Counted from the first letter of the stretch, positions 1 through 49,196 are shown. The stretch: DNA of 49,196 nt from Deltaproteobacteria bacterium (GCA_026995935.1 JALWNK010000032.1:1-49196), one strand, 5' to 3'. The notes: a model not told the origin generated them from the sequence alone. Program-made: numbers and translations.

Positions 1-252
1 ATCCCCATACTCAAGGATATCCCCATACTTGGCTATGTATTTGGATCAAAGGGAACAAAGAAAGAGAAAAAGGAGCTCATATTTATTCTTACTCCCCATG
101 TAATAAAGACCAGGGCAGAGGCAGACAGGATAACCAGGGAGTTTGCCACAAAGGTCCACTCTCTTAAGCAGATGCTTGAGGAGCGGGACATAATTAAAAG
201 ACAGAAAGACCAGGATGAAGGCACAAAAGATGAGGGTTTTGAGGATTATTAA
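1..252 (+). CDS. gspD: Type II secretion secretin GspD, C-terminal end (partial)
   Basis: Frame 1 is open from the first base and encodes 83 residues ending in TAA. The first residues, IPILKDIPILGYVFGSKG, followed by KKELIFILTPHVIK, match the conserved end of the secretin domain of GspD/PilQ-type outer-membrane channels, where the last beta strands of the barrel close. A short charged tail follows. The stop overlaps the start of the next gene by one base (TAATG), so the two are co-transcribed. Because the neighbour resembles GspC, type II secretion is more likely than a type IV pilus. Only the tail is present, so subtype is inference. Confidence 0.8.
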   Translation: MPILKDIPILGYVFGSKGTKKEKKELIFILTPHVIKTRAEADRITREFATKVHSLKQMLEERDIIKRQKDQDEGTKDEGFEDY

Positions 253-926
253 TGACCGTTAAGCCGGCCACATCCCTAAAGTGCATTGGTTTTATGCTGG
301 TGTTTATTTGCTCTCTTTTGCTGGCTTGCGCTGTATCTGTTTCTTTTGCTGTAAGCCCCAGGTACCAGGTCATCATCCAGAAGAACCCCTTTGACCCAGA
401 AAGGGGTGCAGGCAAGGAAGAGAAAGATGGTCAGGGCGCAGCCAGTGAGGCCAACGAGTTTACAAAAAAATTTGCAGTCTATGGCGTGGTTATAGCTGGA
501 AAGAGCCGTTATGCCTTTTTGAAACCTGTGACCAGGGCCAGAACCAGGGACAAGGATGGAGACGGGCTCAGGAAGATCACCATTGGGGACCTTGTTGATG
601 GATGGGAGGTCAGTGATATAAAAAACGAGGGGGTCTTCTTTACAGGTGCGGGCAAAAGGGTGTTTCTCAAGGTCTTTGGCACCACCAAAAGCGAGCGCAC
701 CTCCAATAAACCCGTAGCCATTGCCACGCCTAAGCCAAAGATTTTCAGACCGCTTCCAGCCACTGGCTCCACGGGCCGTGGAGATGAAAGAAGGTCAAAA
801 CCGGAGGTCTTTGTTTTTCCAAACGGAAAAGACGCAAAGAAAATCAACAACCCCTTTCTAAAGGCCCTAATGGATGCAAGAAAAAAGAGCCAGAGGCAGA
901 AAGACAAGAACAATAATTCCCGCTGA
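252..926 (+). CDS. GspC-like type II secretion periplasmic protein (HR-type domain)
   Basis: This 224-residue protein has one N-terminal hydrophobic segment (about residues 10-33) that works as a signal anchor, followed by NPFDP near residue 46. A compact domain runs from about residue 70 to 145 with AVYGVVIAGKSRYAFLKP and a later GDLVDGWEVSDI, the pattern of the homology region of GspC and PilP that contacts the secretin N-domain. The rest is a basic, proline-rich low-complexity tail. Its start overlaps the gspD stop by one base. Family assignment comes from fold-like motifs and context; the tail is not assignable. Confidence 0.6.
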   Translation: MTVKPATSLKCIGFMLVFICSLLLACAVSVSFAVSPRYQVIIQKNPFDPERGAGKEEKDGQGAASEANEFTKKFAVYGVVIAGKSRYAFLKPVTRARTRDKDGDGLRKITIGDLVDGWEVSDIKNEGVFFTGAGKRVFLKVFGTTKSERTSNKPVAIATPKPKIFRPLPATGSTGRGDERRSKPEVFVFPNGKDAKKINNPFLKALMDARKKSQRQKDKNNNSR

Positions 927-995
927 TAAATGATCTTTGCTCCTTACTTGTGATGTCTGTTGCCCCGTCTCTTTCCTGCTGCTATCATTGCCCGC

Positions 996-1697
996 ATGGA
1001 TCATGTTTATGAAAATTCTCATTATGTCCCCATATTCTGCAACCTCATGGGTAAAAAGGTGGTGGTGGTTGGAGGAGGCAGGGTGGCTGAAAGAAAGGTC
1101 CTGTCTCTTTTGCCCTCAGGGGCCAAGGTGACTGTTATTAGTCCAGAGCTTACTGAATGCCTTGAAGGACTTGCCGGTAAGGCAGAAATAGAACACCTGA
1201 AAAGGCCCTTTTCTCAGGGTGACCTAAAGGGGGCGTGGCTTGTAATAGCGGCAACGGATGATTCCAAGGTTCAGGAGCAGGTATTCTTAGAGGCGGAAAG
1301 GCGCGGATGTTTCTGCAACGTGGTGGACAGGCCGGAAAGGTGCAGCTTTATAGTCCCTTCTGTTGTTAAACGCGGGGCACTAACCATAGCCATCTCAACG
1401 GGTGGACAGAGCCCTGGTCTTGCACGTGCCCTGAGGATTGAGCTTGAAAAGGAATTTCCAAGACAGTGGGCCCTATATGTTGAACTTGTGGGTATGCTTA
1501 GAAGACTCATACTCGAAAGTGGGTCAGATGACGCCGGGCAGCGGCTGGAAAGGTTGATACGTCTTGAGTGCATAGATTGGATAAGAGAAAAAGAGTGGGA
1601 AAAATTGAAGGAATGGGCTATAGAGCTTGGTGGAAAGAGGGCTGAAAATTTGGTGAAGCAGGCAATTTCTTCATGGACAGATTCATCTTCCAACTGA
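996..1697 (+). CDS. Precorrin-2 dehydrogenase / sirohydrochlorin ferrochelatase (CysG N-terminal/Met8 type)
   Basis: The enzyme oxidises precorrin-2 with NAD+ to sirohydrochlorin and may insert iron to give siroheme, the cofactor of sulfite reductases; in anaerobes the same route can feed alternative haem synthesis. The chosen ATG gives 233 residues and the family's usual beginning, YVPIFCNLMGKKVVVVGGG, with the nucleotide-binding GGGRVAERK at about 26-34. CNVVDRPERCSFIVPSVVKRG and ISTGGQSPGLARALR are further family motifs. An upstream in-frame start at 960 would add 12 residues that homologues lack. No methyltransferase domain follows, so it is the stand-alone form. The end overlaps ccsA by 25 bases. 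Confidence 0.88.
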   Translation: MDHVYENSHYVPIFCNLMGKKVVVVGGGRVAERKVLSLLPSGAKVTVISPELTECLEGLAGKAEIEHLKRPFSQGDLKGAWLVIAATDDSKVQEQVFLEAERRGCFCNVVDRPERCSFIVPSVVKRGALTIAISTGGQSPGLARALRIELEKEFPRQWALYVELVGMLRRLILESGSDDAGQRLERLIRLECIDWIREKEWEKLKEWAIELGGKRAENLVKQAISSWTDSSSN

Positions 1698-2491
1698 CCT
1701 TTTTCACTTACATCGCGGCAACGGCGGGGTATCTGGTAAATCTTTTAACCCTTAGAAAGGGGGTTGAAAGGATTGCCACATGGATACTTGCAGTTGGCCT
1801 CTGCCTGCATACCACATCAATAGTGCTCAGGTGGGTTTACAGCCACCATGCACCCCTTGTCAGTTTCTACGATGTCTTTTCCTTTCTTGCCTGGTCCCTT
1901 TGTGCGGCATTTCTCCTTTTCCAGGCAGGTCACAGGCTCAAGGCCCTGGGGGCGTTTGTTAGCCCTGTGATCACCCTTTTCATGATCCTGTCTCTTATCC
2001 ATCCGTCTGAAATCCTGCCTCTTCCCCCTGCGCTTCAAAGCTACTGGCTGCCTATTCATGCGTCCATAAGTATCATCTCCTATGCCCTTTTGACCCTTTC
2101 CTTCTGTATCTCCATTATGTACCTGATACAGGAACATCATATAAAGAAGAAACAGCTTGGGGGGCTCTTCAAGAGACTTCCATCCCTTCAGGTCCTTGAT
2201 ACCATGGCGGAGAAGTGTTTGAAAATAGGCTTTCCCCTTCTCACCCTTGGTATCATCACAGGCTCTATCTGGGCTGAGCAGGCCTGGGGGGCATACTGGA
2301 GCTGGGACCCAAAGGAGACATGGTCCCTGATAACGTGGCTTCTTTACGCGGCCCTTCTCCATCAGAGGCTTACAGTTGGGTGGAGGGGCCGTAAAAGCGC
2401 CTACATGACCATCATTGGCTACCTGACCCTGCTCTTTACCTTCATCGGGGTAACCTATCTGCTTCCAGGGGCACACTCCTATGCAACCTAA
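1673..2491 (+). CDS. ccsA: Cytochrome c assembly protein CcsA/CcsB family
   Basis: This is a polytopic inner-membrane protein of 272 residues with about eight hydrophobic segments. It contains the tryptophan-rich WGAYWSWDPKETWSLITW motif (about residues 203-220) that marks the haem-handling WWD domain of system II cytochrome c synthetases and CcmC/CcmF relatives. The related HemX proteins beside hemA elsewhere lack a full WWD motif, so a maturation role is preferred. It overlaps genes on both sides, which ties haem synthesis to haem attachment. The five-haem cytochrome at 37653 is a plausible client in the same genome. Confidence 0.85.
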   Translation: MDRFIFQLTFFTYIAATAGYLVNLLTLRKGVERIATWILAVGLCLHTTSIVLRWVYSHHAPLVSFYDVFSFLAWSLCAAFLLFQAGHRLKALGAFVSPVITLFMILSLIHPSEILPLPPALQSYWLPIHASISIISYALLTLSFCISIMYLIQEHHIKKKQLGGLFKRLPSLQVLDTMAEKCLKIGFPLLTLGIITGSIWAEQAWGAYWSWDPKETWSLITWLLYAALLHQRLTVGWRGRKSAYMTIIGYLTLLFTFIGVTYLLPGAHSYAT

Positions 2492-3851
2492 AGAGACGAG
2501 ACGGGACATACTCCTTTTCGGGGTCAATCACAAGACCGCCCCTGTGGAGGTCAGGGAAAGGCTTGCTCTCACCAACAGGGAACGGCCTGTAAGGTACGTC
2601 TACGACAACCTTCCTTCCTGCCAGGAGGTTGTCTTTCTGTCCACGTGCAACAGGGTAGAGATAATTGCCGCATCTTCCCAGCCACAGAGGGCAAGGCAGG
2701 AGATTCTGGATTTCTGGCTGAAGATATCCGCCCTTGAGCCTTCTGTAATTGAAAAAAGTTCTTACGACTTTAGTGGGGTTTCTGCCATACGCCACGTGTT
2801 CCGGGTTGCCTCAAGCCTTGATTCAATGGTGGTGGGAGAGCCCCAGATCCTTGGACAGTTGAAGGATGCATACCGTCTGGCCCTGGAGGAGGGGTGTTCA
2901 GGCCAGCTCCTTAACAAGCTCATGCACAAGGCCTTTTCCGTTGCCAAGAAGATCAGGACGGAGACAAGGATTGCAAGCCAGGCCGTGTCCATAAGCTATG
3001 CGGCAGTTGAGCTTGCAAAGAAGATCTTCGGGGAACTTTCAGGCAAGAAGGCCATGCTCATAGGGGCGGGAGAGATGGCAGAGCTTGCGGCTCAGCACCT
3101 TAAGACCAACGGCATCGAAGAGCTTGTTGTGGCAAACAGGACCCTTGAGAGGGCCGTTGATCTTGCAAGGTCCCTGGACGGAAAGGCCATATCCCTTGAG
3201 GAACTCGATGATGCCCTTATTGAAACAGACATAGTGATAAGCTCCACCGGGGCCCCTGGCGTCATAATAGAAAAGGATCGCGTAAAGAAAATCATGCGTC
3301 CAAGGCGTCACAGGCTCCTCTTCTTTATTGACATAGCCGTTCCAAGGGATATTGACCCGGGCGTAAACGACATAGACAATGTCTACCTCTTTGATATAGA
3401 TGAACTCAAGGAGGTGGTTGAGGAGAATAAGGCGGAAAGGCAGAAGGAGGCCATAAAGGCCGAGCGCATTATTGAGGCAGAGGTCATAAAGTTTCAGTCA
3501 TGGCTCAGGTCCCTGGATGTGGTTCCAATAATCAAGGGTCTTCAGGAAAAGGCGGAATCCATCAGGAAAAGGGAGCTAGCAAGGACCATGAAGAGCCTCA
3601 AGCACCTTGATGAAAAGGACAAAAAGGCCATAGAAAAACTCACAAGCTCCCTTGTTGGAAAGATACTTCACGACCCCATCATCTTTTTGAAAAAGGGTGC
3701 AGAGACAGAAAACAGGGAAGAGATACTTTTCATGATAAGCAAGCTCTTTTCCCTCAACGGCCTCGGCCAGACCGTCTCCCTTGAAGACTACATGGAAACA
3801 AAGGGCAAGGCAGGCAGGAAATCTGTCAATTCCAAGGACGCGCAGGCCTGA
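2481..3851 (+). CDS. hemA: Glutamyl-tRNA reductase
   Basis: HemA reduces glutamyl-tRNA to glutamate-1-semialdehyde, the first committed step of C5 tetrapyrrole synthesis, in the cytoplasm. The 456 residues show GVNHKTAPVEVRERLAL near the N-terminus, the catalytic cysteine in FLSTCNRVEI (Cys56), VVGEPQILGQLKDAY, and the NADPH-binding IGAGEMAELAAQHL near residue 195. The C-terminal dimerisation helix is followed by a short lysine-rich tail. The start overlaps ccsA by 11 bases. It ends 15 bases from the convergent MscS gene, and no clear terminator was seen between them. Confidence 0.96.
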   Translation: MQPKETRRDILLFGVNHKTAPVEVRERLALTNRERPVRYVYDNLPSCQEVVFLSTCNRVEIIAASSQPQRARQEILDFWLKISALEPSVIEKSSYDFSGVSAIRHVFRVASSLDSMVVGEPQILGQLKDAYRLALEEGCSGQLLNKLMHKAFSVAKKIRTETRIASQAVSISYAAVELAKKIFGELSGKKAMLIGAGEMAELAAQHLKTNGIEELVVANRTLERAVDLARSLDGKAISLEELDDALIETDIVISSTGAPGVIIEKDRVKKIMRPRRHRLLFFIDIAVPRDIDPGVNDIDNVYLFDIDELKEVVEENKAERQKEAIKAERIIEAEVIKFQSWLRSLDVVPIIKGLQEKAESIRKRELARTMKSLKHLDEKDKKAIEKLTSSLVGKILHDPIIFLKKGAETENREEILFMISKLFSLNGLGQTVSLEDYMETKGKAGRKSVNSKDAQA

Positions 3852-3866
3852 AATGCACCTGTTCCC

Positions 3867-4955
3867 TTATTCCTGATCGGGAGGTGACTGATTCTGTAAA
3901 TGCACATCCCTTTGAGGAAAGGGTATCTCAATTCCCCTTTCCTTAAAGGTGCCATCAATGGCCTTTATGAGCTGATGGATTACCCTGCCCTTAAGGCTTG
4001 GCTCGCTTACCCAGCAAAGAAGCTCAAAATCTATGGAAGAATCCCCAAAACGCCTGAGCCTGGCCCTGGGCTTTGGGCTTCTGACGACATCTGGATCATT
4101 CAGTGCAATTTCCACAAGGAGTCTGGAGACCTCTTCAAGGTCGGATCCGTAGGCCACGCCAACAGGAACCCTTATCCTGAAGCGCGGAACAGGTGCGCTT
4201 TCGTTTATTATCTTGGCGTTTGCCATTATGGAGTTTGGAATGGTAATCAGCACGTCGTCCCTTGTCTTTATTCTTGTAGAGCGTATGCCAATATCCACCA
4301 CCTCTCCGCGTTCCCCGGAGTCCAGTATTATGTAGTCGCCCACCTTGTAGGATTTGTCCATAAATATGGAGATTCCGCCGAAGAAGTTGGCAAGGCTGTC
4401 CTTAGCTGCCATGGCAATGGCAATCCCTGCAATGCCTGCCGATGCGAAAATAGGGGTAAGGCTTACATTCCAGATCATAAGGATGGCAACAATGCCAAAG
4501 ATCACCACGGCAATTCGCAGTACGTTTCTGAAAAGCAGGAATACCTCCCTGCCAATCTTGGCCTTTTCAGAAAGGAGATAGGGCTCCCTGAATCTGAATG
4601 TGGCTATAAAATGGGCAGCAGGGAGCCACCATACCATTATGATAAGGGTCTTTATGACATTGGTGGTTATGAAATTCCAGGGAGGTGGCAGTTTGTAGCT
4701 TATTGCCACATGAAGGGGCCCTAGGAGAAAGATGGTCAGGCAGATGGGTTTATGGATAAAGGCGATTATCTGATCGTCAAAGGAGACCTGGGTCAGTGCG
4801 GTAAGCCTCTTTAGCGCCTTGTCCAGGAAGATATCAGCAAGTTTCGCAAGGATGGCGTAGCCCAGGATGGTTATAAGGGCATCAACATGGCCCGTATCCA
4901 GAAAGTACAATAGTTTGTGCAGGTATATGCGTATCTGCTGGTTGACATGTTCCAT
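3867..4955 (-). CDS. MscS-family mechanosensitive ion channel
   Basis: The protein has 362 residues with four or five predicted membrane helices in the first 190. The pore-lining helix and following beta domain are recognisable: FASAGIAGIAIAMAAKDSLANFFGGI is the small-residue-rich TM3, then YKVGDYIILDSGERGEVVDIGIRSTRIKTRDDVLITIPNS forms the beta domain. The C-terminal alpha/beta domain ends with a Glu/Pro-rich tail. Such channels release solutes on hypo-osmotic shock. It has two extra N-terminal helices compared with E. coli MscS. It is divergent from rpsT and convergent with hemA, so it is transcribed alone. Confidence 0.9.
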   Translation of the reverse strand: MEHVNQQIRIYLHKLLYFLDTGHVDALITILGYAILAKLADIFLDKALKRLTALTQVSFDDQIIAFIHKPICLTIFLLGPLHVAISYKLPPPWNFITTNVIKTLIIMVWWLPAAHFIATFRFREPYLLSEKAKIGREVFLLFRNVLRIAVVIFGIVAILMIWNVSLTPIFASAGIAGIAIAMAAKDSLANFFGGISIFMDKSYKVGDYIILDSGERGEVVDIGIRSTRIKTRDDVLITIPNSIMANAKIINESAPVPRFRIRVPVGVAYGSDLEEVSRLLVEIALNDPDVVRSPKPRARLRRFGDSSIDFELLCWVSEPSLKGRVIHQLIKAIDGTFKERGIEIPFPQRDVHLQNQSPPDQE

Positions 4956-5011
4956 GGTAGCTATTATAAAGGGTCGCCAGTTTAAAAGGAATTAATTAAT
5001 TTGGAGGATTG

Positions 5012-5293
5012 ATGGCTAATCACAAATCAGCGTTCAAGAGGGTTCGCCAGAACAAAAAGCGCAGGCTTCGGAACAAGATGCGCAAGACCAGGATAAAAAA
5101 CCTTACCAAGGCCGTTGAGGCAGCCATAGCCGAAAAGGCCCCGGAGCTTGCCATGGAGAGGCTGCGCAAGGCCCAAAGCTATATCGACAAGATAGGACAC
5201 AAAAGGGGTACCTTGCACAGGCGTACGGCCTCCAGGAAGATCTCACGCCTTTATAAAAAGGTCAGTAACCTCTTAAAGGCCGCTTCACAGTAG
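5012..5293 (+). CDS. rpsT: 30S ribosomal protein S20
   Basis: The 93-residue, very basic protein begins MANHKSAFKRVRQNKKRRLRN and contains GTLHRRTASRKISRL, both diagnostic for bacterial S20, which binds 16S rRNA early in small-subunit assembly. ATG at 5012 is chosen over the in-frame TTG at 5009 because the ribosome-binding site GGAGG (5003-5007) would almost touch the TTG. The gene stands alone between a divergent channel gene and a lipoprotein gene. Confidence 0.96.
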   Translation: MANHKSAFKRVRQNKKRRLRNKMRKTRIKNLTKAVEAAIAEKAPELAMERLRKAQSYIDKIGHKRGTLHRRTASRKISRLYKKVSNLLKAASQ

Positions 5294-5346
5294 TAAATTA
5301 CTCACCGATTTGAGCCCGACCATTGGGTTCGCAATAAGGATATGAA

Positions 5347-5844
5347 ATGAAAACGAAACCGGTTCATATTCGCTGGATTTTAACCGGTTTTCTGTTTTTG
5401 TTTCTTTTTTCGGCATGTGCCCAGCATGCAAAGTTCATCTCCCCCAAGGTTGAGCTCTTAAATCTAAACGTCAAGGACGTTACCTTTTCCCACATAAACT
5501 ACCAGGCGCGCATAAGGCTTTACAATCCCAACCTGGAAAGCCTGCATGTAAACTTCATGGAGTATAGCCTTCTGATTAACGGAATTCGGCTTGTAGATGG
5601 CGCCGAGCAGGTGGATAAAAAGATTGGTCCGCACCAGGAGGCGGTCATTCCTGTAAGGCTTTCAGGTTCTGTTTTAAGCGTTTTACGTCTCATATCCATC
5701 ATGCAGAACGCAAAGGACGTGGATTTTGAGATGAAGGGAACCGTCTCTGGAATCGATACCAACGGAAACAGCTTTTCTCTGCCGTTTTCTGAAAAGGGCA
5801 AGCTTGACCTATCCTCTCTGAATCCAGGTCTTCCCCTCAGATAA
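5347..5844 (+). CDS. LEA14-like (WHy domain) lipoprotein
   Basis: This 165-residue protein has a lipoprotein signal: a hydrophobic stretch ending FLFLFSACAQ with the lipobox cysteine at residue 24. The mature part has the LEA type 2 / WHy pattern: LNLNVKDVTFSHINYQARIRLYNPN, then EYSLLINGIRL and HQEAVIPVRLSGSV. These beta-sandwich domains are found in bacterial lipoproteins and in desiccation-related proteins; the bacterial role is not established. It lies 20 bases upstream of the radical SAM gene and is probably co-transcribed with it. Confidence 0.8.
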   Translation: MKTKPVHIRWILTGFLFLFLFSACAQHAKFISPKVELLNLNVKDVTFSHINYQARIRLYNPNLESLHVNFMEYSLLINGIRLVDGAEQVDKKIGPHQEAVIPVRLSGSVLSVLRLISIMQNAKDVDFEMKGTVSGIDTNGNSFSLPFSEKGKLDLSSLNPGLPLR

Positions 5845-5864
5845 CAGATAATTGCGGACAGGCC

Positions 5865-6860
5865 ATGAAGACACTGTCCATTAAACACCTCATATCAGGC
5901 GGGATAATTACCAACTACTTCTGCACCTCCTCCTGCAAGCACTGCCTGTACAACTCCAGCCCCTACTGGCCCAAGGACTACATGGATGCGGCAACTGCTG
6001 AAAGGGCCCTTGAGACCTGCAGGCGTCTTGGCTGCAAGTCCGTGCACATAGGAGGTGGCGAGCCTTTTCTGAACTTTGACAGGTTAAAGGAGGTCTTGGC
6101 AGTTGCAAGAAGGATGAGCTTTTCCATAGAGTATGTAGAGACCAACTCCTCCTGGTACACAAGTCAAGCCAGGGCCGTATCCATGCTTAAAGAGCTGAAG
6201 GGCTTTGGTCTTAAGACCCTTCTTGTCTCAGCAAGCCCCTTTCATCTTGAGTATATCCCCTTTAAGAAGGTGACTGGCGTGGTAGGTGCGTGCCAAGAGG
6301 TGGGTATTTACCCGTTTATTTGGACAGAGGCCTTTTTCCGGCTGTTTCTTAAGCTTGATCCAGAAAAAAGATATTCCATTTCCGAGGCCCAGGAGCTCAT
6401 AGGAAAGGCCGCCTTTCAAAGCGCTCTGAACAGTTACTGGATACATCCTGGAGGGCGGGCTGCTATTAATCTCAAGGGGCCTGGCTTTTCATGGGAGGAA
6501 ATTGTACGCGTGCATCCAGAGGGGTGCTCGGAGCTAATGGACACCTCCCATTTTCACATGGACCTTTACGGAAACTTTGTTCCTGGCCTATGCTCTGGGC
6601 TGGCAATCAGGATAGAGGACCTCGGGAGGCCCATTGATGCGTCCCGCTATCCCCTTTTGACCATGCTTTATAATGAGGGCATAGGTGGATTCTTGGAATT
6701 TGCCCGAAAAAGGGATTTTGACCCAAAAGAGGGCAGATACTCCTCCAAGTGCGGCCTGTGCCTAGAGATAAGGCGGTTTCTTTCCGTCATGGGGCACTGG
6801 GGCAGGGAGCTTGCACCAGGGTATTTTTATCGACAATTTCACAATGATCCAGAAATATAA
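5865..6860 (+). CDS. Radical SAM protein of unknown function
   Basis: The 331-residue protein has an N-terminal radical SAM signature CTSSCKHC (CX3CX2C, Cys20/24/27) for a 4Fe-4S cluster that cleaves S-adenosylmethionine. The glycine-rich SAM-binding segment HIGGGEPFLN and the FSIEYVETNSS strand fit the partial TIM barrel. The C-terminal third has further cysteines (HPEGCSEL, GLCSG, CGLCLEIRRF) that could ligate an auxiliary cluster, as in SPASM-like proteins, but spacing does not match that domain clearly. No substrate peptide or modifying partner was recognised next to it. An AT-rich promoter region follows. Confidence 0.82.
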   Translation: MKTLSIKHLISGGIITNYFCTSSCKHCLYNSSPYWPKDYMDAATAERALETCRRLGCKSVHIGGGEPFLNFDRLKEVLAVARRMSFSIEYVETNSSWYTSQARAVSMLKELKGFGLKTLLVSASPFHLEYIPFKKVTGVVGACQEVGIYPFIWTEAFFRLFLKLDPEKRYSISEAQELIGKAAFQSALNSYWIHPGGRAAINLKGPGFSWEEIVRVHPEGCSELMDTSHFHMDLYGNFVPGLCSGLAIRIEDLGRPIDASRYPLLTMLYNEGIGGFLEFARKRDFDPKEGRYSSKCGLCLEIRRFLSVMGHWGRELAPGYFYRQFHNDPEI

Positions 6861-6878
6861 AAATTTCACTCTATCCTA

Positions 6879-6907
6879 TTGACACAGCAATAATCAAATC
6901 TTATTTA
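6879..6907 (+). promoter_or_regulatory. Predicted sigma70-type promoter of the 7107-13344 operon
   Basis: A perfect TTGACA at 6879-6884 is followed, after 17 bases, by TATTTA (6902-6907) in an AT-rich stretch. No gene occupies 6861-7106, and the first gene of the operon begins about 190 bases beyond the predicted start, so the transcript would carry a long leader. The 13-mer TTATTTAATAATA overlapping this -10 (6905-6917) also occurs at the promoter of the Fur-family gene. Confidence 0.45.
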
Positions 6908-7030
6908 TTTAATAATAGAAAATTTTGATTAAGAATCTTTCCCTCGCTCATTGTTCTGGTCGTCAAAACGTCAGCTCTGTGGCTGTTTTTCAAGATGCGG
7001 ATCTTCTCATCATCGGATTACGGAAGGAAG

Positions 7031-7066
7031 CAGGACTCTTTTAAGTGTTCTCACTTTCAAGTCCTG
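7031..7066 (+). promoter_or_regulatory. Two-step hairpin in the leader of the 7107 operon
   Basis: CAGGACT (7031-7037) pairs with AGTCCTG (7060-7066), and inside it AAGTG (7043-7047) pairs with CACTT (7052-7056) around a TTCT loop. The arms are exact and separated by a small internal loop. No T-run follows, so it is not an intrinsic terminator. It ends 30 bases before the ribosome-binding site GGAGGT (7097-7102). It could stabilise the mRNA or bind a regulator. No known riboswitch consensus was recognised. Confidence 0.4.
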
Positions 7067-7106
7067 ACGTGGTCTTTAATAAATTAATCTGTGGAAGGAG
7101 GTCCAA

Positions 7107-9341
7107 ATGGCTCGTCCAAAAGGTTCCGGCGTAAGAATCAGGGCAGGCATAAAGGGCATGGAGAACGCAGAAGGCCCTTTAAAGGCCGTACTCATCTCTG
7201 CGCGAAGGGATGGGATGGAGGTAATTGCTGAAAAAAGGATCAAAAAGGACTCCCTCGAAATGAGGCTCGATATGCAGCCCGAACAGTTCCCGGAAGGTGC
7301 AGTCCTTGCTGTGGTCCCAGAAAATGTAAAGGGTGCCATACAGGTAAACCGCCTGGTAAAATCAGACCTTTTTCCATCCTTGAAAATTTCAAAGGAGCTT
7401 GTTCTTTCAAGGGAGGGGATTCTTGAAGAGGCAGACCTTTCCTTTCGTCCACTGGGGGAAATTCCAGACCTCTGGAAACGCACCCACAAGGTGTGCGGAA
7501 GGGTGGTGAAGCGCGATCCCCACACTGGCAGCGAGTGTCCTGTCCCTGGTGCCAAGGTTACGGTTCTGGACGTGGATCTCAATTTTTTCTGGTGGCATCC
7601 GATTCCAAGCCATCCATTCTGCTGGATTTTCCCGTTTTGGCCTAGAAGAGAGAAGCTTGGCAGTACCATAACCGATGAATGTGGCCGTTTCTGTCTGGAA
7701 ATTCCTGCCCTTGATATTGACGCAATGCTGAAATGGAGGTTGCACCTAAGGTGCCTTCCTGAGCTCCTGAAACCCGTTACTATTCTGGATGCCATTGCTG
7801 CAGGAGTAAGGCCGGACCCATCTGTTTCAAAAGAGCTTGAAAGGCTTCCGGATCTTAAGCCAAGGTTAAAGCCGTGGCCCATCCCCGGACCCGACCCGCG
7901 ACCAGAGGGTGGCATGGAGCAGGGCTTAGATCACCCTTGCCCTCATAAAGAAGGGGGTTTTTCGAAACACACAGCCAGGCTGGAAAGGGAGAAGGCCCCA
8001 TTTGATGCAGGCCATCTGTTGCAGAATCCTGCCTTTGAGAGGTTGTTCCATGAACTTCAGGCAGGCAGTGCCGCTTTTCAACCAGCAGACCTAAAGATTC
8101 AGGATCTCCTTGAAAGAAGTGCCTTCCCAAGACCAATTCCTCCTCCCGAGATGCCCTGCCACGAGGAGCTCGTGGAGATGCTTCACGATGAAAAGGTGGT
8201 AGAGGCCGTGCTGAAATCAAACCCGATTGTCAGGTTATTTCGCTGTTTTGTTGAGATGGTTCCTGAGTGGCACCTCTTTTTTGATATCCCTGACATAGTC
8301 TTCAAGGTGGAGCAGGATATTGACGGAGACGGCCAGCTTGAGACCATCTATGACCAGGGTTATTTCAACGTCAACTGGAATCTTTCTGCCCCTACAACCA
8401 ATGTGGTAATAGATGCGTGGGAAAACGCCATCTGCGTGCCGTGTGGGCCGCCTTATCAGCCCTGCACCACCACGGGGATTGTAGGCATAAATGAGATGGC
8501 CGTGGATCCGCTCTATCTCTCAAACACAGGTTATGCGATCAGGGTAAACAGGCCCAAGCCCAATGGTACAAGACCCGACGCCGAGACGCCCTTCTGTTAC
8601 ACCCTTCGTCTAGTGGGATGCCCTGCCTACGGGAAGGCAGCTTACTACAAGGTATTTTACAGCTATGAAAATAGACCAGAAACCCACTTTACAGAGTCGT
8701 GGTATGAATACCAGATAAGCACCCACACACCTTTTCAGGTTGCACCGGATAGTAAGGGTTTCTACAAGATACTGAAACCCGAATACGACTACTTCCCTTA
8801 TCACACACTCTTGAACTGGCGTACCAACAGGTATCCAGACGGAAGGTACAGCGTGAAACTGTCCCTTTACGACAAGAATCATAATCCCCTAGGGCTTTCT
8901 CTGCCGCCTGTCCCTGTGGTGGTTGACAATTCCAGACCCCACCCCATCGATTTCACCAGTCTGAGATGGCGCAAGTCTGTAGGTTCGTGGAATACTCTAG
9001 AGCTAGACTGTCCCATTATCTACAGACAGGGCCATGATATTGAAATAGAAATTGGCTATATGGTTGGTGCCCGCCATTTACGGGATTTCACCATTTTTTT
9101 CAGGGGATGTGGAGGATTTATAGACAGCTATAACTACTGGCATCACTCGGTGGGAGATAATCTCAGGGCGGGTACGTGGAATGTTCCCATGCCAAATTCC
9201 TTTCACCAAGGAGGCTACTATTTCCACATCCAGGCAAGAAGCAGGGCATTTAACGCAGTGGGTGGGCTGGCTACCAACTGGAAATTCGACCCTGTGTACA
9301 TAAAAAGCGACAGGATCCTGACCGTGGTGGTTCTGGATTAG
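7107..9341 (+). CDS. Large protein of unknown function with a carboxypeptidase-regulatory-like domain
   Basis: This 744-residue protein has no signal peptide and no membrane segment. Residues about 125-235 resemble a CarboxypepD_reg/transthyretin-like beta sandwich: KVCGRVVKRDPHTG, VPGAKVTVLDVD and later TDECGRFCLEIP. The middle (about 235-385) is proline- and charge-rich linker. The C-terminal half looks like further beta domains, with an acidic, possibly calcium-binding QDIDGDGQLETI, then a DGRYSVKLSLYDKN strand pattern and an aromatic-rich end. It starts at ATG after AGGAGGT. It heads an operon with a peptidase and a PKD-type membrane protein and may be their substrate or partner, but no function is recognised. 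Confidence 0.75.
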   Translation: MARPKGSGVRIRAGIKGMENAEGPLKAVLISARRDGMEVIAEKRIKKDSLEMRLDMQPEQFPEGAVLAVVPENVKGAIQVNRLVKSDLFPSLKISKELVLSREGILEEADLSFRPLGEIPDLWKRTHKVCGRVVKRDPHTGSECPVPGAKVTVLDVDLNFFWWHPIPSHPFCWIFPFWPRREKLGSTITDECGRFCLEIPALDIDAMLKWRLHLRCLPELLKPVTILDAIAAGVRPDPSVSKELERLPDLKPRLKPWPIPGPDPRPEGGMEQGLDHPCPHKEGGFSKHTARLEREKAPFDAGHLLQNPAFERLFHELQAGSAAFQPADLKIQDLLERSAFPRPIPPPEMPCHEELVEMLHDEKVVEAVLKSNPIVRLFRCFVEMVPEWHLFFDIPDIVFKVEQDIDGDGQLETIYDQGYFNVNWNLSAPTTNVVIDAWENAICVPCGPPYQPCTTTGIVGINEMAVDPLYLSNTGYAIRVNRPKPNGTRPDAETPFCYTLRLVGCPAYGKAAYYKVFYSYENRPETHFTESWYEYQISTHTPFQVAPDSKGFYKILKPEYDYFPYHTLLNWRTNRYPDGRYSVKLSLYDKNHNPLGLSLPPVPVVVDNSRPHPIDFTSLRWRKSVGSWNTLELDCPIIYRQGHDIEIEIGYMVGARHLRDFTIFFRGCGGFIDSYNYWHHSVGDNLRAGTWNVPMPNSFHQGGYYFHIQARSRAFNAVGGLATNWKFDPVYIKSDRILTVVVLD

Positions 9342-9440
9342 GAATCCAGATGAATGCCCCGGAGAAGAAAGTCTGCAGGCAAAAACGCCTGATTAAAAAG
9401 GGTTCATGCCCATATAAAGGGTATGGAGAAAGGAGGAAAC

Positions 9441-10319
9441 ATGGGAAATGTAATTGATGGAAAATACGGGCTTGGATGGTTGAGGGATTATCCGGACTTC
9501 AGGGACTACACCCTGGAACATGAGAAAATCAGGCCCATGATGGAAAAGGCGGGTGTTTCTCTGACTGCCAAAAAGGGAAGGCCTTCATCCGTAGACCTCA
9601 GGCAGTACTGCTCCAAAATAGAGGACCAGGGTGCTCTAGGCTCCTGCACCGCCAATGCCGCCGTAGGGATAATTGAGTACTATGAGAGACGGGCCTTTGG
9701 AAAGCATATAGACGCTTCAAGGCTGTTCCTCTACAAGGCCACCAGGAATCTGCTTCACTGGACCGGAGATACGGGTGCCTTCCTCAGGACGACCATGGGG
9801 GCCATGGTGCTTTTTGGATGCCCGCCCGAGGAGTTCTGGCCCTACAATATTTCCGACTTTGACAAGGAGCCATCTTCCTTTTGCTACGCCTTTGCACAAA
9901 ACTACCAGGCAATCCGCTATTTCAGGCTTGACCCTCCGGGAACTGCCAAGAAGACCCTCCTTGACAGGATAAGGATACTCCTTCAGTACGGTTTTCCTTC
10001 CATGTTCGGTTTTACCGTGTTCAGCTCCATAAGGCAGGCCGGTTCAAACGGCATGATCCCCTATCCCGCCCCTGGAGAGAGGGTGCTTGGGGGCCACGCC
10101 ATCGTTGCGGTAGGTTATGACAACAACAAGAAGATCAAGAACGCAACCAGTGGAAAGGAGACCAAGGGCGCATTCCTGATTCGAAATTCCTGGGGAACCG
10201 GATGGGGAGACTCAGGCTACGGCTGGCTTCCTTACGAATACGTGCTCCATGGAATGGCCGTTGACTGGTGGAGCCTCCTGAAGGCCGAATGGGTGGACAC
10301 TGGCGTGTTTGGACGGTAA
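9441..10319 (+). CDS. C1-family (papain-like) cysteine peptidase without signal or propeptide
   Basis: The 292 residues carry the complete papain catalytic set: oxyanion Gln63 and nucleophile Cys69 in EDQGALGSCTANAA, His219 in GGHAIVAVGYD, and Asn249 in IRNSWGTGWGDSGYGWLPYE. The N-terminus GLGWLRDYPDFRDYT is common in bacterial C1 peptidases. The ATG at 9441 is chosen over 9423 because GGAGG (9430-9434) lies six bases upstream of it. There is no signal peptide and no obvious inhibitory prodomain, so it should be cytoplasmic or exported by a non-Sec route. Three bases separate it from the next gene. Its substrate is unknown; the flanking large proteins are candidates. Confidence 0.88.
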   Translation: MGNVIDGKYGLGWLRDYPDFRDYTLEHEKIRPMMEKAGVSLTAKKGRPSSVDLRQYCSKIEDQGALGSCTANAAVGIIEYYERRAFGKHIDASRLFLYKATRNLLHWTGDTGAFLRTTMGAMVLFGCPPEEFWPYNISDFDKEPSSFCYAFAQNYQAIRYFRLDPPGTAKKTLLDRIRILLQYGFPSMFGFTVFSSIRQAGSNGMIPYPAPGERVLGGHAIVAVGYDNNKKIKNATSGKETKGAFLIRNSWGTGWGDSGYGWLPYEYVLHGMAVDWWSLLKAEWVDTGVFGR

Positions 10320-10321
10320 CG

Positions 10322-12775
10322 GTGAAGAAAGAACTCGGCTGGCTACTCTCTACGCCTTTTCTCTTTGTATGCCTTGTGACAGTGGCGTGGAGTCAGCCGT
10401 CGGGTTTTACCCGTGATTTTGAGACGGGAAACCTTTGGGGGTGGCAAAAAACAGGAAATGCCTTTAACAACCAGCCCACCTTTAAGGACAACCCAACTGC
10501 AAGACACAGGGGTGAGCCTTCTAACCACCAGGGGGAATATTGGATAGGCACCTTTGAGGATTATCAGGGCCGGCCTGGCCAGGTTCCGGGCCGGATCCAG
10601 GGAGACTTGCCTACAGGAACCCTTACTTCTTCCCCTTTTAAGGTCTCATTCGACTACGTAGATTTTCTTGTGGGAGGAGGAAAAGGGTCTGCCACCCGCG
10701 TGGAACTGCTGGTCCTTGACCCCATAGAGCAGACCTTTGTTCCACGCAGAACTGCCTCGGGCGCAAACAGCGAGACCATGCACAGGGTCAGATGGGACGT
10801 CTCCGAATTCAGAGGCAGAATGGCAAGGATACGAATAGTTGACGCATCATCCAGCCCCTGGGGCCATATAAACGCAGACGATTTCAGATTCTATTCTAAG
10901 TTAAAGCCCCTGGTGCCGCATCTTCCTGTCTTGCCCGGCATTCAGCCTCCATCTATCAGTGTATTCAAGGGAGAGAAGGCAACCTTCAAGACTAAGGGGC
11001 CAGTTTCCCATGGTGCCCTTTACTGGGTCGATCCCTGGGGTCACAGGGTAAAGGGGCCAGTTTTGGAAGTAGATACCTCCCTGTTGAATCCTGGCACCTA
11101 CAAGATAGAGCTTTGGAGGGAGAATGTTTATTCCAGCCTTGCGCATGTCTCTAAGCCTGCTGTTGCAACACTCATAGTTCTTCCGCCCAAGGTCCACTAC
11201 AGGTTGAGGCTCACTGCGTATCCGCAAAATGTGGAAGAAAACGGCCAGGTGCGTTTCAAGGCGCATCTTCTTCCTGAAAGCCCGACTGCCAGATACCGTT
11301 TCGACACTGGTGATGGAACGGTTACAGGCTGGACGCCACAGGGCTTCTTTGTTCATAAGTACACCAAACCCGGCACCTATACGGCCACAGCCCAGGCAAG
11401 GGTCGGTGAAAACACGGAAGTGCCAGGCAACCCAGTTCACATAACCGTCTCTCCCATCCACTATACTCTTGAGATAAGGGCCAGCAAGAAAAGGGCAGAA
11501 CCTGGGGAGATGGTTGGACTAAGGGCGTTTCTCAGCCCTAAGAGGCCTCAAGCCCGCTATGAATGGGTCATAAACCCTGGCCAGATCAGGCTGGCCGGTA
11601 ACGGGGATGCCTTAAGGTACCGTTTTCGACGAGAAGGCGATTTTTCTGTTTTATGCAGGGCCTACCTGTACGGCAAACAGATCGCAGTCAGCAATGTAGT
11701 AAACGTGAAAGTGGCAATCAGCCAGCCGCCTCCCAGGATCGAGATACTTCCTAAAAGCCGCACAGCGGTCAAGGGAGAAAGGGTGCGTTTTACCGCGCGC
11801 ATTTTTCCAGGTGGTGATCAGACCCAAAGGCTGTCCTGGTTGAGCACTTTTTGCGAGGTCAGTGGCAGTTACTGTGAGGTGAATACGGGAAACCTTGAAC
11901 CGGGCAGTCACAAAATCCGGGCCGAGGTAACCGACCGGTACGGCAGAAGGGCTGAGGCAGAGGCCCTTCTAAGGGTGGTTCCCGTTCCGAGGAGGGTGGT
12001 CCTTGCCGCTAAGCCCCAAATGGCGACCGCTGGCGAGGATGTCCAGTTTTTTGCTACCGTAAAGCCTGCAGTTCATGGGGCAAGGTACAGATTCGTCTTT
12101 GGGGATAATACTCCAAGCCAGTGGGAGGATGCCAGTTTTACAAGACACAGTTACTGGCGCCCAGGCCGTTACTGTTCATTTGTTGAAGTTTCCCTGAAAG
12201 ACGGAAAAACTATCAGGAGCAGCAAGGTGTGCCTGGAAATTAGCCGTGCCCCTTCCTGCTGGGTTCGAGTCGTCGCCAATAAAAGGAATGTAGCGCCTGG
12301 GGATGAGATATCGTTCAGGGCAGTCTTTGAACCCCCCACTCCAGATATTTTATACAGGTTTGACTTTGGGGATGGCCATGTTCGAGAGTGGAGTAAGGAT
12401 TCAAAGACCGTGCACAGATATGATGCTCCAGGAACCTACTACGTTTGGGTCGTTGCAAGGGGGGCTGAGACTGGAAGAATCGAGAGTGCGAAACTGGAAA
12501 TAAAGGTCAGAGAATCTGGCCGCTACTGGTGGCTTTTGGTCCTTTTGATACCGGCCCTTTATTTGCCCTACAGGGTGTGGAAAGGCAGGTCATCGGGCTC
12601 AAAGAAGGACCAGACGGCCCCAGGGGCTTCTGTGTTCAGGATCAATGCGGAAAAGGACCTCGGTTCCCAGGAAATTTCGTGCAGGGAGGCGCAATTTCTT
12701 TCAGGAACCGAAATATCAATCACAACCGTAAAGGACCTTGGAACCCAGGAGATTTCGGGAGAAACACAGCAATGA
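10322..12775 (+). CDS. Exported single-pass membrane protein with Ig/PKD-like repeats and a cytoplasmic tail
   Basis: The GTG at 10322, just after the preceding stop, gives 817 residues and a normal signal peptide (VKKELGWLLSTPFLFVCLVTVAWS). The first 180 mature residues (DFETGNLWGWQKTGNAF, then GTLTSSPFKVSFDYVDFLVGGG, WDVSEF and HINADDFRFY) match the beta-sandwich that accompanies some glycoside hydrolases and surface proteins. Five or so Ig/PKD-like domains follow, including YRFDTGDGTVTGW and YRFDFGDGHVREW. A transmembrane helix (YWWLLVLLIPALYLPYRVW) near the end is followed by a basic stop-transfer and about 60 cytoplasmic residues with a repeated KDLG[ST]QEIS motif. The topology suggests a periplasmic receptor or scaffold. 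The stop overlaps the next start (ATGA). Confidence 0.8.
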   Translation: MKKELGWLLSTPFLFVCLVTVAWSQPSGFTRDFETGNLWGWQKTGNAFNNQPTFKDNPTARHRGEPSNHQGEYWIGTFEDYQGRPGQVPGRIQGDLPTGTLTSSPFKVSFDYVDFLVGGGKGSATRVELLVLDPIEQTFVPRRTASGANSETMHRVRWDVSEFRGRMARIRIVDASSSPWGHINADDFRFYSKLKPLVPHLPVLPGIQPPSISVFKGEKATFKTKGPVSHGALYWVDPWGHRVKGPVLEVDTSLLNPGTYKIELWRENVYSSLAHVSKPAVATLIVLPPKVHYRLRLTAYPQNVEENGQVRFKAHLLPESPTARYRFDTGDGTVTGWTPQGFFVHKYTKPGTYTATAQARVGENTEVPGNPVHITVSPIHYTLEIRASKKRAEPGEMVGLRAFLSPKRPQARYEWVINPGQIRLAGNGDALRYRFRREGDFSVLCRAYLYGKQIAVSNVVNVKVAISQPPPRIEILPKSRTAVKGERVRFTARIFPGGDQTQRLSWLSTFCEVSGSYCEVNTGNLEPGSHKIRAEVTDRYGRRAEAEALLRVVPVPRRVVLAAKPQMATAGEDVQFFATVKPAVHGARYRFVFGDNTPSQWEDASFTRHSYWRPGRYCSFVEVSLKDGKTIRSSKVCLEISRAPSCWVRVVANKRNVAPGDEISFRAVFEPPTPDILYRFDFGDGHVREWSKDSKTVHRYDAPGTYYVWVVARGAETGRIESAKLEIKVRESGRYWWLLVLLIPALYLPYRVWKGRSSGSKKDQTAPGASVFRINAEKDLGSQEISCREAQFLSGTEISITTVKDLGTQEISGETQQ
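12653..12757 (+). repeat. Two imperfect 27-base direct repeats encoding the KDLG[ST]QEIS motif
   Basis: The copies lie at 12653-12679 and 12731-12757 inside the coding sequence for the cytoplasmic tail of the PKD-type membrane protein. They differ at four bases and encode the same nine-residue motif with one Ser/Thr change. Conservation of the peptide with small base differences suggests a duplicated short binding motif rather than a fresh slippage event. Confidence 0.6.
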
Positions 12776-13344
12776 GAGATAAAAACAACGGTTCGGTCAG
12801 GGACTTTTTTCTTTCCACCCCAAAAAAGGAAGAAATATTCTCAGCCCTCAAAGCCTCTGAATCCATCAACCTTCTTAAAAGGGATTTTCTTAAAAGGGCC
12901 GAGGGCATCAAGAGGGAAACTGCATTTGCGGAATTGGAAGAGAGGGTGAAGGAACTTCTTGATTTTAGTTTTGTTGATGTCCTGGCTCAGGCGTTAAAAA
13001 AATATGCAGCCTTACAAAAGTATACGGACAAAGAGAAATATCCCCCCAACAAGGTAGTGCTGGCACCCCTTGGTGTGCACGAAATAAAGTCTGTCCATCA
13101 TCCCTATCTGGAAGTCTTGGTGGATGACCATGTTCTTGGAAAGATTGTCTTTGACCTGGTGATAACCCTCAGGCTTGAAGGCCTTATCCTAAAGATTCAA
13201 GATGGCAAAATAAGGGAGGTGAGGACAGGAAAGTGCGCAGGGAAAGGGGTTTTCAAGCTAAAGGACCTTGTGATTTTCCAGAAGGAGAGCAGGGAAATCC
13301 CCTTGCCTGGCGTGGTATCCTTTGAGAAGGGTCTGCCAATTTAA
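12772..13344 (+). CDS. Hypothetical cytoplasmic protein (190 residues), last gene of the 7107 operon
   Basis: The start ATG overlaps the stop of the PKD-type gene (ATGA), which points to translational coupling. The open frame extends upstream, but only inside the neighbour. The first half is charged and helical (EEIFSALKASESINLLKRDFLKRAEGIKRETAFAELEERV would form helices), and the second half looks like a beta barrel or sandwich: APLGVHEIKSVHHPYLEVLVDD, KIVFDLVITLRLEGLILKIQDG. No signal peptide, catalytic motif or known family was recognised. Coupling to a membrane protein with a cytoplasmic tail suggests it could bind that tail, which is inference. Confidence 0.7.
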   Translation: MRDKNNGSVRDFFLSTPKKEEIFSALKASESINLLKRDFLKRAEGIKRETAFAELEERVKELLDFSFVDVLAQALKKYAALQKYTDKEKYPPNKVVLAPLGVHEIKSVHHPYLEVLVDDHVLGKIVFDLVITLRLEGLILKIQDGKIREVRTGKCAGKGVFKLKDLVIFQKESREIPLPGVVSFEKGLPI

Positions 13345-14200
13345 GAAAGCGGGCCTAAAGGTAACAGGTAGTGCTTCTGCTGTTCTAAATGAGTGTGATA
13401 GAAATTGTTTTTTAGCAATTGAACCTGCGGAAGTAAAATAAAGTCCCCAAAAATTTTAACATCAAATCATATAGTTAGGCCCTGATCTTGTTTTTGTCAA
13501 TAAAGGGGGAACAGGCTCAACAAGCGCCATATCTGAAAAACAATAGTCTTGAATAGGCATGAGCGCCCAAAATTGATAAAAAAAGGGGCGGCTTTCCTGG
13601 TTCGTTTATTTAGAGTCCTGGCCTTAACTTACGGTTTCAATTGGTTCTTTATTATTATCGATATTATCGGGCCATCAGGTAATTGACTGTAAGGATATCC
13701 TGGAACCAGCGCCTTCTACATTAAAAGGCTAAAAGATATTCATGGTGGCAGTCAGGATTTTGGACTCTGGCGAAGCCCAGCTTCAAATCGCCGCACTGTA
13801 AATATTGGATACAACATCGGATATAGCCTGCCAGAAAAATTCGTAGGCATTCTAGAAACGATTTTTATATTCTGATACAAAATGATGGAAATGTTCGCTC
13901 AGAAGCTGCCATAATTGCTGTCTTCTGCAAGGCTTCCAAATCTACTTGATACCTTCCCATTCAAAATAATGACCAGCTGCCTCAAGACCATCTCCAGTTC
14001 CTTTGGAAGAACAGGGGCCAGAAAACTGCAGAAGATATGGCGCGAATGGTTTCATCACACTTGTGAGACTCTGGCTGAGTCTCCATTCGTGAGCCAGTCC
14101 AGGAAATGAGGGCTGTCGAGGTTAACGTAGCGGCGCACAAAAGGAACGATGTACCAGGAGCTGGATGCTGCTGTGCGTTTCTCCAGCCCCTGGGGATTGG
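13345..14200. other. Gene-poor stretch with decayed coding remnants
   Basis: No intact gene is visible. The first 370 bases are AT-rich with stops in all frames. From 13721 to about 13920 the minus strand carries a broken IS91-type transposase (listed separately). From 14055 to about 14190 the minus strand has another coding-like stretch (SSWYIVPFVRRYVNLDSPHF, then LDWLTNGDSARVSQV, then a stop), in a different frame from the lipoprotein gene that ends at 14201. It was not identified. The 64-residue plus-strand frame at 13915 is antisense to these remnants and is not supported as a gene. Confidence 0.55.
13721..13920 (-). pseudogene. Decayed IS91-family transposase, zinc-binding N-terminal region
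   Basis: Read on the minus strand, one frame gives QLWQLLSEHFHHFVSEYKN and, after an in-frame TAG, NAYEFFWQAISDVVSNIY. The next frame then gives QYLQCGDLKLGFARVQNPDC and HHEYLLAF before TAA. The order and wording match the N-terminal zinc-binding domain of IS91-type transposases, whose typical form has a CGD...GFARVRC...C.HEYLLAFSCK pattern. At least one frameshift and two stops break it, the second CxxC pair and the catalytic domain are missing, and no terminal sequences were found. It is an old mobile-element scar inside the accessory island. Confidence 0.65.
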
Positions 14201-15829
14201 TTACTTTTCCATGTGAGCAGATACTTTTATGATCCGAGGAGGATATTCCATGGTCTTTTCTGGATCCCTAGGCATGAAGTTGAACAGATAGACAGCTTTT
14301 AACTCTGTCTGTTTAACGTTTCCTGCCATCTCTTCATAACCCCACTGCCAGTCTGCCAGCTTGTAAGCCTCCTTGTTTTCTATTTTTTGCAATGCCTCCT
14401 TGTAGGCAAGGTTAAAGGGCTTTCCCCTTGTTGTGCGCTTAATGCCCTTAATTTTTCTCCATACCTTGGATGAGTTGTAGACTGTGCCGTCATTGTTGAG
14501 TTGAAAGGAAATCTGGCCGCCTTCCCCCACGAAGGGCACTTTCTTGCCCTTTATATCCAACTGCCTTCTGACAGTTATGATTATGTTTTTTTGGCACTTT
14601 TTCCTTTCAGAATACTTATGTCCCTGCGGTACCCTTTCTATCATCATTTTAACACCCCTCGGTCGTGACATGCCTTTTTCCGACCATCCTTGTTTCTCTA
14701 TAAGGCCTTTGACAATCTCTAGGTAGGCAGTTTCTTTCAGTGGCGGCTTCTCCTCCACAAAGGATCTCTTCCCGGCCGTATATATAGCCCCTGACGTGCG
14801 GTTTATTTTTACTGCAGGCCCTCGTCCTTCCACCTGCTGGACACTGTATAGCCACTGGTCCTTTTCTTGGAATTTCATTTTCTGGTAGGGATCAGGTAGT
14901 GGAAGTGGGATCAGCTCATAGATCGGGATGAATTCAGGTACGGGTATTGGTTTCAGAACGGGTGCGTTGCTGTCAAAGTTGGACAAGTACTGGATGTGGA
15001 GAAACTCCCCGGAGGGATTGGGCAGGTTGGTAAACTTTGTATCAAAGAGAGGGGTGCTTGCTACCTGGAAACCGCCTGTGGTTATGCAAAGCGGGGTGTT
15101 CCAGCTGTAACGGTGCAGGCCGTCAATAAAGGAGTCTGCCACGTCAAAGCCTTTGTTGTTGTAGTTATCCCAGATCTTGTTTGTCTCTGTCTCATGGCAA
15201 TAGGCAAGGGTGGAAGAACCGCATGCCATGCGAAGGTCAGGGGAAAGGATGGGCCCCCAGCGTTCATAGACGTTTCGCATTGCATCAGAATCGGCAGATC
15301 CGTCAAAGTCCTGCGGGCATGCATAATGGGCGCTTACACCTGTACAGTTTTTAGGGCCGTGGGCAAAGACCTCGCATGAACACTGCCAGTAATAGCGAAG
15401 GGTGCCGTCATTCGATCCTGAGCAGTTACCGAGCCTCATGTTCTCCAGGGATGCGTAGTTCCCCAAGGTGCTGAAAAGGGTGGGGTTTCCGTGCCCTGCA
15501 TAAAAGAAAAGCATCGGCTTGTCTATGCCGTTAGTGTAATTATCATCTAGTCCAGATGGTGTGACATCCCTGTCATAATAATAGATATTGGTGCCGGTTA
15601 AGCCTACATGCATGTGTGTCTTTGTCCAGGTGTCAGGACAGTGGTTTGCTGCACTGGTGGCACCCCCCATTTCCTTTCCGGTTAGGAATTCCTCTGCAGT
15701 GTCAATATGCCAGTCCGTGTTGCCGTGAGCTGTCTTAACAGAATTGAGTGGTGGATTCTTTGGGCAGCAAGAGAGCATAAAAAGACAGCAAACCAGTCCT
15801 AAGAGACAAAATGAAAATAAATTTTTCAT
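14201..15829 (-). CDS. Lipoprotein with DUF6345-like, possibly caspase-fold domain
   Basis: This 542-residue protein has a lipoprotein signal (FMLSCCP, modified cysteine at 21). Residues about 35-270 contain PMLFFYAGHGNPTLFS with His113 and LRMACGSSTLAYC with Cys203. A GHG after a hydrophobic strand and a Cys at the end of a later hydrophobic strand is the dyad layout of clan CD peptidases (caspase, gingipain). I read it as the DUF6345 family; protease activity is inference. The C-terminal half (330-540) is a basic region with IIITVRRQLDIKGKKVPFVGEGG and resembles no family I know. The ribosome-binding site is AAAGGAGG just upstream of the ATG. It follows a long structured leader on the same strand. 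Confidence 0.72.
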   Translation of the reverse strand: MKNLFSFCLLGLVCCLFMLSCCPKNPPLNSVKTAHGNTDWHIDTAEEFLTGKEMGGATSAANHCPDTWTKTHMHVGLTGTNIYYYDRDVTPSGLDDNYTNGIDKPMLFFYAGHGNPTLFSTLGNYASLENMRLGNCSGSNDGTLRYYWQCSCEVFAHGPKNCTGVSAHYACPQDFDGSADSDAMRNVYERWGPILSPDLRMACGSSTLAYCHETETNKIWDNYNNKGFDVADSFIDGLHRYSWNTPLCITTGGFQVASTPLFDTKFTNLPNPSGEFLHIQYLSNFDSNAPVLKPIPVPEFIPIYELIPLPLPDPYQKMKFQEKDQWLYSVQQVEGRGPAVKINRTSGAIYTAGKRSFVEEKPPLKETAYLEIVKGLIEKQGWSEKGMSRPRGVKMMIERVPQGHKYSERKKCQKNIIITVRRQLDIKGKKVPFVGEGGQISFQLNNDGTVYNSSKVWRKIKGIKRTTRGKPFNLAYKEALQKIENKEAYKLADWQWGYEEMAGNVKQTELKAVYLFNFMPRDPEKTMEYPPRIIKVSAHMEK

Positions 15830-15962
15830 GTCACAGCCTCCTTTCAGTTCAGTTTCTGACTTTGTTAATGGTCGTGGTCCTGTTCCAAGGGGATAGCCTA
15901 TTATAGAAATGCATGTTGGTTGCCGCGAATACCCCCATTATCGCAGCAAAACATGTTTACTG

Positions 15963-15989
15963 AGGCCTCTGAAAAAACGGCCTTTTTTT
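15963..15989 (+). terminator. Terminator-like hairpin, plus strand
   Basis: AGGCC (15963-15967) pairs with GGCCT (15979-15983) around an A-rich 11-base loop, and a run of seven T follows. The stem is only five pairs. No plus-strand gene ends here, so either an unannotated plus-strand transcript exists or the match is accidental. Confidence 0.3.
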
Positions 15990-16011
15990 GTCCAATAGCT
16001 GCGATCTTGTT

Positions 16012-16052
16012 ACGAAAAAAATGCCCTTAACCCAACTGGTGCATTTTTTCGT
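16012..16052. repeat. Inverted repeat with A/T-runs
   Basis: The arms ACGAAAAAAATGC (16012-16024) and GCATTTTTTCGT (16041-16052) are complementary apart from one extra A, with a 16-base centre. Read on either strand it forms a 12-pair AT-rich hairpin. It may be a bidirectional terminator or a small element end. No second copy was seen in the window. Confidence 0.45.
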
Positions 16053-16072
16053 CTCTAGGGCCTTGCTTTTGG

Positions 16073-16235
16073 AAAAATAGCTAGCTCCAGAGGTATCTTG
16101 TGCGAGCTACTGGGGACCTAGCTATGCTTTATGCAGATTTCCAGGCTGTTTATGGGACCCTGTCTACACCATCTCCGCGTCCCTCTTGGCAAAGAGGAAC
16201 AAAAGAATGGAATTTTTTCAAATTTAATCTTTAAT
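16073..16235 (-). ncRNA. Candidate small RNA or attenuator leader
   Basis: A minus-strand transcript from the promoter at 16239-16267 would begin near 16235. It would first fold CCTCTT/AAGAGG with a TGCC loop (16182-16197), then GGGAC/GTCCC (16154-16183). It would end in a long stem whose arms TAGCTAG and CTAGCTA (16078-16084 and 16118-16124) are followed by five U. That arrangement is either a stand-alone RNA of about 160 bases or a premature-termination leader for the lipoprotein gene beginning at 15829. No known riboswitch class was recognised. Confidence 0.35.
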
Positions 16236-16238
16236 ATA

Positions 16239-16267
16239 AATATTATTTAACAATAAAAATTTGTCAA
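16239..16267 (-). promoter_or_regulatory. Predicted minus-strand promoter
   Basis: The minus strand reads TTGACA at 16267-16262. After 16 bases comes TAATAT (or AATATT with a 17-base spacer), in a very AT-rich region. It points toward the structured leader and the lipoprotein gene, whose start codon is about 400 bases downstream. It overlaps the end of the broken small reading frame upstream. Confidence 0.4.
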
Positions 16268-16522
16268 GTTCTTTGTATGTCCCAGCAAATAGAGATGTCC
16301 GGGTTCGCACATGGTAATTTTTTCAGTGTAGCTGCCAAAACCGCCCTTTCGGCACCAAGCCCGAACCATCTTTCAAGGTCCGTAGCGGGTGAAATATCAG
16401 GCAGCCTTTTGTCCTCAGATCGGCTCTCTATTGGCCTCATAGGCTGCCAACTCTCGCCCAGGGGTTAAAAACTGAACCTTCACTATGGGTTTCACAATGA
16501 ATTTGTCATAGTACTCTGGCAT
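16264..16522 (-). pseudogene. Frameshifted small gene of unknown function
   Basis: On the minus strand an ATG at 16522 has a good ribosome-binding site (CAGGAG) seven or eight bases upstream. It begins MPEYYDKFIVKPIVKVQFLT and runs 35 residues to TGA at 16415. A second frame overlaps its end and continues as RLPDISPATDLERWFGLGAE and ERAVLAATLKKLPCANPDIS to TGA at 16264. Both pieces look protein-like and join into one of about 90 residues if one base is lost or gained near 16430. I do not recognise the family. The 63-residue plus-strand frame at 16277-16468 is its antisense shadow. Confidence 0.35.
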
Positions 16523-16598
16523 TTAATGCTCCTGAGGGTAATTGTTGGCATCTTCCATATAAATATGGAAAAGTACTCAGATGTCACATCATCCATGC

Positions 16599-17402
16599 CT
16601 ACTTGCAGAGCGGACTGCACCAGAAAGGTTCCAGATTCAACGTGTCTGAAATGCCATGGATGTGATATGTCATGGTATTTTTGGGCATAAGGAGTTCCCC
16701 ACCTGTCATCATGGCTGCCTGCATGTTTCCCATGTTGATGCTGCCAACTGTGGTCCTAATAAGCTTTGAAGTATCCCACGCCTGGCCTGCCGGAGGCCCA
16801 GTGTAATGGTAGGCATCAAGAGCGTTTCCTTCCCGGGCAGGTCCAAGGGCGGTGTACCACACAGGATTTCCCGTAGTATCATAAACATACCAGACCACTG
16901 CAATCTGTGCGTTTTCACCAAGCTCGCCCATTGGGAAAAAGGCTACTCCCTGGCCAGGCCTTTCAGGATCCCACCACAGCCAGCCTGGGCATACGTCCAT
17001 GGAGAAAAGAGTAAGGTTCAACTTGCCGGATGCGCCAAAAACTTGATAGCTCATGGTGATGCTGGAATCTGAAAGAAAGTCAAAGGTCACTGTACCAACG
17101 GCTTTTGAGTGGATCTGGCTAGCGTCCCAAGTGGCACCGAAGGAAGGCCCTGTAAAAGAATAGAGGTTGGACGTCAGCCTGCCTGCTGAGATTCCGCCGA
17201 AAAATGTGGTCCAGATGGGATTGCCCGATTCATCGTAAAAATACCATGCGCCGCATACACAGTTATCCGTGTCGAGGTGCTCCATGAAGACCCCTGTTCC
17301 CTCCTTGTTTGGATCCCACCACATTCCTGTATAGTTGGCCCCAAGGGCCGAGGATACAAAGGAAATCAGTACAACGAAAATACCAAAAAAAGTCTTTTTC
17401 AT
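16599..17402 (-). CDS. Exported protein with two WWDP repeats
   Basis: The ATG at 17402 (with GGAGGTG upstream) gives 267 residues and a clear signal peptide ending near SSALGA; an in-frame start at 17432 would add ten residues with no site of its own. The mature protein is a tandem duplication of about 120 residues. Each unit starts with a WWDP-x6-G motif (TGMWWDPNKEGTGVFM; WLWWDPERPGQGVAFF), followed by WYFYDESGNPIWTT or WYVYDTTGNPVWYT. This aromatic repeat is widespread in proteobacterial exported proteins of unknown role, and its pattern suggests a beta-propeller-like or carbohydrate-contacting surface. Four cysteines near the C-terminus and repeat boundary could form disulfides. Confidence 0.75.
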   Translation of the reverse strand: MKKTFFGIFVVLISFVSSALGANYTGMWWDPNKEGTGVFMEHLDTDNCVCGAWYFYDESGNPIWTTFFGGISAGRLTSNLYSFTGPSFGATWDASQIHSKAVGTVTFDFLSDSSITMSYQVFGASGKLNLTLFSMDVCPGWLWWDPERPGQGVAFFPMGELGENAQIAVVWYVYDTTGNPVWYTALGPAREGNALDAYHYTGPPAGQAWDTSKLIRTTVGSINMGNMQAAMMTGGELLMPKNTMTYHIHGISDTLNLEPFWCSPLCK

Positions 17403-17474
17403 TTTGTCACCTCCACAAGGCAACAGGACCAATAATCAAACCAAAAAAGACCTAAGGATTGTATTTTTGGATAT

Positions 17475-17502
17475 ATTTTAGCATGAAATTAACAAATGTA
17501 AA
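17475..17502 (-). promoter_or_regulatory. Predicted promoter of the WWDP-repeat gene
   Basis: On the minus strand TTTACA (17502-17497) is followed after 16 bases by TAAAAT (17480-17475). Each hexamer is one base from consensus. The start would lie about 65 bases before the ATG at 17402. The -35 falls inside the ACAAAT/ATTTGT inverted repeat at 17492-17510. Confidence 0.45.
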
Positions 17503-17609
17503 ATATTTGTCTTTTGGGAGGGTATGACGGGTCAATGCGGACGTACCAAAAACTAAAAAGAAAACAGTGCCTAATGACATACCATCTTCTTATGACACCT
17601 CCTTCTTTA

Positions 17610-17638
17610 TTGACAACGACTGTACGGATGTCTAAATG
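17610..17638 (+). promoter_or_regulatory. Possible promoter of the OmpA/LamG gene
   Basis: A perfect TTGACA lies at 17610-17615. The best -10 at normal spacing is TAAATG (17633-17638), a weak match. The leader would be about 145 bases. The gene has a ribosome-binding site TAGGAGG just before its ATG. Confidence 0.3.
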
Positions 17639-17791
17639 TAAATTCAGTATGTATGCAGAACTAATGGATTAATTTTTATCTATGGTACGATTTGTTTAAA
17701 AAAGAGTACATATCCCTTTGTCAAAATTCACCATTTCCATCCCCGACTATCCAAATGACAAAACTGCCTTTAGTTCCCTAGGAGGCGCAAG

Positions 17792-20239
17792 ATGAGAATC
17801 TTTTTGACCCTGATATCGCTTATTCCCTTGTTAATAAATTTTCTGTCCGTACCAGCCGCGGCAGGTTTCGATCTGGATACGTTTCAAAAAACAGTTGAAC
17901 AGATCCAAAAGGCCACGGGGCAGGCCCCGAAGCCTGCTCCTGCAGTGGCAAGCTGGCCTGTTTCAGGCGTCATTACAATAGATGACGAATCAAGGCCCTG
18001 GTATTTCAAGATGGATTGGTTCGATGCTGCGGCATGCTCAAGGATCTACTACCAAGTAAATGAGGCGGCGCCAAGGTTCCTGGTGGAGTTTGCAGGGCCA
18101 CATCCACCAACAGGGGCGCCCATAAAGATTGAAGGGCTGAGGCCCAGAGATAGGATTAAGTTTTTGGTAAAGACCCACTGGAATGGCTGGCGAGGGCCAG
18201 TGGATTCAACCAACAACAGGTATTTTAAGGCCTTTCAAAAGGGCCCGCGAGTCTTTTATTTCCAGTTCGAGGACGCAGGCGGGGCTGACATGGCCTATAA
18301 TGACGGGGCCTTCTACTTCTATCAGGAGGGCTACGGCCCTCAGCCAAACAGGCTGGTATGGATAAAGAACTTTGATGCGTCAAAGGTCCCTGGAGGCATA
18401 CTCTTTAAGGGAACGGTACATGTCTCAAGGCCAGGGCCTGTGACATCCCAGATAGATATCAGGGACAATACATGGAACACCTACAGACTCATCAACCTGA
18501 GCTTCAACGCCCAAGGGCCTGGTGATTATCCCTTTGATTACACCCTGAGAGATCCGCTTCCTGCTCCCATGTACACATCCTTTTGGCAGGTATCCTTTTA
18601 CAACGAACGGGACGCAAGGGTGAGGGCCTTGAAGGGCTGTATTGAGAAGACAGGCCAGGGAAGCGGGATACGGCCATCTGGCGATCTTGTCCTGTATTAC
18701 AACTTTGACAATTGCAGGGCCCAGGATCAAAGCGGAAACGGTTTTGACGGGGCGATATTCGGCTCTCCCATGTGCATAGACGGGCTTCAGGTTCGCTCCC
18801 TTTATTTTAACAGTGCGGATCACAATAACGGCTGCGGAAGGCCAGGGGGTGATTTTATAGGCCTGCCAGCCCTTGGAAGCATATGGGAAAAAGGCATAAC
18901 CATTTGCGCCTGGGTAAAGTTTGAAGAGCCGAGGTCGTATGAAAAGATAGTGGACCTGGGTCGGTCAAACGGCGAAAATGGCGGATACAACGTTGTCTTT
19001 GGCAGAATTGGCAACACAAACAGGATAGAAATCGAAAGCTGGGTGAACACGGACGGAAGTTACAACAGGACAGTGGGCAGGCTTTCTTATCCCGGCATAG
19101 TAAACGGCGAGTGGCGCCATTACTGCGCAACCATAGACAACAAGACCCGCAAGATGAAACTCTACATAAACGGGAGCTTAAAGGCAGAAAAGATAGGAAA
19201 TGGGGTTGCCAACGTGGCCCGGTCAAGAAACTTTATTGCCCACTCCAACTGGTGCTTTAACGATCCTGACTTCAAGGGGGCCATTGACGAACTTCGCATC
19301 TACAAGAGAGCGCTTTCTGCAGGCGAAATTAGAAGGCTTTACAGCAAAAGCGTAGCCATGCCTTCCCATGTTGTCCAGGGCAGCGCCTTTGGCTCTACAA
19401 GGAAAAACCCCTTCATATTTCAGGGCACCATCTACTACCTGCCAAGTGGCACAAGCCGCCTTCCGGATTTTTCAAGGCTTGCCCCTGTGGGAAAGATATA
19501 CAACGCAATTCTTGACATAAAGCCCCAGAGGTTCGACAAGGGCTTTCCTGGCATAACCGACCGCTTCGAGTGGTTCGCAATAGATTACAAGGGGAAGATA
19601 TTTATTTCCAAACCCGGCACCTATACCTTCTCCCTTTTAAGTGACGACGGTTCACGTCTTATAATAGACAACAGGGTAGTGATAGATAACGACGGGATTC
19701 ACCCGCCCAGAGAGAAGATCGGTCAGATATTCCTTGGGAAGGGGCTTCATTCCATAGAGGTTCAGTATTTTCAGGGGCCCCGCTACTATGTTGCCCTTGC
19801 CCTCTCTCTGGTAAAAAATGGCAGAAAGATCCCCTTTGACATCAGGCAGTATGCGCCTGTGAGCATGAGGGAGGAAAGATGTCAGACAAGGCTTTCCATG
19901 GGAAGCGGGATACTTTTTGATTTTAACAGCTACAGCCTGAAGCCACGGGCAATAGAGGTCCTTGATTCTGTTCTTGGGCTTTTAAGGGGCACGGCCTATG
20001 AAAAAATAATTGTTGAGGGGCATACTGACAACATAGGCTCTAATGCATACAATGATAGGCTTTCCAGGCAGAGGGCGCAGGCGGTTGCCAGCTATCTTGT
20101 GTCAAGGGGCATTCCTTCAAGCGCCATAAAGGTCGTTGGTTACGGCAAGAGAAGGCCCCTTGTGCCAAACGACACCGAGGAGCACAGGGCCAGGAACAGG
20201 CGGGTGGAGATAGTGGTAAAAAGGCCCTGTAGTAAATAA
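17792..20239 (+). CDS. OmpA-family envelope protein with LamG and PA14 domains
   Basis: The 815-residue protein begins with a signal peptide ending near VPAAAG. Residues about 45-290 form an unassigned beta-rich region. About 300-515 is a LamG/concanavalin-like domain: DLVLYYNFDNCRAQDQSGNG, then TICAWVKFEEP, WRHYCATIDNKTRKMKLYIN and GAIDELRIYKRALS. About 585-690 is a PA14 domain (FEWFAIDYKGKIFISKPGTY, then FSLLSDDGSRLIIDN). The last 110 residues are an OmpA/MotB peptidoglycan-binding domain (GILFDFNSYSLKP, IIVEGHTDNIGS, NDRLSRQRAQAVASYLVSRG). Two carbohydrate-binding-type modules tethered to the cell wall suggest a role in adhesion or polysaccharide sensing. The next gene starts immediately after its stop. 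Confidence 0.88.
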   Translation: MRIFLTLISLIPLLINFLSVPAAAGFDLDTFQKTVEQIQKATGQAPKPAPAVASWPVSGVITIDDESRPWYFKMDWFDAAACSRIYYQVNEAAPRFLVEFAGPHPPTGAPIKIEGLRPRDRIKFLVKTHWNGWRGPVDSTNNRYFKAFQKGPRVFYFQFEDAGGADMAYNDGAFYFYQEGYGPQPNRLVWIKNFDASKVPGGILFKGTVHVSRPGPVTSQIDIRDNTWNTYRLINLSFNAQGPGDYPFDYTLRDPLPAPMYTSFWQVSFYNERDARVRALKGCIEKTGQGSGIRPSGDLVLYYNFDNCRAQDQSGNGFDGAIFGSPMCIDGLQVRSLYFNSADHNNGCGRPGGDFIGLPALGSIWEKGITICAWVKFEEPRSYEKIVDLGRSNGENGGYNVVFGRIGNTNRIEIESWVNTDGSYNRTVGRLSYPGIVNGEWRHYCATIDNKTRKMKLYINGSLKAEKIGNGVANVARSRNFIAHSNWCFNDPDFKGAIDELRIYKRALSAGEIRRLYSKSVAMPSHVVQGSAFGSTRKNPFIFQGTIYYLPSGTSRLPDFSRLAPVGKIYNAILDIKPQRFDKGFPGITDRFEWFAIDYKGKIFISKPGTYTFSLLSDDGSRLIIDNRVVIDNDGIHPPREKIGQIFLGKGLHSIEVQYFQGPRYYVALALSLVKNGRKIPFDIRQYAPVSMREERCQTRLSMGSGILFDFNSYSLKPRAIEVLDSVLGLLRGTAYEKIIVEGHTDNIGSNAYNDRLSRQRAQAVASYLVSRGIPSSAIKVVGYGKRRPLVPNDTEEHRARNRRVEIVVKRPCSK

Positions 20240-20932
20240 GTGGCAGGGGATAATCAAAAGGGCATCCTTTGGCCCAACCAAAGGGAGGTTCTGATTCTTA
20301 AGAAGGCGGCAAGGGACCTGCGCTTTCTCCTTGAACGCGGTTATAAGCGCAAAACGGCAATAGCCTTTGTGGGTAACCACTACCAGCTTTCAAAGGCCCT
20401 TCGCCACATGCTTTTCAGGGCGGTGATTTCCAGGGACGTGGCCAGAAAGCGAAGGTCCAAAAGGGTTTGGCTACGTGAGATAGAGGGTGAAGACGTCTTG
20501 GTGGATGGATACAACTGTTTCATCACCCTTGAAAGCGCCATCAGAGGGCTTCCGGTAATAAGATGTGACGACGGATTCATAAGGGACGTAAGCGGTGTTT
20601 TCAGGAGGTTCAGACCTGGAAGCAGGACGTTAAGCGCCTGGCAAATGATGGAAGGCGTATTCAGGCGTCACCGGCCCGGATACATCCGTGTTTTCCTTGA
20701 TGCCCCCTATTCAAAAAGTGGTGCCTTTTGCATGCAGATGAATTCATGGCTCAAGGAGGCGGGCCTTAAGGGGGAATGCGTACTTTCAAGAAAATCAGAA
20801 AGGCTTATTGCCAGGTCTTCTTCAATAAAGATTACGGCGGATTCGGTAATTATTGACCACAGCCAAAGAGTCTTTGACCTTACAGGACATATCATCACCA
20901 GGTTACTAAGACTTCGCCCCCTGACCTTCTGA
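20240..20932 (+). CDS. DUF434 domain protein
   Basis: The gene starts with GTG directly after the previous stop and encodes 230 residues. The N-terminal helices AARDLRFLLERGYKRKTAIA and FVGNHYQLSKALRHMLFRAV match the DUF434 family. The C-terminal part (LVDGYNCFITLESAIRGLPV, then DAPYSKSGAF, then SVIIDHSQRVFDL) resembles the accompanying DUF5616 region and has a nuclease-like scatter of acidic residues. The family is common in archaea and anaerobes and has no established function. No signal peptide was seen. Tight coupling to an envelope gene may simply be read-through. Confidence 0.75.
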   Translation: MAGDNQKGILWPNQREVLILKKAARDLRFLLERGYKRKTAIAFVGNHYQLSKALRHMLFRAVISRDVARKRRSKRVWLREIEGEDVLVDGYNCFITLESAIRGLPVIRCDDGFIRDVSGVFRRFRPGSRTLSAWQMMEGVFRRHRPGYIRVFLDAPYSKSGAFCMQMNSWLKEAGLKGECVLSRKSERLIARSSSIKITADSVIIDHSQRVFDLTGHIITRLLRLRPLTF

Positions 20933-20937
20933 CACTT

Positions 20938-22050
20938 CTAAAGGTGCTTTCTTAAAACGTAAAAAACCAAGGTTCCAATAAGAAAGCATGTGTAGTTTGC
21001 CGCCATAAATTTTAATGTGAAGCCCACAATTCCAGTCTCTTTTTTGGAAGAGATGTACATCTTGTAGGCAATAAGGTTTGCAAGTGAGCCAATAAGCCCT
21101 CCGAAGCCGCCCACGTTTGTTCCCCAAAGAAGGGCCTTCCAGTTGGTGGTAAACTTTGCAAACAGAAGTGCTGCCGGCACGTTGCTAATAACCTGGCTGC
21201 TAAGGGCAGAAAGAAGAAAGATATGTCTTGAATGTTCAATGGTAGTCTGGAAAATGGCCTGGAAGTTTTCAGATATCCCCATGAAGCAAAGTATTGTGAC
21301 AAGGAGCCCGTAGTCCACTTTAAGGCAGGAAGGCTCAAGAAAAGGCAGCAGCAGGATAACTGCCGCTGCCCAGAATGCTGGAATGAATTTAAGAATGGCA
21401 AGTATTACCACAAGGGTGGAAAAGAGAAAAACAGTTCCCTTTATCATGTTGACAGGAGGAGATTTTCCTGAAGACACAGCCGAGCCTTTCCTGTCTAGAA
21501 AGAGGGCAGCGGCTGACAGCAGGCATAGAAAGAGCAGAGAAAAGGGGAGCATCACCTTCATAAATTCCATGGGGTCAAGGTCAAAATGCCAGAATATGAA
21601 AAGGTTTTGAGGGTTACCAAAGGGAGTAAGGGCAGAACCAGCGTTTGCTGCAAGGGCTTCGAGTATCACAAGCCATGCCCTGTTTGGAAGCTCCATGGCC
21701 AGAGTGACTGGAACCATGACTACCAATGCCGCATCATTGGTAAACACCATGGACAAGAAAAAGGTGACCAGGGTGAGCTTTAGTGCAACATGTTTTCCCC
21801 TTTTGAGCCTTGCGGCCATGCTTTCAAGTATTCCACTCACCTCAAGCCCCTTCACCGTCACAAAAAGGGAGAAGAGGAGAAAAAGTATGTAGAAATCATT
21901 TGCAGTAAAAAGGGGAGTTTGTTCGAGATAGAGGCTTGAGGCCAGAAGGCCTGCAAGAGAGCCCATAAAAAGCCAATGCCTTACCAGGCTGTCAATTATC
22001 AGTTTCGTTTTTCCACCTTCATTTTTTGAACCATTCCTGGCCAGTTTCAT
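20938..22050 (-). CDS. SLC13/ArsB-type ion transporter
   Basis: This 370-residue polytopic inner-membrane protein has ten or eleven hydrophobic helices. Family marks are VFTNDAALVVMVPVTLAM (first helical hairpin), GSALTPFGNPQNLFIF (substrate loop) and, in the second half, SNVPAALLF with GTNVGGFGGLIGSLANLIA. This two-fold pseudo-symmetric plan belongs to the ion transporter superfamily that includes CitMHS, SLC13 and ArsB/NhaD carriers. The substrate (carboxylate, sulfate, arsenite or Na+/H+) cannot be read from the sequence. It is smaller than typical SLC13 carriers and lacks TrkA-C domains. It is divergent from gatB. Confidence 0.8.
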   Translation of the reverse strand: MKLARNGSKNEGGKTKLIIDSLVRHWLFMGSLAGLLASSLYLEQTPLFTANDFYILFLLFSLFVTVKGLEVSGILESMAARLKRGKHVALKLTLVTFFLSMVFTNDAALVVMVPVTLAMELPNRAWLVILEALAANAGSALTPFGNPQNLFIFWHFDLDPMEFMKVMLPFSLLFLCLLSAAALFLDRKGSAVSSGKSPPVNMIKGTVFLFSTLVVILAILKFIPAFWAAAVILLLPFLEPSCLKVDYGLLVTILCFMGISENFQAIFQTTIEHSRHIFLLSALSSQVISNVPAALLFAKFTTNWKALLWGTNVGGFGGLIGSLANLIAYKMYISSKKETGIVGFTLKFMAANYTCFLIGTLVFYVLRKHL

Positions 22051-22237
22051 TAAGGCCTCCAGATAAAGAGAGTCTTTAAAAGACTATAATGATCTTGTGC
22101 CCAAAAGTAAGGTTTTAAAATGAAAAATTTCTAGTGACAGGTTTTCTTGAAGGCTGATTCAAAAGGTGTTAGCCTTTGCCCATTATTTATTCAGCTAATA
22201 GCCATAGTAACATTCATTGCCGGAAGAGGAGTACTCC

Positions 22238-23671
22238 ATGGATTTTGAGGCAGTCATTGGCCTTGAGGTACACGTTCAGTTAAAGACTAACAGCAAGATA
22301 TTCTGCTCATGCTCAACCGAGTTTGGCGCACCTCCAAACACACATACCTGCCCTGTCTGTCTGGGAATGCCAGGGGTTTTACCTGTTTTGAACAGGAAGG
22401 CAGTTGAATACGCAATGAAAATGGCCCTTGCCACCAACTGCACCATAAACAAGACAAATGTCTTTGCCAGGAAGCACTACTTCTATCCCGATCTTCCAAA
22501 GGGATACCAGATATCTCAGTATGAGCTTCCCCTTGCAGAAGATGGCTGGATAGACGTTGAGACAGAGGCGGGCGGCCGGAGAATCCGGATAAACAGGATT
22601 CACATGGAGGACGATGCGGGAAAGCTAATACATGATGAGTCAAGGCCGGTCAGTTACGTGGATCTGAACAGAACGGGCACCCCTCTCATAGAGATAGTAA
22701 GCGAGCCTGACATTCGAACTCCTGAGGAGGCCTCAAGTTACCTCAAGAAGATAAGGCAGATAGTCCGCTACCTGAATATTAGTGACGGGAACATGGAGGA
22801 GGGAAGCCTTCGTTGTGATGCCAACATAAGCCTGAGGCCTAATGGCAGGGAGGAATTTGGCACAAAGGCTGAGCTTAAGAACATGAACTCCTTCAGGCAT
22901 GTCCAAAAGGCCCTTGAGTACGAGATAAGGAGGCAGAGCGCCCTTCTTCTTGACGGTAAGGAGATAGTTCAGGAGACGCGCCTTTTCGATGCGTCAAAGG
23001 GGGTGACTCACTCCATGCGAGGAAAGGAAGAGGCCCATGACTACCGCTACTTCCCGGACCCGGATCTCGTTCCCATCAAGATAGACGATAAATGGCTTGA
23101 CGAGGTTAAAGGCTCTCTTCCTGAGCTTCCAGATGAAAAAAGGGAGCGTTTCGTCTCCGAGTACGGGCTTCCCGGGTACGACGCCCAGGTACTAACAGGC
23201 AGTGTGGACCTGGCCGAGTACTTTGAGGCCACGGTGAAGCTCTATCCCAAGCCCAAAAAGGTGAGCAACTGGATAATGGTGGAGCTTTTAAAGCTCATCA
23301 AAAAGGAGGACCACGATATTGCCTCCTCCAAGGTCACACCTAATGTCCTTGCCGAGCTTCTCGGCCTCATAGAAAAGGGAACCATTAGCAACAAGATAGC
23401 AAAGAAGATTCTGGAAGAGATACATGAAAAGGGTGGCAGCCCCTCGGAAATTGTGGAACAAGAGGGCCTTTCCCAGGTAAGCGACGAATCCGAGCTTTCA
23501 GCCATTGTTGAGCAGGTGCTCAGGGACAACCCCAAGGAGGTGGAGAAGTACAGGGCAGGAAAGAAAAAGGTCATGGGTTTCTTTGTAGGCCAGGTCATGA
23601 GGCAGACCAGGGGCAAGGCAAACCCGCAGATGGTGAACGAGCTTCTAAGAAGGCTCTTGGACGAGGCGTAG
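22238..23671 (+). CDS. gatB: Aspartyl/glutamyl-tRNA(Asn/Gln) amidotransferase subunit B
   Basis: GatB activates misacylated Glu-tRNA(Gln) or Asp-tRNA(Asn) for amidation within GatCAB. The ATG at 22238 has GAGGA seven bases upstream and gives the standard [15 protein letters not shown] beginning; the upstream TTG at 22217 is unlikely. The protein has 477 residues. The zinc site is [21 protein letters not shown] (Cys23, 25, 38, 41), followed by [18 protein letters not shown] and the [15 protein letters not shown] motif. The YqeY-like tail domain is present. gatA and gatC are not in the window. mtnA follows seven bases later. Confidence 0.96.
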
Positions 23672-23677
23672 GAATAG

Positions 23678-24739
23678 GTGGAAAAGATACTTGAGCTGTT
23701 GAAAGAGGCAGGAAGCCAGATTGTGCCCCTTCGTTGGGAAGGGGAGGAGTTCTACCTGCTGGATCAGAGGCTTCTGCCAGAAAGGGAGGAGTGGCTACAC
23801 TGCGCCACATGGAAGGATGCGGCAAGGGGCATCACGGACATGGTTGTGAGGGGAGCCCCTGCAATAGGAATCACCGCTGCCTTTGCAGTGGTTCTTGCCG
23901 TAAGGGCCGCCCTCAAGGATCATGCTGCAGATTTTCATTCCTTTCTTGACTCTGCCCTTAAGGAGATAGAAAAGGCAAGGCCGACTGCTGTAAACCTTTC
24001 ATGGGCTGTAAGACGAATGAAGCACGTCTTAAAGAACGTGGAAGAGGACGTTATTTTTGAAAGGGCCCTTTCCGAGGCATTTTCCATCTGGGAGGAAGAC
24101 GTGCGTGCAAACATAGAGATGGGCCGCCTTGGAGGCGAGCTTCTTGAAGACGGAGGCGTGCTCACCCACTGTAACGCAGGAGCCCTTGCCACTGGCGGCT
24201 ATGGCACGGCCCTTGGGGTTATAAGGGGGGCTGTCAACCTTGGGAAAAAGGTGACTGTGTACGCGGACGAGACGAGGCCGTGGCTCCAAGGGGCAAGGCT
24301 TACGGCATGGGAGCTCATAAAGGATTCCGTCGAAGTAACCCTGAATGTCGATAGCGGGGCAGGGGTGCTTTTGAGCTCCGGCCGTGTGGGAGCCGTTGTG
24401 GTTGGTGCAGACCGGATAGCAGCCAACGGGGATGTGGCCAATAAGATTGGTACCTACACCCTGGCTGTCCTTTGTAAGGAAAACGGGGTGCCCTTTTACG
24501 TTGCCGCTCCAAGCTCCACCTTTGACCACGAATGTTTGTCAGGGGATCACATTCCCATTGAGGAAAGGGAGGCAAGGGAGGTTGTTGAGTGCGGTGGAAG
24601 GCGTGTTGCCGCTCGTGGCGTAAAGGTCTTCAATCCTGTTTTTGACATAACCCCAGAAAGGCTCATAACTGCCATTGTTACCGAAAAGGGGGTTTTGAGA
24701 CCGCCCTATGACAAGGCCATATCACAACTTCCCCATTGA
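23678..24739 (+). CDS. mtnA: S-methyl-5-thioribose-1-phosphate isomerase
   Basis: The GTG start lies six bases after gatB. The 353-residue enzyme converts methylthioribose-1-phosphate to methylthioribulose-1-phosphate in methionine salvage, or acts in related thioribose shunts. RGAPAIGIT is the phosphate-binding loop, the catalytic cysteine is Cys165 in THCNAGALATGGYGT, and the catalytic aspartate is Asp245 in VGADRIAANGDVANKIGTY. These residues separate it from the related eIF2B subunits. No other salvage gene is adjacent. The 3' end overlaps the GAF-domain gene by 32 bases. Confidence 0.93.
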   Translation: MEKILELLKEAGSQIVPLRWEGEEFYLLDQRLLPEREEWLHCATWKDAARGITDMVVRGAPAIGITAAFAVVLAVRAALKDHAADFHSFLDSALKEIEKARPTAVNLSWAVRRMKHVLKNVEEDVIFERALSEAFSIWEEDVRANIEMGRLGGELLEDGGVLTHCNAGALATGGYGTALGVIRGAVNLGKKVTVYADETRPWLQGARLTAWELIKDSVEVTLNVDSGAGVLLSSGRVGAVVVGADRIAANGDVANKIGTYTLAVLCKENGVPFYVAAPSSTFDHECLSGDHIPIEEREAREVVECGGRRVAARGVKVFNPVFDITPERLITAIVTEKGVLRPPYDKAISQLPH

Positions 24740-25625
24740 TCAGCTCATAAGAACAGTGGCAGACTCTTTAGAGGCCCATACAAGCGCCCTTTTTCTGAAA
24801 GAAGGCCAAAAATGGCTCAGGCTCGTATCCCATCACAGTCTATCACGGGATGTGAAGGCACAGGCAACCATTGAGATGGGCCAGGGGCCGGTTGGCTGGG
24901 TTATGAGGGAGCAGCGTCCAATAAACATCTCACGCTTTAAAAAAGACAGCCGAACCATTGGCATTTATGAAAAAGATGTAAAGGTAAAGTCCCTTGTGGC
25001 CGTGCCCCTTCCTGAAGAAGCGGGAGTCCTCATGGCAGACAGCAAGACCAGGCTCAAATTCACGGACAAGCACTTAAGCATCCTTGCCTCCTTTGGAGAA
25101 TGCGCAGCTTTCCTGTTGAAGAACGTGCATGCACAGGTTAAAAGCAGTCTGCTCCTGAGTCTTCTTGAGTGGGCCTGCCGTGCTGAGGATTTTGAAGAGG
25201 CACTTCTGGACCTCATGGATATACTTCAGTTTAATGCATGTTTGATACTTCGGCGGATCAGGGAGACGAGTTTTTTCAAGGTGGAGTCCGTACTGGGAAA
25301 CGTGCCTGAAGGGTATAAGAAATCGGTGCAAGGCAGGCGCCTTCCCCTTGAAAGCGGAGTATGCGCATGGATGTTCAGGCACTCAAAGGGTATCCTCCTA
25401 AGGTCCTTTGGCTCTGATCCGAAGCGCAGTTTTGTTCTTGAAAGGGATGAGGACATTGGGCCAAGAGAGACAGTTCTGGGCCTTTTCTTTCCGGCTGCAA
25501 GGGGGGATGTCTTCACATTGGACCACGCCCTTGTCTTTACCGGTGTAGGGAATGCAGAAGTGTGGCCCAGGGAGCTTCCCAATATCATTAAACGCAGGCT
25601 TAAAAGGATGGTGCCGTGGCGCTAA
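24708..25625 (+). CDS. GAF-domain protein
   Basis: The 305-residue cytoplasmic protein has a GAF domain in its first half: IRTVADSLEAHTSALFLKEG, EMGQGPVGWVMREQRPINIS, SLVAVPLPEEAGVLMADS, and a closing helix DKHLSILASFGECAAFLL. The second half looks like a degenerate second GAF domain (LMDILQFNACLILRRI, GRRLPLESGVCAWMFRHSKG). No output domain (kinase, cyclase, HTH) is attached. It overlaps mtnA upstream and the mreB-like gene downstream by ten bases, so a sensory role upstream of the cytoskeletal protein is possible but unproven. Confidence 0.78.
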   Translation: MTRPYHNFPIDQLIRTVADSLEAHTSALFLKEGQKWLRLVSHHSLSRDVKAQATIEMGQGPVGWVMREQRPINISRFKKDSRTIGIYEKDVKVKSLVAVPLPEEAGVLMADSKTRLKFTDKHLSILASFGECAAFLLKNVHAQVKSSLLLSLLEWACRAEDFEEALLDLMDILQFNACLILRRIRETSFFKVESVLGNVPEGYKKSVQGRRLPLESGVCAWMFRHSKGILLRSFGSDPKRSFVLERDEDIGPRETVLGLFFPAARGDVFTLDHALVFTGVGNAEVWPRELPNIIKRRLKRMVPWR

Positions 25626-26644
25626 GTCTCATAAAAAACCTTATCAAGCAGGATGTGGCCATTGATCTTGGCACTGCCAACAGCCTCATATATCTGCAGC
25701 GAGAGGGCATTGTGCTCAATGAGCCAACGGTGATTGCTGGTAACAGCCTGGGAGAGCCAGTTGCCGTTGGCAGAAAGGCAAAGGCCTATCTCGGGAAGAC
25801 CCCTCCTGGCATGATAGTTAAAAGGCCCATGAAGGCAGGTGCAGTGGACGATGTGGATGCGGTTTCCATTTACCTTCGCCAGATCGTGGAAATGGCAAGG
25901 TCCAGGAGCCCTGTGCTTTCGTCCAAGGTAGTAATCTGCGTCCCGTCAAAGCTTACTCAGGTGGAAAAGAGGGCGGTGCTGGATGCCGCCGAGGATGCGG
26001 GTTTCAAGAAGGTGTATCTCCTTGAAGAGGCAATGGCTGCGGCAATTGGGGCTGGGGTTGATGTCTCGGACAAGAGGCCTTCAATGGTTGTGGACATGGG
26101 GGGTGGCACCACCGAGGTGGCTGTTATATCCCAGATGGCATACCTTGTGTCAGAGTCCAGGCGAATTGGCGGAAACGACTTTGACGAGGCCCTTTGTTCC
26201 TTCATGCTAAGGAAATATGGTCTTAGGATCGGGCCAAATACTGCAGAAAGGCTCAAGTGGGAGATGGGGGCGGCAACGGAAGAGGAAGCCCAGGCCCTTT
26301 CTTCGTGCCGCGTAGGTGGCCAGGATGTGGCAAGGCAGATACCCGCCGTAGTGGACGTTACTCCTCACGAGATACTTGGATGTCTATCCCCTCTTGTCAA
26401 AGAGATAGGGCTTGTCATTCAGGACGTGTTTCATGACCTGGATGGCCACGTCAAAAGGGAAGTGGAGAGCAATGGGATATATCTTACTGGCGGCTCAAGC
26501 CTTCTTAGGGGCTTTGACTCCTATCTCCACAAGATGGTTGGCGTAAGGGTCAACAGGGTGGAAAATCCGCTTGAGACCGTGGTCCTTGGTGCGGGAAAGG
26601 TCCTTTCCGCCTTTAAGTCATACTTTGCAGTCTTTTCGAACTAA
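25616..26644 (+). CDS. mreB: MreB-like actin homologue
   Basis: The 342-residue protein starts with GTG inside the GAF gene and shows the actin-fold ATPase motifs of MreB: phosphate-1 VAIDLGTANSLIYL, phosphate-2 MVVDMGGGTTEVAVIS, the adenosine motif IYLTGGSSLLRGFDSYL, and the membrane-targeting N-terminus ALSLIKNLIKQ. MreB filaments guide lateral peptidoglycan synthesis. The usual partners mreC, mreD, pbp2 and rodA are absent here, replaced by a GAF protein and envelope glycosylation genes. It may therefore be a second, specialised copy. Several positions near LSSKVVICVPSKLTQVEKRA deviate from common MreB wording. Confidence 0.88.
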   Translation: MALSLIKNLIKQDVAIDLGTANSLIYLQREGIVLNEPTVIAGNSLGEPVAVGRKAKAYLGKTPPGMIVKRPMKAGAVDDVDAVSIYLRQIVEMARSRSPVLSSKVVICVPSKLTQVEKRAVLDAAEDAGFKKVYLLEEAMAAAIGAGVDVSDKRPSMVVDMGGGTTEVAVISQMAYLVSESRRIGGNDFDEALCSFMLRKYGLRIGPNTAERLKWEMGAATEEEAQALSSCRVGGQDVARQIPAVVDVTPHEILGCLSPLVKEIGLVIQDVFHDLDGHVKREVESNGIYLTGGSSLLRGFDSYLHKMVGVRVNRVENPLETVVLGAGKVLSAFKSYFAVFSN

Positions 26645-26658
26645 ACAAAGGGAAAACG

Positions 26659-27630
26659 TTGCATAAGGAAAGTAAAAAAGGATCGGATACACCCTATTTA
26701 TCTGTGGTGGTGCCAGTTTATAATGAAGAGGAAAATGTCTCCGAACTCGTTGAAGGAATATGGAAGAGCCTTTCCTCAACTGGCTATAGCTTTGAAGTGA
26801 TAATAGTGGATGATGGCTCAACCGACCGGACCGCAGAGATTTTACGGGGTCTTAAGGCCAGGTACCCGTGGCTCAGGGTGGTGATATTCAGACGTAATTT
26901 TGGGCAGAGTGCGGCTATGACGGCAGGCTTTGACCTTGCCCGGGGAAGCGTTGTGGTGACCATGGACGGGGACCTGCAAAATGACCCGGCAGACATTCCC
27001 CTTTTGGTTAAAAGGCTTGAGGAGGGATTTGATGTGGTGGCCGGCTGGAGGAAGGACAGGAAGGACTCTGTGGTATCCAGGCTTTTGCCCTCAAAAGTTG
27101 CCAACTGGATCATAGGAAGGGCCACAGGTGTCAGGCTCCACGACTACGGCTGCTCATTAAAGGCGTACAGGCGGGAGATTGCCAAGAATCTCCTCCTCTA
27201 CGGTGACCTCCACAGGTTCATTCCCGTGCTGGCAAGTCTTCAGGGGGCACGCATTGCCGAGGTTGTGGTCACCCACCACCCAAGGCTCAGGGGAAAGAGC
27301 AAGTACGGCATAGGAAGGACCTACAGAGTCATACTTGACCTCATGCTCATGATCTTTTTCCAGAAGTTTGCCACCCGGCCGTTGCAGTTTTTCGGCTCCG
27401 CAGGGGGCATAATGTTTCTTTCAGGTCTGGCCATTGACCTTTACCTCAGCCTTGAGAAAATATTCCTGGGCAGGGATATTGGGCACAGACCACTGCTGCT
27501 CCTGGGCGTGCTTCTCATCCTTTCAGGGCTCATCCTCTTTTGTATCGGCCTTTTGGCAGAGCTAATAATAAGGACCTACTACGAGGCAAGCGGTAAGAGG
27601 ATATACGCCATAAGGGAGATAATAGAGTGA
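26659..27630 (+). CDS. Family 2 glycosyltransferase, GtrB/ArnC/DPM1-like
   Basis: The 323-residue protein has a GT-A catalytic domain: SVVVPVYNEEENVSELVEGI, VDDGSTDRTAEIL, and the metal-binding MDGDLQNDPADIPLL, followed by KFATRPLQFFGSAGG. Two C-terminal hydrophobic hairpins anchor it in the inner membrane. Such enzymes transfer a sugar from a nucleotide donor to undecaprenyl phosphate. The start is TTG at 26659; no ATG lies before the first catalytic strand. A flippase-like gene and a lipid-linked-sugar transferase follow, which together make a complete lipid-linked glycosyl modification route. Confidence 0.88.
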   Translation: MHKESKKGSDTPYLSVVVPVYNEEENVSELVEGIWKSLSSTGYSFEVIIVDDGSTDRTAEILRGLKARYPWLRVVIFRRNFGQSAAMTAGFDLARGSVVVTMDGDLQNDPADIPLLVKRLEEGFDVVAGWRKDRKDSVVSRLLPSKVANWIIGRATGVRLHDYGCSLKAYRREIAKNLLLYGDLHRFIPVLASLQGARIAEVVVTHHPRLRGKSKYGIGRTYRVILDLMLMIFFQKFATRPLQFFGSAGGIMFLSGLAIDLYLSLEKIFLGRDIGHRPLLLLGVLLILSGLILFCIGLLAELIIRTYYEASGKRIYAIREIIE

Positions 27631-27706
27631 CCGGCCACGTTTTTTTTCATCCCTTTTCAGGCCCAGGCCTTGAAGAACACCTTGATTCTGGCGGTGAACA
27701 GGAACC

Positions 27707-28666
27707 TTGGACAGACTAAAGGGCCTTACCAAATTCCTCTTCAGGGTGGCAGTGAGTGTGCTCATCCTGTTGTGGCTTTTTTCACGCATAGACATTGGGG
27801 CCGTTTTCTCCGCCTTTTCAAGGATACCGCCCCTCTACTGGTTATCCGCCTTTTGCCTTTATGTCGCCTCCCAGGTCATAAGCAGCATCAGGTGGTTCAT
27901 AATAGGAAGGACACTGGGTTTTGGAGGAAGATTCATCACCTATCTAAAGTTCTATTTCGTTGGCATGTACTTCAACCTGTTTCTGCCCTCTGCAATTGGA
28001 GGGGACGTGCTGAAGGCGTACTTTCTTTCAAGACGCGGAAACGGTAAGCTCAAGGCCTCATATTCAATACTTTCCGACAGGCTTTTTGGCCTGTGGGCCA
28101 TGTTCATAATAGGCGCCTGCGCCTCCCTTATCTCTCCCAACGCCCTTCCAGGCAAGTGGCGCCATCTTCTTATTATCCTTGCCCTTTCCATGACCACAGG
28201 TGCACTTATTGTTCCCTTTTTCAGGAAAATGTTGAACAGACTTTCCGCCAGCATAAGGCCAGGCCACGGTCTTGTCTCGCGCATGTTTTTTGCCCTTGAG
28301 TACATGCTGGTTTTCTGGAGGCATCCTAGCTCACTTTTCTATGCCCTTGGGCTTTCTCTTGTCCTTCAGTTTTTTGGCATGACAGGGGCCTACATCCTTG
28401 GCAAAGGCCTTGGAATTGGCCTTGGCTACTGCTTTTATCTGAGCAGCCTTCCCCTTATCGGGGTTTTGACTGTTCTTCCCATAAGCTTTAGTGGATTAGG
28501 TGTCAGGGAAGGCGGCTTTATTTTCTTTTTTCACTTAAAGGGTGTGCCCATGGAAAAGGCCGTTGCCCTTAGTCTTGGTGTTTTTGCCGTTCAGGCAGCA
28601 GCAGCCCTAATAGGGGGTGTTGGCTACATGGCAGGAGTTCACAGACAGGCCATGGTGGAGGATTAG
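27707..28666 (+). CDS. Lysylphosphatidylglycerol synthase-type membrane protein (UPF0104, flippase-like)
   Basis: The 319-residue protein has about eight membrane helices and the family signatures FYFVGMYFNLFLPSAIGGDV and LPLIGVLTVLPISFSGLGVR with EGG following. This is the membrane domain shared with MprF and the AglD-type proteins; in glycan operons it is thought to help translocate lipid-linked sugars. No cytoplasmic aminoacyl-transferase domain is attached. The start is a TTG at 27707 preceded by a weak AGGAA. The gene lies between a polyprenyl-phosphate sugar transferase and an ArnT-like transferase. Confidence 0.82.
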   Translation: MDRLKGLTKFLFRVAVSVLILLWLFSRIDIGAVFSAFSRIPPLYWLSAFCLYVASQVISSIRWFIIGRTLGFGGRFITYLKFYFVGMYFNLFLPSAIGGDVLKAYFLSRRGNGKLKASYSILSDRLFGLWAMFIIGACASLISPNALPGKWRHLLIILALSMTTGALIVPFFRKMLNRLSASIRPGHGLVSRMFFALEYMLVFWRHPSSLFYALGLSLVLQFFGMTGAYILGKGLGIGLGYCFYLSSLPLIGVLTVLPISFSGLGVREGGFIFFFHLKGVPMEKAVALSLGVFAVQAAAALIGGVGYMAGVHRQAMVED

Positions 28667-28670
28667 GAAG

Positions 28671-30275
28671 GTGACCCAGGTGAAATCAGGAATGTCAAGG
28701 GGAGTAAGCAGTGATTTTACGAACTGGGATAGGAAATTTCTGCTCCTTATTGTCATCCTGGGGCTTGTAAGGCTGCTCTTTCTCATTGTTTCGCCCCTTG
28801 AGTTATCTCCAGATGAGGCCTACTACTGGGACTGGTCAAGGCACCTTGCCTTTGGTTACTACAGTAAGCCTCCAATGGTGGCCTGGCTCATTTGGCTGTC
28901 CACGCACCTTTTACCCCAGACAGAATTTGGAGTCCGTTTTCCCGCGGTCTTACTGAACCTTTTTACAACCTTAGGGATATTTCTCCTTGCAAGAAAGATG
29001 GCAGGTGCACGCGCAGGCCTCCTTGCCGCCCTTTCATACAGCGCAACTGTTGGATCTGCCGTGTCTGGATACATTATGACCATTGATGCTCCGCTTCTTT
29101 GCTTTTGGATATGGACCCTTTATTCCTTTTGGAGGGCAAGGGAGACGGAGCTTGGGAAAGGGTCCCGAAAGGCCCTGGTCCTTTGGGCCTTTTCAGGCCT
29201 TTTTTGCGGTCTTGCGCTTCTTTCAAAGCAGACCAGCGTGGCCCTGACCGGGGCATGTGCCCTCTTTTTCATCCTTTCTCTTGGCCCTTTACGGGCAATC
29301 AGACACAAGGGGGCCTATGTCTTCTTCGGGATACAGCTATTAGTCCTTGTTCCCTTTCTTTTGTGGAATTACAACCACGGCTGGATAACCTTTGTCCATA
29401 CGGCCCACCACTTTGAGCAGGCGGAAAAGACGCATCTGTTCAGGCTTGACACCTTCCTTGAACTGATTGGCAGCCAGGCGGGGTTGATCACCCCAATCAT
29501 ATTCATCAGCCTTTTTTGCGCATCCATTTGGGCTGTAGGGGAAATCTTTAAAAGCAGCAAAAACAGTGACCAGTGGCAGGAAAGGGTTTCTCAACTTGTG
29601 CTTCTCGTTCTAAGCGGCCCCTTGCCCCTTCTGGCGGTTTTTATTTTGAGTCTCAAGCAGCGGGTAAACGCAAACTGGCCAGCACCCTTTTACCTTTCCC
29701 TTTCCGTCCTTCTGGGGTTATGGCTGGTGAAGGAAGGAGTATCTGGGAAATCAGCCCCTTTTTCCGGCTGCAGGAGGCTTTACAGGCCGGGGATCATCCT
29801 TGGTGCTGTTCTTGTTGCTATCTTGTATGCGCTTCCATTCCTGTTTGTCCATACACCCCTTTCAGGCTCAAAGATTGATCCCACGGTAAGGCTTAGGGGC
29901 TGGAAGGAACTTGCAAGTAAGGCGGATACGTTTCTTTCATCCTTTCCAGCCCCTGAAAGGACCTTCATCGTGGCAAGAAGACGGCAGAGCGCAAGTGAAC
30001 TTGCCTTTTACATGGCTGGTAAGCCAAGGGTTTACAGATGGAACGGCTTTGACCGGAAGATTAAGAGCCAGTACGAGCTTTGGCCTTCTCCCATTGATAA
30101 GAAGGGATGGGATGCCCTTGTGGTGGTGGAGGAAGGAAAGGGTCTTGACGGCCTTGAGCAGTGTTTTCGCAGCTTTTTCCCCTTGGGAAAGATCAGGGTC
30201 AGGCTTGGAAGGGACAGGTTAAGGCTCTTTAATGTTTATGAGGGAAGGGGGCTTAAAAAATGGGCTTCCAGGTAG
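28671..30275 (+). CDS. ArnT/PMT-like lipid-linked glycosyltransferase (GT83-type)
   Basis: This large inner-membrane protein (534 residues from GTG 28671; ATG 28692 is an alternative) begins its first helix at LLLIVILGLVRLLFLIVSPL and then has the catalytic periplasmic loop SPDEAYYWDWSRHLAFGYYS with acidic residues, followed by KPPMVAWL. Ten or more helices and a C-terminal periplasmic domain (ARRRQSASELAFYMAGKPRV) match ArnT and related transferases that move a sugar from undecaprenyl phosphate to lipid A or another envelope acceptor. The stop overlaps the PAP2 gene. Confidence 0.85.
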   Translation: MTQVKSGMSRGVSSDFTNWDRKFLLLIVILGLVRLLFLIVSPLELSPDEAYYWDWSRHLAFGYYSKPPMVAWLIWLSTHLLPQTEFGVRFPAVLLNLFTTLGIFLLARKMAGARAGLLAALSYSATVGSAVSGYIMTIDAPLLCFWIWTLYSFWRARETELGKGSRKALVLWAFSGLFCGLALLSKQTSVALTGACALFFILSLGPLRAIRHKGAYVFFGIQLLVLVPFLLWNYNHGWITFVHTAHHFEQAEKTHLFRLDTFLELIGSQAGLITPIIFISLFCASIWAVGEIFKSSKNSDQWQERVSQLVLLVLSGPLPLLAVFILSLKQRVNANWPAPFYLSLSVLLGLWLVKEGVSGKSAPFSGCRRLYRPGIILGAVLVAILYALPFLFVHTPLSGSKIDPTVRLRGWKELASKADTFLSSFPAPERTFIVARRRQSASELAFYMAGKPRVYRWNGFDRKIKSQYELWPSPIDKKGWDALVVVEEGKGLDGLEQCFRSFFPLGKIRVRLGRDRLRLFNVYEGRGLKKWASR

Positions 30276-30865
30276 AACACCTCCTAAACACCATCCATCA
30301 GGCCGATATCTCCCTGTTTTTTCTTATAAACCATGCGCGCTCACCCTTCCTGGATAAGCTCATGGTAAAGGTCTCTGACTTTGGCCTCTTTGCCCCTTTC
30401 ATTGCGGTCTTTATTGTTTACAGGCTTTTTAAGGGCACAAACAGGGAAAGGATCATGTGGATAGTGGGCATTATTGCCGTTGTCAGCAGTGACGCCCTTT
30501 GCGCGCGCATCCTGAAGCCCCTTGTGGGGCGACTTAGGCCCTACATGGGTCTTGATAACGTCTTTGTTTACAAGTCTGGTAAATGGATAGTGACCTCTCC
30601 TGGATTCAGGGCCACATTGAAGGCGAGTTTTTCCTGGCCTTCCTGCCATGCCACCAATATGTGGACTGCCGCCTTTTTCCTATGGGGATGGAAAAGGGCC
30701 TACGGAGCCCTATTGTTTTTTCTTGCAGTACTTGTTAGCTATTCCCGGGTGTACTTGGGGGTCCACTATCCCCTTGACTGCCTTGGAGGGGCATTTGTTG
30801 GGCTTGTTTGGGGAACCATGCTTGTACTAATTGCCAAAAAGATGATAGAAATATTTAGTTGGTAG
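30260..30865 (+). CDS. PAP2-family membrane phosphatase
   Basis: The 201-residue membrane protein has the three phosphatase motifs: KPLVGRLRP (motif 1), WPSCHATNMW (motif 2, with Cys in place of the common Gly of PSGH) and SRVYLGVHYPLDCLGG (motif 3). The helix order matches LpxE/LpxF, LpxT and BacA-independent undecaprenyl pyrophosphate phosphatases. It overlaps the ArnT-like gene by 16 bases. A matching role would be removal of a lipid A phosphate to expose the site for sugar addition, or recycling of the polyprenyl carrier. Confidence 0.85.
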   Translation: MGFQVEHLLNTIHQADISLFFLINHARSPFLDKLMVKVSDFGLFAPFIAVFIVYRLFKGTNRERIMWIVGIIAVVSSDALCARILKPLVGRLRPYMGLDNVFVYKSGKWIVTSPGFRATLKASFSWPSCHATNMWTAAFFLWGWKRAYGALLFFLAVLVSYSRVYLGVHYPLDCLGGAFVGLVWGTMLVLIAKKMIEIFSW

Positions 30866-30967
30866 TGTGTCAGCTTTCATGAAACTTTGGTCCTGGGAAG
30901 TTTGCCAGGGCGAATTTGAGTACTTAACATCTGTCCATTCCAATACATTTTTTGAGGAGGTGATGCC

Positions 30968-32251
30968 ATGAGCACCTATTCTGAGGATTTTAAAAGGGCC
31001 CTTGAGATTGGGCGTCCACCAAACGTAAGCAGGCTTTTCCCCAATTCAAAGGCGCTCATTGTAAGCGGCAAGGTCATTGACAGGGCGCTTCTTAAAAAGG
31101 GTAAGGCCATGACAATTGCTGCAAATGCACGAAATTACATAATTGTACGGGGTGTACTTGCTGCTGCACAGCGGGCAAACGCCGCTGTAATTATGGAGAT
31201 CGCAAGATCCGAAGGGGGGGCCAACGCATACTGCGCCACAAATTTCTGGAATCTGGCCAGGAGGGTGGACCAGGTGGCTAACGAGCTTGGCATCACAGTT
31301 CCAGTGGCCATTCATGCAGATCATTACGGAATCAAGAAAAAGGAGGATATAGAGCCTGCAAAAACAGAGATTCCGACACTGTTCGAGGCAGGCGTAACAT
31401 CCATAGCCATTGATGCTTCACACCTTCCAGACGATGAGAATCTCCTGGCAAACATTGAGCTTAACCCATACGTTCCAAAATGGGCAGGGCTTGAGACAGA
31501 GGTTGGAGAGATAAAGGGCAAAGAGGGGCTTTCCACAGTGGAAGAGGCCCTGTTTCTCATCCGGGGATTAAATGCCCACGACATATTCCCCGATTGGATA
31601 GCTCTTAACAACGGAACCACCCACGGAATTCAGGCAAGTGATCAGGGGATACAGGTGGATCTTACCGCAGAGATCCACAAGGCCCTTGAGCCCTACAAGG
31701 TATCAGGTGCCCAGCATGGCACCTCCGGTAACAACTCCGAGCGTCTAAGGCAGATAGCAGAGAAGACAAGGACCACCAAGGCAAACGTGGCCACGGCCCT
31801 TCAGATGATAAGCTGGGGTGTAAAGGTGGACGATTATGGAAACGCTGTCATGGACGAAAACGGTGAGTTCATAAAGCTCAAGGATCAAGGCGTCACAGAA
31901 GAGCTTTGGGAGGAGATGAAGGCCTACGCCAAGGAACGGGGCTGGAAAGGGGGGGCCTACAAGAAGCTGAACCTGCCCTTTGAGAACAAGATCATGGGCC
32001 AGCCAAAGGAAATCAGGGAGCGCATGGCAAAGGGTGTGGAGGAGTTTGTCTATGACCTTTTGGTAAACGTATTTAATGCCGCAGATACTGCGCCCATTGC
32101 CATGGATATAATCCTTGAAAAGGGCTCCTATGACATAGGTCCAAAGGCCACCAGGATCGAGGATCCAGCCGAGTGGACACCTGAAAAGATAAGGGAGAAG
32201 GCAAAATCACTGGATTCAGATAAGGGCCCTAGCGGGGACTTTGACGACTAA
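30968..32251 (+). CDS. fba: Class II fructose-bisphosphate aldolase
   Basis: The 427-residue enzyme would cleave or form fructose-1,6-bisphosphate in glycolysis and gluconeogenesis. Zinc-ligand motifs are visible: VPVAIHADHYG, WAGLETEVGEIKGKEG, DWIALNNGTTHGIQ and KVSGAQHGTSGNN. It is longer than the E. coli enzyme (359 residues), with the extra length in the C-terminal helices (MKAYAKERGWKGGAYKKLNL). It has a strong ribosome-binding site GAGGAGGTGAT and its own 100-base upstream region. The next gene, rsmD, begins two bases after its stop. Confidence 0.9.
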   Translation: MSTYSEDFKRALEIGRPPNVSRLFPNSKALIVSGKVIDRALLKKGKAMTIAANARNYIIVRGVLAAAQRANAAVIMEIARSEGGANAYCATNFWNLARRVDQVANELGITVPVAIHADHYGIKKKEDIEPAKTEIPTLFEAGVTSIAIDASHLPDDENLLANIELNPYVPKWAGLETEVGEIKGKEGLSTVEEALFLIRGLNAHDIFPDWIALNNGTTHGIQASDQGIQVDLTAEIHKALEPYKVSGAQHGTSGNNSERLRQIAEKTRTTKANVATALQMISWGVKVDDYGNAVMDENGEFIKLKDQGVTEELWEEMKAYAKERGWKGGAYKKLNLPFENKIMGQPKEIRERMAKGVEEFVYDLLVNVFNAADTAPIAMDIILEKGSYDIGPKATRIEDPAEWTPEKIREKAKSLDSDKGPSGDFDD

Positions 32252-32253
32252 GG

Positions 32254-32835
32254 GTGAGGATAACTGGAGGAGTTCTGAGGGGCAGGAGGCTCTCCTGCCC
32301 CCAGGGAAGGATAGTTAGACCCACCACTGACAGGGTAAGGGAGGCCCTGTTTGACATCCTTTCCTCAAGATACATAGAAAGCTGGGAAAAAGTACGCGTG
32401 GCCGATCTTTTTGCAGGCACAGGTGCCCTTGGTCTCGAGGCGTTATCAAGGGGTGCAAGGGCCTGTCTTTTTGTGGAAAAAAACAGAAGTTCCCTGGAAA
32501 TCCTCAGAAAGAACCTGGCCTTGGCAAAGGGGTTGAATTGTAAGGTAAGGCTCATTCCTGCTGATGTATATTCCTTTCTTAAAAAGACCTGGAAAGAGGA
32601 AGACGGATTCCGTGCAGATGTTGTCTTTGCAGATCCCCCTTATGCCAAGGGCCACATGAAGAGGCTTTTGACAGCCCTTTCAAGGGATGATAGTCTCCTT
32701 GCAGATGATGCAATCATGGTCATAGAAGAGGATAAGAGGGAAATTTTTTCAAATCTTCCCGGCTTCAGGCTTCTTGAGAAAAGGGTCTATGGAGATACGG
32801 CCCTTTTTTTCATTAAAAGGACAAATGACAGATAA
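32254..32835 (+). CDS. rsmD: 16S rRNA (guanine966-N2)-methyltransferase
   Basis: RsmD methylates G966 of 16S rRNA on the assembled small subunit. The 193 residues begin MRITGGVLRGRRLSCPQGRI and RPTTDRVREALFDIL, followed by the SAM-binding DLFAGTGALGLEALSRGA and the catalytic VFADPPYAKG (NPPY-type). The start is GTG, with its Shine-Dalgarno inside the end of fba. The stop overlaps the coaD start by one base (TAATG), the very common rsmD-coaD pair. Confidence 0.93.
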   Translation: MRITGGVLRGRRLSCPQGRIVRPTTDRVREALFDILSSRYIESWEKVRVADLFAGTGALGLEALSRGARACLFVEKNRSSLEILRKNLALAKGLNCKVRLIPADVYSFLKKTWKEEDGFRADVVFADPPYAKGHMKRLLTALSRDDSLLADDAIMVIEEDKREIFSNLPGFRLLEKRVYGDTALFFIKRTNDR

Positions 32836-33344
32836 TGGAAAGGATAATCGTATATCCGGGCACCTTTGACCCTGTTACATACGGACACATTGACCTTATA
32901 AAAAGGGCGCTAAGGATTTTTGACAAGGTGATAGTGGCTGTTGGGCGAAACCCGGCAAAGGCTCCCCTTTTTACCACAGATGAGAGAATAGACATGATTG
33001 TAAGGTCCATTGAGCCCTCTGAGAACGTGGAAGTGGAGTCCTTTGACTGCCTTCTTGTTGATTTTGCAAGAAAGAAGGGGGCATGTGCCATTTTGAGGGG
33101 GCTCAGGGCAGTTTCCGACTTCGAATTTGAGCTCCAAAGGGCCATAATGAACAGGAAGCTTGACAGGAGCATTGAAACCGTATTCTTGATGACAGGTTTC
33201 AGGTGGATATACATAAGCTCGACCATTGTCAAGGAAGCTGCCCAGTTTGGCGGAAGCCTTGAGGGGCTGGTACCTCCACATGTTGAGGAGGCAATGAGGA
33301 AGAAGTTTGGCCTTTCAACCGTAAATGGGCGGGCTAATTGTTAA
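32835..33344 (+). CDS. coaD: Phosphopantetheine adenylyltransferase
   Basis: CoaD adenylates 4'-phosphopantetheine to dephospho-CoA. The 169-residue sequence shows the nucleotidyltransferase motif YPGTFDPVTYGHIDLIKRAL at the N-terminus, RGLRAVSDFEFELQRAIMNR in the middle, and the ISSTIVKEAAQFGG motif near the end, all in family order. Length is normal. The gene ends 11 bases from the convergent AMMECR1 gene without a visible terminator. Confidence 0.96.
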   Translation: MERIIVYPGTFDPVTYGHIDLIKRALRIFDKVIVAVGRNPAKAPLFTTDERIDMIVRSIEPSENVEVESFDCLLVDFARKKGACAILRGLRAVSDFEFELQRAIMNRKLDRSIETVFLMTGFRWIYISSTIVKEAAQFGGSLEGLVPPHVEEAMRKKFGLSTVNGRANC

Positions 33345-33355
33345 GGCGAAATCCC

Positions 33356-33916
33356 CTATAAAAGCCCTTCTGATTTTTCTCCAAATATCTCTGCGCTAAA
33401 GACAAGTATCTTTGTGTTGGGGTCCTTCCAGCACCCAGGCATCATCCCAGCCTTGACGCAGGTTTGATCCAGGAAGGTGTAACGGTCCCAGCCGTATTCC
33501 GTTGCTACCTGTGGCAGGAGCACCCCGTGATAGGGTCCGTTAATGAGATAGATGCCATGTTTTCCCACCTCTATTTCTTCTGGGCTTGAAACAGGCTCAA
33601 GGGGGGTGAGGGCAGATATCTCTATATCTATTTCAGGAAGTTCATGGGGTTCAAGGGGCCTAAAACGCGGGTCTTGAAAGGCCGCTGCAATGGCCATGTC
33701 CGCAACTGTTTCATAAAGGGGTTTTTCAGAAACAAAGTTTCCGATGCAGCCCCTTAACTGTCCGTGCTTGTGAAGGGTCACAAATGCCCCCCTTCTCTCC
33801 AAAAGCCCCGGGCTTGAAACCAATGGCAGCTCCAACGCCCTACCTTTGAGTTCAGCCTCAATGGCGTTTCTTGCAAGTCTGAGCAGGAATATCCTTTCTT
33901 CCCTTGTTAAAGCCAT
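33356..33916 (-). CDS. amrA: AMMECR1-domain protein (AmmeMemoRadiSam system protein A)
   Basis: The 186-residue protein has the AMMECR1 motif LRGCIGNFVSEKPLYETVA and the later EIDIEISALTPLEPV and GVLLPQVATEYGWDRYTFL. In many bacteria and archaea it occurs with a Memo-like protein and a radical SAM protein; neither partner is adjacent here, although an unrelated-looking radical SAM gene is at 5865. The system's reaction is not established. The gene has a ribosome-binding site (GGAGG) before its ATG and lies 30 bases downstream of the UDP-sugar dehydrogenase gene. Confidence 0.88.
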   Translation of the reverse strand: MALTREERIFLLRLARNAIEAELKGRALELPLVSSPGLLERRGAFVTLHKHGQLRGCIGNFVSEKPLYETVADMAIAAAFQDPRFRPLEPHELPEIDIEISALTPLEPVSSPEEIEVGKHGIYLINGPYHGVLLPQVATEYGWDRYTFLDQTCVKAGMMPGCWKDPNTKILVFSAEIFGEKSEGLL

Positions 33917-33946
33917 GGCCCGCCTCCTTGTGGGTTTAATCGGTTT

Positions 33947-35233
33947 TTAAAGGCGCCAGTAGCGGATGCTGCCCCCTTCAAAGTCTTTTTTGTTGAACAT
34001 GCTCTTGACATCCACTACTACTCCCTTGTCCGGGGTGAGCATCTCCTTAACCGCCCCTGCTCCCTTTTTAATATAATCATCGTGGGCCACTGCCAATATG
34101 ACTGCATCAGAATTTGGGGGAGGTTCCTTTACCAGCTTTATGCCATAGACCAGTTCCGCCTCCCTGGGATCTGCCATTGGGTCATGGACAAGGGGTTCTA
34201 TGCCGTATTCCCTGAGCTCGGAAATGATATCTATCACCTTGGTGTTTCTTATGTCCGGACAGTTCTCCTTAAAGGTTAGCCCAAGGATAGCCACTCGTGC
34301 CCCTTGCACCCTGAGGCCTGCATGGATGAGTTCCTTTACCGTCCTCTGTGCGATATAGGCCCCCATGGAGTCATTTATCCTGCGGCCTGCAAGTATTACC
34401 TCTGGCCTGTAGCCTGTCATCTGGGCGCAGTAGGTAAGATAGTATGGATCCACCCCAATGCAGTGTCCCCCTACAAGACCTGGCCTGAAGGGAAGAAAGT
34501 TCCACTTGGTTGAGGCTGCATCAAGCACGTTCTTGGTGTCTATGCCCAGACGGTTAAATATGATGGCAAGTTCGTTCATAAGGGCAATGTTGAGGTCTCT
34601 CTGAGTGTTTTCTATGACCTTTGCGGCCTCTGCCACCCGGATGCTTGAAGCCCTGTAGATCCCTGCCTCCACAACCTTTTCATATAGAGAGGCAACAAGG
34701 TCCAGGGTCTCGTCATCCTGGGCGGCGACCACCTTTACTATCTTGGCCAGGGTGTGCTCCTTGTCCCCTGGGTTTATTCGTTCCGGGGAATAGCCCACCT
34801 TGAAGTCCTTGCCGTTTTTGAGCCCAGATGTCCTCTCAAGAATGGGCACGCAAACGTCCTCGGTAACCCCGGGATAGACAGTGGATTCATAGATGACCAC
34901 CGTTCCTGGAGTAAGGGCCGAGCCTACAAGTTCGGAGGCGGATTCTATATGGCGAAGGTCGGGCAGATGCGTGTTGGTAATGGGTGTTGGAACGGCCACA
35001 ATAATGGCCTGGGCCTTCTCAAGGTCCTTTGGGTCCGTGGTGAAAACGAGATTTTGGGCCTGCCTAAAGTCCTCTTCAGAGACCTCTCCTGTTGGGTCGT
35101 AGAATTTTTTAAAGTTTTCTATCTTTTCTTGGCTAATATCCAGGCCAATACACTCCATCTTCCTCCCAAAGGCCACTGCCAGGGGAAGCCCAACATATCC
35201 AAGCCCAACCACTGCCACTGTATCTATTGACAT
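33947..35233 (-). CDS. Nucleotide-sugar 6-dehydrogenase (UDP-GlcNAc/ManNAc/GalNAc uronate type)
   Basis: The 428-residue NAD-dependent enzyme oxidises C6 of an N-acetylated UDP-hexose to the uronate for surface polysaccharide. VAVVGLGYVGLPLAVAFGRK binds NAD, the catalytic cysteine is in PGLVGGHCIGVDPYYL, and GLTFKENCPDIRNTKVIDI lies in the UDP-binding domain. Wording is nearest the TviB/WbpA/VipA branch. ATG 35233 is used, but a TTG three bases upstream is also well spaced from GGAGGT. No capsule cluster surrounds it; the envelope glycosylation genes at 26659-30865 are the nearest related set. Confidence 0.88.
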   Translation of the reverse strand: MSIDTVAVVGLGYVGLPLAVAFGRKMECIGLDISQEKIENFKKFYDPTGEVSEEDFRQAQNLVFTTDPKDLEKAQAIIVAVPTPITNTHLPDLRHIESASELVGSALTPGTVVIYESTVYPGVTEDVCVPILERTSGLKNGKDFKVGYSPERINPGDKEHTLAKIVKVVAAQDDETLDLVASLYEKVVEAGIYRASSIRVAEAAKVIENTQRDLNIALMNELAIIFNRLGIDTKNVLDAASTKWNFLPFRPGLVGGHCIGVDPYYLTYCAQMTGYRPEVILAGRRINDSMGAYIAQRTVKELIHAGLRVQGARVAILGLTFKENCPDIRNTKVIDIISELREYGIEPLVHDPMADPREAELVYGIKLVKEPPPNSDAVILAVAHDDYIKKGAGAVKEMLTPDKGVVVDVKSMFNKKDFEGGSIRYWRL

Positions 35234-35496
35234 CAAATGTACACCTCCAATTCCAGTTTTCCCTATTTTAACCCCTATCTTTTTGCTGTTACCAGGAAAA
35301 TCAGAAAATAAAAGGAATTTATGGATTTTTCCAGCCTTGGACCCTTTGGTTTCTATTTTAGTGACTTATGAATCTGTCTGGCTAAAGGGGTCCATTTCAG
35401 TAGAGTACGCCTTTGGCGCCTTGTTGCGTGGGCGAACCGGCTAATTGAAGGTGTAGGCAGCAGTTAAAATAAACCCGATTTTTTTTATCTTCTTTA

Positions 35497-35525
35497 TTGA
35501 CAGGCTGGGGAATTTTTGTTATTTA
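35497..35525 (+). promoter_or_regulatory. Predicted promoter of the Fur/PerR-family gene
   Basis: TTGACA (35497-35502), a 17-base spacer and TATTTA (35520-35525) lie about 30 bases before the start codon. The -10 is covered by the operator-like sequence at 35519-35539, the classic arrangement for repression by the encoded regulator. Confidence 0.5.
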
Positions 35526-35539
35526 ATAATAATTATCAA
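35519..35539. promoter_or_regulatory. Fur/PerR box-like operator
   Basis: The AT-rich sequence TTATTTAATAATAATTATCA resembles the Per box (TTATAATNATTATAA) and, on the other strand, contains GATAATTATTATTA, close to half of a Fur box. It overlaps the -10 of the regulator gene's promoter. This supports autoregulation and co-regulation of the downstream stress genes, but an AT-rich match by chance is possible. Confidence 0.45.
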
Positions 35540-35556
35540 AAAGGATTTCATATTCA

Positions 35557-35952
35557 ATGAGAATTACTAATCAGCGTGAAATAATACTGGAAGAGCTCAA
35601 GAGGCTTAAGACTCATCCCACAGCGGATGAACTTTATGAGGTGGTGAAAAAGCGCCTGCCAAGAATCAGTATCGCCACAGTCTATCGTAATCTTGAGAGG
35701 TTGTCAGAGGCCGGGATAATACATAAGTTAGAGTATGGTGGTCGTCAGAAGAGATTTGACGGGGATGTCCGGCCCCATAGCCATGTCTTTTGTATAAGGT
35801 GCGGAAGGATATCAGATGTGGATACCGTTGACGGGCTGGATGTAAGAGAGATGGTCCTGGATTCAAAAGGCTTTCAGATTAAGGAGGGCAGTCTTCAGTT
35901 TCAGGGCGTTTGCCCCGTGTGTCAAAAAGAGAAACAGTTAAATGTTAATTAA
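35557..35952 (+). CDS. Fur-family regulator, PerR-like
   Basis: The 131-residue protein has the winged-helix DNA-binding domain (TNQREIILEELKRLKTHPTA and IATVYRNLERLSEAGIIHKL) and the metal-binding region HSHVFCIRCGRISDVD with a second CPVC pair near the C-terminus, forming the structural Cys4 zinc site. Position upstream of rubrerythrin, peroxiredoxin and superoxide reductase genes and the similarity to short PerR proteins favour a peroxide sensor over an iron sensor. A Per-box-like site overlaps its promoter. Confidence 0.88.
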   Translation: MRITNQREIILEELKRLKTHPTADELYEVVKKRLPRISIATVYRNLERLSEAGIIHKLEYGGRQKRFDGDVRPHSHVFCIRCGRISDVDTVDGLDVREMVLDSKGFQIKEGSLQFQGVCPVCQKEKQLNVN

Positions 35953-36017
35953 CTGTCACGAGTAATTTTTCTATAAAAAAATTGAAGATGATATAAAATA
36001 GAGTAGGAGGAAAATTC

Positions 36018-36266
36018 ATGGGTTGTAAGTGCAAGAGCAAGTCAGACAAGGAAATCAAGTTAACTGAGGAGCAGGAAAAGATTTTAAAGGCAATGGCAAA
36101 GATGGACGGTCCGGTGAGGTCAAAGGACATCTCTGAGGCCACGGGTATTCCATCCAAGTCACTGAGCTGCAGGATAAGAAGTCTTAAGAACAAGGGGCTT
36201 CTGGACAGCCCTGCAAGGTGCAAGTACGAACTTACAGAGACAGGACGTCAACTTGCAGGCCAATGA
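36018..36266 (+). CDS. Small winged-helix protein with an N-terminal CxC
   Basis: The 82-residue protein begins MGCKCKSKSD. It then has a compact winged-helix fold: LTEEQEKILKAMAKMDGPVR, SKDISEATGIPSKSLSCRIR and SLKNKGLLDSP, with a wing KYELTETGRQ. The layout matches MarR/ArsR-type DNA-binding proteins reduced to the core. The CKC near the start and another cysteine in the recognition region could sense redox state or bind metal. A strong ribosome-binding site GTAGGAGG precedes the ATG. It sits between the PerR-like regulator and rubrerythrin, so it probably regulates this island. Confidence 0.72.
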   Translation: MGCKCKSKSDKEIKLTEEQEKILKAMAKMDGPVRSKDISEATGIPSKSLSCRIRSLKNKGLLDSPARCKYELTETGRQLAGQ

Positions 36267-36306
36267 TCAAACCACAAAAACGAAAAGGAAGGAAAGGTAA
36301 GACAAT

Positions 36307-36882
36307 ATGAAATCACTTAAGGGAACAGAGACGGAAAAGAATCTTTTGAAGGCCTTTGCCGGGGAATCCCAGGCCAGAAACCGTTATACATACTTTGCGA
36401 GCAAGGCCAAGAAGGAAGGTTACGTGCAGATAGCCGCGGTTTTTGAGGAGACTGCCAACCAGGAAAAGGAGCATGCCAAGAGGTTGTTTAAATATCTCGA
36501 GGGGGGAGAGGTGGAAGTTACCGCCAGTTTCCCCGCAGGCGTTATTGGTGAGACCCTGGAAAATCTCAAGGCGTCGGCCGCAGGAGAAAATTACGAACAC
36601 ACCCAGATGTACCCTGAATTTGCGGCAAAGGCCAGGGAAGAGGGATTTGACGAGATAGCCTGCGTATTTGAGGCCATAGCAGTGGCGGAAAAGTTTCATG
36701 AAGAGCGTTACAAGGCCCTGGCCGCAAACATAGAGCAGGGAAAGGTCTTCAAGAGGGATGAGCCAGTCAAATGGCGTTGCAGGAACTGCGGCTACATACA
36801 TGAGGGGAATGAGCCGCCTGAGAAGTGCCCTGCATGTGCTCATCCCAAGGGATATTTTGAGCTCTTAGTGGAAACCTGGTGA
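36307..36882 (+). CDS. rbr: Rubrerythrin
   Basis: The 191-residue protein joins a four-helix diiron domain ([58 protein letters not shown], with the ligating Glu and His) to a C-terminal rubredoxin domain ([20 protein letters not shown], then [11 protein letters not shown]). It reduces hydrogen peroxide to water in the cytoplasm of anaerobes, with electrons from rubredoxin. Two rubredoxins are encoded 4 kb downstream. It lies directly before the selenoprotein peroxiredoxin, giving two different peroxide scavengers in a row. Confidence 0.95.
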
Positions 36883-36933
36883 GGACCAGGAAATAACAAA
36901 AACAAACATAAAAAAGACAAGGAGGAAGAGAAA

Positions 36934-37527
36934 ATGTGTGTAATGGTAACCAAGAAGGCTCCAGATTTTAAGGCCCAGGCAGTAATGCCCAACGATGCCA
37001 TAGAGGAGATTTCCCTTTCCCAGTTCAAGGGAAAGTATGTACTGCTGTTTTTCTATCCGCTGGATTTTACCTTTGTCTGACCAACAGAGATAATCGCCTT
37101 GGACAAGGCGGCAGACAAGTTCCGCGAAAAAAATTGTGAGGTATTGGCAATCTCTGTTGATTCTCCGTTCACTCACTACGCCTGGCGGCAGACACCTGTG
37201 GAAGAAGGCGGAGTAGGAAAGATCAGCTATCCTTTGGTGTCGGATCTCACAAAGAAGATATCCCTTTCCTATGGGGTATTGCTTGAAGATGAGGGAATTG
37301 CGCTCAGGGGACTGTTCCTCCTTGATAAGGACGGTGTCGTAAGGCACCAGCTTGTTAACGATTTGCCACTTGGAAGAAATATCGATGAGGCCCTAAGGAT
37401 ACTTGAGGCCCTGCAGTTTCATGAGGCCCAGGGTGAGGTTTGTCCTGCCAACTGGAGGCCAGGTGAAGAGGCAATGAAGCCCACAGCAGAGGGCGTAAAG
37501 GAGTACCTGTCAAAACACGCAAAGTAG
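36934..37527 (+). CDS. Selenocysteine-containing 2-Cys peroxiredoxin (AhpC/Prx1 type, UGA read-through)
   Basis: The gene runs from ATG 36934 (GGAGGA eight bases upstream) to TAG, 197 residues, with one in-frame TGA at 37078-37080 (codon 49). The context is [10 protein letters not shown]-[TGA]-PTEI, where homologues have the peroxidatic cysteine of DFTFVCPTE. Homology runs unbroken on both sides: APDFKAQAV upstream, and [35 protein letters not shown] and the resolving cysteine in GEVCPANW (about Cys170) downstream. A hairpin with GGAC loop follows the TGA (listed). The product would reduce peroxides through a selenol. A frameshift or a pseudogene is unlikely because only the catalytic codon is affected. 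A standard gene caller would miss the first 49 codons. Confidence 0.9.
37095..37110 (+). promoter_or_regulatory. Bacterial SECIS-like hairpin
   Basis: CGCCTT (37095-37100) pairs perfectly with AAGGCG (37105-37110) around a GGAC loop. The loop starts 20 bases after the UGA, and its first two bases are G. Both features fit the known bacterial SECIS rules (apical loop with an early G, about 16-37 bases from UGA) for binding the selenocysteine elongation factor SelB. It lies inside the coding sequence, as expected in bacteria. Confidence 0.75.
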
Positions 37528-37554
37528 AAAAAACTAGCCAATATAAGAAATGGT

Positions 37555-37583
37555 CTGGCAGGGGTAAGGGGACCCCTGGCCAG
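37555..37583 (+). other. Strong GC-rich hairpin between the peroxiredoxin and cytochrome genes
   Basis: CTGGCAGGGGT (37555-37565) pairs with ACCCCTGGCCAG (37572-37583) with one bulged G and an AAGGGG loop, giving eleven base pairs. No T-run follows, so termination is doubtful. It may separate mRNA segments or protect the 3' end of the peroxiredoxin message. Confidence 0.45.
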
Positions 37584-37604
37584 GCCACAAAAAAGCAGGG
37601 AACA

Positions 37605-37628
37605 TTTGGACAATTATTTGGACAATTG
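37605..37628. repeat. Tandem 12-base direct repeat upstream of the cytochrome gene
   Basis: TTTGGACAATT occurs at 37605-37615 and again at 37617-37627, with a 12-base period. It ends about 25 bases before the cytochrome start codon. The spacing of roughly one helical turn could suit a dimeric regulator. It might also be simple slippage. Confidence 0.5.
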
Positions 37629-37652
37629 AAGAGACAGGCAGGAGGAAGGAAA

Positions 37653-38996
37653 ATGACCAGGAAGCTGATTTTGATTCTTTTGATATTAGCGGTTTTTGGG
37701 GCCCCGTCCGCGCTTTTGGGGGCACAGATGGGTAAACACAAGTACAGTGACTTTAGCAGGCCAAAGAAGTGTGCCATGTGCCACAAGGCCATCTATCAGG
37801 AGTGGAAAGAAAGCCTGATGTCCCAAAGTTATACACACAAATGGGACCAGGTGGAGTATTTCAAGCTGGCGCTGCCACATTCCAAGAAGCTTGCCAAGGT
37901 TGCAGGGGTTAAGGCAGGCTGCATAGCATGTCATGGGCCCCTTGCCTTTTTATCCGGGGATATTCCTCCAAAGCCTGCCTCAGCCAACACCAGGGCCAAC
38001 GAGGGGGTATCCTGCGACGTGTGTCATAGTATTACTGGGACCACGGAAAAGGAGCCCTTTAACTTCAGTTTCAAGGTGGAGCCTGGAAAGGTCAAAAATG
38101 GCCCGAGAAAGGACGCCAGATCCCCGTTTCATTCCACCAGGTTCAGCCAGTTTCATAAGAGTGCAGAATTTTGTGCCACATGCCATGATGAACAAAGCCC
38201 CTATGGTGCCTGGGTAAAATCAACTTACCGTGAATGGAAGGCAGGGCCCTATTCCAAGGAGGGCGTTGTATGCCAGGACTGTCACATGCACAGGGCGCCA
38301 GGAAAGTCAGCCATGGGCGGAAAGCAAAGGAAGGACATCGCCCATCACGTATTCCAGGGTTCACATTCTTCTACAAAGCTTGCCGGTGCCGTGGACCTTG
38401 CCCTCTATCCCAACAAGAAGGAACTATCGCCTGGAAACACCTTGAAGCTCAGGGCGGTACTGTTCAATGGAAAGGTTGGCCATGCTATTCCCTCTGGCTC
38501 AACTGAGGAGCGTATGCTGTGGCTGGAAGTTGTTGCAATCGATGCAAATGGCAAGAGCTACCAGATTCCTGTGACCCCAAAGGGATTTAAGGGGGAGGAA
38601 TATACCATTGCCGATTCAAAGGCCATGGCCTACCAGGCAATTGGAGAGATAATGGAAATTAAGGGCTTTAAAGGCCTTAAAAGGGATGGGGATGTGCCTG
38701 ATGGGGCCAGGATATTCAGAAAGCCCTTCTTTGACCCAAAGGGCCGCATGACTATATGTCAGTGGTACACCAAGGACAACACCCTTATTGATTACAGGAT
38801 AAAGCCCAGGGAAACCAAGATTGAAAAATACGTCTGGCAGCTTCCAGAAAATTTGCCAAAGGGCAGGCTGACCATTAATGCAAATCTCTTTTATGCAGAG
38901 GTCCCAAGCTCCGTTGGCAAGTTTTTCAAGCTACCAGAGACGGAATACAGACCCATACTGGTTAACAGTGCAAGCATGACCCTCAACGTTAAGTAA
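37653..38996 (+). CDS. Periplasmic pentahaem cytochrome c
   Basis: The ATG at 37653 (AGGAGGAAGG upstream) gives 447 residues with a signal peptide ending near LLGAQ; the upstream in-frame ATG at 37626 would put charged residues before it. Five CxxCH haem sites are at about residues 40, 90, 121, 174 and 207 (CAMCH, CIACH, CDVCH, CATCH, CQDCH). The N-terminal half resembles cytochrome c554-type multihaem proteins. The C-terminal 230 residues hold no haem and form a beta-rich domain (NTLKLRAVLFNGKVGHAIPS and so on). Position among oxygen-defence genes suggests delivery of periplasmic electrons to the neighbouring superoxide reductase or another reductase, which is inference. Confidence 0.88.
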   Translation: MTRKLILILLILAVFGAPSALLGAQMGKHKYSDFSRPKKCAMCHKAIYQEWKESLMSQSYTHKWDQVEYFKLALPHSKKLAKVAGVKAGCIACHGPLAFLSGDIPPKPASANTRANEGVSCDVCHSITGTTEKEPFNFSFKVEPGKVKNGPRKDARSPFHSTRFSQFHKSAEFCATCHDEQSPYGAWVKSTYREWKAGPYSKEGVVCQDCHMHRAPGKSAMGGKQRKDIAHHVFQGSHSSTKLAGAVDLALYPNKKELSPGNTLKLRAVLFNGKVGHAIPSGSTEERMLWLEVVAIDANGKSYQIPVTPKGFKGEEYTIADSKAMAYQAIGEIMEIKGFKGLKRDGDVPDGARIFRKPFFDPKGRMTICQWYTKDNTLIDYRIKPRETKIEKYVWQLPENLPKGRLTINANLFYAEVPSSVGKFFKLPETEYRPILVNSASMTLNVK

Positions 38997-39010
38997 AAAG
39001 GGGTAAAACC

Positions 39011-39472
39011 ATGAAGAGAAGACAGTTTGTCAAAGCAGGAGCAGCAGGGGCAGCCCTGTTGCTTACAGGATCGGTAGCCCAGGCAGGTGGGAAGAAAAAG
39101 GCGGGCGCCAAGGCCGGCAAGATTAATACCCTTGTTAACAAGAACAATCCCACAACCCTTGAGAAAAAACATGTCCCCCTGGTGGAGGCCCCAAGGTCTG
39201 TAAAGAAGGGGGAGTGGTTTCAGGTCAAGGTTAAGGTGGGTTTCATGATAGAGCATCCTTCCAAGCCAGATCACTGGATTGATCGGGTAGAACTCCAGAC
39301 AGATGGTAAGAAGGTTTCAGAGATAGTCAATGTTGCTGGAGGAGCCACCTCGCCAAACGCCTGTTTCACCATCAGGCTGCAAAAGCCTGGTGACGTGAAA
39401 CTGGAGGCAGTGGCGGACTGCAATATTCACGGGACCTGGCTTGGTGAGCCGGTGCACGTAAAGGTTGTATAA
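39011..39472 (+). CDS. Tat-exported superoxide reductase (neelaredoxin/class II-like)
   Basis: The 153-residue protein begins MKRRQFVKAGAAGAALLLTG, a twin-arginine signal, so it is folded with its metal before export to the periplasm. The SOR iron site is complete: EKKHVPLVEAP supplies Glu and the first His, HPSKPDHWIDRVEL two more His, and CNIHGTWLGEP the Cys and last His. The N-terminal desulforedoxin centre of desulfoferrodoxin is missing, making it a one-iron type. It reduces superoxide to peroxide. It follows the periplasmic cytochrome by 14 bases and precedes a cytoplasmic SOR. Confidence 0.9.
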   Translation: MKRRQFVKAGAAGAALLLTGSVAQAGGKKKAGAKAGKINTLVNKNNPTTLEKKHVPLVEAPRSVKKGEWFQVKVKVGFMIEHPSKPDHWIDRVELQTDGKKVSEIVNVAGGATSPNACFTIRLQKPGDVKLEAVADCNIHGTWLGEPVHVKVV

Positions 39473-39501
39473 AGGGTTTATAAAAGAAAAAGGAGTATGT
39501 C

Positions 39502-39876
39502 ATGACAAGGAAGATGCAAGTCTACAAGTGTGAAGTCTGCGGGAATATCGTGGAGATGGTCCACGAGGGTAAGGGGCAACTGGTCTGCTGCGGCAAACCC
39601 ATGGTCCTCCAGGAAGAAAACACCGTTGATGCGGCAAAGGAAAAGCATGTGCCTGTAATCGAAAAGATCGACGGTGGCTACAAGGTCAAGGTTGGCAGTG
39701 TTGCCCACCCCATGGAAGAAAAGCACTATATTGAATGGATAGAGCTCATTGAGGGAGATTTTTCCCAGCGAGTCTTTCTGAAGCCTGGCCAGGAGCCTGA
39801 GGCAAGCTTCTGCACTGATGCCTCAAGTGTTACAGCCAGGGCTTACTGTAATCTTCACGGACTTTGGAGGAGTTAG
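39502..39876 (+). CDS. dfx: Desulfoferrodoxin (two-iron superoxide reductase)
   Basis: This 124-residue cytoplasmic protein has an N-terminal desulforedoxin centre ([18 protein letters not shown] with Cys10 and Cys13, then LVCCGKPM with Cys29 and Cys30). A superoxide reductase domain follows, with [24 protein letters not shown] and CNLHGLW supplying the His4Cys site. It reduces superoxide using electrons from rubredoxin. The end overlaps nothing; GGAGG for the ferritin gene lies in its last codons. Confidence 0.95.
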
Positions 39877-39881
39877 CAATC

Positions 39882-40403
39882 ATGTTGAGCGAAAAGATGG
39901 AAAAGGCCCTTAACAAGCAGATAAACGCTGAACTCTATTCGGCATACCTCTATCTTTCCATGGCGTCATACTTTGAGAGTGTTGATCTTGAAGGATGCGC
40001 AAACTGGATGAAGGCCCAGACACAGGAAGAGATGATTCACGCCATGAAGATATATGACTTTGTCATAGAGCGTGGCGGAAGGGTCCTTCTTGATGCCATT
40101 GAGGCCCCCAAGCAGGAGTGGGATTCTGCCCTTGCAGTTTTTGAGCACGCCTACGAACATGAAAAGTTTGTCACGAGCCTTATAAATGATCTTATGAACC
40201 TCGCCATAGAGGAAAAGGACCATGCAACCCAGATATTTCTCCAGTGGTTTGTGAGTGAGCAGGTAGAAGAAGAGGCATCTGCAAGCGGCGTGGTCCAGAA
40301 GCTCAAACTTGCAGGCGGGCCAGACGGAAAGGGCGGCGGCCTTTTCATGGTGGACAGGGAATTAGGACAGCGTGCACTGCCTGTACCAATGCCCCAGGAA
40401 TAG
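39882..40403 (+). CDS. ftnA: Ferritin
   Basis: The start at ATG 39882 follows GGAGGA in the end of dfx; an in-frame TTG at 39864 is upstream of that site and unlikely. The 173-residue four-helix protein reads [40 protein letters not shown] and [18 protein letters not shown], then [20 protein letters not shown], with the Glu/His ligands of the ferroxidase centre. It oxidises and stores iron, which limits Fenton chemistry when peroxide appears. A strong hairpin follows the gene. Confidence 0.94.
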
Positions 40404-40435
40404 GAAAGGGCAGGCCTTCCTTTTGGATTGAAACG

Positions 40436-40459
40436 GGCAGGGTCCTTCGGGGTCCTGCC
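40436..40459 (+). terminator. UUCG-capped hairpin after ferritin (partial terminator or mRNA stabiliser)
   Basis: GGCAGGGTCC (40436-40445) pairs along its whole length with GGGTCCTGCC (40450-40459), including two G-U pairs, around a TTCG tetraloop closed by C-G, one of the most stable RNA hairpins. A T-run occurs only at about 40488-40494, after a second weak stem. It may end part of the transcription before the rubredoxin genes or protect the upstream message. Confidence 0.5.
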
Positions 40460-40520
40460 ATCTTGAACAGGGCCTGTTGGCTTTGAATTTTTTTAACCAA
40501 GTATTGCAAGGAGTAAAAAG

Positions 40521-40742
40521 ATGGCAAGACCAGAAGAGATGTATCAGTGTCAGACCGTAAACTGTGGCTACATATACAATCCGGACAAAGGTGACAGGAA
40601 GGGAAAGATACCCAAGGGCACAAGGTTTGAGGACCTTCCGGATGACTGGCGGTGCCCTGTTTGCGGGGCCACAAAGGCCATGTTCAAGCCCCTTGCAGGC
40701 GAGGGCTCTGTTGCTGAATCACATGCAAAATCCACTGCCTGA
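40521..40742 (+). CDS. Rubredoxin with CX4C first motif (Rd-2 type)
   Basis: The 73-residue protein binds one Fe(Cys)4 centre. The second pair is the usual [15 protein letters not shown], but the first is [10 protein letters not shown], with four residues between the cysteines (Cys10, Cys15) instead of two. Desulfovibrio desulfuricans Rd-2 is known with a CX4C spacing, which gives altered optical and redox properties. A 20-residue Ala/Ser-rich tail extends past the core. It is followed within 50 bases by a conventional rubredoxin and then the flavodiiron protein. Confidence 0.9.
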
Positions 40743-40791
40743 TCTTGGGACCAATACCAAAAAATGAAACAGAGAAGAGAGGTAAAGAGAT

Positions 40792-40953
40792 ATGAAACAG
40801 TACAGATGTACAATTTGTGGATATGTTTATGACCCCACCAATGGTGATCCAGAAAACGGCATCAAACCTGGGACTGCATTTGAGGACCTTCCAGATGACT
40901 GGACATGTCCCATTTGCGGTGCCACCAAGGATCAGTTTGAGCCGGTTGAATAG
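40792..40953 (+). CDS. rub: Rubredoxin (standard 53-residue type)
   Basis: This 53-residue protein starts [19 protein letters not shown] and ends [10 protein letters not shown]. The Fe(Cys)4 centre is formed by CTICGY and CPICGA with the normal CX2C spacing and [11 protein letters not shown] between. It is the likely one-electron donor to the flavodiiron protein encoded 17 bases downstream and to desulfoferrodoxin and rubrerythrin. AGAGAGGTAAAGAG precedes the ATG. Confidence 0.96.
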
Positions 40954-40970
40954 GTTTAGGGGAGGAGAAA

Positions 40971-42173
40971 ATGCAGGTTTATGAGATAAAAAAGGATATC
41001 TACTGGGTGGGAGCCGTGGACTGGCTCGTAAGGGACTTTCATGGCTACTCCACCTACAAGGGCACCACTTACAATGCCTTTTTAATGTTTGATGAAAAAA
41101 ACGTTCTTTTCGACACGGTGAAGCATAATCTTTGCTCTGACCTTGTCCACAGGATCAGGACCCTGACGGACCCGGAAAAGATAGATTACATTGTGGTAAA
41201 CCACGTGGAGATGGACCACAGTGGTTCCCTGCCCGAGATAGTGGAGCTTGTTAAGCCTGAGAAGATAATCTGCTCCAAGATGGGGCATAAAAACCTCCTG
41301 GCACATTTCCACAAGCCAGATTGGCCCTACCATGTGGTGGAAAATGGGGAGACCATATCAGTTGGAAAGCGCTCCATCACCTTTATTGAAACCAGGATGC
41401 TTCACTGGCCAGACTCCATGTTCTCTTACATACCAGAGGAAAAGCTCCTCATCTCAAGCGACGCATTTGGCCAGCACCTTGGCACAAGCGAACGTTTTGA
41501 CGACGAGGTGGACCAGTCAGAGCTCATGTACCAGGCAAAGAAGTACTATGCTAACATACTCTATCTCTACTCGCCCCAGGTAAGAAAGCTGCTTAAGAGC
41601 GTGGCAGAGGCAGGTATTGAAATAGACATGATCGCACCTGACCACGGTGTCATCTGGAGAAAGGACCCTGGCAAGATACTCAAGGCCTATGAGGACTGGT
41701 CCCACCACAGGGGTACCAAAAAGGCCCTGGTAATCTACGATACCATGTGGCACAGCACGGAAAAGATGGCAAAGGCCGTGGCCGATGGTCTTGAATCAAC
41801 TGGAATAAGCGTGAAACTCCTGGATCTTGCTGTGAACCACAGGAGTGAAATAGTAACTGATGTTATTGATGCCAAGGGAATATGCCTTGGGTGCCCTACC
41901 CTTAATAACGGGCTCCTTCCGGGCATGGCGGGATTTCTCATGTACCTCAGGGGCCTGAGACCTGCCCAGAAGTTCGGCTTTGCCTTTGGCTCTTACGGCT
42001 GGAGTGGGGAGTCCGTGAAGCACATGAACAAGGCCATGGAGGAGTGGAAGTTCGATCTCATAAACGAGGGCATAAGGGTCAAGTATGTGCCCACCCATGA
42101 GGACCTGAAAAAATGCAGGGAAGCAGGCCAGCTCATGGGTCAAAAGATAATAGAATCCCTGGAAAATCAGTAA
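40971..42173 (+). CDS. roo: Flavodiiron protein (rubredoxin:oxygen oxidoreductase)
   Basis: The 400-residue protein joins a metallo-beta-lactamase-like diiron domain to a flavodoxin domain. The diiron ligands start with HVEMDH (His78, Glu80, Asp82, His83), followed by MLHWPDSMFSY, SSDAFGQHLG and APDHGVIWRKD. The FMN-binding part begins near KKALVIYDTMWHSTEKMAKA and has CLGCPTLNNGLLPGM and FGSYGWSGESVKHM. It reduces O2 to water, or NO to N2O, with electrons from rubredoxin, in the cytoplasm. GGGGAGG precedes the ATG. Length is normal. Confidence 0.96.
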   Translation: MQVYEIKKDIYWVGAVDWLVRDFHGYSTYKGTTYNAFLMFDEKNVLFDTVKHNLCSDLVHRIRTLTDPEKIDYIVVNHVEMDHSGSLPEIVELVKPEKIICSKMGHKNLLAHFHKPDWPYHVVENGETISVGKRSITFIETRMLHWPDSMFSYIPEEKLLISSDAFGQHLGTSERFDDEVDQSELMYQAKKYYANILYLYSPQVRKLLKSVAEAGIEIDMIAPDHGVIWRKDPGKILKAYEDWSHHRGTKKALVIYDTMWHSTEKMAKAVADGLESTGISVKLLDLAVNHRSEIVTDVIDAKGICLGCPTLNNGLLPGMAGFLMYLRGLRPAQKFGFAFGSYGWSGESVKHMNKAMEEWKFDLINEGIRVKYVPTHEDLKKCREAGQLMGQKIIESLENQ

Positions 42174-42205
42174 AAATCACAAACAAATCAGGAGCGTTAA
42201 TATAA

Positions 42206-42535
42206 ATGAAGATATTAGTAGACAAAAACGTTGTCGAGTTTGAACCAGAAAATCCTCAAGAGGCCGCATCCCTGGAGGTCTTGTGGAAGGTGGTTGTGGA
42301 CTGTTACGGGGACAACAAAAAGATTGTTCCCATGGGAAACTACGTCCCTGGTCACGATAAGGTGGCAAGGTTCCATATAGAGGGCATTCCTGGAGGACAG
42401 ACCACCTTTTCCCAGGAACACAAGGTGGAAGAGGACTGCACCTATTATTGTGCAGTCTGTAACAAATACATGAACTGCAAGGCTGGTCAGCCAGTGCCCT
42501 TGTGCTGTGGCAAGGAAATGGAGCCCCTTGACTAG
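42206..42535 (+). CDS. Small protein with a desulforedoxin-like cysteine cluster
   Basis: The 109-residue cytoplasmic protein has an alpha/beta N-terminal part (FEPENPQEAASLEVLWKVVV, then MGNYVPGHDKVARFHIEGIP). Its C-terminal segment has five cysteines, DCTYYCAVCNKYMNCKAGQP followed by VPLCCGKEME. The CxxC...CCGK ending copies the desulforedoxin-type iron centre of desulfoferrodoxin (CEVCG...CCGKPM) with a different first part. It could carry a mononuclear FeCys4 or zinc site and act as an electron-transfer or scaffold protein for the flavodiiron enzyme. I do not recognise a named family for the N-terminal part. Confidence 0.75.
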   Translation: MKILVDKNVVEFEPENPQEAASLEVLWKVVVDCYGDNKKIVPMGNYVPGHDKVARFHIEGIPGGQTTFSQEHKVEEDCTYYCAVCNKYMNCKAGQPVPLCCGKEMEPLD

Positions 42536-42580
42536 GACTTGGTGGATGCCCTTTTGGACAAGAGGCAAGGACAGTCTTGG

Positions 42581-43279
42581 ATGACAAAAGTAACCAGGAT
42601 CAGCGGACGGGAGCTTTCAAAACTCCTCAGTAAGGGAAGCCTTCCGTCCGTTTTACAATACGTCTCCGCCTATCCTCCCAAAAAACTTATTTCTCCCCTC
42701 ATCAGAAACTTCTACAGGCCTGAAGGCCTAGACAGGTGGCTTGCCATCAGGGCCTTTGGCAAGGTGGTTGCCTCCCTTGCTGATGAAGACATGGAAGAGG
42801 CAAGGATAGTCATGAGAAGGCTCATGTGGAGTCTTAACGACGAGTCAGGCGGCATTGGCTGGGGGGCTCCTGAGGCTATGGCAGAGGCTATGGTCCAGAA
42901 CGAGACCCTTGCCAAGGAGTATGCACGGATACTCCTTTCCTACGTTTGGGAGGAGGGGAACTTTCTTGAGCATCTGCCCCTTAGGAGAGGGGCCCTTTGG
43001 GGTCTTTACAGGCTGGCAAAGAAGAGACCCGATATATTCAGGGAGATCGAGGCCTGGAAAATACTTAGGAAATATCTTTCGGATACTGACGCAGAATCAA
43101 GGGCCCTTGCCATCCTTGCCCTTGGATTTAGCGGAGAAAAATCCCTCTGTGATGAAATAGCAAACAACCTCTCTGACAGGCGGATCGTGACAATCTTTCT
43201 GGAGGATAAGTTCGAGGAAATCTCCATTGCCGAAGCAGCAGCAATGGCCCTTGAGACCCTTCCCTGCAAGGACCGCTAG
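42581..43279 (+). CDS. DVU0298-like alpha-helical repeat protein
   Basis: The ATG at 42581 (AAGGA upstream) gives 232 residues; a TTG at 42539 would add 14. The sequence is a run of amphipathic helices, with RWLAIRAFGKVVASLADEDM, MRRLMWSLNDESGGIGWGAP, LRRGALWGLYRLAKKRPDIF and SRALAILALGFSGEK resembling HEAT/armadillo pairs. The WSLNDESGGIGWGAPEAM stretch is the hallmark of the DVU0298 family found in sulfate reducers, whose function is unknown. It ends the oxidative-stress gene series. Confidence 0.72.
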   Translation: MTKVTRISGRELSKLLSKGSLPSVLQYVSAYPPKKLISPLIRNFYRPEGLDRWLAIRAFGKVVASLADEDMEEARIVMRRLMWSLNDESGGIGWGAPEAMAEAMVQNETLAKEYARILLSYVWEEGNFLEHLPLRRGALWGLYRLAKKRPDIFREIEAWKILRKYLSDTDAESRALAILALGFSGEKSLCDEIANNLSDRRIVTIFLEDKFEEISIAEAAAMALETLPCKDR

Positions 43280-43420
43280 TTTAGCCTTTTTCCCCCATTT
43301 CCAAAATTCCACGATTATTCTGCCTCTTGTTTAGGGCCCTTTGCTTTATTGCCATCCTTGACTTTAAAATGAATAAAGGCCAGATTATCCATCAATTTTT
43401 CATTCTAGGAGAGGCTCAAC

Positions 43421-44659
43421 TTGGAAAAGGGTTTCTTTCATCTAATGACATCTGAGAAGGTAAAGAAAATCCTGGGGGAATTTTCGTCCCTTGGCTATGA
43501 GGAAGTGGAACTTCCCAGTGCCCTTGAAAGGACAGCCGCCTTTGACATCTTCTCTCCTGAAGACCTGCCACCCTTTGCAAGGTCCACCATGGACGGGTAC
43601 GCAGTGCGGGCAAGGGACGTATTCGGGGCCTCTGAGACAGAGCCTGCCCTGCTCAGTGTGGTGGGTGAGATACGAATGGGCCAGGAGCCTGCCTCCCTTG
43701 AGCTTGGCACAGGGGAGGCCGTTAAAATCTGGACTGGGGGCATACTCCCAAAGGGTGGAGATGCAGTTGTCATGGTTGAATATACCCGCAGCCTTGACCC
43801 TAAGCTTATAGAGATATACAGGGCAGTGGCCCCAAGTGAAAACGTAATCCTTAGGGGCCAGGATTGTGAAAAGGGTGCGCTGTGCATAAGTGCGGGGACA
43901 AGGCTTAGGCCTCAGGAGCTGGGACTGCTTGCCGGGCTCGGCATTACAAGGGTCAGGGTTGTAAAAAGGCCCTGTGTGGCCATAATAAGTACTGGAGACG
44001 AGGTGGTTTCAGAAAAGGAAACTCCCCCTTGCGGAAAGATCAGGGACATAAACTCCACCACCCTTGAGGCCCTTGTAAAAAAAGACGGAGGGGTTCCCAA
44101 AAGGCTTGGTATAGTGCCAGACTCCTTTGAGGCCATTCTGGATGCGTGCCAAAGGGCCCTTGATGAGGGGGCGGACGTGGTCCTTATTTCAGGGGGAAGC
44201 TCAGTTGGTGCAAGAGACTATACACTAAAGGTCTTTGAGGAGCTTACAGGTAGCCCACCAATCGTTCATGGCGTGGCCATAAGACCTGGCAAACCAACGA
44301 TTATTTCACGATATGGGGATAAGGCCCTCTTTGGCCTTCCAGGCCACGTTGCCTCGTGCATGGTGGTTTATCTTCTTTTTGTGCGCCATCTTTTAAACAT
44401 TTATCAAGGACTTCATCCAGAGACTGGCCTTAAGTCCCTTAAGGTCAGATGCGGGCAGATGTTCCCTTCAGTCACAGGACGGGAGGATTACGTCAGGGTT
44501 ACACTAAAGGATTCCTGGGACGATATCCCGGAGGCCTTTCCAGTTTTTGGAAAATCAGGGCTTATTTCCACACTGGTCAAGGCCCACGGGCTCTTAAAGA
44601 TTCCGCGTGACAGCGAAGGGTTTCATCAGGGTGAGGAGGCAGAGGTGCTGCTGTTATGA
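43421..44659 (+). CDS. moeA: Molybdopterin molybdotransferase MoeA
   Basis: MoeA inserts molybdenum (or tungsten in some anaerobes) into adenylated molybdopterin. The TTG start at 43421 has AGGAGAGG seven bases upstream; ATG 43445 is an alternative. The 412 residues contain ARSTMDGYAVRARD, TGGILPKGGDAVVMVEY, ISTGDEVV with GKIRDINS, ISGGSSVGARDYTLKV and HGVAIRPGKPTI, the family's catalytic and binding loops. It overlaps the second moeA-type gene by four bases (ATGA). Confidence 0.94.
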   Translation: MEKGFFHLMTSEKVKKILGEFSSLGYEEVELPSALERTAAFDIFSPEDLPPFARSTMDGYAVRARDVFGASETEPALLSVVGEIRMGQEPASLELGTGEAVKIWTGGILPKGGDAVVMVEYTRSLDPKLIEIYRAVAPSENVILRGQDCEKGALCISAGTRLRPQELGLLAGLGITRVRVVKRPCVAIISTGDEVVSEKETPPCGKIRDINSTTLEALVKKDGGVPKRLGIVPDSFEAILDACQRALDEGADVVLISGGSSVGARDYTLKVFEELTGSPPIVHGVAIRPGKPTIISRYGDKALFGLPGHVASCMVVYLLFVRHLLNIYQGLHPETGLKSLKVRCGQMFPSVTGREDYVRVTLKDSWDDIPEAFPVFGKSGLISTLVKAHGLLKIPRDSEGFHQGEEAEVLLL

Positions 44660-46590
44660 AAAGAAGAATATATCTCAATATGAAGGAGCCTGGGCAGGCC
44701 CTTGGGCTCCTGCTTGAGCGTTACGCTCCAGGAGATCTCGTGGGGGAGGAGGAGATACCAAGCAGGCTTTCCGCAGGCAGGGTCACCTCCTGCCCTGTCT
44801 ATGCAAAGATGTCTGCCCCTGGATTTCATTCTGCAGCCATGGACGGCTATGCAGTTGTTGCAGAAGAGACCTTTTCTGCCAGGGACGACGCCCCTGTTCC
44901 CCTGAAGATAGGGGAACAGGCCCTTCCCATAAACACTGGTTTCCCCATGCCTGAAGGGAAAAACGCAGTGGTGATGATAGAGCACTGCCTGATTGACAGC
45001 ACAGGCAAAAATATCCTTCTCAGAACGCCTGTTTTCCCCTGGCAGAATGTAAGAAAGGTGGGGGAGGATATTGTTGCAACCGAGCTTGTCTTCCCAACAA
45101 ATCACCTCCTTGCCCCCTATGACGTGGGGGCTCTGCTTGCAAGCGGAAACGTTACCGTAAAGGTGTGGAAAAGGCCCGTGGTCACCATAATACCCACAGG
45201 TTCTGAGATTGTTGACCTGGAAAAGGAGGACATCACAAACCTTCCACTCGGAAGGATTCCAGAGTCAAACTCTGCTGTCCTTGCCGCCCTTTCAAGGGAG
45301 TGCGGAGCCGTAGCAAATACCTGGGAGATCGTGGATGACAATCCCGAAGATATTGAAAGAAGCATAAAAGAGGCCTGCCAGTCAGACAGCCACGTCATCC
45401 TTGTAAATGCAGGCTCCTCTGCCGGCTCTGCCGACTATACTGTTTCCGTAATAGAACGCCTTGGAGAGGTCCTGGTACACGGCATCACCATTATGCCTGG
45501 AAAGCCCACAATAATAGGCATTATTTCAGGCAAACCTGTTATCGGCATTCCAGGCTACCCGGTTTCTGCCATAATGGCCTTTGAACAGATAGTATCACCC
45601 CTTTTGTGCAGGCTCCAGGGAAGGGATATGATAAAGAGGCCACAAATACGGGCAGTCCTTGCAAAGTCCCTTCCTTCAAGGGCAGGGATTGAGGAATTTA
45701 GACGCGTAATTGCAGGTAAGGTGGGAGAAAGGATAGTTGCAAGCCCCATAAAAAAGGGAGCAGGCTCCATCACCACCATAACAAGGGCCAATGCCATACT
45801 CAGGATTCCCCTTGAATCAGAGGGAATAGAGGAGGGCCAGGAGGTTGAGCTTGAGCTCATAAGGCCCTGGCAGGCCCTGGATAAGACCCTCATTTGCATT
45901 GGCAGCCATGACCTTTGTCTGGATATCATATCGGACTTTCTTAAAAAGATGTCTCCGGCAGTGGAAATGGCCTCGACACATGTTGGAAGCCTTGGGGGGA
46001 TCACCGCAATAGCCCGCGGACTGTGCCACGTTGCAGGCACGCACCTTCTGGACACAGAAGACGGAAGCTACAACAAGAGCTATGTGAAAAGGTACGTAAA
46101 GAACCCGTGCGTCCTGGTAAATCTTGTTTACAGGCAGCAGGGCCTAATGGTTCAAAGGGGCAATCCAAAGGCCATAAAGAGGATAGAAGACCTTGCCAGG
46201 GAGGATGTCACCTTTGTAAACCGTCAGCTTGGCTCAGGCACCAGGGTGCTCCTTGACTTTGAGCTTTCCCGCCATGGCATCAAGGCAAGTCAGATTCTGG
46301 GTTACGAAAATGAGGAGTACACCCACATGGCCGTTGCCGTAAGCATACTTAGCGGAAAGGCAGATGCAGGCCTTGGGATATTGTCGGCAGCCAGAGCCCT
46401 GGGGCTTGATTTTGTCCCGGTTGTAGAGGAACGTTATGATCTTCTTATCCCCAGGCAGTTTCTGGAAAGCCCTCCAGTTGCAATGCTTCTTGAATGCCTT
46501 CGGACGGATGAATTTAAAAGGAGCGTAAAGGCCCTTGGCGGATACGACACAAGGGATACGGGCAAGATCATGTACCAACAGGGCAGTTAA
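44656..46590 (+). CDS. MoeA fused to a periplasmic-binding-protein-like domain
   Basis: The 644-residue protein has a MoeA domain in residues 1-400 (SAAMDGYAVVAEE, NTGFPMPEGKNAVVMIEH, IPTGSEIVDL, NAGSSAGSADYTVSV, HGITIMPGKPTI). It is followed by a PBP/LysR-substrate-type domain of about 230 residues (TLICIGSHDLCLDIISDFLK, ATHLLD-like AGTHLLDTEDGSYN, RQLGSGTRVLLDFELSRHGI, AVSILSGKADAGLGI). In known MoeA-PBP and ModE-like proteins this domain binds molybdate or tungstate or a pterin ligand. It has no signal peptide. Pairing with a plain moeA is typical of sulfate reducers and may divide molybdenum and tungsten handling. Confidence 0.9.
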   Translation: MKRRIYLNMKEPGQALGLLLERYAPGDLVGEEEIPSRLSAGRVTSCPVYAKMSAPGFHSAAMDGYAVVAEETFSARDDAPVPLKIGEQALPINTGFPMPEGKNAVVMIEHCLIDSTGKNILLRTPVFPWQNVRKVGEDIVATELVFPTNHLLAPYDVGALLASGNVTVKVWKRPVVTIIPTGSEIVDLEKEDITNLPLGRIPESNSAVLAALSRECGAVANTWEIVDDNPEDIERSIKEACQSDSHVILVNAGSSAGSADYTVSVIERLGEVLVHGITIMPGKPTIIGIISGKPVIGIPGYPVSAIMAFEQIVSPLLCRLQGRDMIKRPQIRAVLAKSLPSRAGIEEFRRVIAGKVGERIVASPIKKGAGSITTITRANAILRIPLESEGIEEGQEVELELIRPWQALDKTLICIGSHDLCLDIISDFLKKMSPAVEMASTHVGSLGGITAIARGLCHVAGTHLLDTEDGSYNKSYVKRYVKNPCVLVNLVYRQQGLMVQRGNPKAIKRIEDLAREDVTFVNRQLGSGTRVLLDFELSRHGIKASQILGYENEEYTHMAVAVSILSGKADAGLGILSAARALGLDFVPVVEERYDLLIPRQFLESPPVAMLLECLRTDEFKRSVKALGGYDTRDTGKIMYQQGS

Positions 46591-46603
46591 AGGGGTAGAG
46601 GCA

Positions 46604-47173
46604 ATGAACCTTACTGCAACAGACGCCTTGATAGTGGTTGATATGCAGGAAGATTTCATGGATGGCGGCCCCCTTGAGGTAAAGGGGGCAAGGGGGCTGA
46701 TACCTGGCGTGAACAGTGTGGTGGAGATTTTTTCCAAAAAAGATCTTCCCATCTTTTTTACAAGGGACTATCACCCGAAAGATCACTGTTCCTTCCAGGG
46801 GCAGGGAGGCCCCTGGCCTTCCCACTGCGTACAGGGGACAAAGGGGGCGCAGTTCGCCTCTGGACTCCTTGTCCCAGGTGGGGCAGAGGTTGTCTCAAAG
46901 GCCCAGAAAAGGGACAGGGACGCCTATTCTGCTTTTTATGGAACCGGGCTTGGAGACAGAATAAGTGAGATGGGGATAAGGAGGGTCTTTGTGGCTGGTG
47001 TTGCAACAGAATACTGCGTCCTTGAAACGGTTCTTGATGCCATAAGGGAGGGACTTAACGTGTTTGTGCTAACGGATCTTGTGGCTGCGGTTACGAAGGA
47101 GGACGGGCTGGAGGCCTTAAAGAAAATGGAAACTTTTGGTGCAAAAAATGGGGAAAGCACCGCTGTCGAGTGA
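46604..47173 (+). CDS. pncA: Nicotinamidase
   Basis: PncA hydrolyses nicotinamide to nicotinate in NAD salvage. ATG 46604 is used, with the open frame upstream belonging to the overlap with moeA. The 189 residues have the catalytic aspartate in VVDMQEDFMDGG (Asp13), the metal site DYHPKDHCSFQ, and the catalytic cysteine in VAGVATEYCVLETVLDA. GPWPSHCVQGTKGAQF is the family substrate loop. The next gene, three bases on, uses the product. Confidence 0.93.
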   Translation: MNLTATDALIVVDMQEDFMDGGPLEVKGARGLIPGVNSVVEIFSKKDLPIFFTRDYHPKDHCSFQGQGGPWPSHCVQGTKGAQFASGLLVPGGAEVVSKAQKRDRDAYSAFYGTGLGDRISEMGIRRVFVAGVATEYCVLETVLDAIREGLNVFVLTDLVAAVTKEDGLEALKKMETFGAKNGESTAVE

Positions 47174-47176
47174 GGG

Positions 47177-48502
47177 ATGCACGTGTCTTCTTCTCTTTTG
47201 GTTGATTACTACCAGCTTGCAATGGCAGAGGTCTATCTCTCCAAGGGCCTTGTGGGCCCAACTGCCTTTGAATTTTTTGTAAGACGCCTTCCAGAAAACA
47301 GGAATTTTCTCGTTGCAGCAGGCCTTTCCCAGGCCCTTGACTATCTTTTAGACCTTGAATTTTCAGATGAAGAGCTCCTTTATCTGAAGAACCTGGGCTT
47401 TAGCAGCAATCTTCTGGATTTTCTAAAGGATCTATCCTTTAAAGGAGACGTATGGGCCATGTCTGAGGGAACCCTGTTTTTTGAAAACGAGCCCATACTT
47501 AGGGTTGAAGCGCCCCTGCCAGTGGCCCAACTTGTTGAGACAAGGCTCATAAACATACTTCACTTTCAGACCTTGATTGCCAGCAAGGCCGCACGGGTGA
47601 GGCTTTCTGCAGGAAAGCTGCCGCTCATCGACTTTGGCCTAAGAAGAAGCCACGAGGCGGAGGCAGGTCTTATGGCTGCAAGGGCCTGCTACATTTCAGG
47701 CTTTAACGCCACTGCCACCGTTGAGGCAGGATGCGCCTTTGGAATTCCCGTTGCCGGTACCATGGCACACTCCTTTGTCTTGGCCCACGAAAACGAGGAA
47801 CTGGCATTCAGAAACTTCATTGATATCCACAGAGAAAACACCATATTGCTCATAGATACCTTTGACACCCTAAAGGCCGCAAAACTTGCTACGGGGCTTT
47901 TTCACGAATACAGGAAAAAGGGAATAAAAATCAAGGGAGTACGCATAGACAGCGGGGACCTGCTTGTCCTCTCAAAAAAGGTTCGTCAAATTTTTGATGA
48001 AGCCGGCTGCAGTGAGCTTGCCATTTTCGTATCTGGCGGACTGGATGAATTTGGTATTTTCGAGCTTTTGCGCAAAGGTGCACCCATTGACGGATTTGGT
48101 GTAGGGACAATGGTTGATACCTCGGCAGACGCCCCTTATCTCGACTGCGCCTATAAGATGGTTGAATATTCGGGAAGGGCCCGCATGAAGTTTTCAGTTG
48201 GAAAGGCCACCATTCCTTTTAAGAAGCAGGTTTTTAGATTTTTTGACCGTGACGGGCGGTTTCAAAGGGACGTAATTGGCGCAGCCCATGAAAACCCTGG
48301 TGGCACGCACCTTCTTGAAAAGGTTGTTGAAAAGGGCCGCCTCCTTAAAAGGGAGGGCATTGCGGACGCAAGAGCCAGGGTGGAAGAAGGGCTTGCCAGG
48401 CTGCCAGAGGCATCAAGGTCCATTCATGAAAAGGCAGACTTTACTGTTGGCCTTAGCCACGGTATTGAGCAGTATTTAAATAAGGAACAGGGAAAAATTT
48501 AG
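47177..48502 (+). CDS. pncB: Nicotinate phosphoribosyltransferase
   Basis: The 441-residue enzyme converts nicotinate and PRPP to nicotinate mononucleotide, with ATP. LLVDYYQLAMAEVYLSKG and FEFFVRRLPENRNFLVAAG form the N-terminal domain, IDFGLRRSHEAEAGLMAARA carries the phosphorylated histidine region, and GVRIDSGDLLVLSKKVRQIF and VSGGLDEF line the phosphoribosyl site. It is coupled to pncA, making a two-step salvage unit. It ends 48 bases from the convergent enolase-type gene. Confidence 0.94.
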   Translation: MHVSSSLLVDYYQLAMAEVYLSKGLVGPTAFEFFVRRLPENRNFLVAAGLSQALDYLLDLEFSDEELLYLKNLGFSSNLLDFLKDLSFKGDVWAMSEGTLFFENEPILRVEAPLPVAQLVETRLINILHFQTLIASKAARVRLSAGKLPLIDFGLRRSHEAEAGLMAARACYISGFNATATVEAGCAFGIPVAGTMAHSFVLAHENEELAFRNFIDIHRENTILLIDTFDTLKAAKLATGLFHEYRKKGIKIKGVRIDSGDLLVLSKKVRQIFDEAGCSELAIFVSGGLDEFGIFELLRKGAPIDGFGVGTMVDTSADAPYLDCAYKMVEYSGRARMKFSVGKATIPFKKQVFRFFDRDGRFQRDVIGAAHENPGGTHLLEKVVEKGRLLKREGIADARARVEEGLARLPEASRSIHEKADFTVGLSHGIEQYLNKEQGKI

Positions 48503-48549
48503 AAAATCAGCCTTGGGCCTTATTCATTATAACAGGAGCGTTTTATATT

Positions 48550-49196
48550 TTAATTTTCCGTTTTAAACAAAGGAATGCAGCACCTTTTCAGCGCTTCCTC
48601 TGTAACATCAACGCCAAGCCCTGGCTTTTCAGGCACGCCTGTATTTCCAAAAAGGCCAAATTCAAGTGGTGGCTCTGAAACGTCATCCTTTAGGAGGAAC
48701 CTGGAATAGCAGCCTTCAACGAACCTGAAGGGGCCGCAAAAGGCTGCCAAATGGCGGCCTGCAGCGGAAAGGACGGATGTTTCCCCAACATGACAGCCAA
48801 GCTGGCAGAACATCCCGGCCTTTTTTGCCCTTTCCACAATCTTTGCGCTTTTTAACATCCCGCCGCACTTTGAAAGCCTCACATTGATCCCGCTGCAGCT
48901 TTTGTTGGAGATGATCCTTTTAAGGTCCTCGTCCGAGCAAAAGGACTCATCGGCAATTACCGGGATGCCAGAGTCCTCCTCAACCTTCTTGAGGCCCTCC
49001 AGGTCATCCTTGGCAACGGGCTGCTCCATGCATGAAATGGAAAGGCCCTTTTTTTTCAAGACAGAGACGAGCCTTACCGCATCCTTTGACGAGAAGGCAG
49101 CGTTTGCGTCAATTCTTATATCCGTATCCTCCCCAAGGGCCCTGGTAATCTCGTCCACCACCTCCACCGTGGAGTCTATGTCAGAGGCCTTTGTCT
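48550..49196 (-). CDS. Enolase-superfamily enzyme, muconate-lactonising/dipeptide-epimerase subgroup (partial)
   Basis: The reading frame stays open to the window end, so the N-terminus lies outside; an internal GTG at 49167 is not a start. Visible landmarks of the C-terminal barrel are DIRIDANAAFSSKDAV (metal Asp), MEQPVAKDDLEGLKKV (metal Glu), VIADESFCSDEDLKRI (metal Glu/Asp), INVRLSKCGGMLKSAKIV (catalytic Lys) and GCHVGETSVLSAAG. These place it in the muconate cycloisomerase subgroup, which includes L-Ala-D/L-Glu epimerases and o-succinylbenzoate synthases. The substrate cannot be decided from this part. Confidence 0.85.
   Translation of the reverse strand, partial: TKASDIDSTVEVVDEITRALGEDTDIRIDANAAFSSKDAVRLVSVLKKKGLSISCMEQPVAKDDLEGLKKVEEDSGIPVIADESFCSDEDLKRIISNKSCSGINVRLSKCGGMLKSAKIVERAKKAGMFCQLGCHVGETSVLSAAGRHLAAFCGPFRFVEGCYSRFLLKDDVSEPPLEFGLFGNTGVPEKPGLGVDVTEEALKRCCIPLFKTEN

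Follow-up and report, generated by a model that had tools for sequence, protein, structure and literature searches.

A conserved gene pair for a membrane protein and its predicted cytosolic partner lies beside a mobile xylellain-type peptidase in a deltaproteobacterium

Several known systems resemble parts of the locus described here: the xylellain-type C1A peptidases, the PASTA-domain membrane receptors (such as PknB-type Ser/Thr kinases), the CisA protein of the Streptomyces contractile injection system, the toxins and effectors associated with eCIS (PMC8213781, PMC11297309), and the NTP-dependent conflict systems with trypco or EAD domains (PMC7159879). For xylellain-type C1A enzymes, horizontal transfer, phages included, has already been described (PMC10380794). 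For CisA, a role in connecting a cytoplasmic machine with the membrane has been suggested; its N-terminus is cytoplasmic, and its C-terminus is periplasmic and resembles substrate-binding proteins (PMC12237407).

We analyzed a four-gene cluster in a stretch of 49,196 nucleotides from a Deltaproteobacteria bacterium (GCA_026995935.1, JALWNK010000032.1:1-49196; "the window"). The original prediction, made from the DNA alone, was that these genes form one undescribed system. The four same-strand ORFs that it proposed are all there, and they encode proteins of 744, 292, 817, and 190 amino acids:

6861..7106, + strand: leader of the cluster, with weak structure and no convincing promoter
7107..9341, + strand: gene 1, 744-aa protein, no signal peptide
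9441..10319, + strand: gene 2, 292-aa xylellain-type C1A (papain-like) peptidase (Peptidase_C1 domain, PF00112, E = 1.2e-12; PDB 3OIS, E = 5.8e-31)
10322..12775, + strand: gene 3 (GTG start), 817-aa single-pass membrane protein with a signal segment, a jelly roll, four PKD stretches, a TM segment, and a tail
12772..13344, + strand: gene 4, 190-aa predicted cytosolic partner (family alignment of 20 members; model with pLDDT 74.5)

The genes were expected to be tightly packed behind a shared promoter and a long hairpin leader. Genes 3 and 4 do overlap by ATGA (the start codon of gene 4 lies over the stop of gene 3), but 99 nt (81 nt from an alternative ATG) separate genes 1 and 2, and the 3-base gap reported between the peptidase's stop and the start of the membrane protein gene is actually 2 nt. 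The leader folds weakly (z = -2.14; 6 of 200 shuffles were equally stable). The best promoter site scores 9/12, and the search gave 6 sites versus 6.8 expected, which is not above chance. Nor does GC content mark an island (0.49-0.54 in the cluster versus 0.42-0.53 around it). Because of the 2-nt junction, the two halves (7107-10319 and 10322-13344) are likely to be co-expressed in this genome, and they are probably co-translated. For genes 1, 3, and 4, PADLOC gave nothing and PHROGs added nothing. We dropped the idea of a defence system, given the lack of a PADLOC match. According to Pfam, NTPase, MoxR, vWA, and STAND domains are absent from the four genes and from the four flanking genes that were scanned.

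Two neighbours of the cluster are worth describing. At 14201-15829 (- strand), adjoining the cluster, is a lipoprotein-like protein with a sub-threshold match to DUF6345 and a YAGHG...MACGS arrangement that is reminiscent of caspase/gingipain folds. At 17792-20239 (+ strand) is another large envelope protein, of 815 amino acids, with LamG, PA14, and OmpA domains.

On balance, we think that the cluster consists of two independent pieces: a mobile peptidase with the 744-aa protein (genes 1 and 2), and a conserved, receptor-like membrane module with its 190-aa partner (genes 3 and 4).

We begin with the pair. A single-sequence search with the 190-aa protein identified homologues in three genomes (G166, G062, and G273) and on Caballeronia plasmids. 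(The same search gave a marginal match in G210, which the profile search did not repeat.) Two copies from Embleya were found with a relative as the query, and scanning genome contigs for the conserved pattern added one Bacteroidetes MAG and one WOR-3 MAG. With a profile, we found the family in 12 of 247 Bacteroidota (E = 1e-46 to 1e-80) and in 4 of the 297 Desulfobacterota sampled, the window's own genome being one of the four. Among 147 genomes of the WOR-3 group, only the already-known one has the family. Because the genome samples were capped, these counts give a minimum for the distribution of the pair.

Wherever the family occurs with a partner, the arrangement is the same. A gene for a TM protein lies directly upstream of the 190-aa gene in all 12 Bacteroidota, in three Desulfobacterota besides the window, in the WOR-3 genome, and in both Embleya loci, and in every readable locus except Caballeronia (and the unconfirmed G210) the TM segment is near the partner's C-terminus. 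The spacing between the two genes ranges from -17 to +33 nt: the exact 4-nt overlap of the window recurs in L070, L076, and L077, and five other loci have an 8-nt overlap (L071, L072, L081, L099, and L108). The genes that flank the pair differ among loci. Judging from these comparisons, genes 3 and 4 travel together as a conserved and previously undescribed two-gene unit. (A literature search for PASTA or PKD tails with cytosolic partners turned up nothing relevant.) Caballeronia does not fit our two-piece view: on its plasmid (L074, 7851-8432), a lone 190-aa homologue faces a gene for a DUF4157 protein and has no membrane partner.

We then examined the membrane protein. As predicted, it is a single-pass PKD protein with a short tail. 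By hydropathy, a hydrophobic signal segment stands at its N-terminus and a single TM segment near its C-terminus, followed by a 67-residue tail with a basic start. Its main features are:

10394..10909, + strand: N-terminal ectodomain, a CBM/MAM-like jelly roll (Foldseek prob 1.00 to MAM/CBM28/CBM6; best VIA Z 7.9)
12524..12571, + strand: TM segment, by hydropathy; the first 20 residues of the tail include 5 K/R and 1 D/E (basic C-terminal side)
12656..12670, + strand: tail motif 1, DLGSQ (residues 779-783), of the form D-x-G-x-Q
12734..12748, + strand: tail motif 2, DLGTQ (residues 805-809), of the form D-x-G-x-Q, 26 residues after motif 1

The four PKD stretches score above Pfam's gathering score (PF00801, 117 bits), and the only other Pfam match in the ectodomain is a sub-threshold Y_Y_Y. 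The N-terminal ectodomain is 58% identical to that of a Bacteroidetes partner (L079). The jelly-roll model was built from two sequences and is confident in its second half only, which is the half that resembles CBM and MAM jelly rolls.

The ectodomains of the partners differ from locus to locus: they have one, two, three, or six PASTA repeats, CARDB with PASTA, PATR repeats, a jelly roll with PKD domains, or no assigned domain. (Some of the upstream ORFs reach the end of the contig, and the full ectodomain is not visible there.) Pfam finds no PASTA repeats in the window's ectodomain; these occur in its relatives only. In L099, L101, and L104, PATR repeats, which are known from autotransporter passengers, sit on a C-terminal TM helix with a D-x-G-x-Q tail and no beta-barrel. 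(PATR is a Pfam match in L099 and L101 and our reading of the sequence in L104.)

What the partners keep is the tail. Its pattern is phi-x-phi-x(2-4)-D-x-G-x-Q-x-phi. At least one D.G.Q motif is present in 14 of 15 distinct tails, and nine of the 15 have two, spaced 25-29 residues apart. Altogether there are 23 motifs in the 15 tails, versus a mean of 0.32 in shuffled tails (maximum 4 in 2000 shuffles). Among 786 control ORFs, two motifs within the final 80 residues occur in only 11, each of which is a partner membrane protein. The tails of L070, L071, L081, and Embleya have a single canonical motif, and the tail of L108 has degenerate motifs only. We found no match to a kinase domain in the window's tail, and a DNA pattern search of the window's own genome for other D-x-G-x-Q tails gave no more matches than the control. 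The motif could help to pick out more members from the PASTA, PKD, and PATR membrane proteins that are now called "hypothetical".

The suggestion that the 190-aa protein and the membrane protein's tail act together thus finds strong support in comparative genomics: the genes are adjacent across phyla, and the ectodomain changes while the tandem tail motif is kept. We tentatively propose that the pair represents a new class of bacterial transmembrane signalling or docking, found in at least four phyla, or five if the Caballeronia copy without a partner is counted, in which exchanged ectodomains share a tandem D-x-G-x-Q tail that would engage one dedicated 190-aa cytosolic partner.

For the 190-aa protein itself, the searches gave no clear match to a known family or fold. 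None of the 20 members of its family passes the curated cut-offs of Pfam or NCBIfam (the best E values, for one member each, are 0.031 and 0.027), and a comparison with the PDB gave no usable match. For the window's own copy, NCBIfam shows a single row below its cut-off, which carries no meaning. There was no match in viral contigs either, so we dropped the idea that the gene has a phage origin. An AlphaFold model from five sequences (mean pLDDT 74.5) has N-terminal helices and a ten-strand beta domain, and searching with this model gave no Foldseek match at E <= 0.001 (best VIA Z 4.2). We put a likeness to gasdermin pores (Z about 4, TM about 0.2) down to the long beta hairpins. In the family alignment, H103, P111, P92, S107, H109, G159, P179, and G187 are invariant or nearly so; a conserved tryptophan near position 75 is an alanine in the window. 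The family's tree is poorly resolved, and it places the window's copy apart from the other Desulfobacterota copies, without support.

Might the 190-aa protein serve only the tail, as its chaperone or assembly factor, with no downstream role? Its tight translational coupling and strict adjacency to the membrane protein gene would fit. However, the small protein persists in Caballeronia, where the partner is missing, and five of the conserved residues (H103, P92, P111, S107, and H109), along with the tail motif, suggest that the protein has a stable interface of its own. We consider a chaperone improbable.

The most likely role of the membrane protein is that it holds the 190-aa protein at the inner membrane and reports contact with the envelope or with a glycan. 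The ectodomain, in which a PKD stalk carries a CBM-like jelly roll, would lie outside the inner membrane and bind a glycan or an envelope component. On the other side, the tail's tandem D-x-G-x-Q motifs would form beta strands that dock the 190-aa beta domain, so that one or two partner molecules could be held by strand addition. Contact with the ligand or the envelope might then alter the clustering or the exposure of the tail, which would recruit or release the partner, and the partner would act on a further target.

A somewhat unlikely alternative is that the pair is a mechanical anchor and not a sensor, with the ectodomain on peptidoglycan or matrix and the partner tying the tail to a cytoplasmic structure. 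The ectodomains do include wall-binding PASTA domains along with stalk domains or repeats, no enzyme domain can be recognised in the partner, and tandem motifs suit multivalent binding. But no cytoplasmic structure is conserved beside the pair, swapping of ectodomains is more typical of receptors, and so sparse and patchy a distribution is hard to square with a basic structural role. If the pair is a receptor with an adaptor, as we favour, then it would be a bacterial counterpart of a design that is better known from eukaryotes: an exchangeable ectodomain, a short tail motif, and a separate cytosolic partner, with no enzyme in the tail itself. The motif and its partner are both short and readily expressed, which makes their binding directly testable.

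We turn to the peptidase. Its closest solved relative is xylellain (3OIS) from Xylella fastidiosa, and the similarity covers nearly the whole length: residues 8-279 align with residues 30-286 of 3OIS. The peptidase was described as complete, with neither a signal peptide nor a prodomain. It does lack a signal peptide, and the papain catalytic set (Q63, C69, H219, and N249) is invariant across 22 aligned sequences, two of which are from viral contigs. But its N-terminal segment (residues 8-45) aligns with that of xylellain, and within this segment, which is common to both proteins, G12, W13, P18, D19, and D22 are invariant across the same alignment. This segment probably holds the peptidase back.

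Relatives with 55-73% identity to the peptidase are present in about 25 of the 297 sampled Desulfobacterota. (At E < 1e-50 there are 26 genomes, one of which has a 44% identical relative.) Within that sample, genomes from the same genus, family, or order as the window's genome lack a close peptidase. Two viral-class contigs (L083, 7986-8867, and L084, 2509-3426; 20.8 and 320 kb) have relatives with 51-52% identity, and more distant relatives are found in two phage records and on plasmids. The neighbours vary as well: by our reading of the sequences, they include caspase-like genes, EEP-type and SNase-like nucleases, calcineurin-like phosphoesterases, and the alpha-amylase family. From this distribution, the peptidase is a mobile gene of a known type.

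Some of these neighbourhoods recur. In one genus of Desulfobacterota (L036, L039, L040, L041, and L042), there is a conserved island with the peptidase, an alpha-amylase-family protein, and a TM-anchored protein of 275-297 amino acids, and some of these loci add a trypco2-like protein of 153-157 amino acids and a gp19-like gene. A caspase-like gene is directly upstream of the peptidase in L043 (3813-5600), L045 (8417-11243), and L046 (9079-10895); in L045, an EEP-type nuclease-like gene is downstream. In L117 (6414-14500), L118 (2720-11458), and L119 (8426-14392), all from Bacteroidota, a 67-68% identical peptidase directly adjoins contractile-injection genes, and L118 has an amylase-family gene on the peptidase's other side.

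The 744-aa protein is harder to place. As stated at the outset of this work, it has no export signal. It has no match in Pfam, NCBIfam, PHROG, or PADLOC, and none among phages and plasmids, which is why we dropped a phage or plasmid origin for its gene. There are only two clear relatives: one in G022 (E = 2.5e-9 in a single-sequence search) and one in G073, which is encoded a few genes upstream of a peptidase and adjoins a gp19-like gene. A three-row profile, run against 58 chosen genomes, added three distant matches (G013, G171, and G417).

Does the peptidase act on the 744-aa protein? A cysteine-peptidase-like gene is in the same cluster at 4 of the 6 loci of the 744-aa family (the window, G022, G073, and G013), which lends this proposal slight support. 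Against it, the kind of peptidase varies: C1, C39-like, or caspase-like (the last two by reading the sequences). The 744-aa protein, which is large and beta-rich, may be a scaffold or a substrate of the adjoining peptidase, which its N-terminal segment would hold back.

In another explanation, genes 1 and 2 would be of the payload type that belongs to contractile injection or other conflict clusters, and the pair would dock such a machine at the membrane, in a role like that of CisA. The peptidase adjoins sheath, tube, and DUF4255-like genes in three Bacteroidota, L036 has a gp19-like gene beside a 744-aa homologue and the peptidase, other neighbours of the peptidase are caspase-like or nuclease-like, and the Caballeronia homologue of the 190-aa protein adjoins a DUF4157 protein, which is a marker for eCIS (PMC8213781). 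On the other hand, the window's ORFs have no match to the sheath, tube, and DUF4255 query proteins from L118 and L119; aside from the DUF4157 neighbour in Caballeronia, no pair locus adjoins eCIS genes; and the topology is opposite to that of CisA (PMC12237407). A docking device of this kind therefore seems quite unlikely.

Finally, what of all four genes as one system, in which the membrane protein senses and the peptidase processes the 744-aa protein? The genes are on the same strand with just 2 nt between the peptidase and the membrane protein gene, which a purely accidental neighbourhood would not predict, and relatives of the 744-aa protein lie near peptidases. Also, each of the three sampled Desulfobacterota relatives that have the pair has the peptidase too, at another place in its genome, which amounts to only two independent genera (G062 and G273 belong to the same genus, and the window's genome was selected because it has both). 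But we searched for the same gene order and found it in no other genome that we examined: homologues are scattered, and only the last pair keeps its order. Of the 12 Bacteroidota genomes with the pair, 3 have a close peptidase, which lies on a different contig from the pair; of 20 genomes that lack the pair, 1 has a close peptidase. Most peptidase loci lack the pair, and most of the peptidase-bearing genomes tested lack the 744-aa family. The Bacteroidota figures and the absence of the 744-aa family from most peptidase genomes indicate that the pair is the unit of conservation and that the peptidase and the 744-aa gene are separate. Since no other sampled genome repeats the gene order, we dropped the single four-gene system, which we now regard as very unlikely. 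Under the two-piece reading, the placement of the peptidase and the 744-aa gene before the pair may be recent, and any crosstalk between the two pieces is hypothetical.

How do the two pieces compare with known systems? The match between the window's peptidase and xylellain runs over almost the full length and takes in the N-terminal segment; the catalytic residues are intact, and there is no signal peptide. The window's peptidase differs in its recurrent neighbourhoods, with amylase, caspase-like, and contractile-injection genes, and its proteolytic activity is a prediction from sequence. In this half of the cluster we see a xylellain-type enzyme that turns up again in gene clusters of very different kinds, contractile-injection loci included. 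As with eCIS-associated toxins and effectors, close relatives of the peptidase lie beside eCIS structural genes in three Bacteroidota, but most of the peptidase loci that we read show no eCIS genes. The NTP-dependent conflict systems share the caspase-like neighbours and, by our reading, a candidate trypco2-like short protein in L036; in contrast to them, the cluster and its scanned flanks have none of the NTPase, MoxR, vWA, or STAND domains. CisA, like the membrane protein, is a single-pass protein, but the window's protein has the reversed order, with an N-terminal signal segment, a C-terminal TM segment, and the tail inside, and it has a separate 190-aa partner. The pair also recalls the PASTA receptors, as several partner ectodomains have PASTA repeats on a single TM segment and the ectodomain is swappable. 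Unlike the PknB-type kinases, the pair has a short D-x-G-x-Q tail (67 residues in the window) in place of a kinase, and its cytosolic half is a separate protein.
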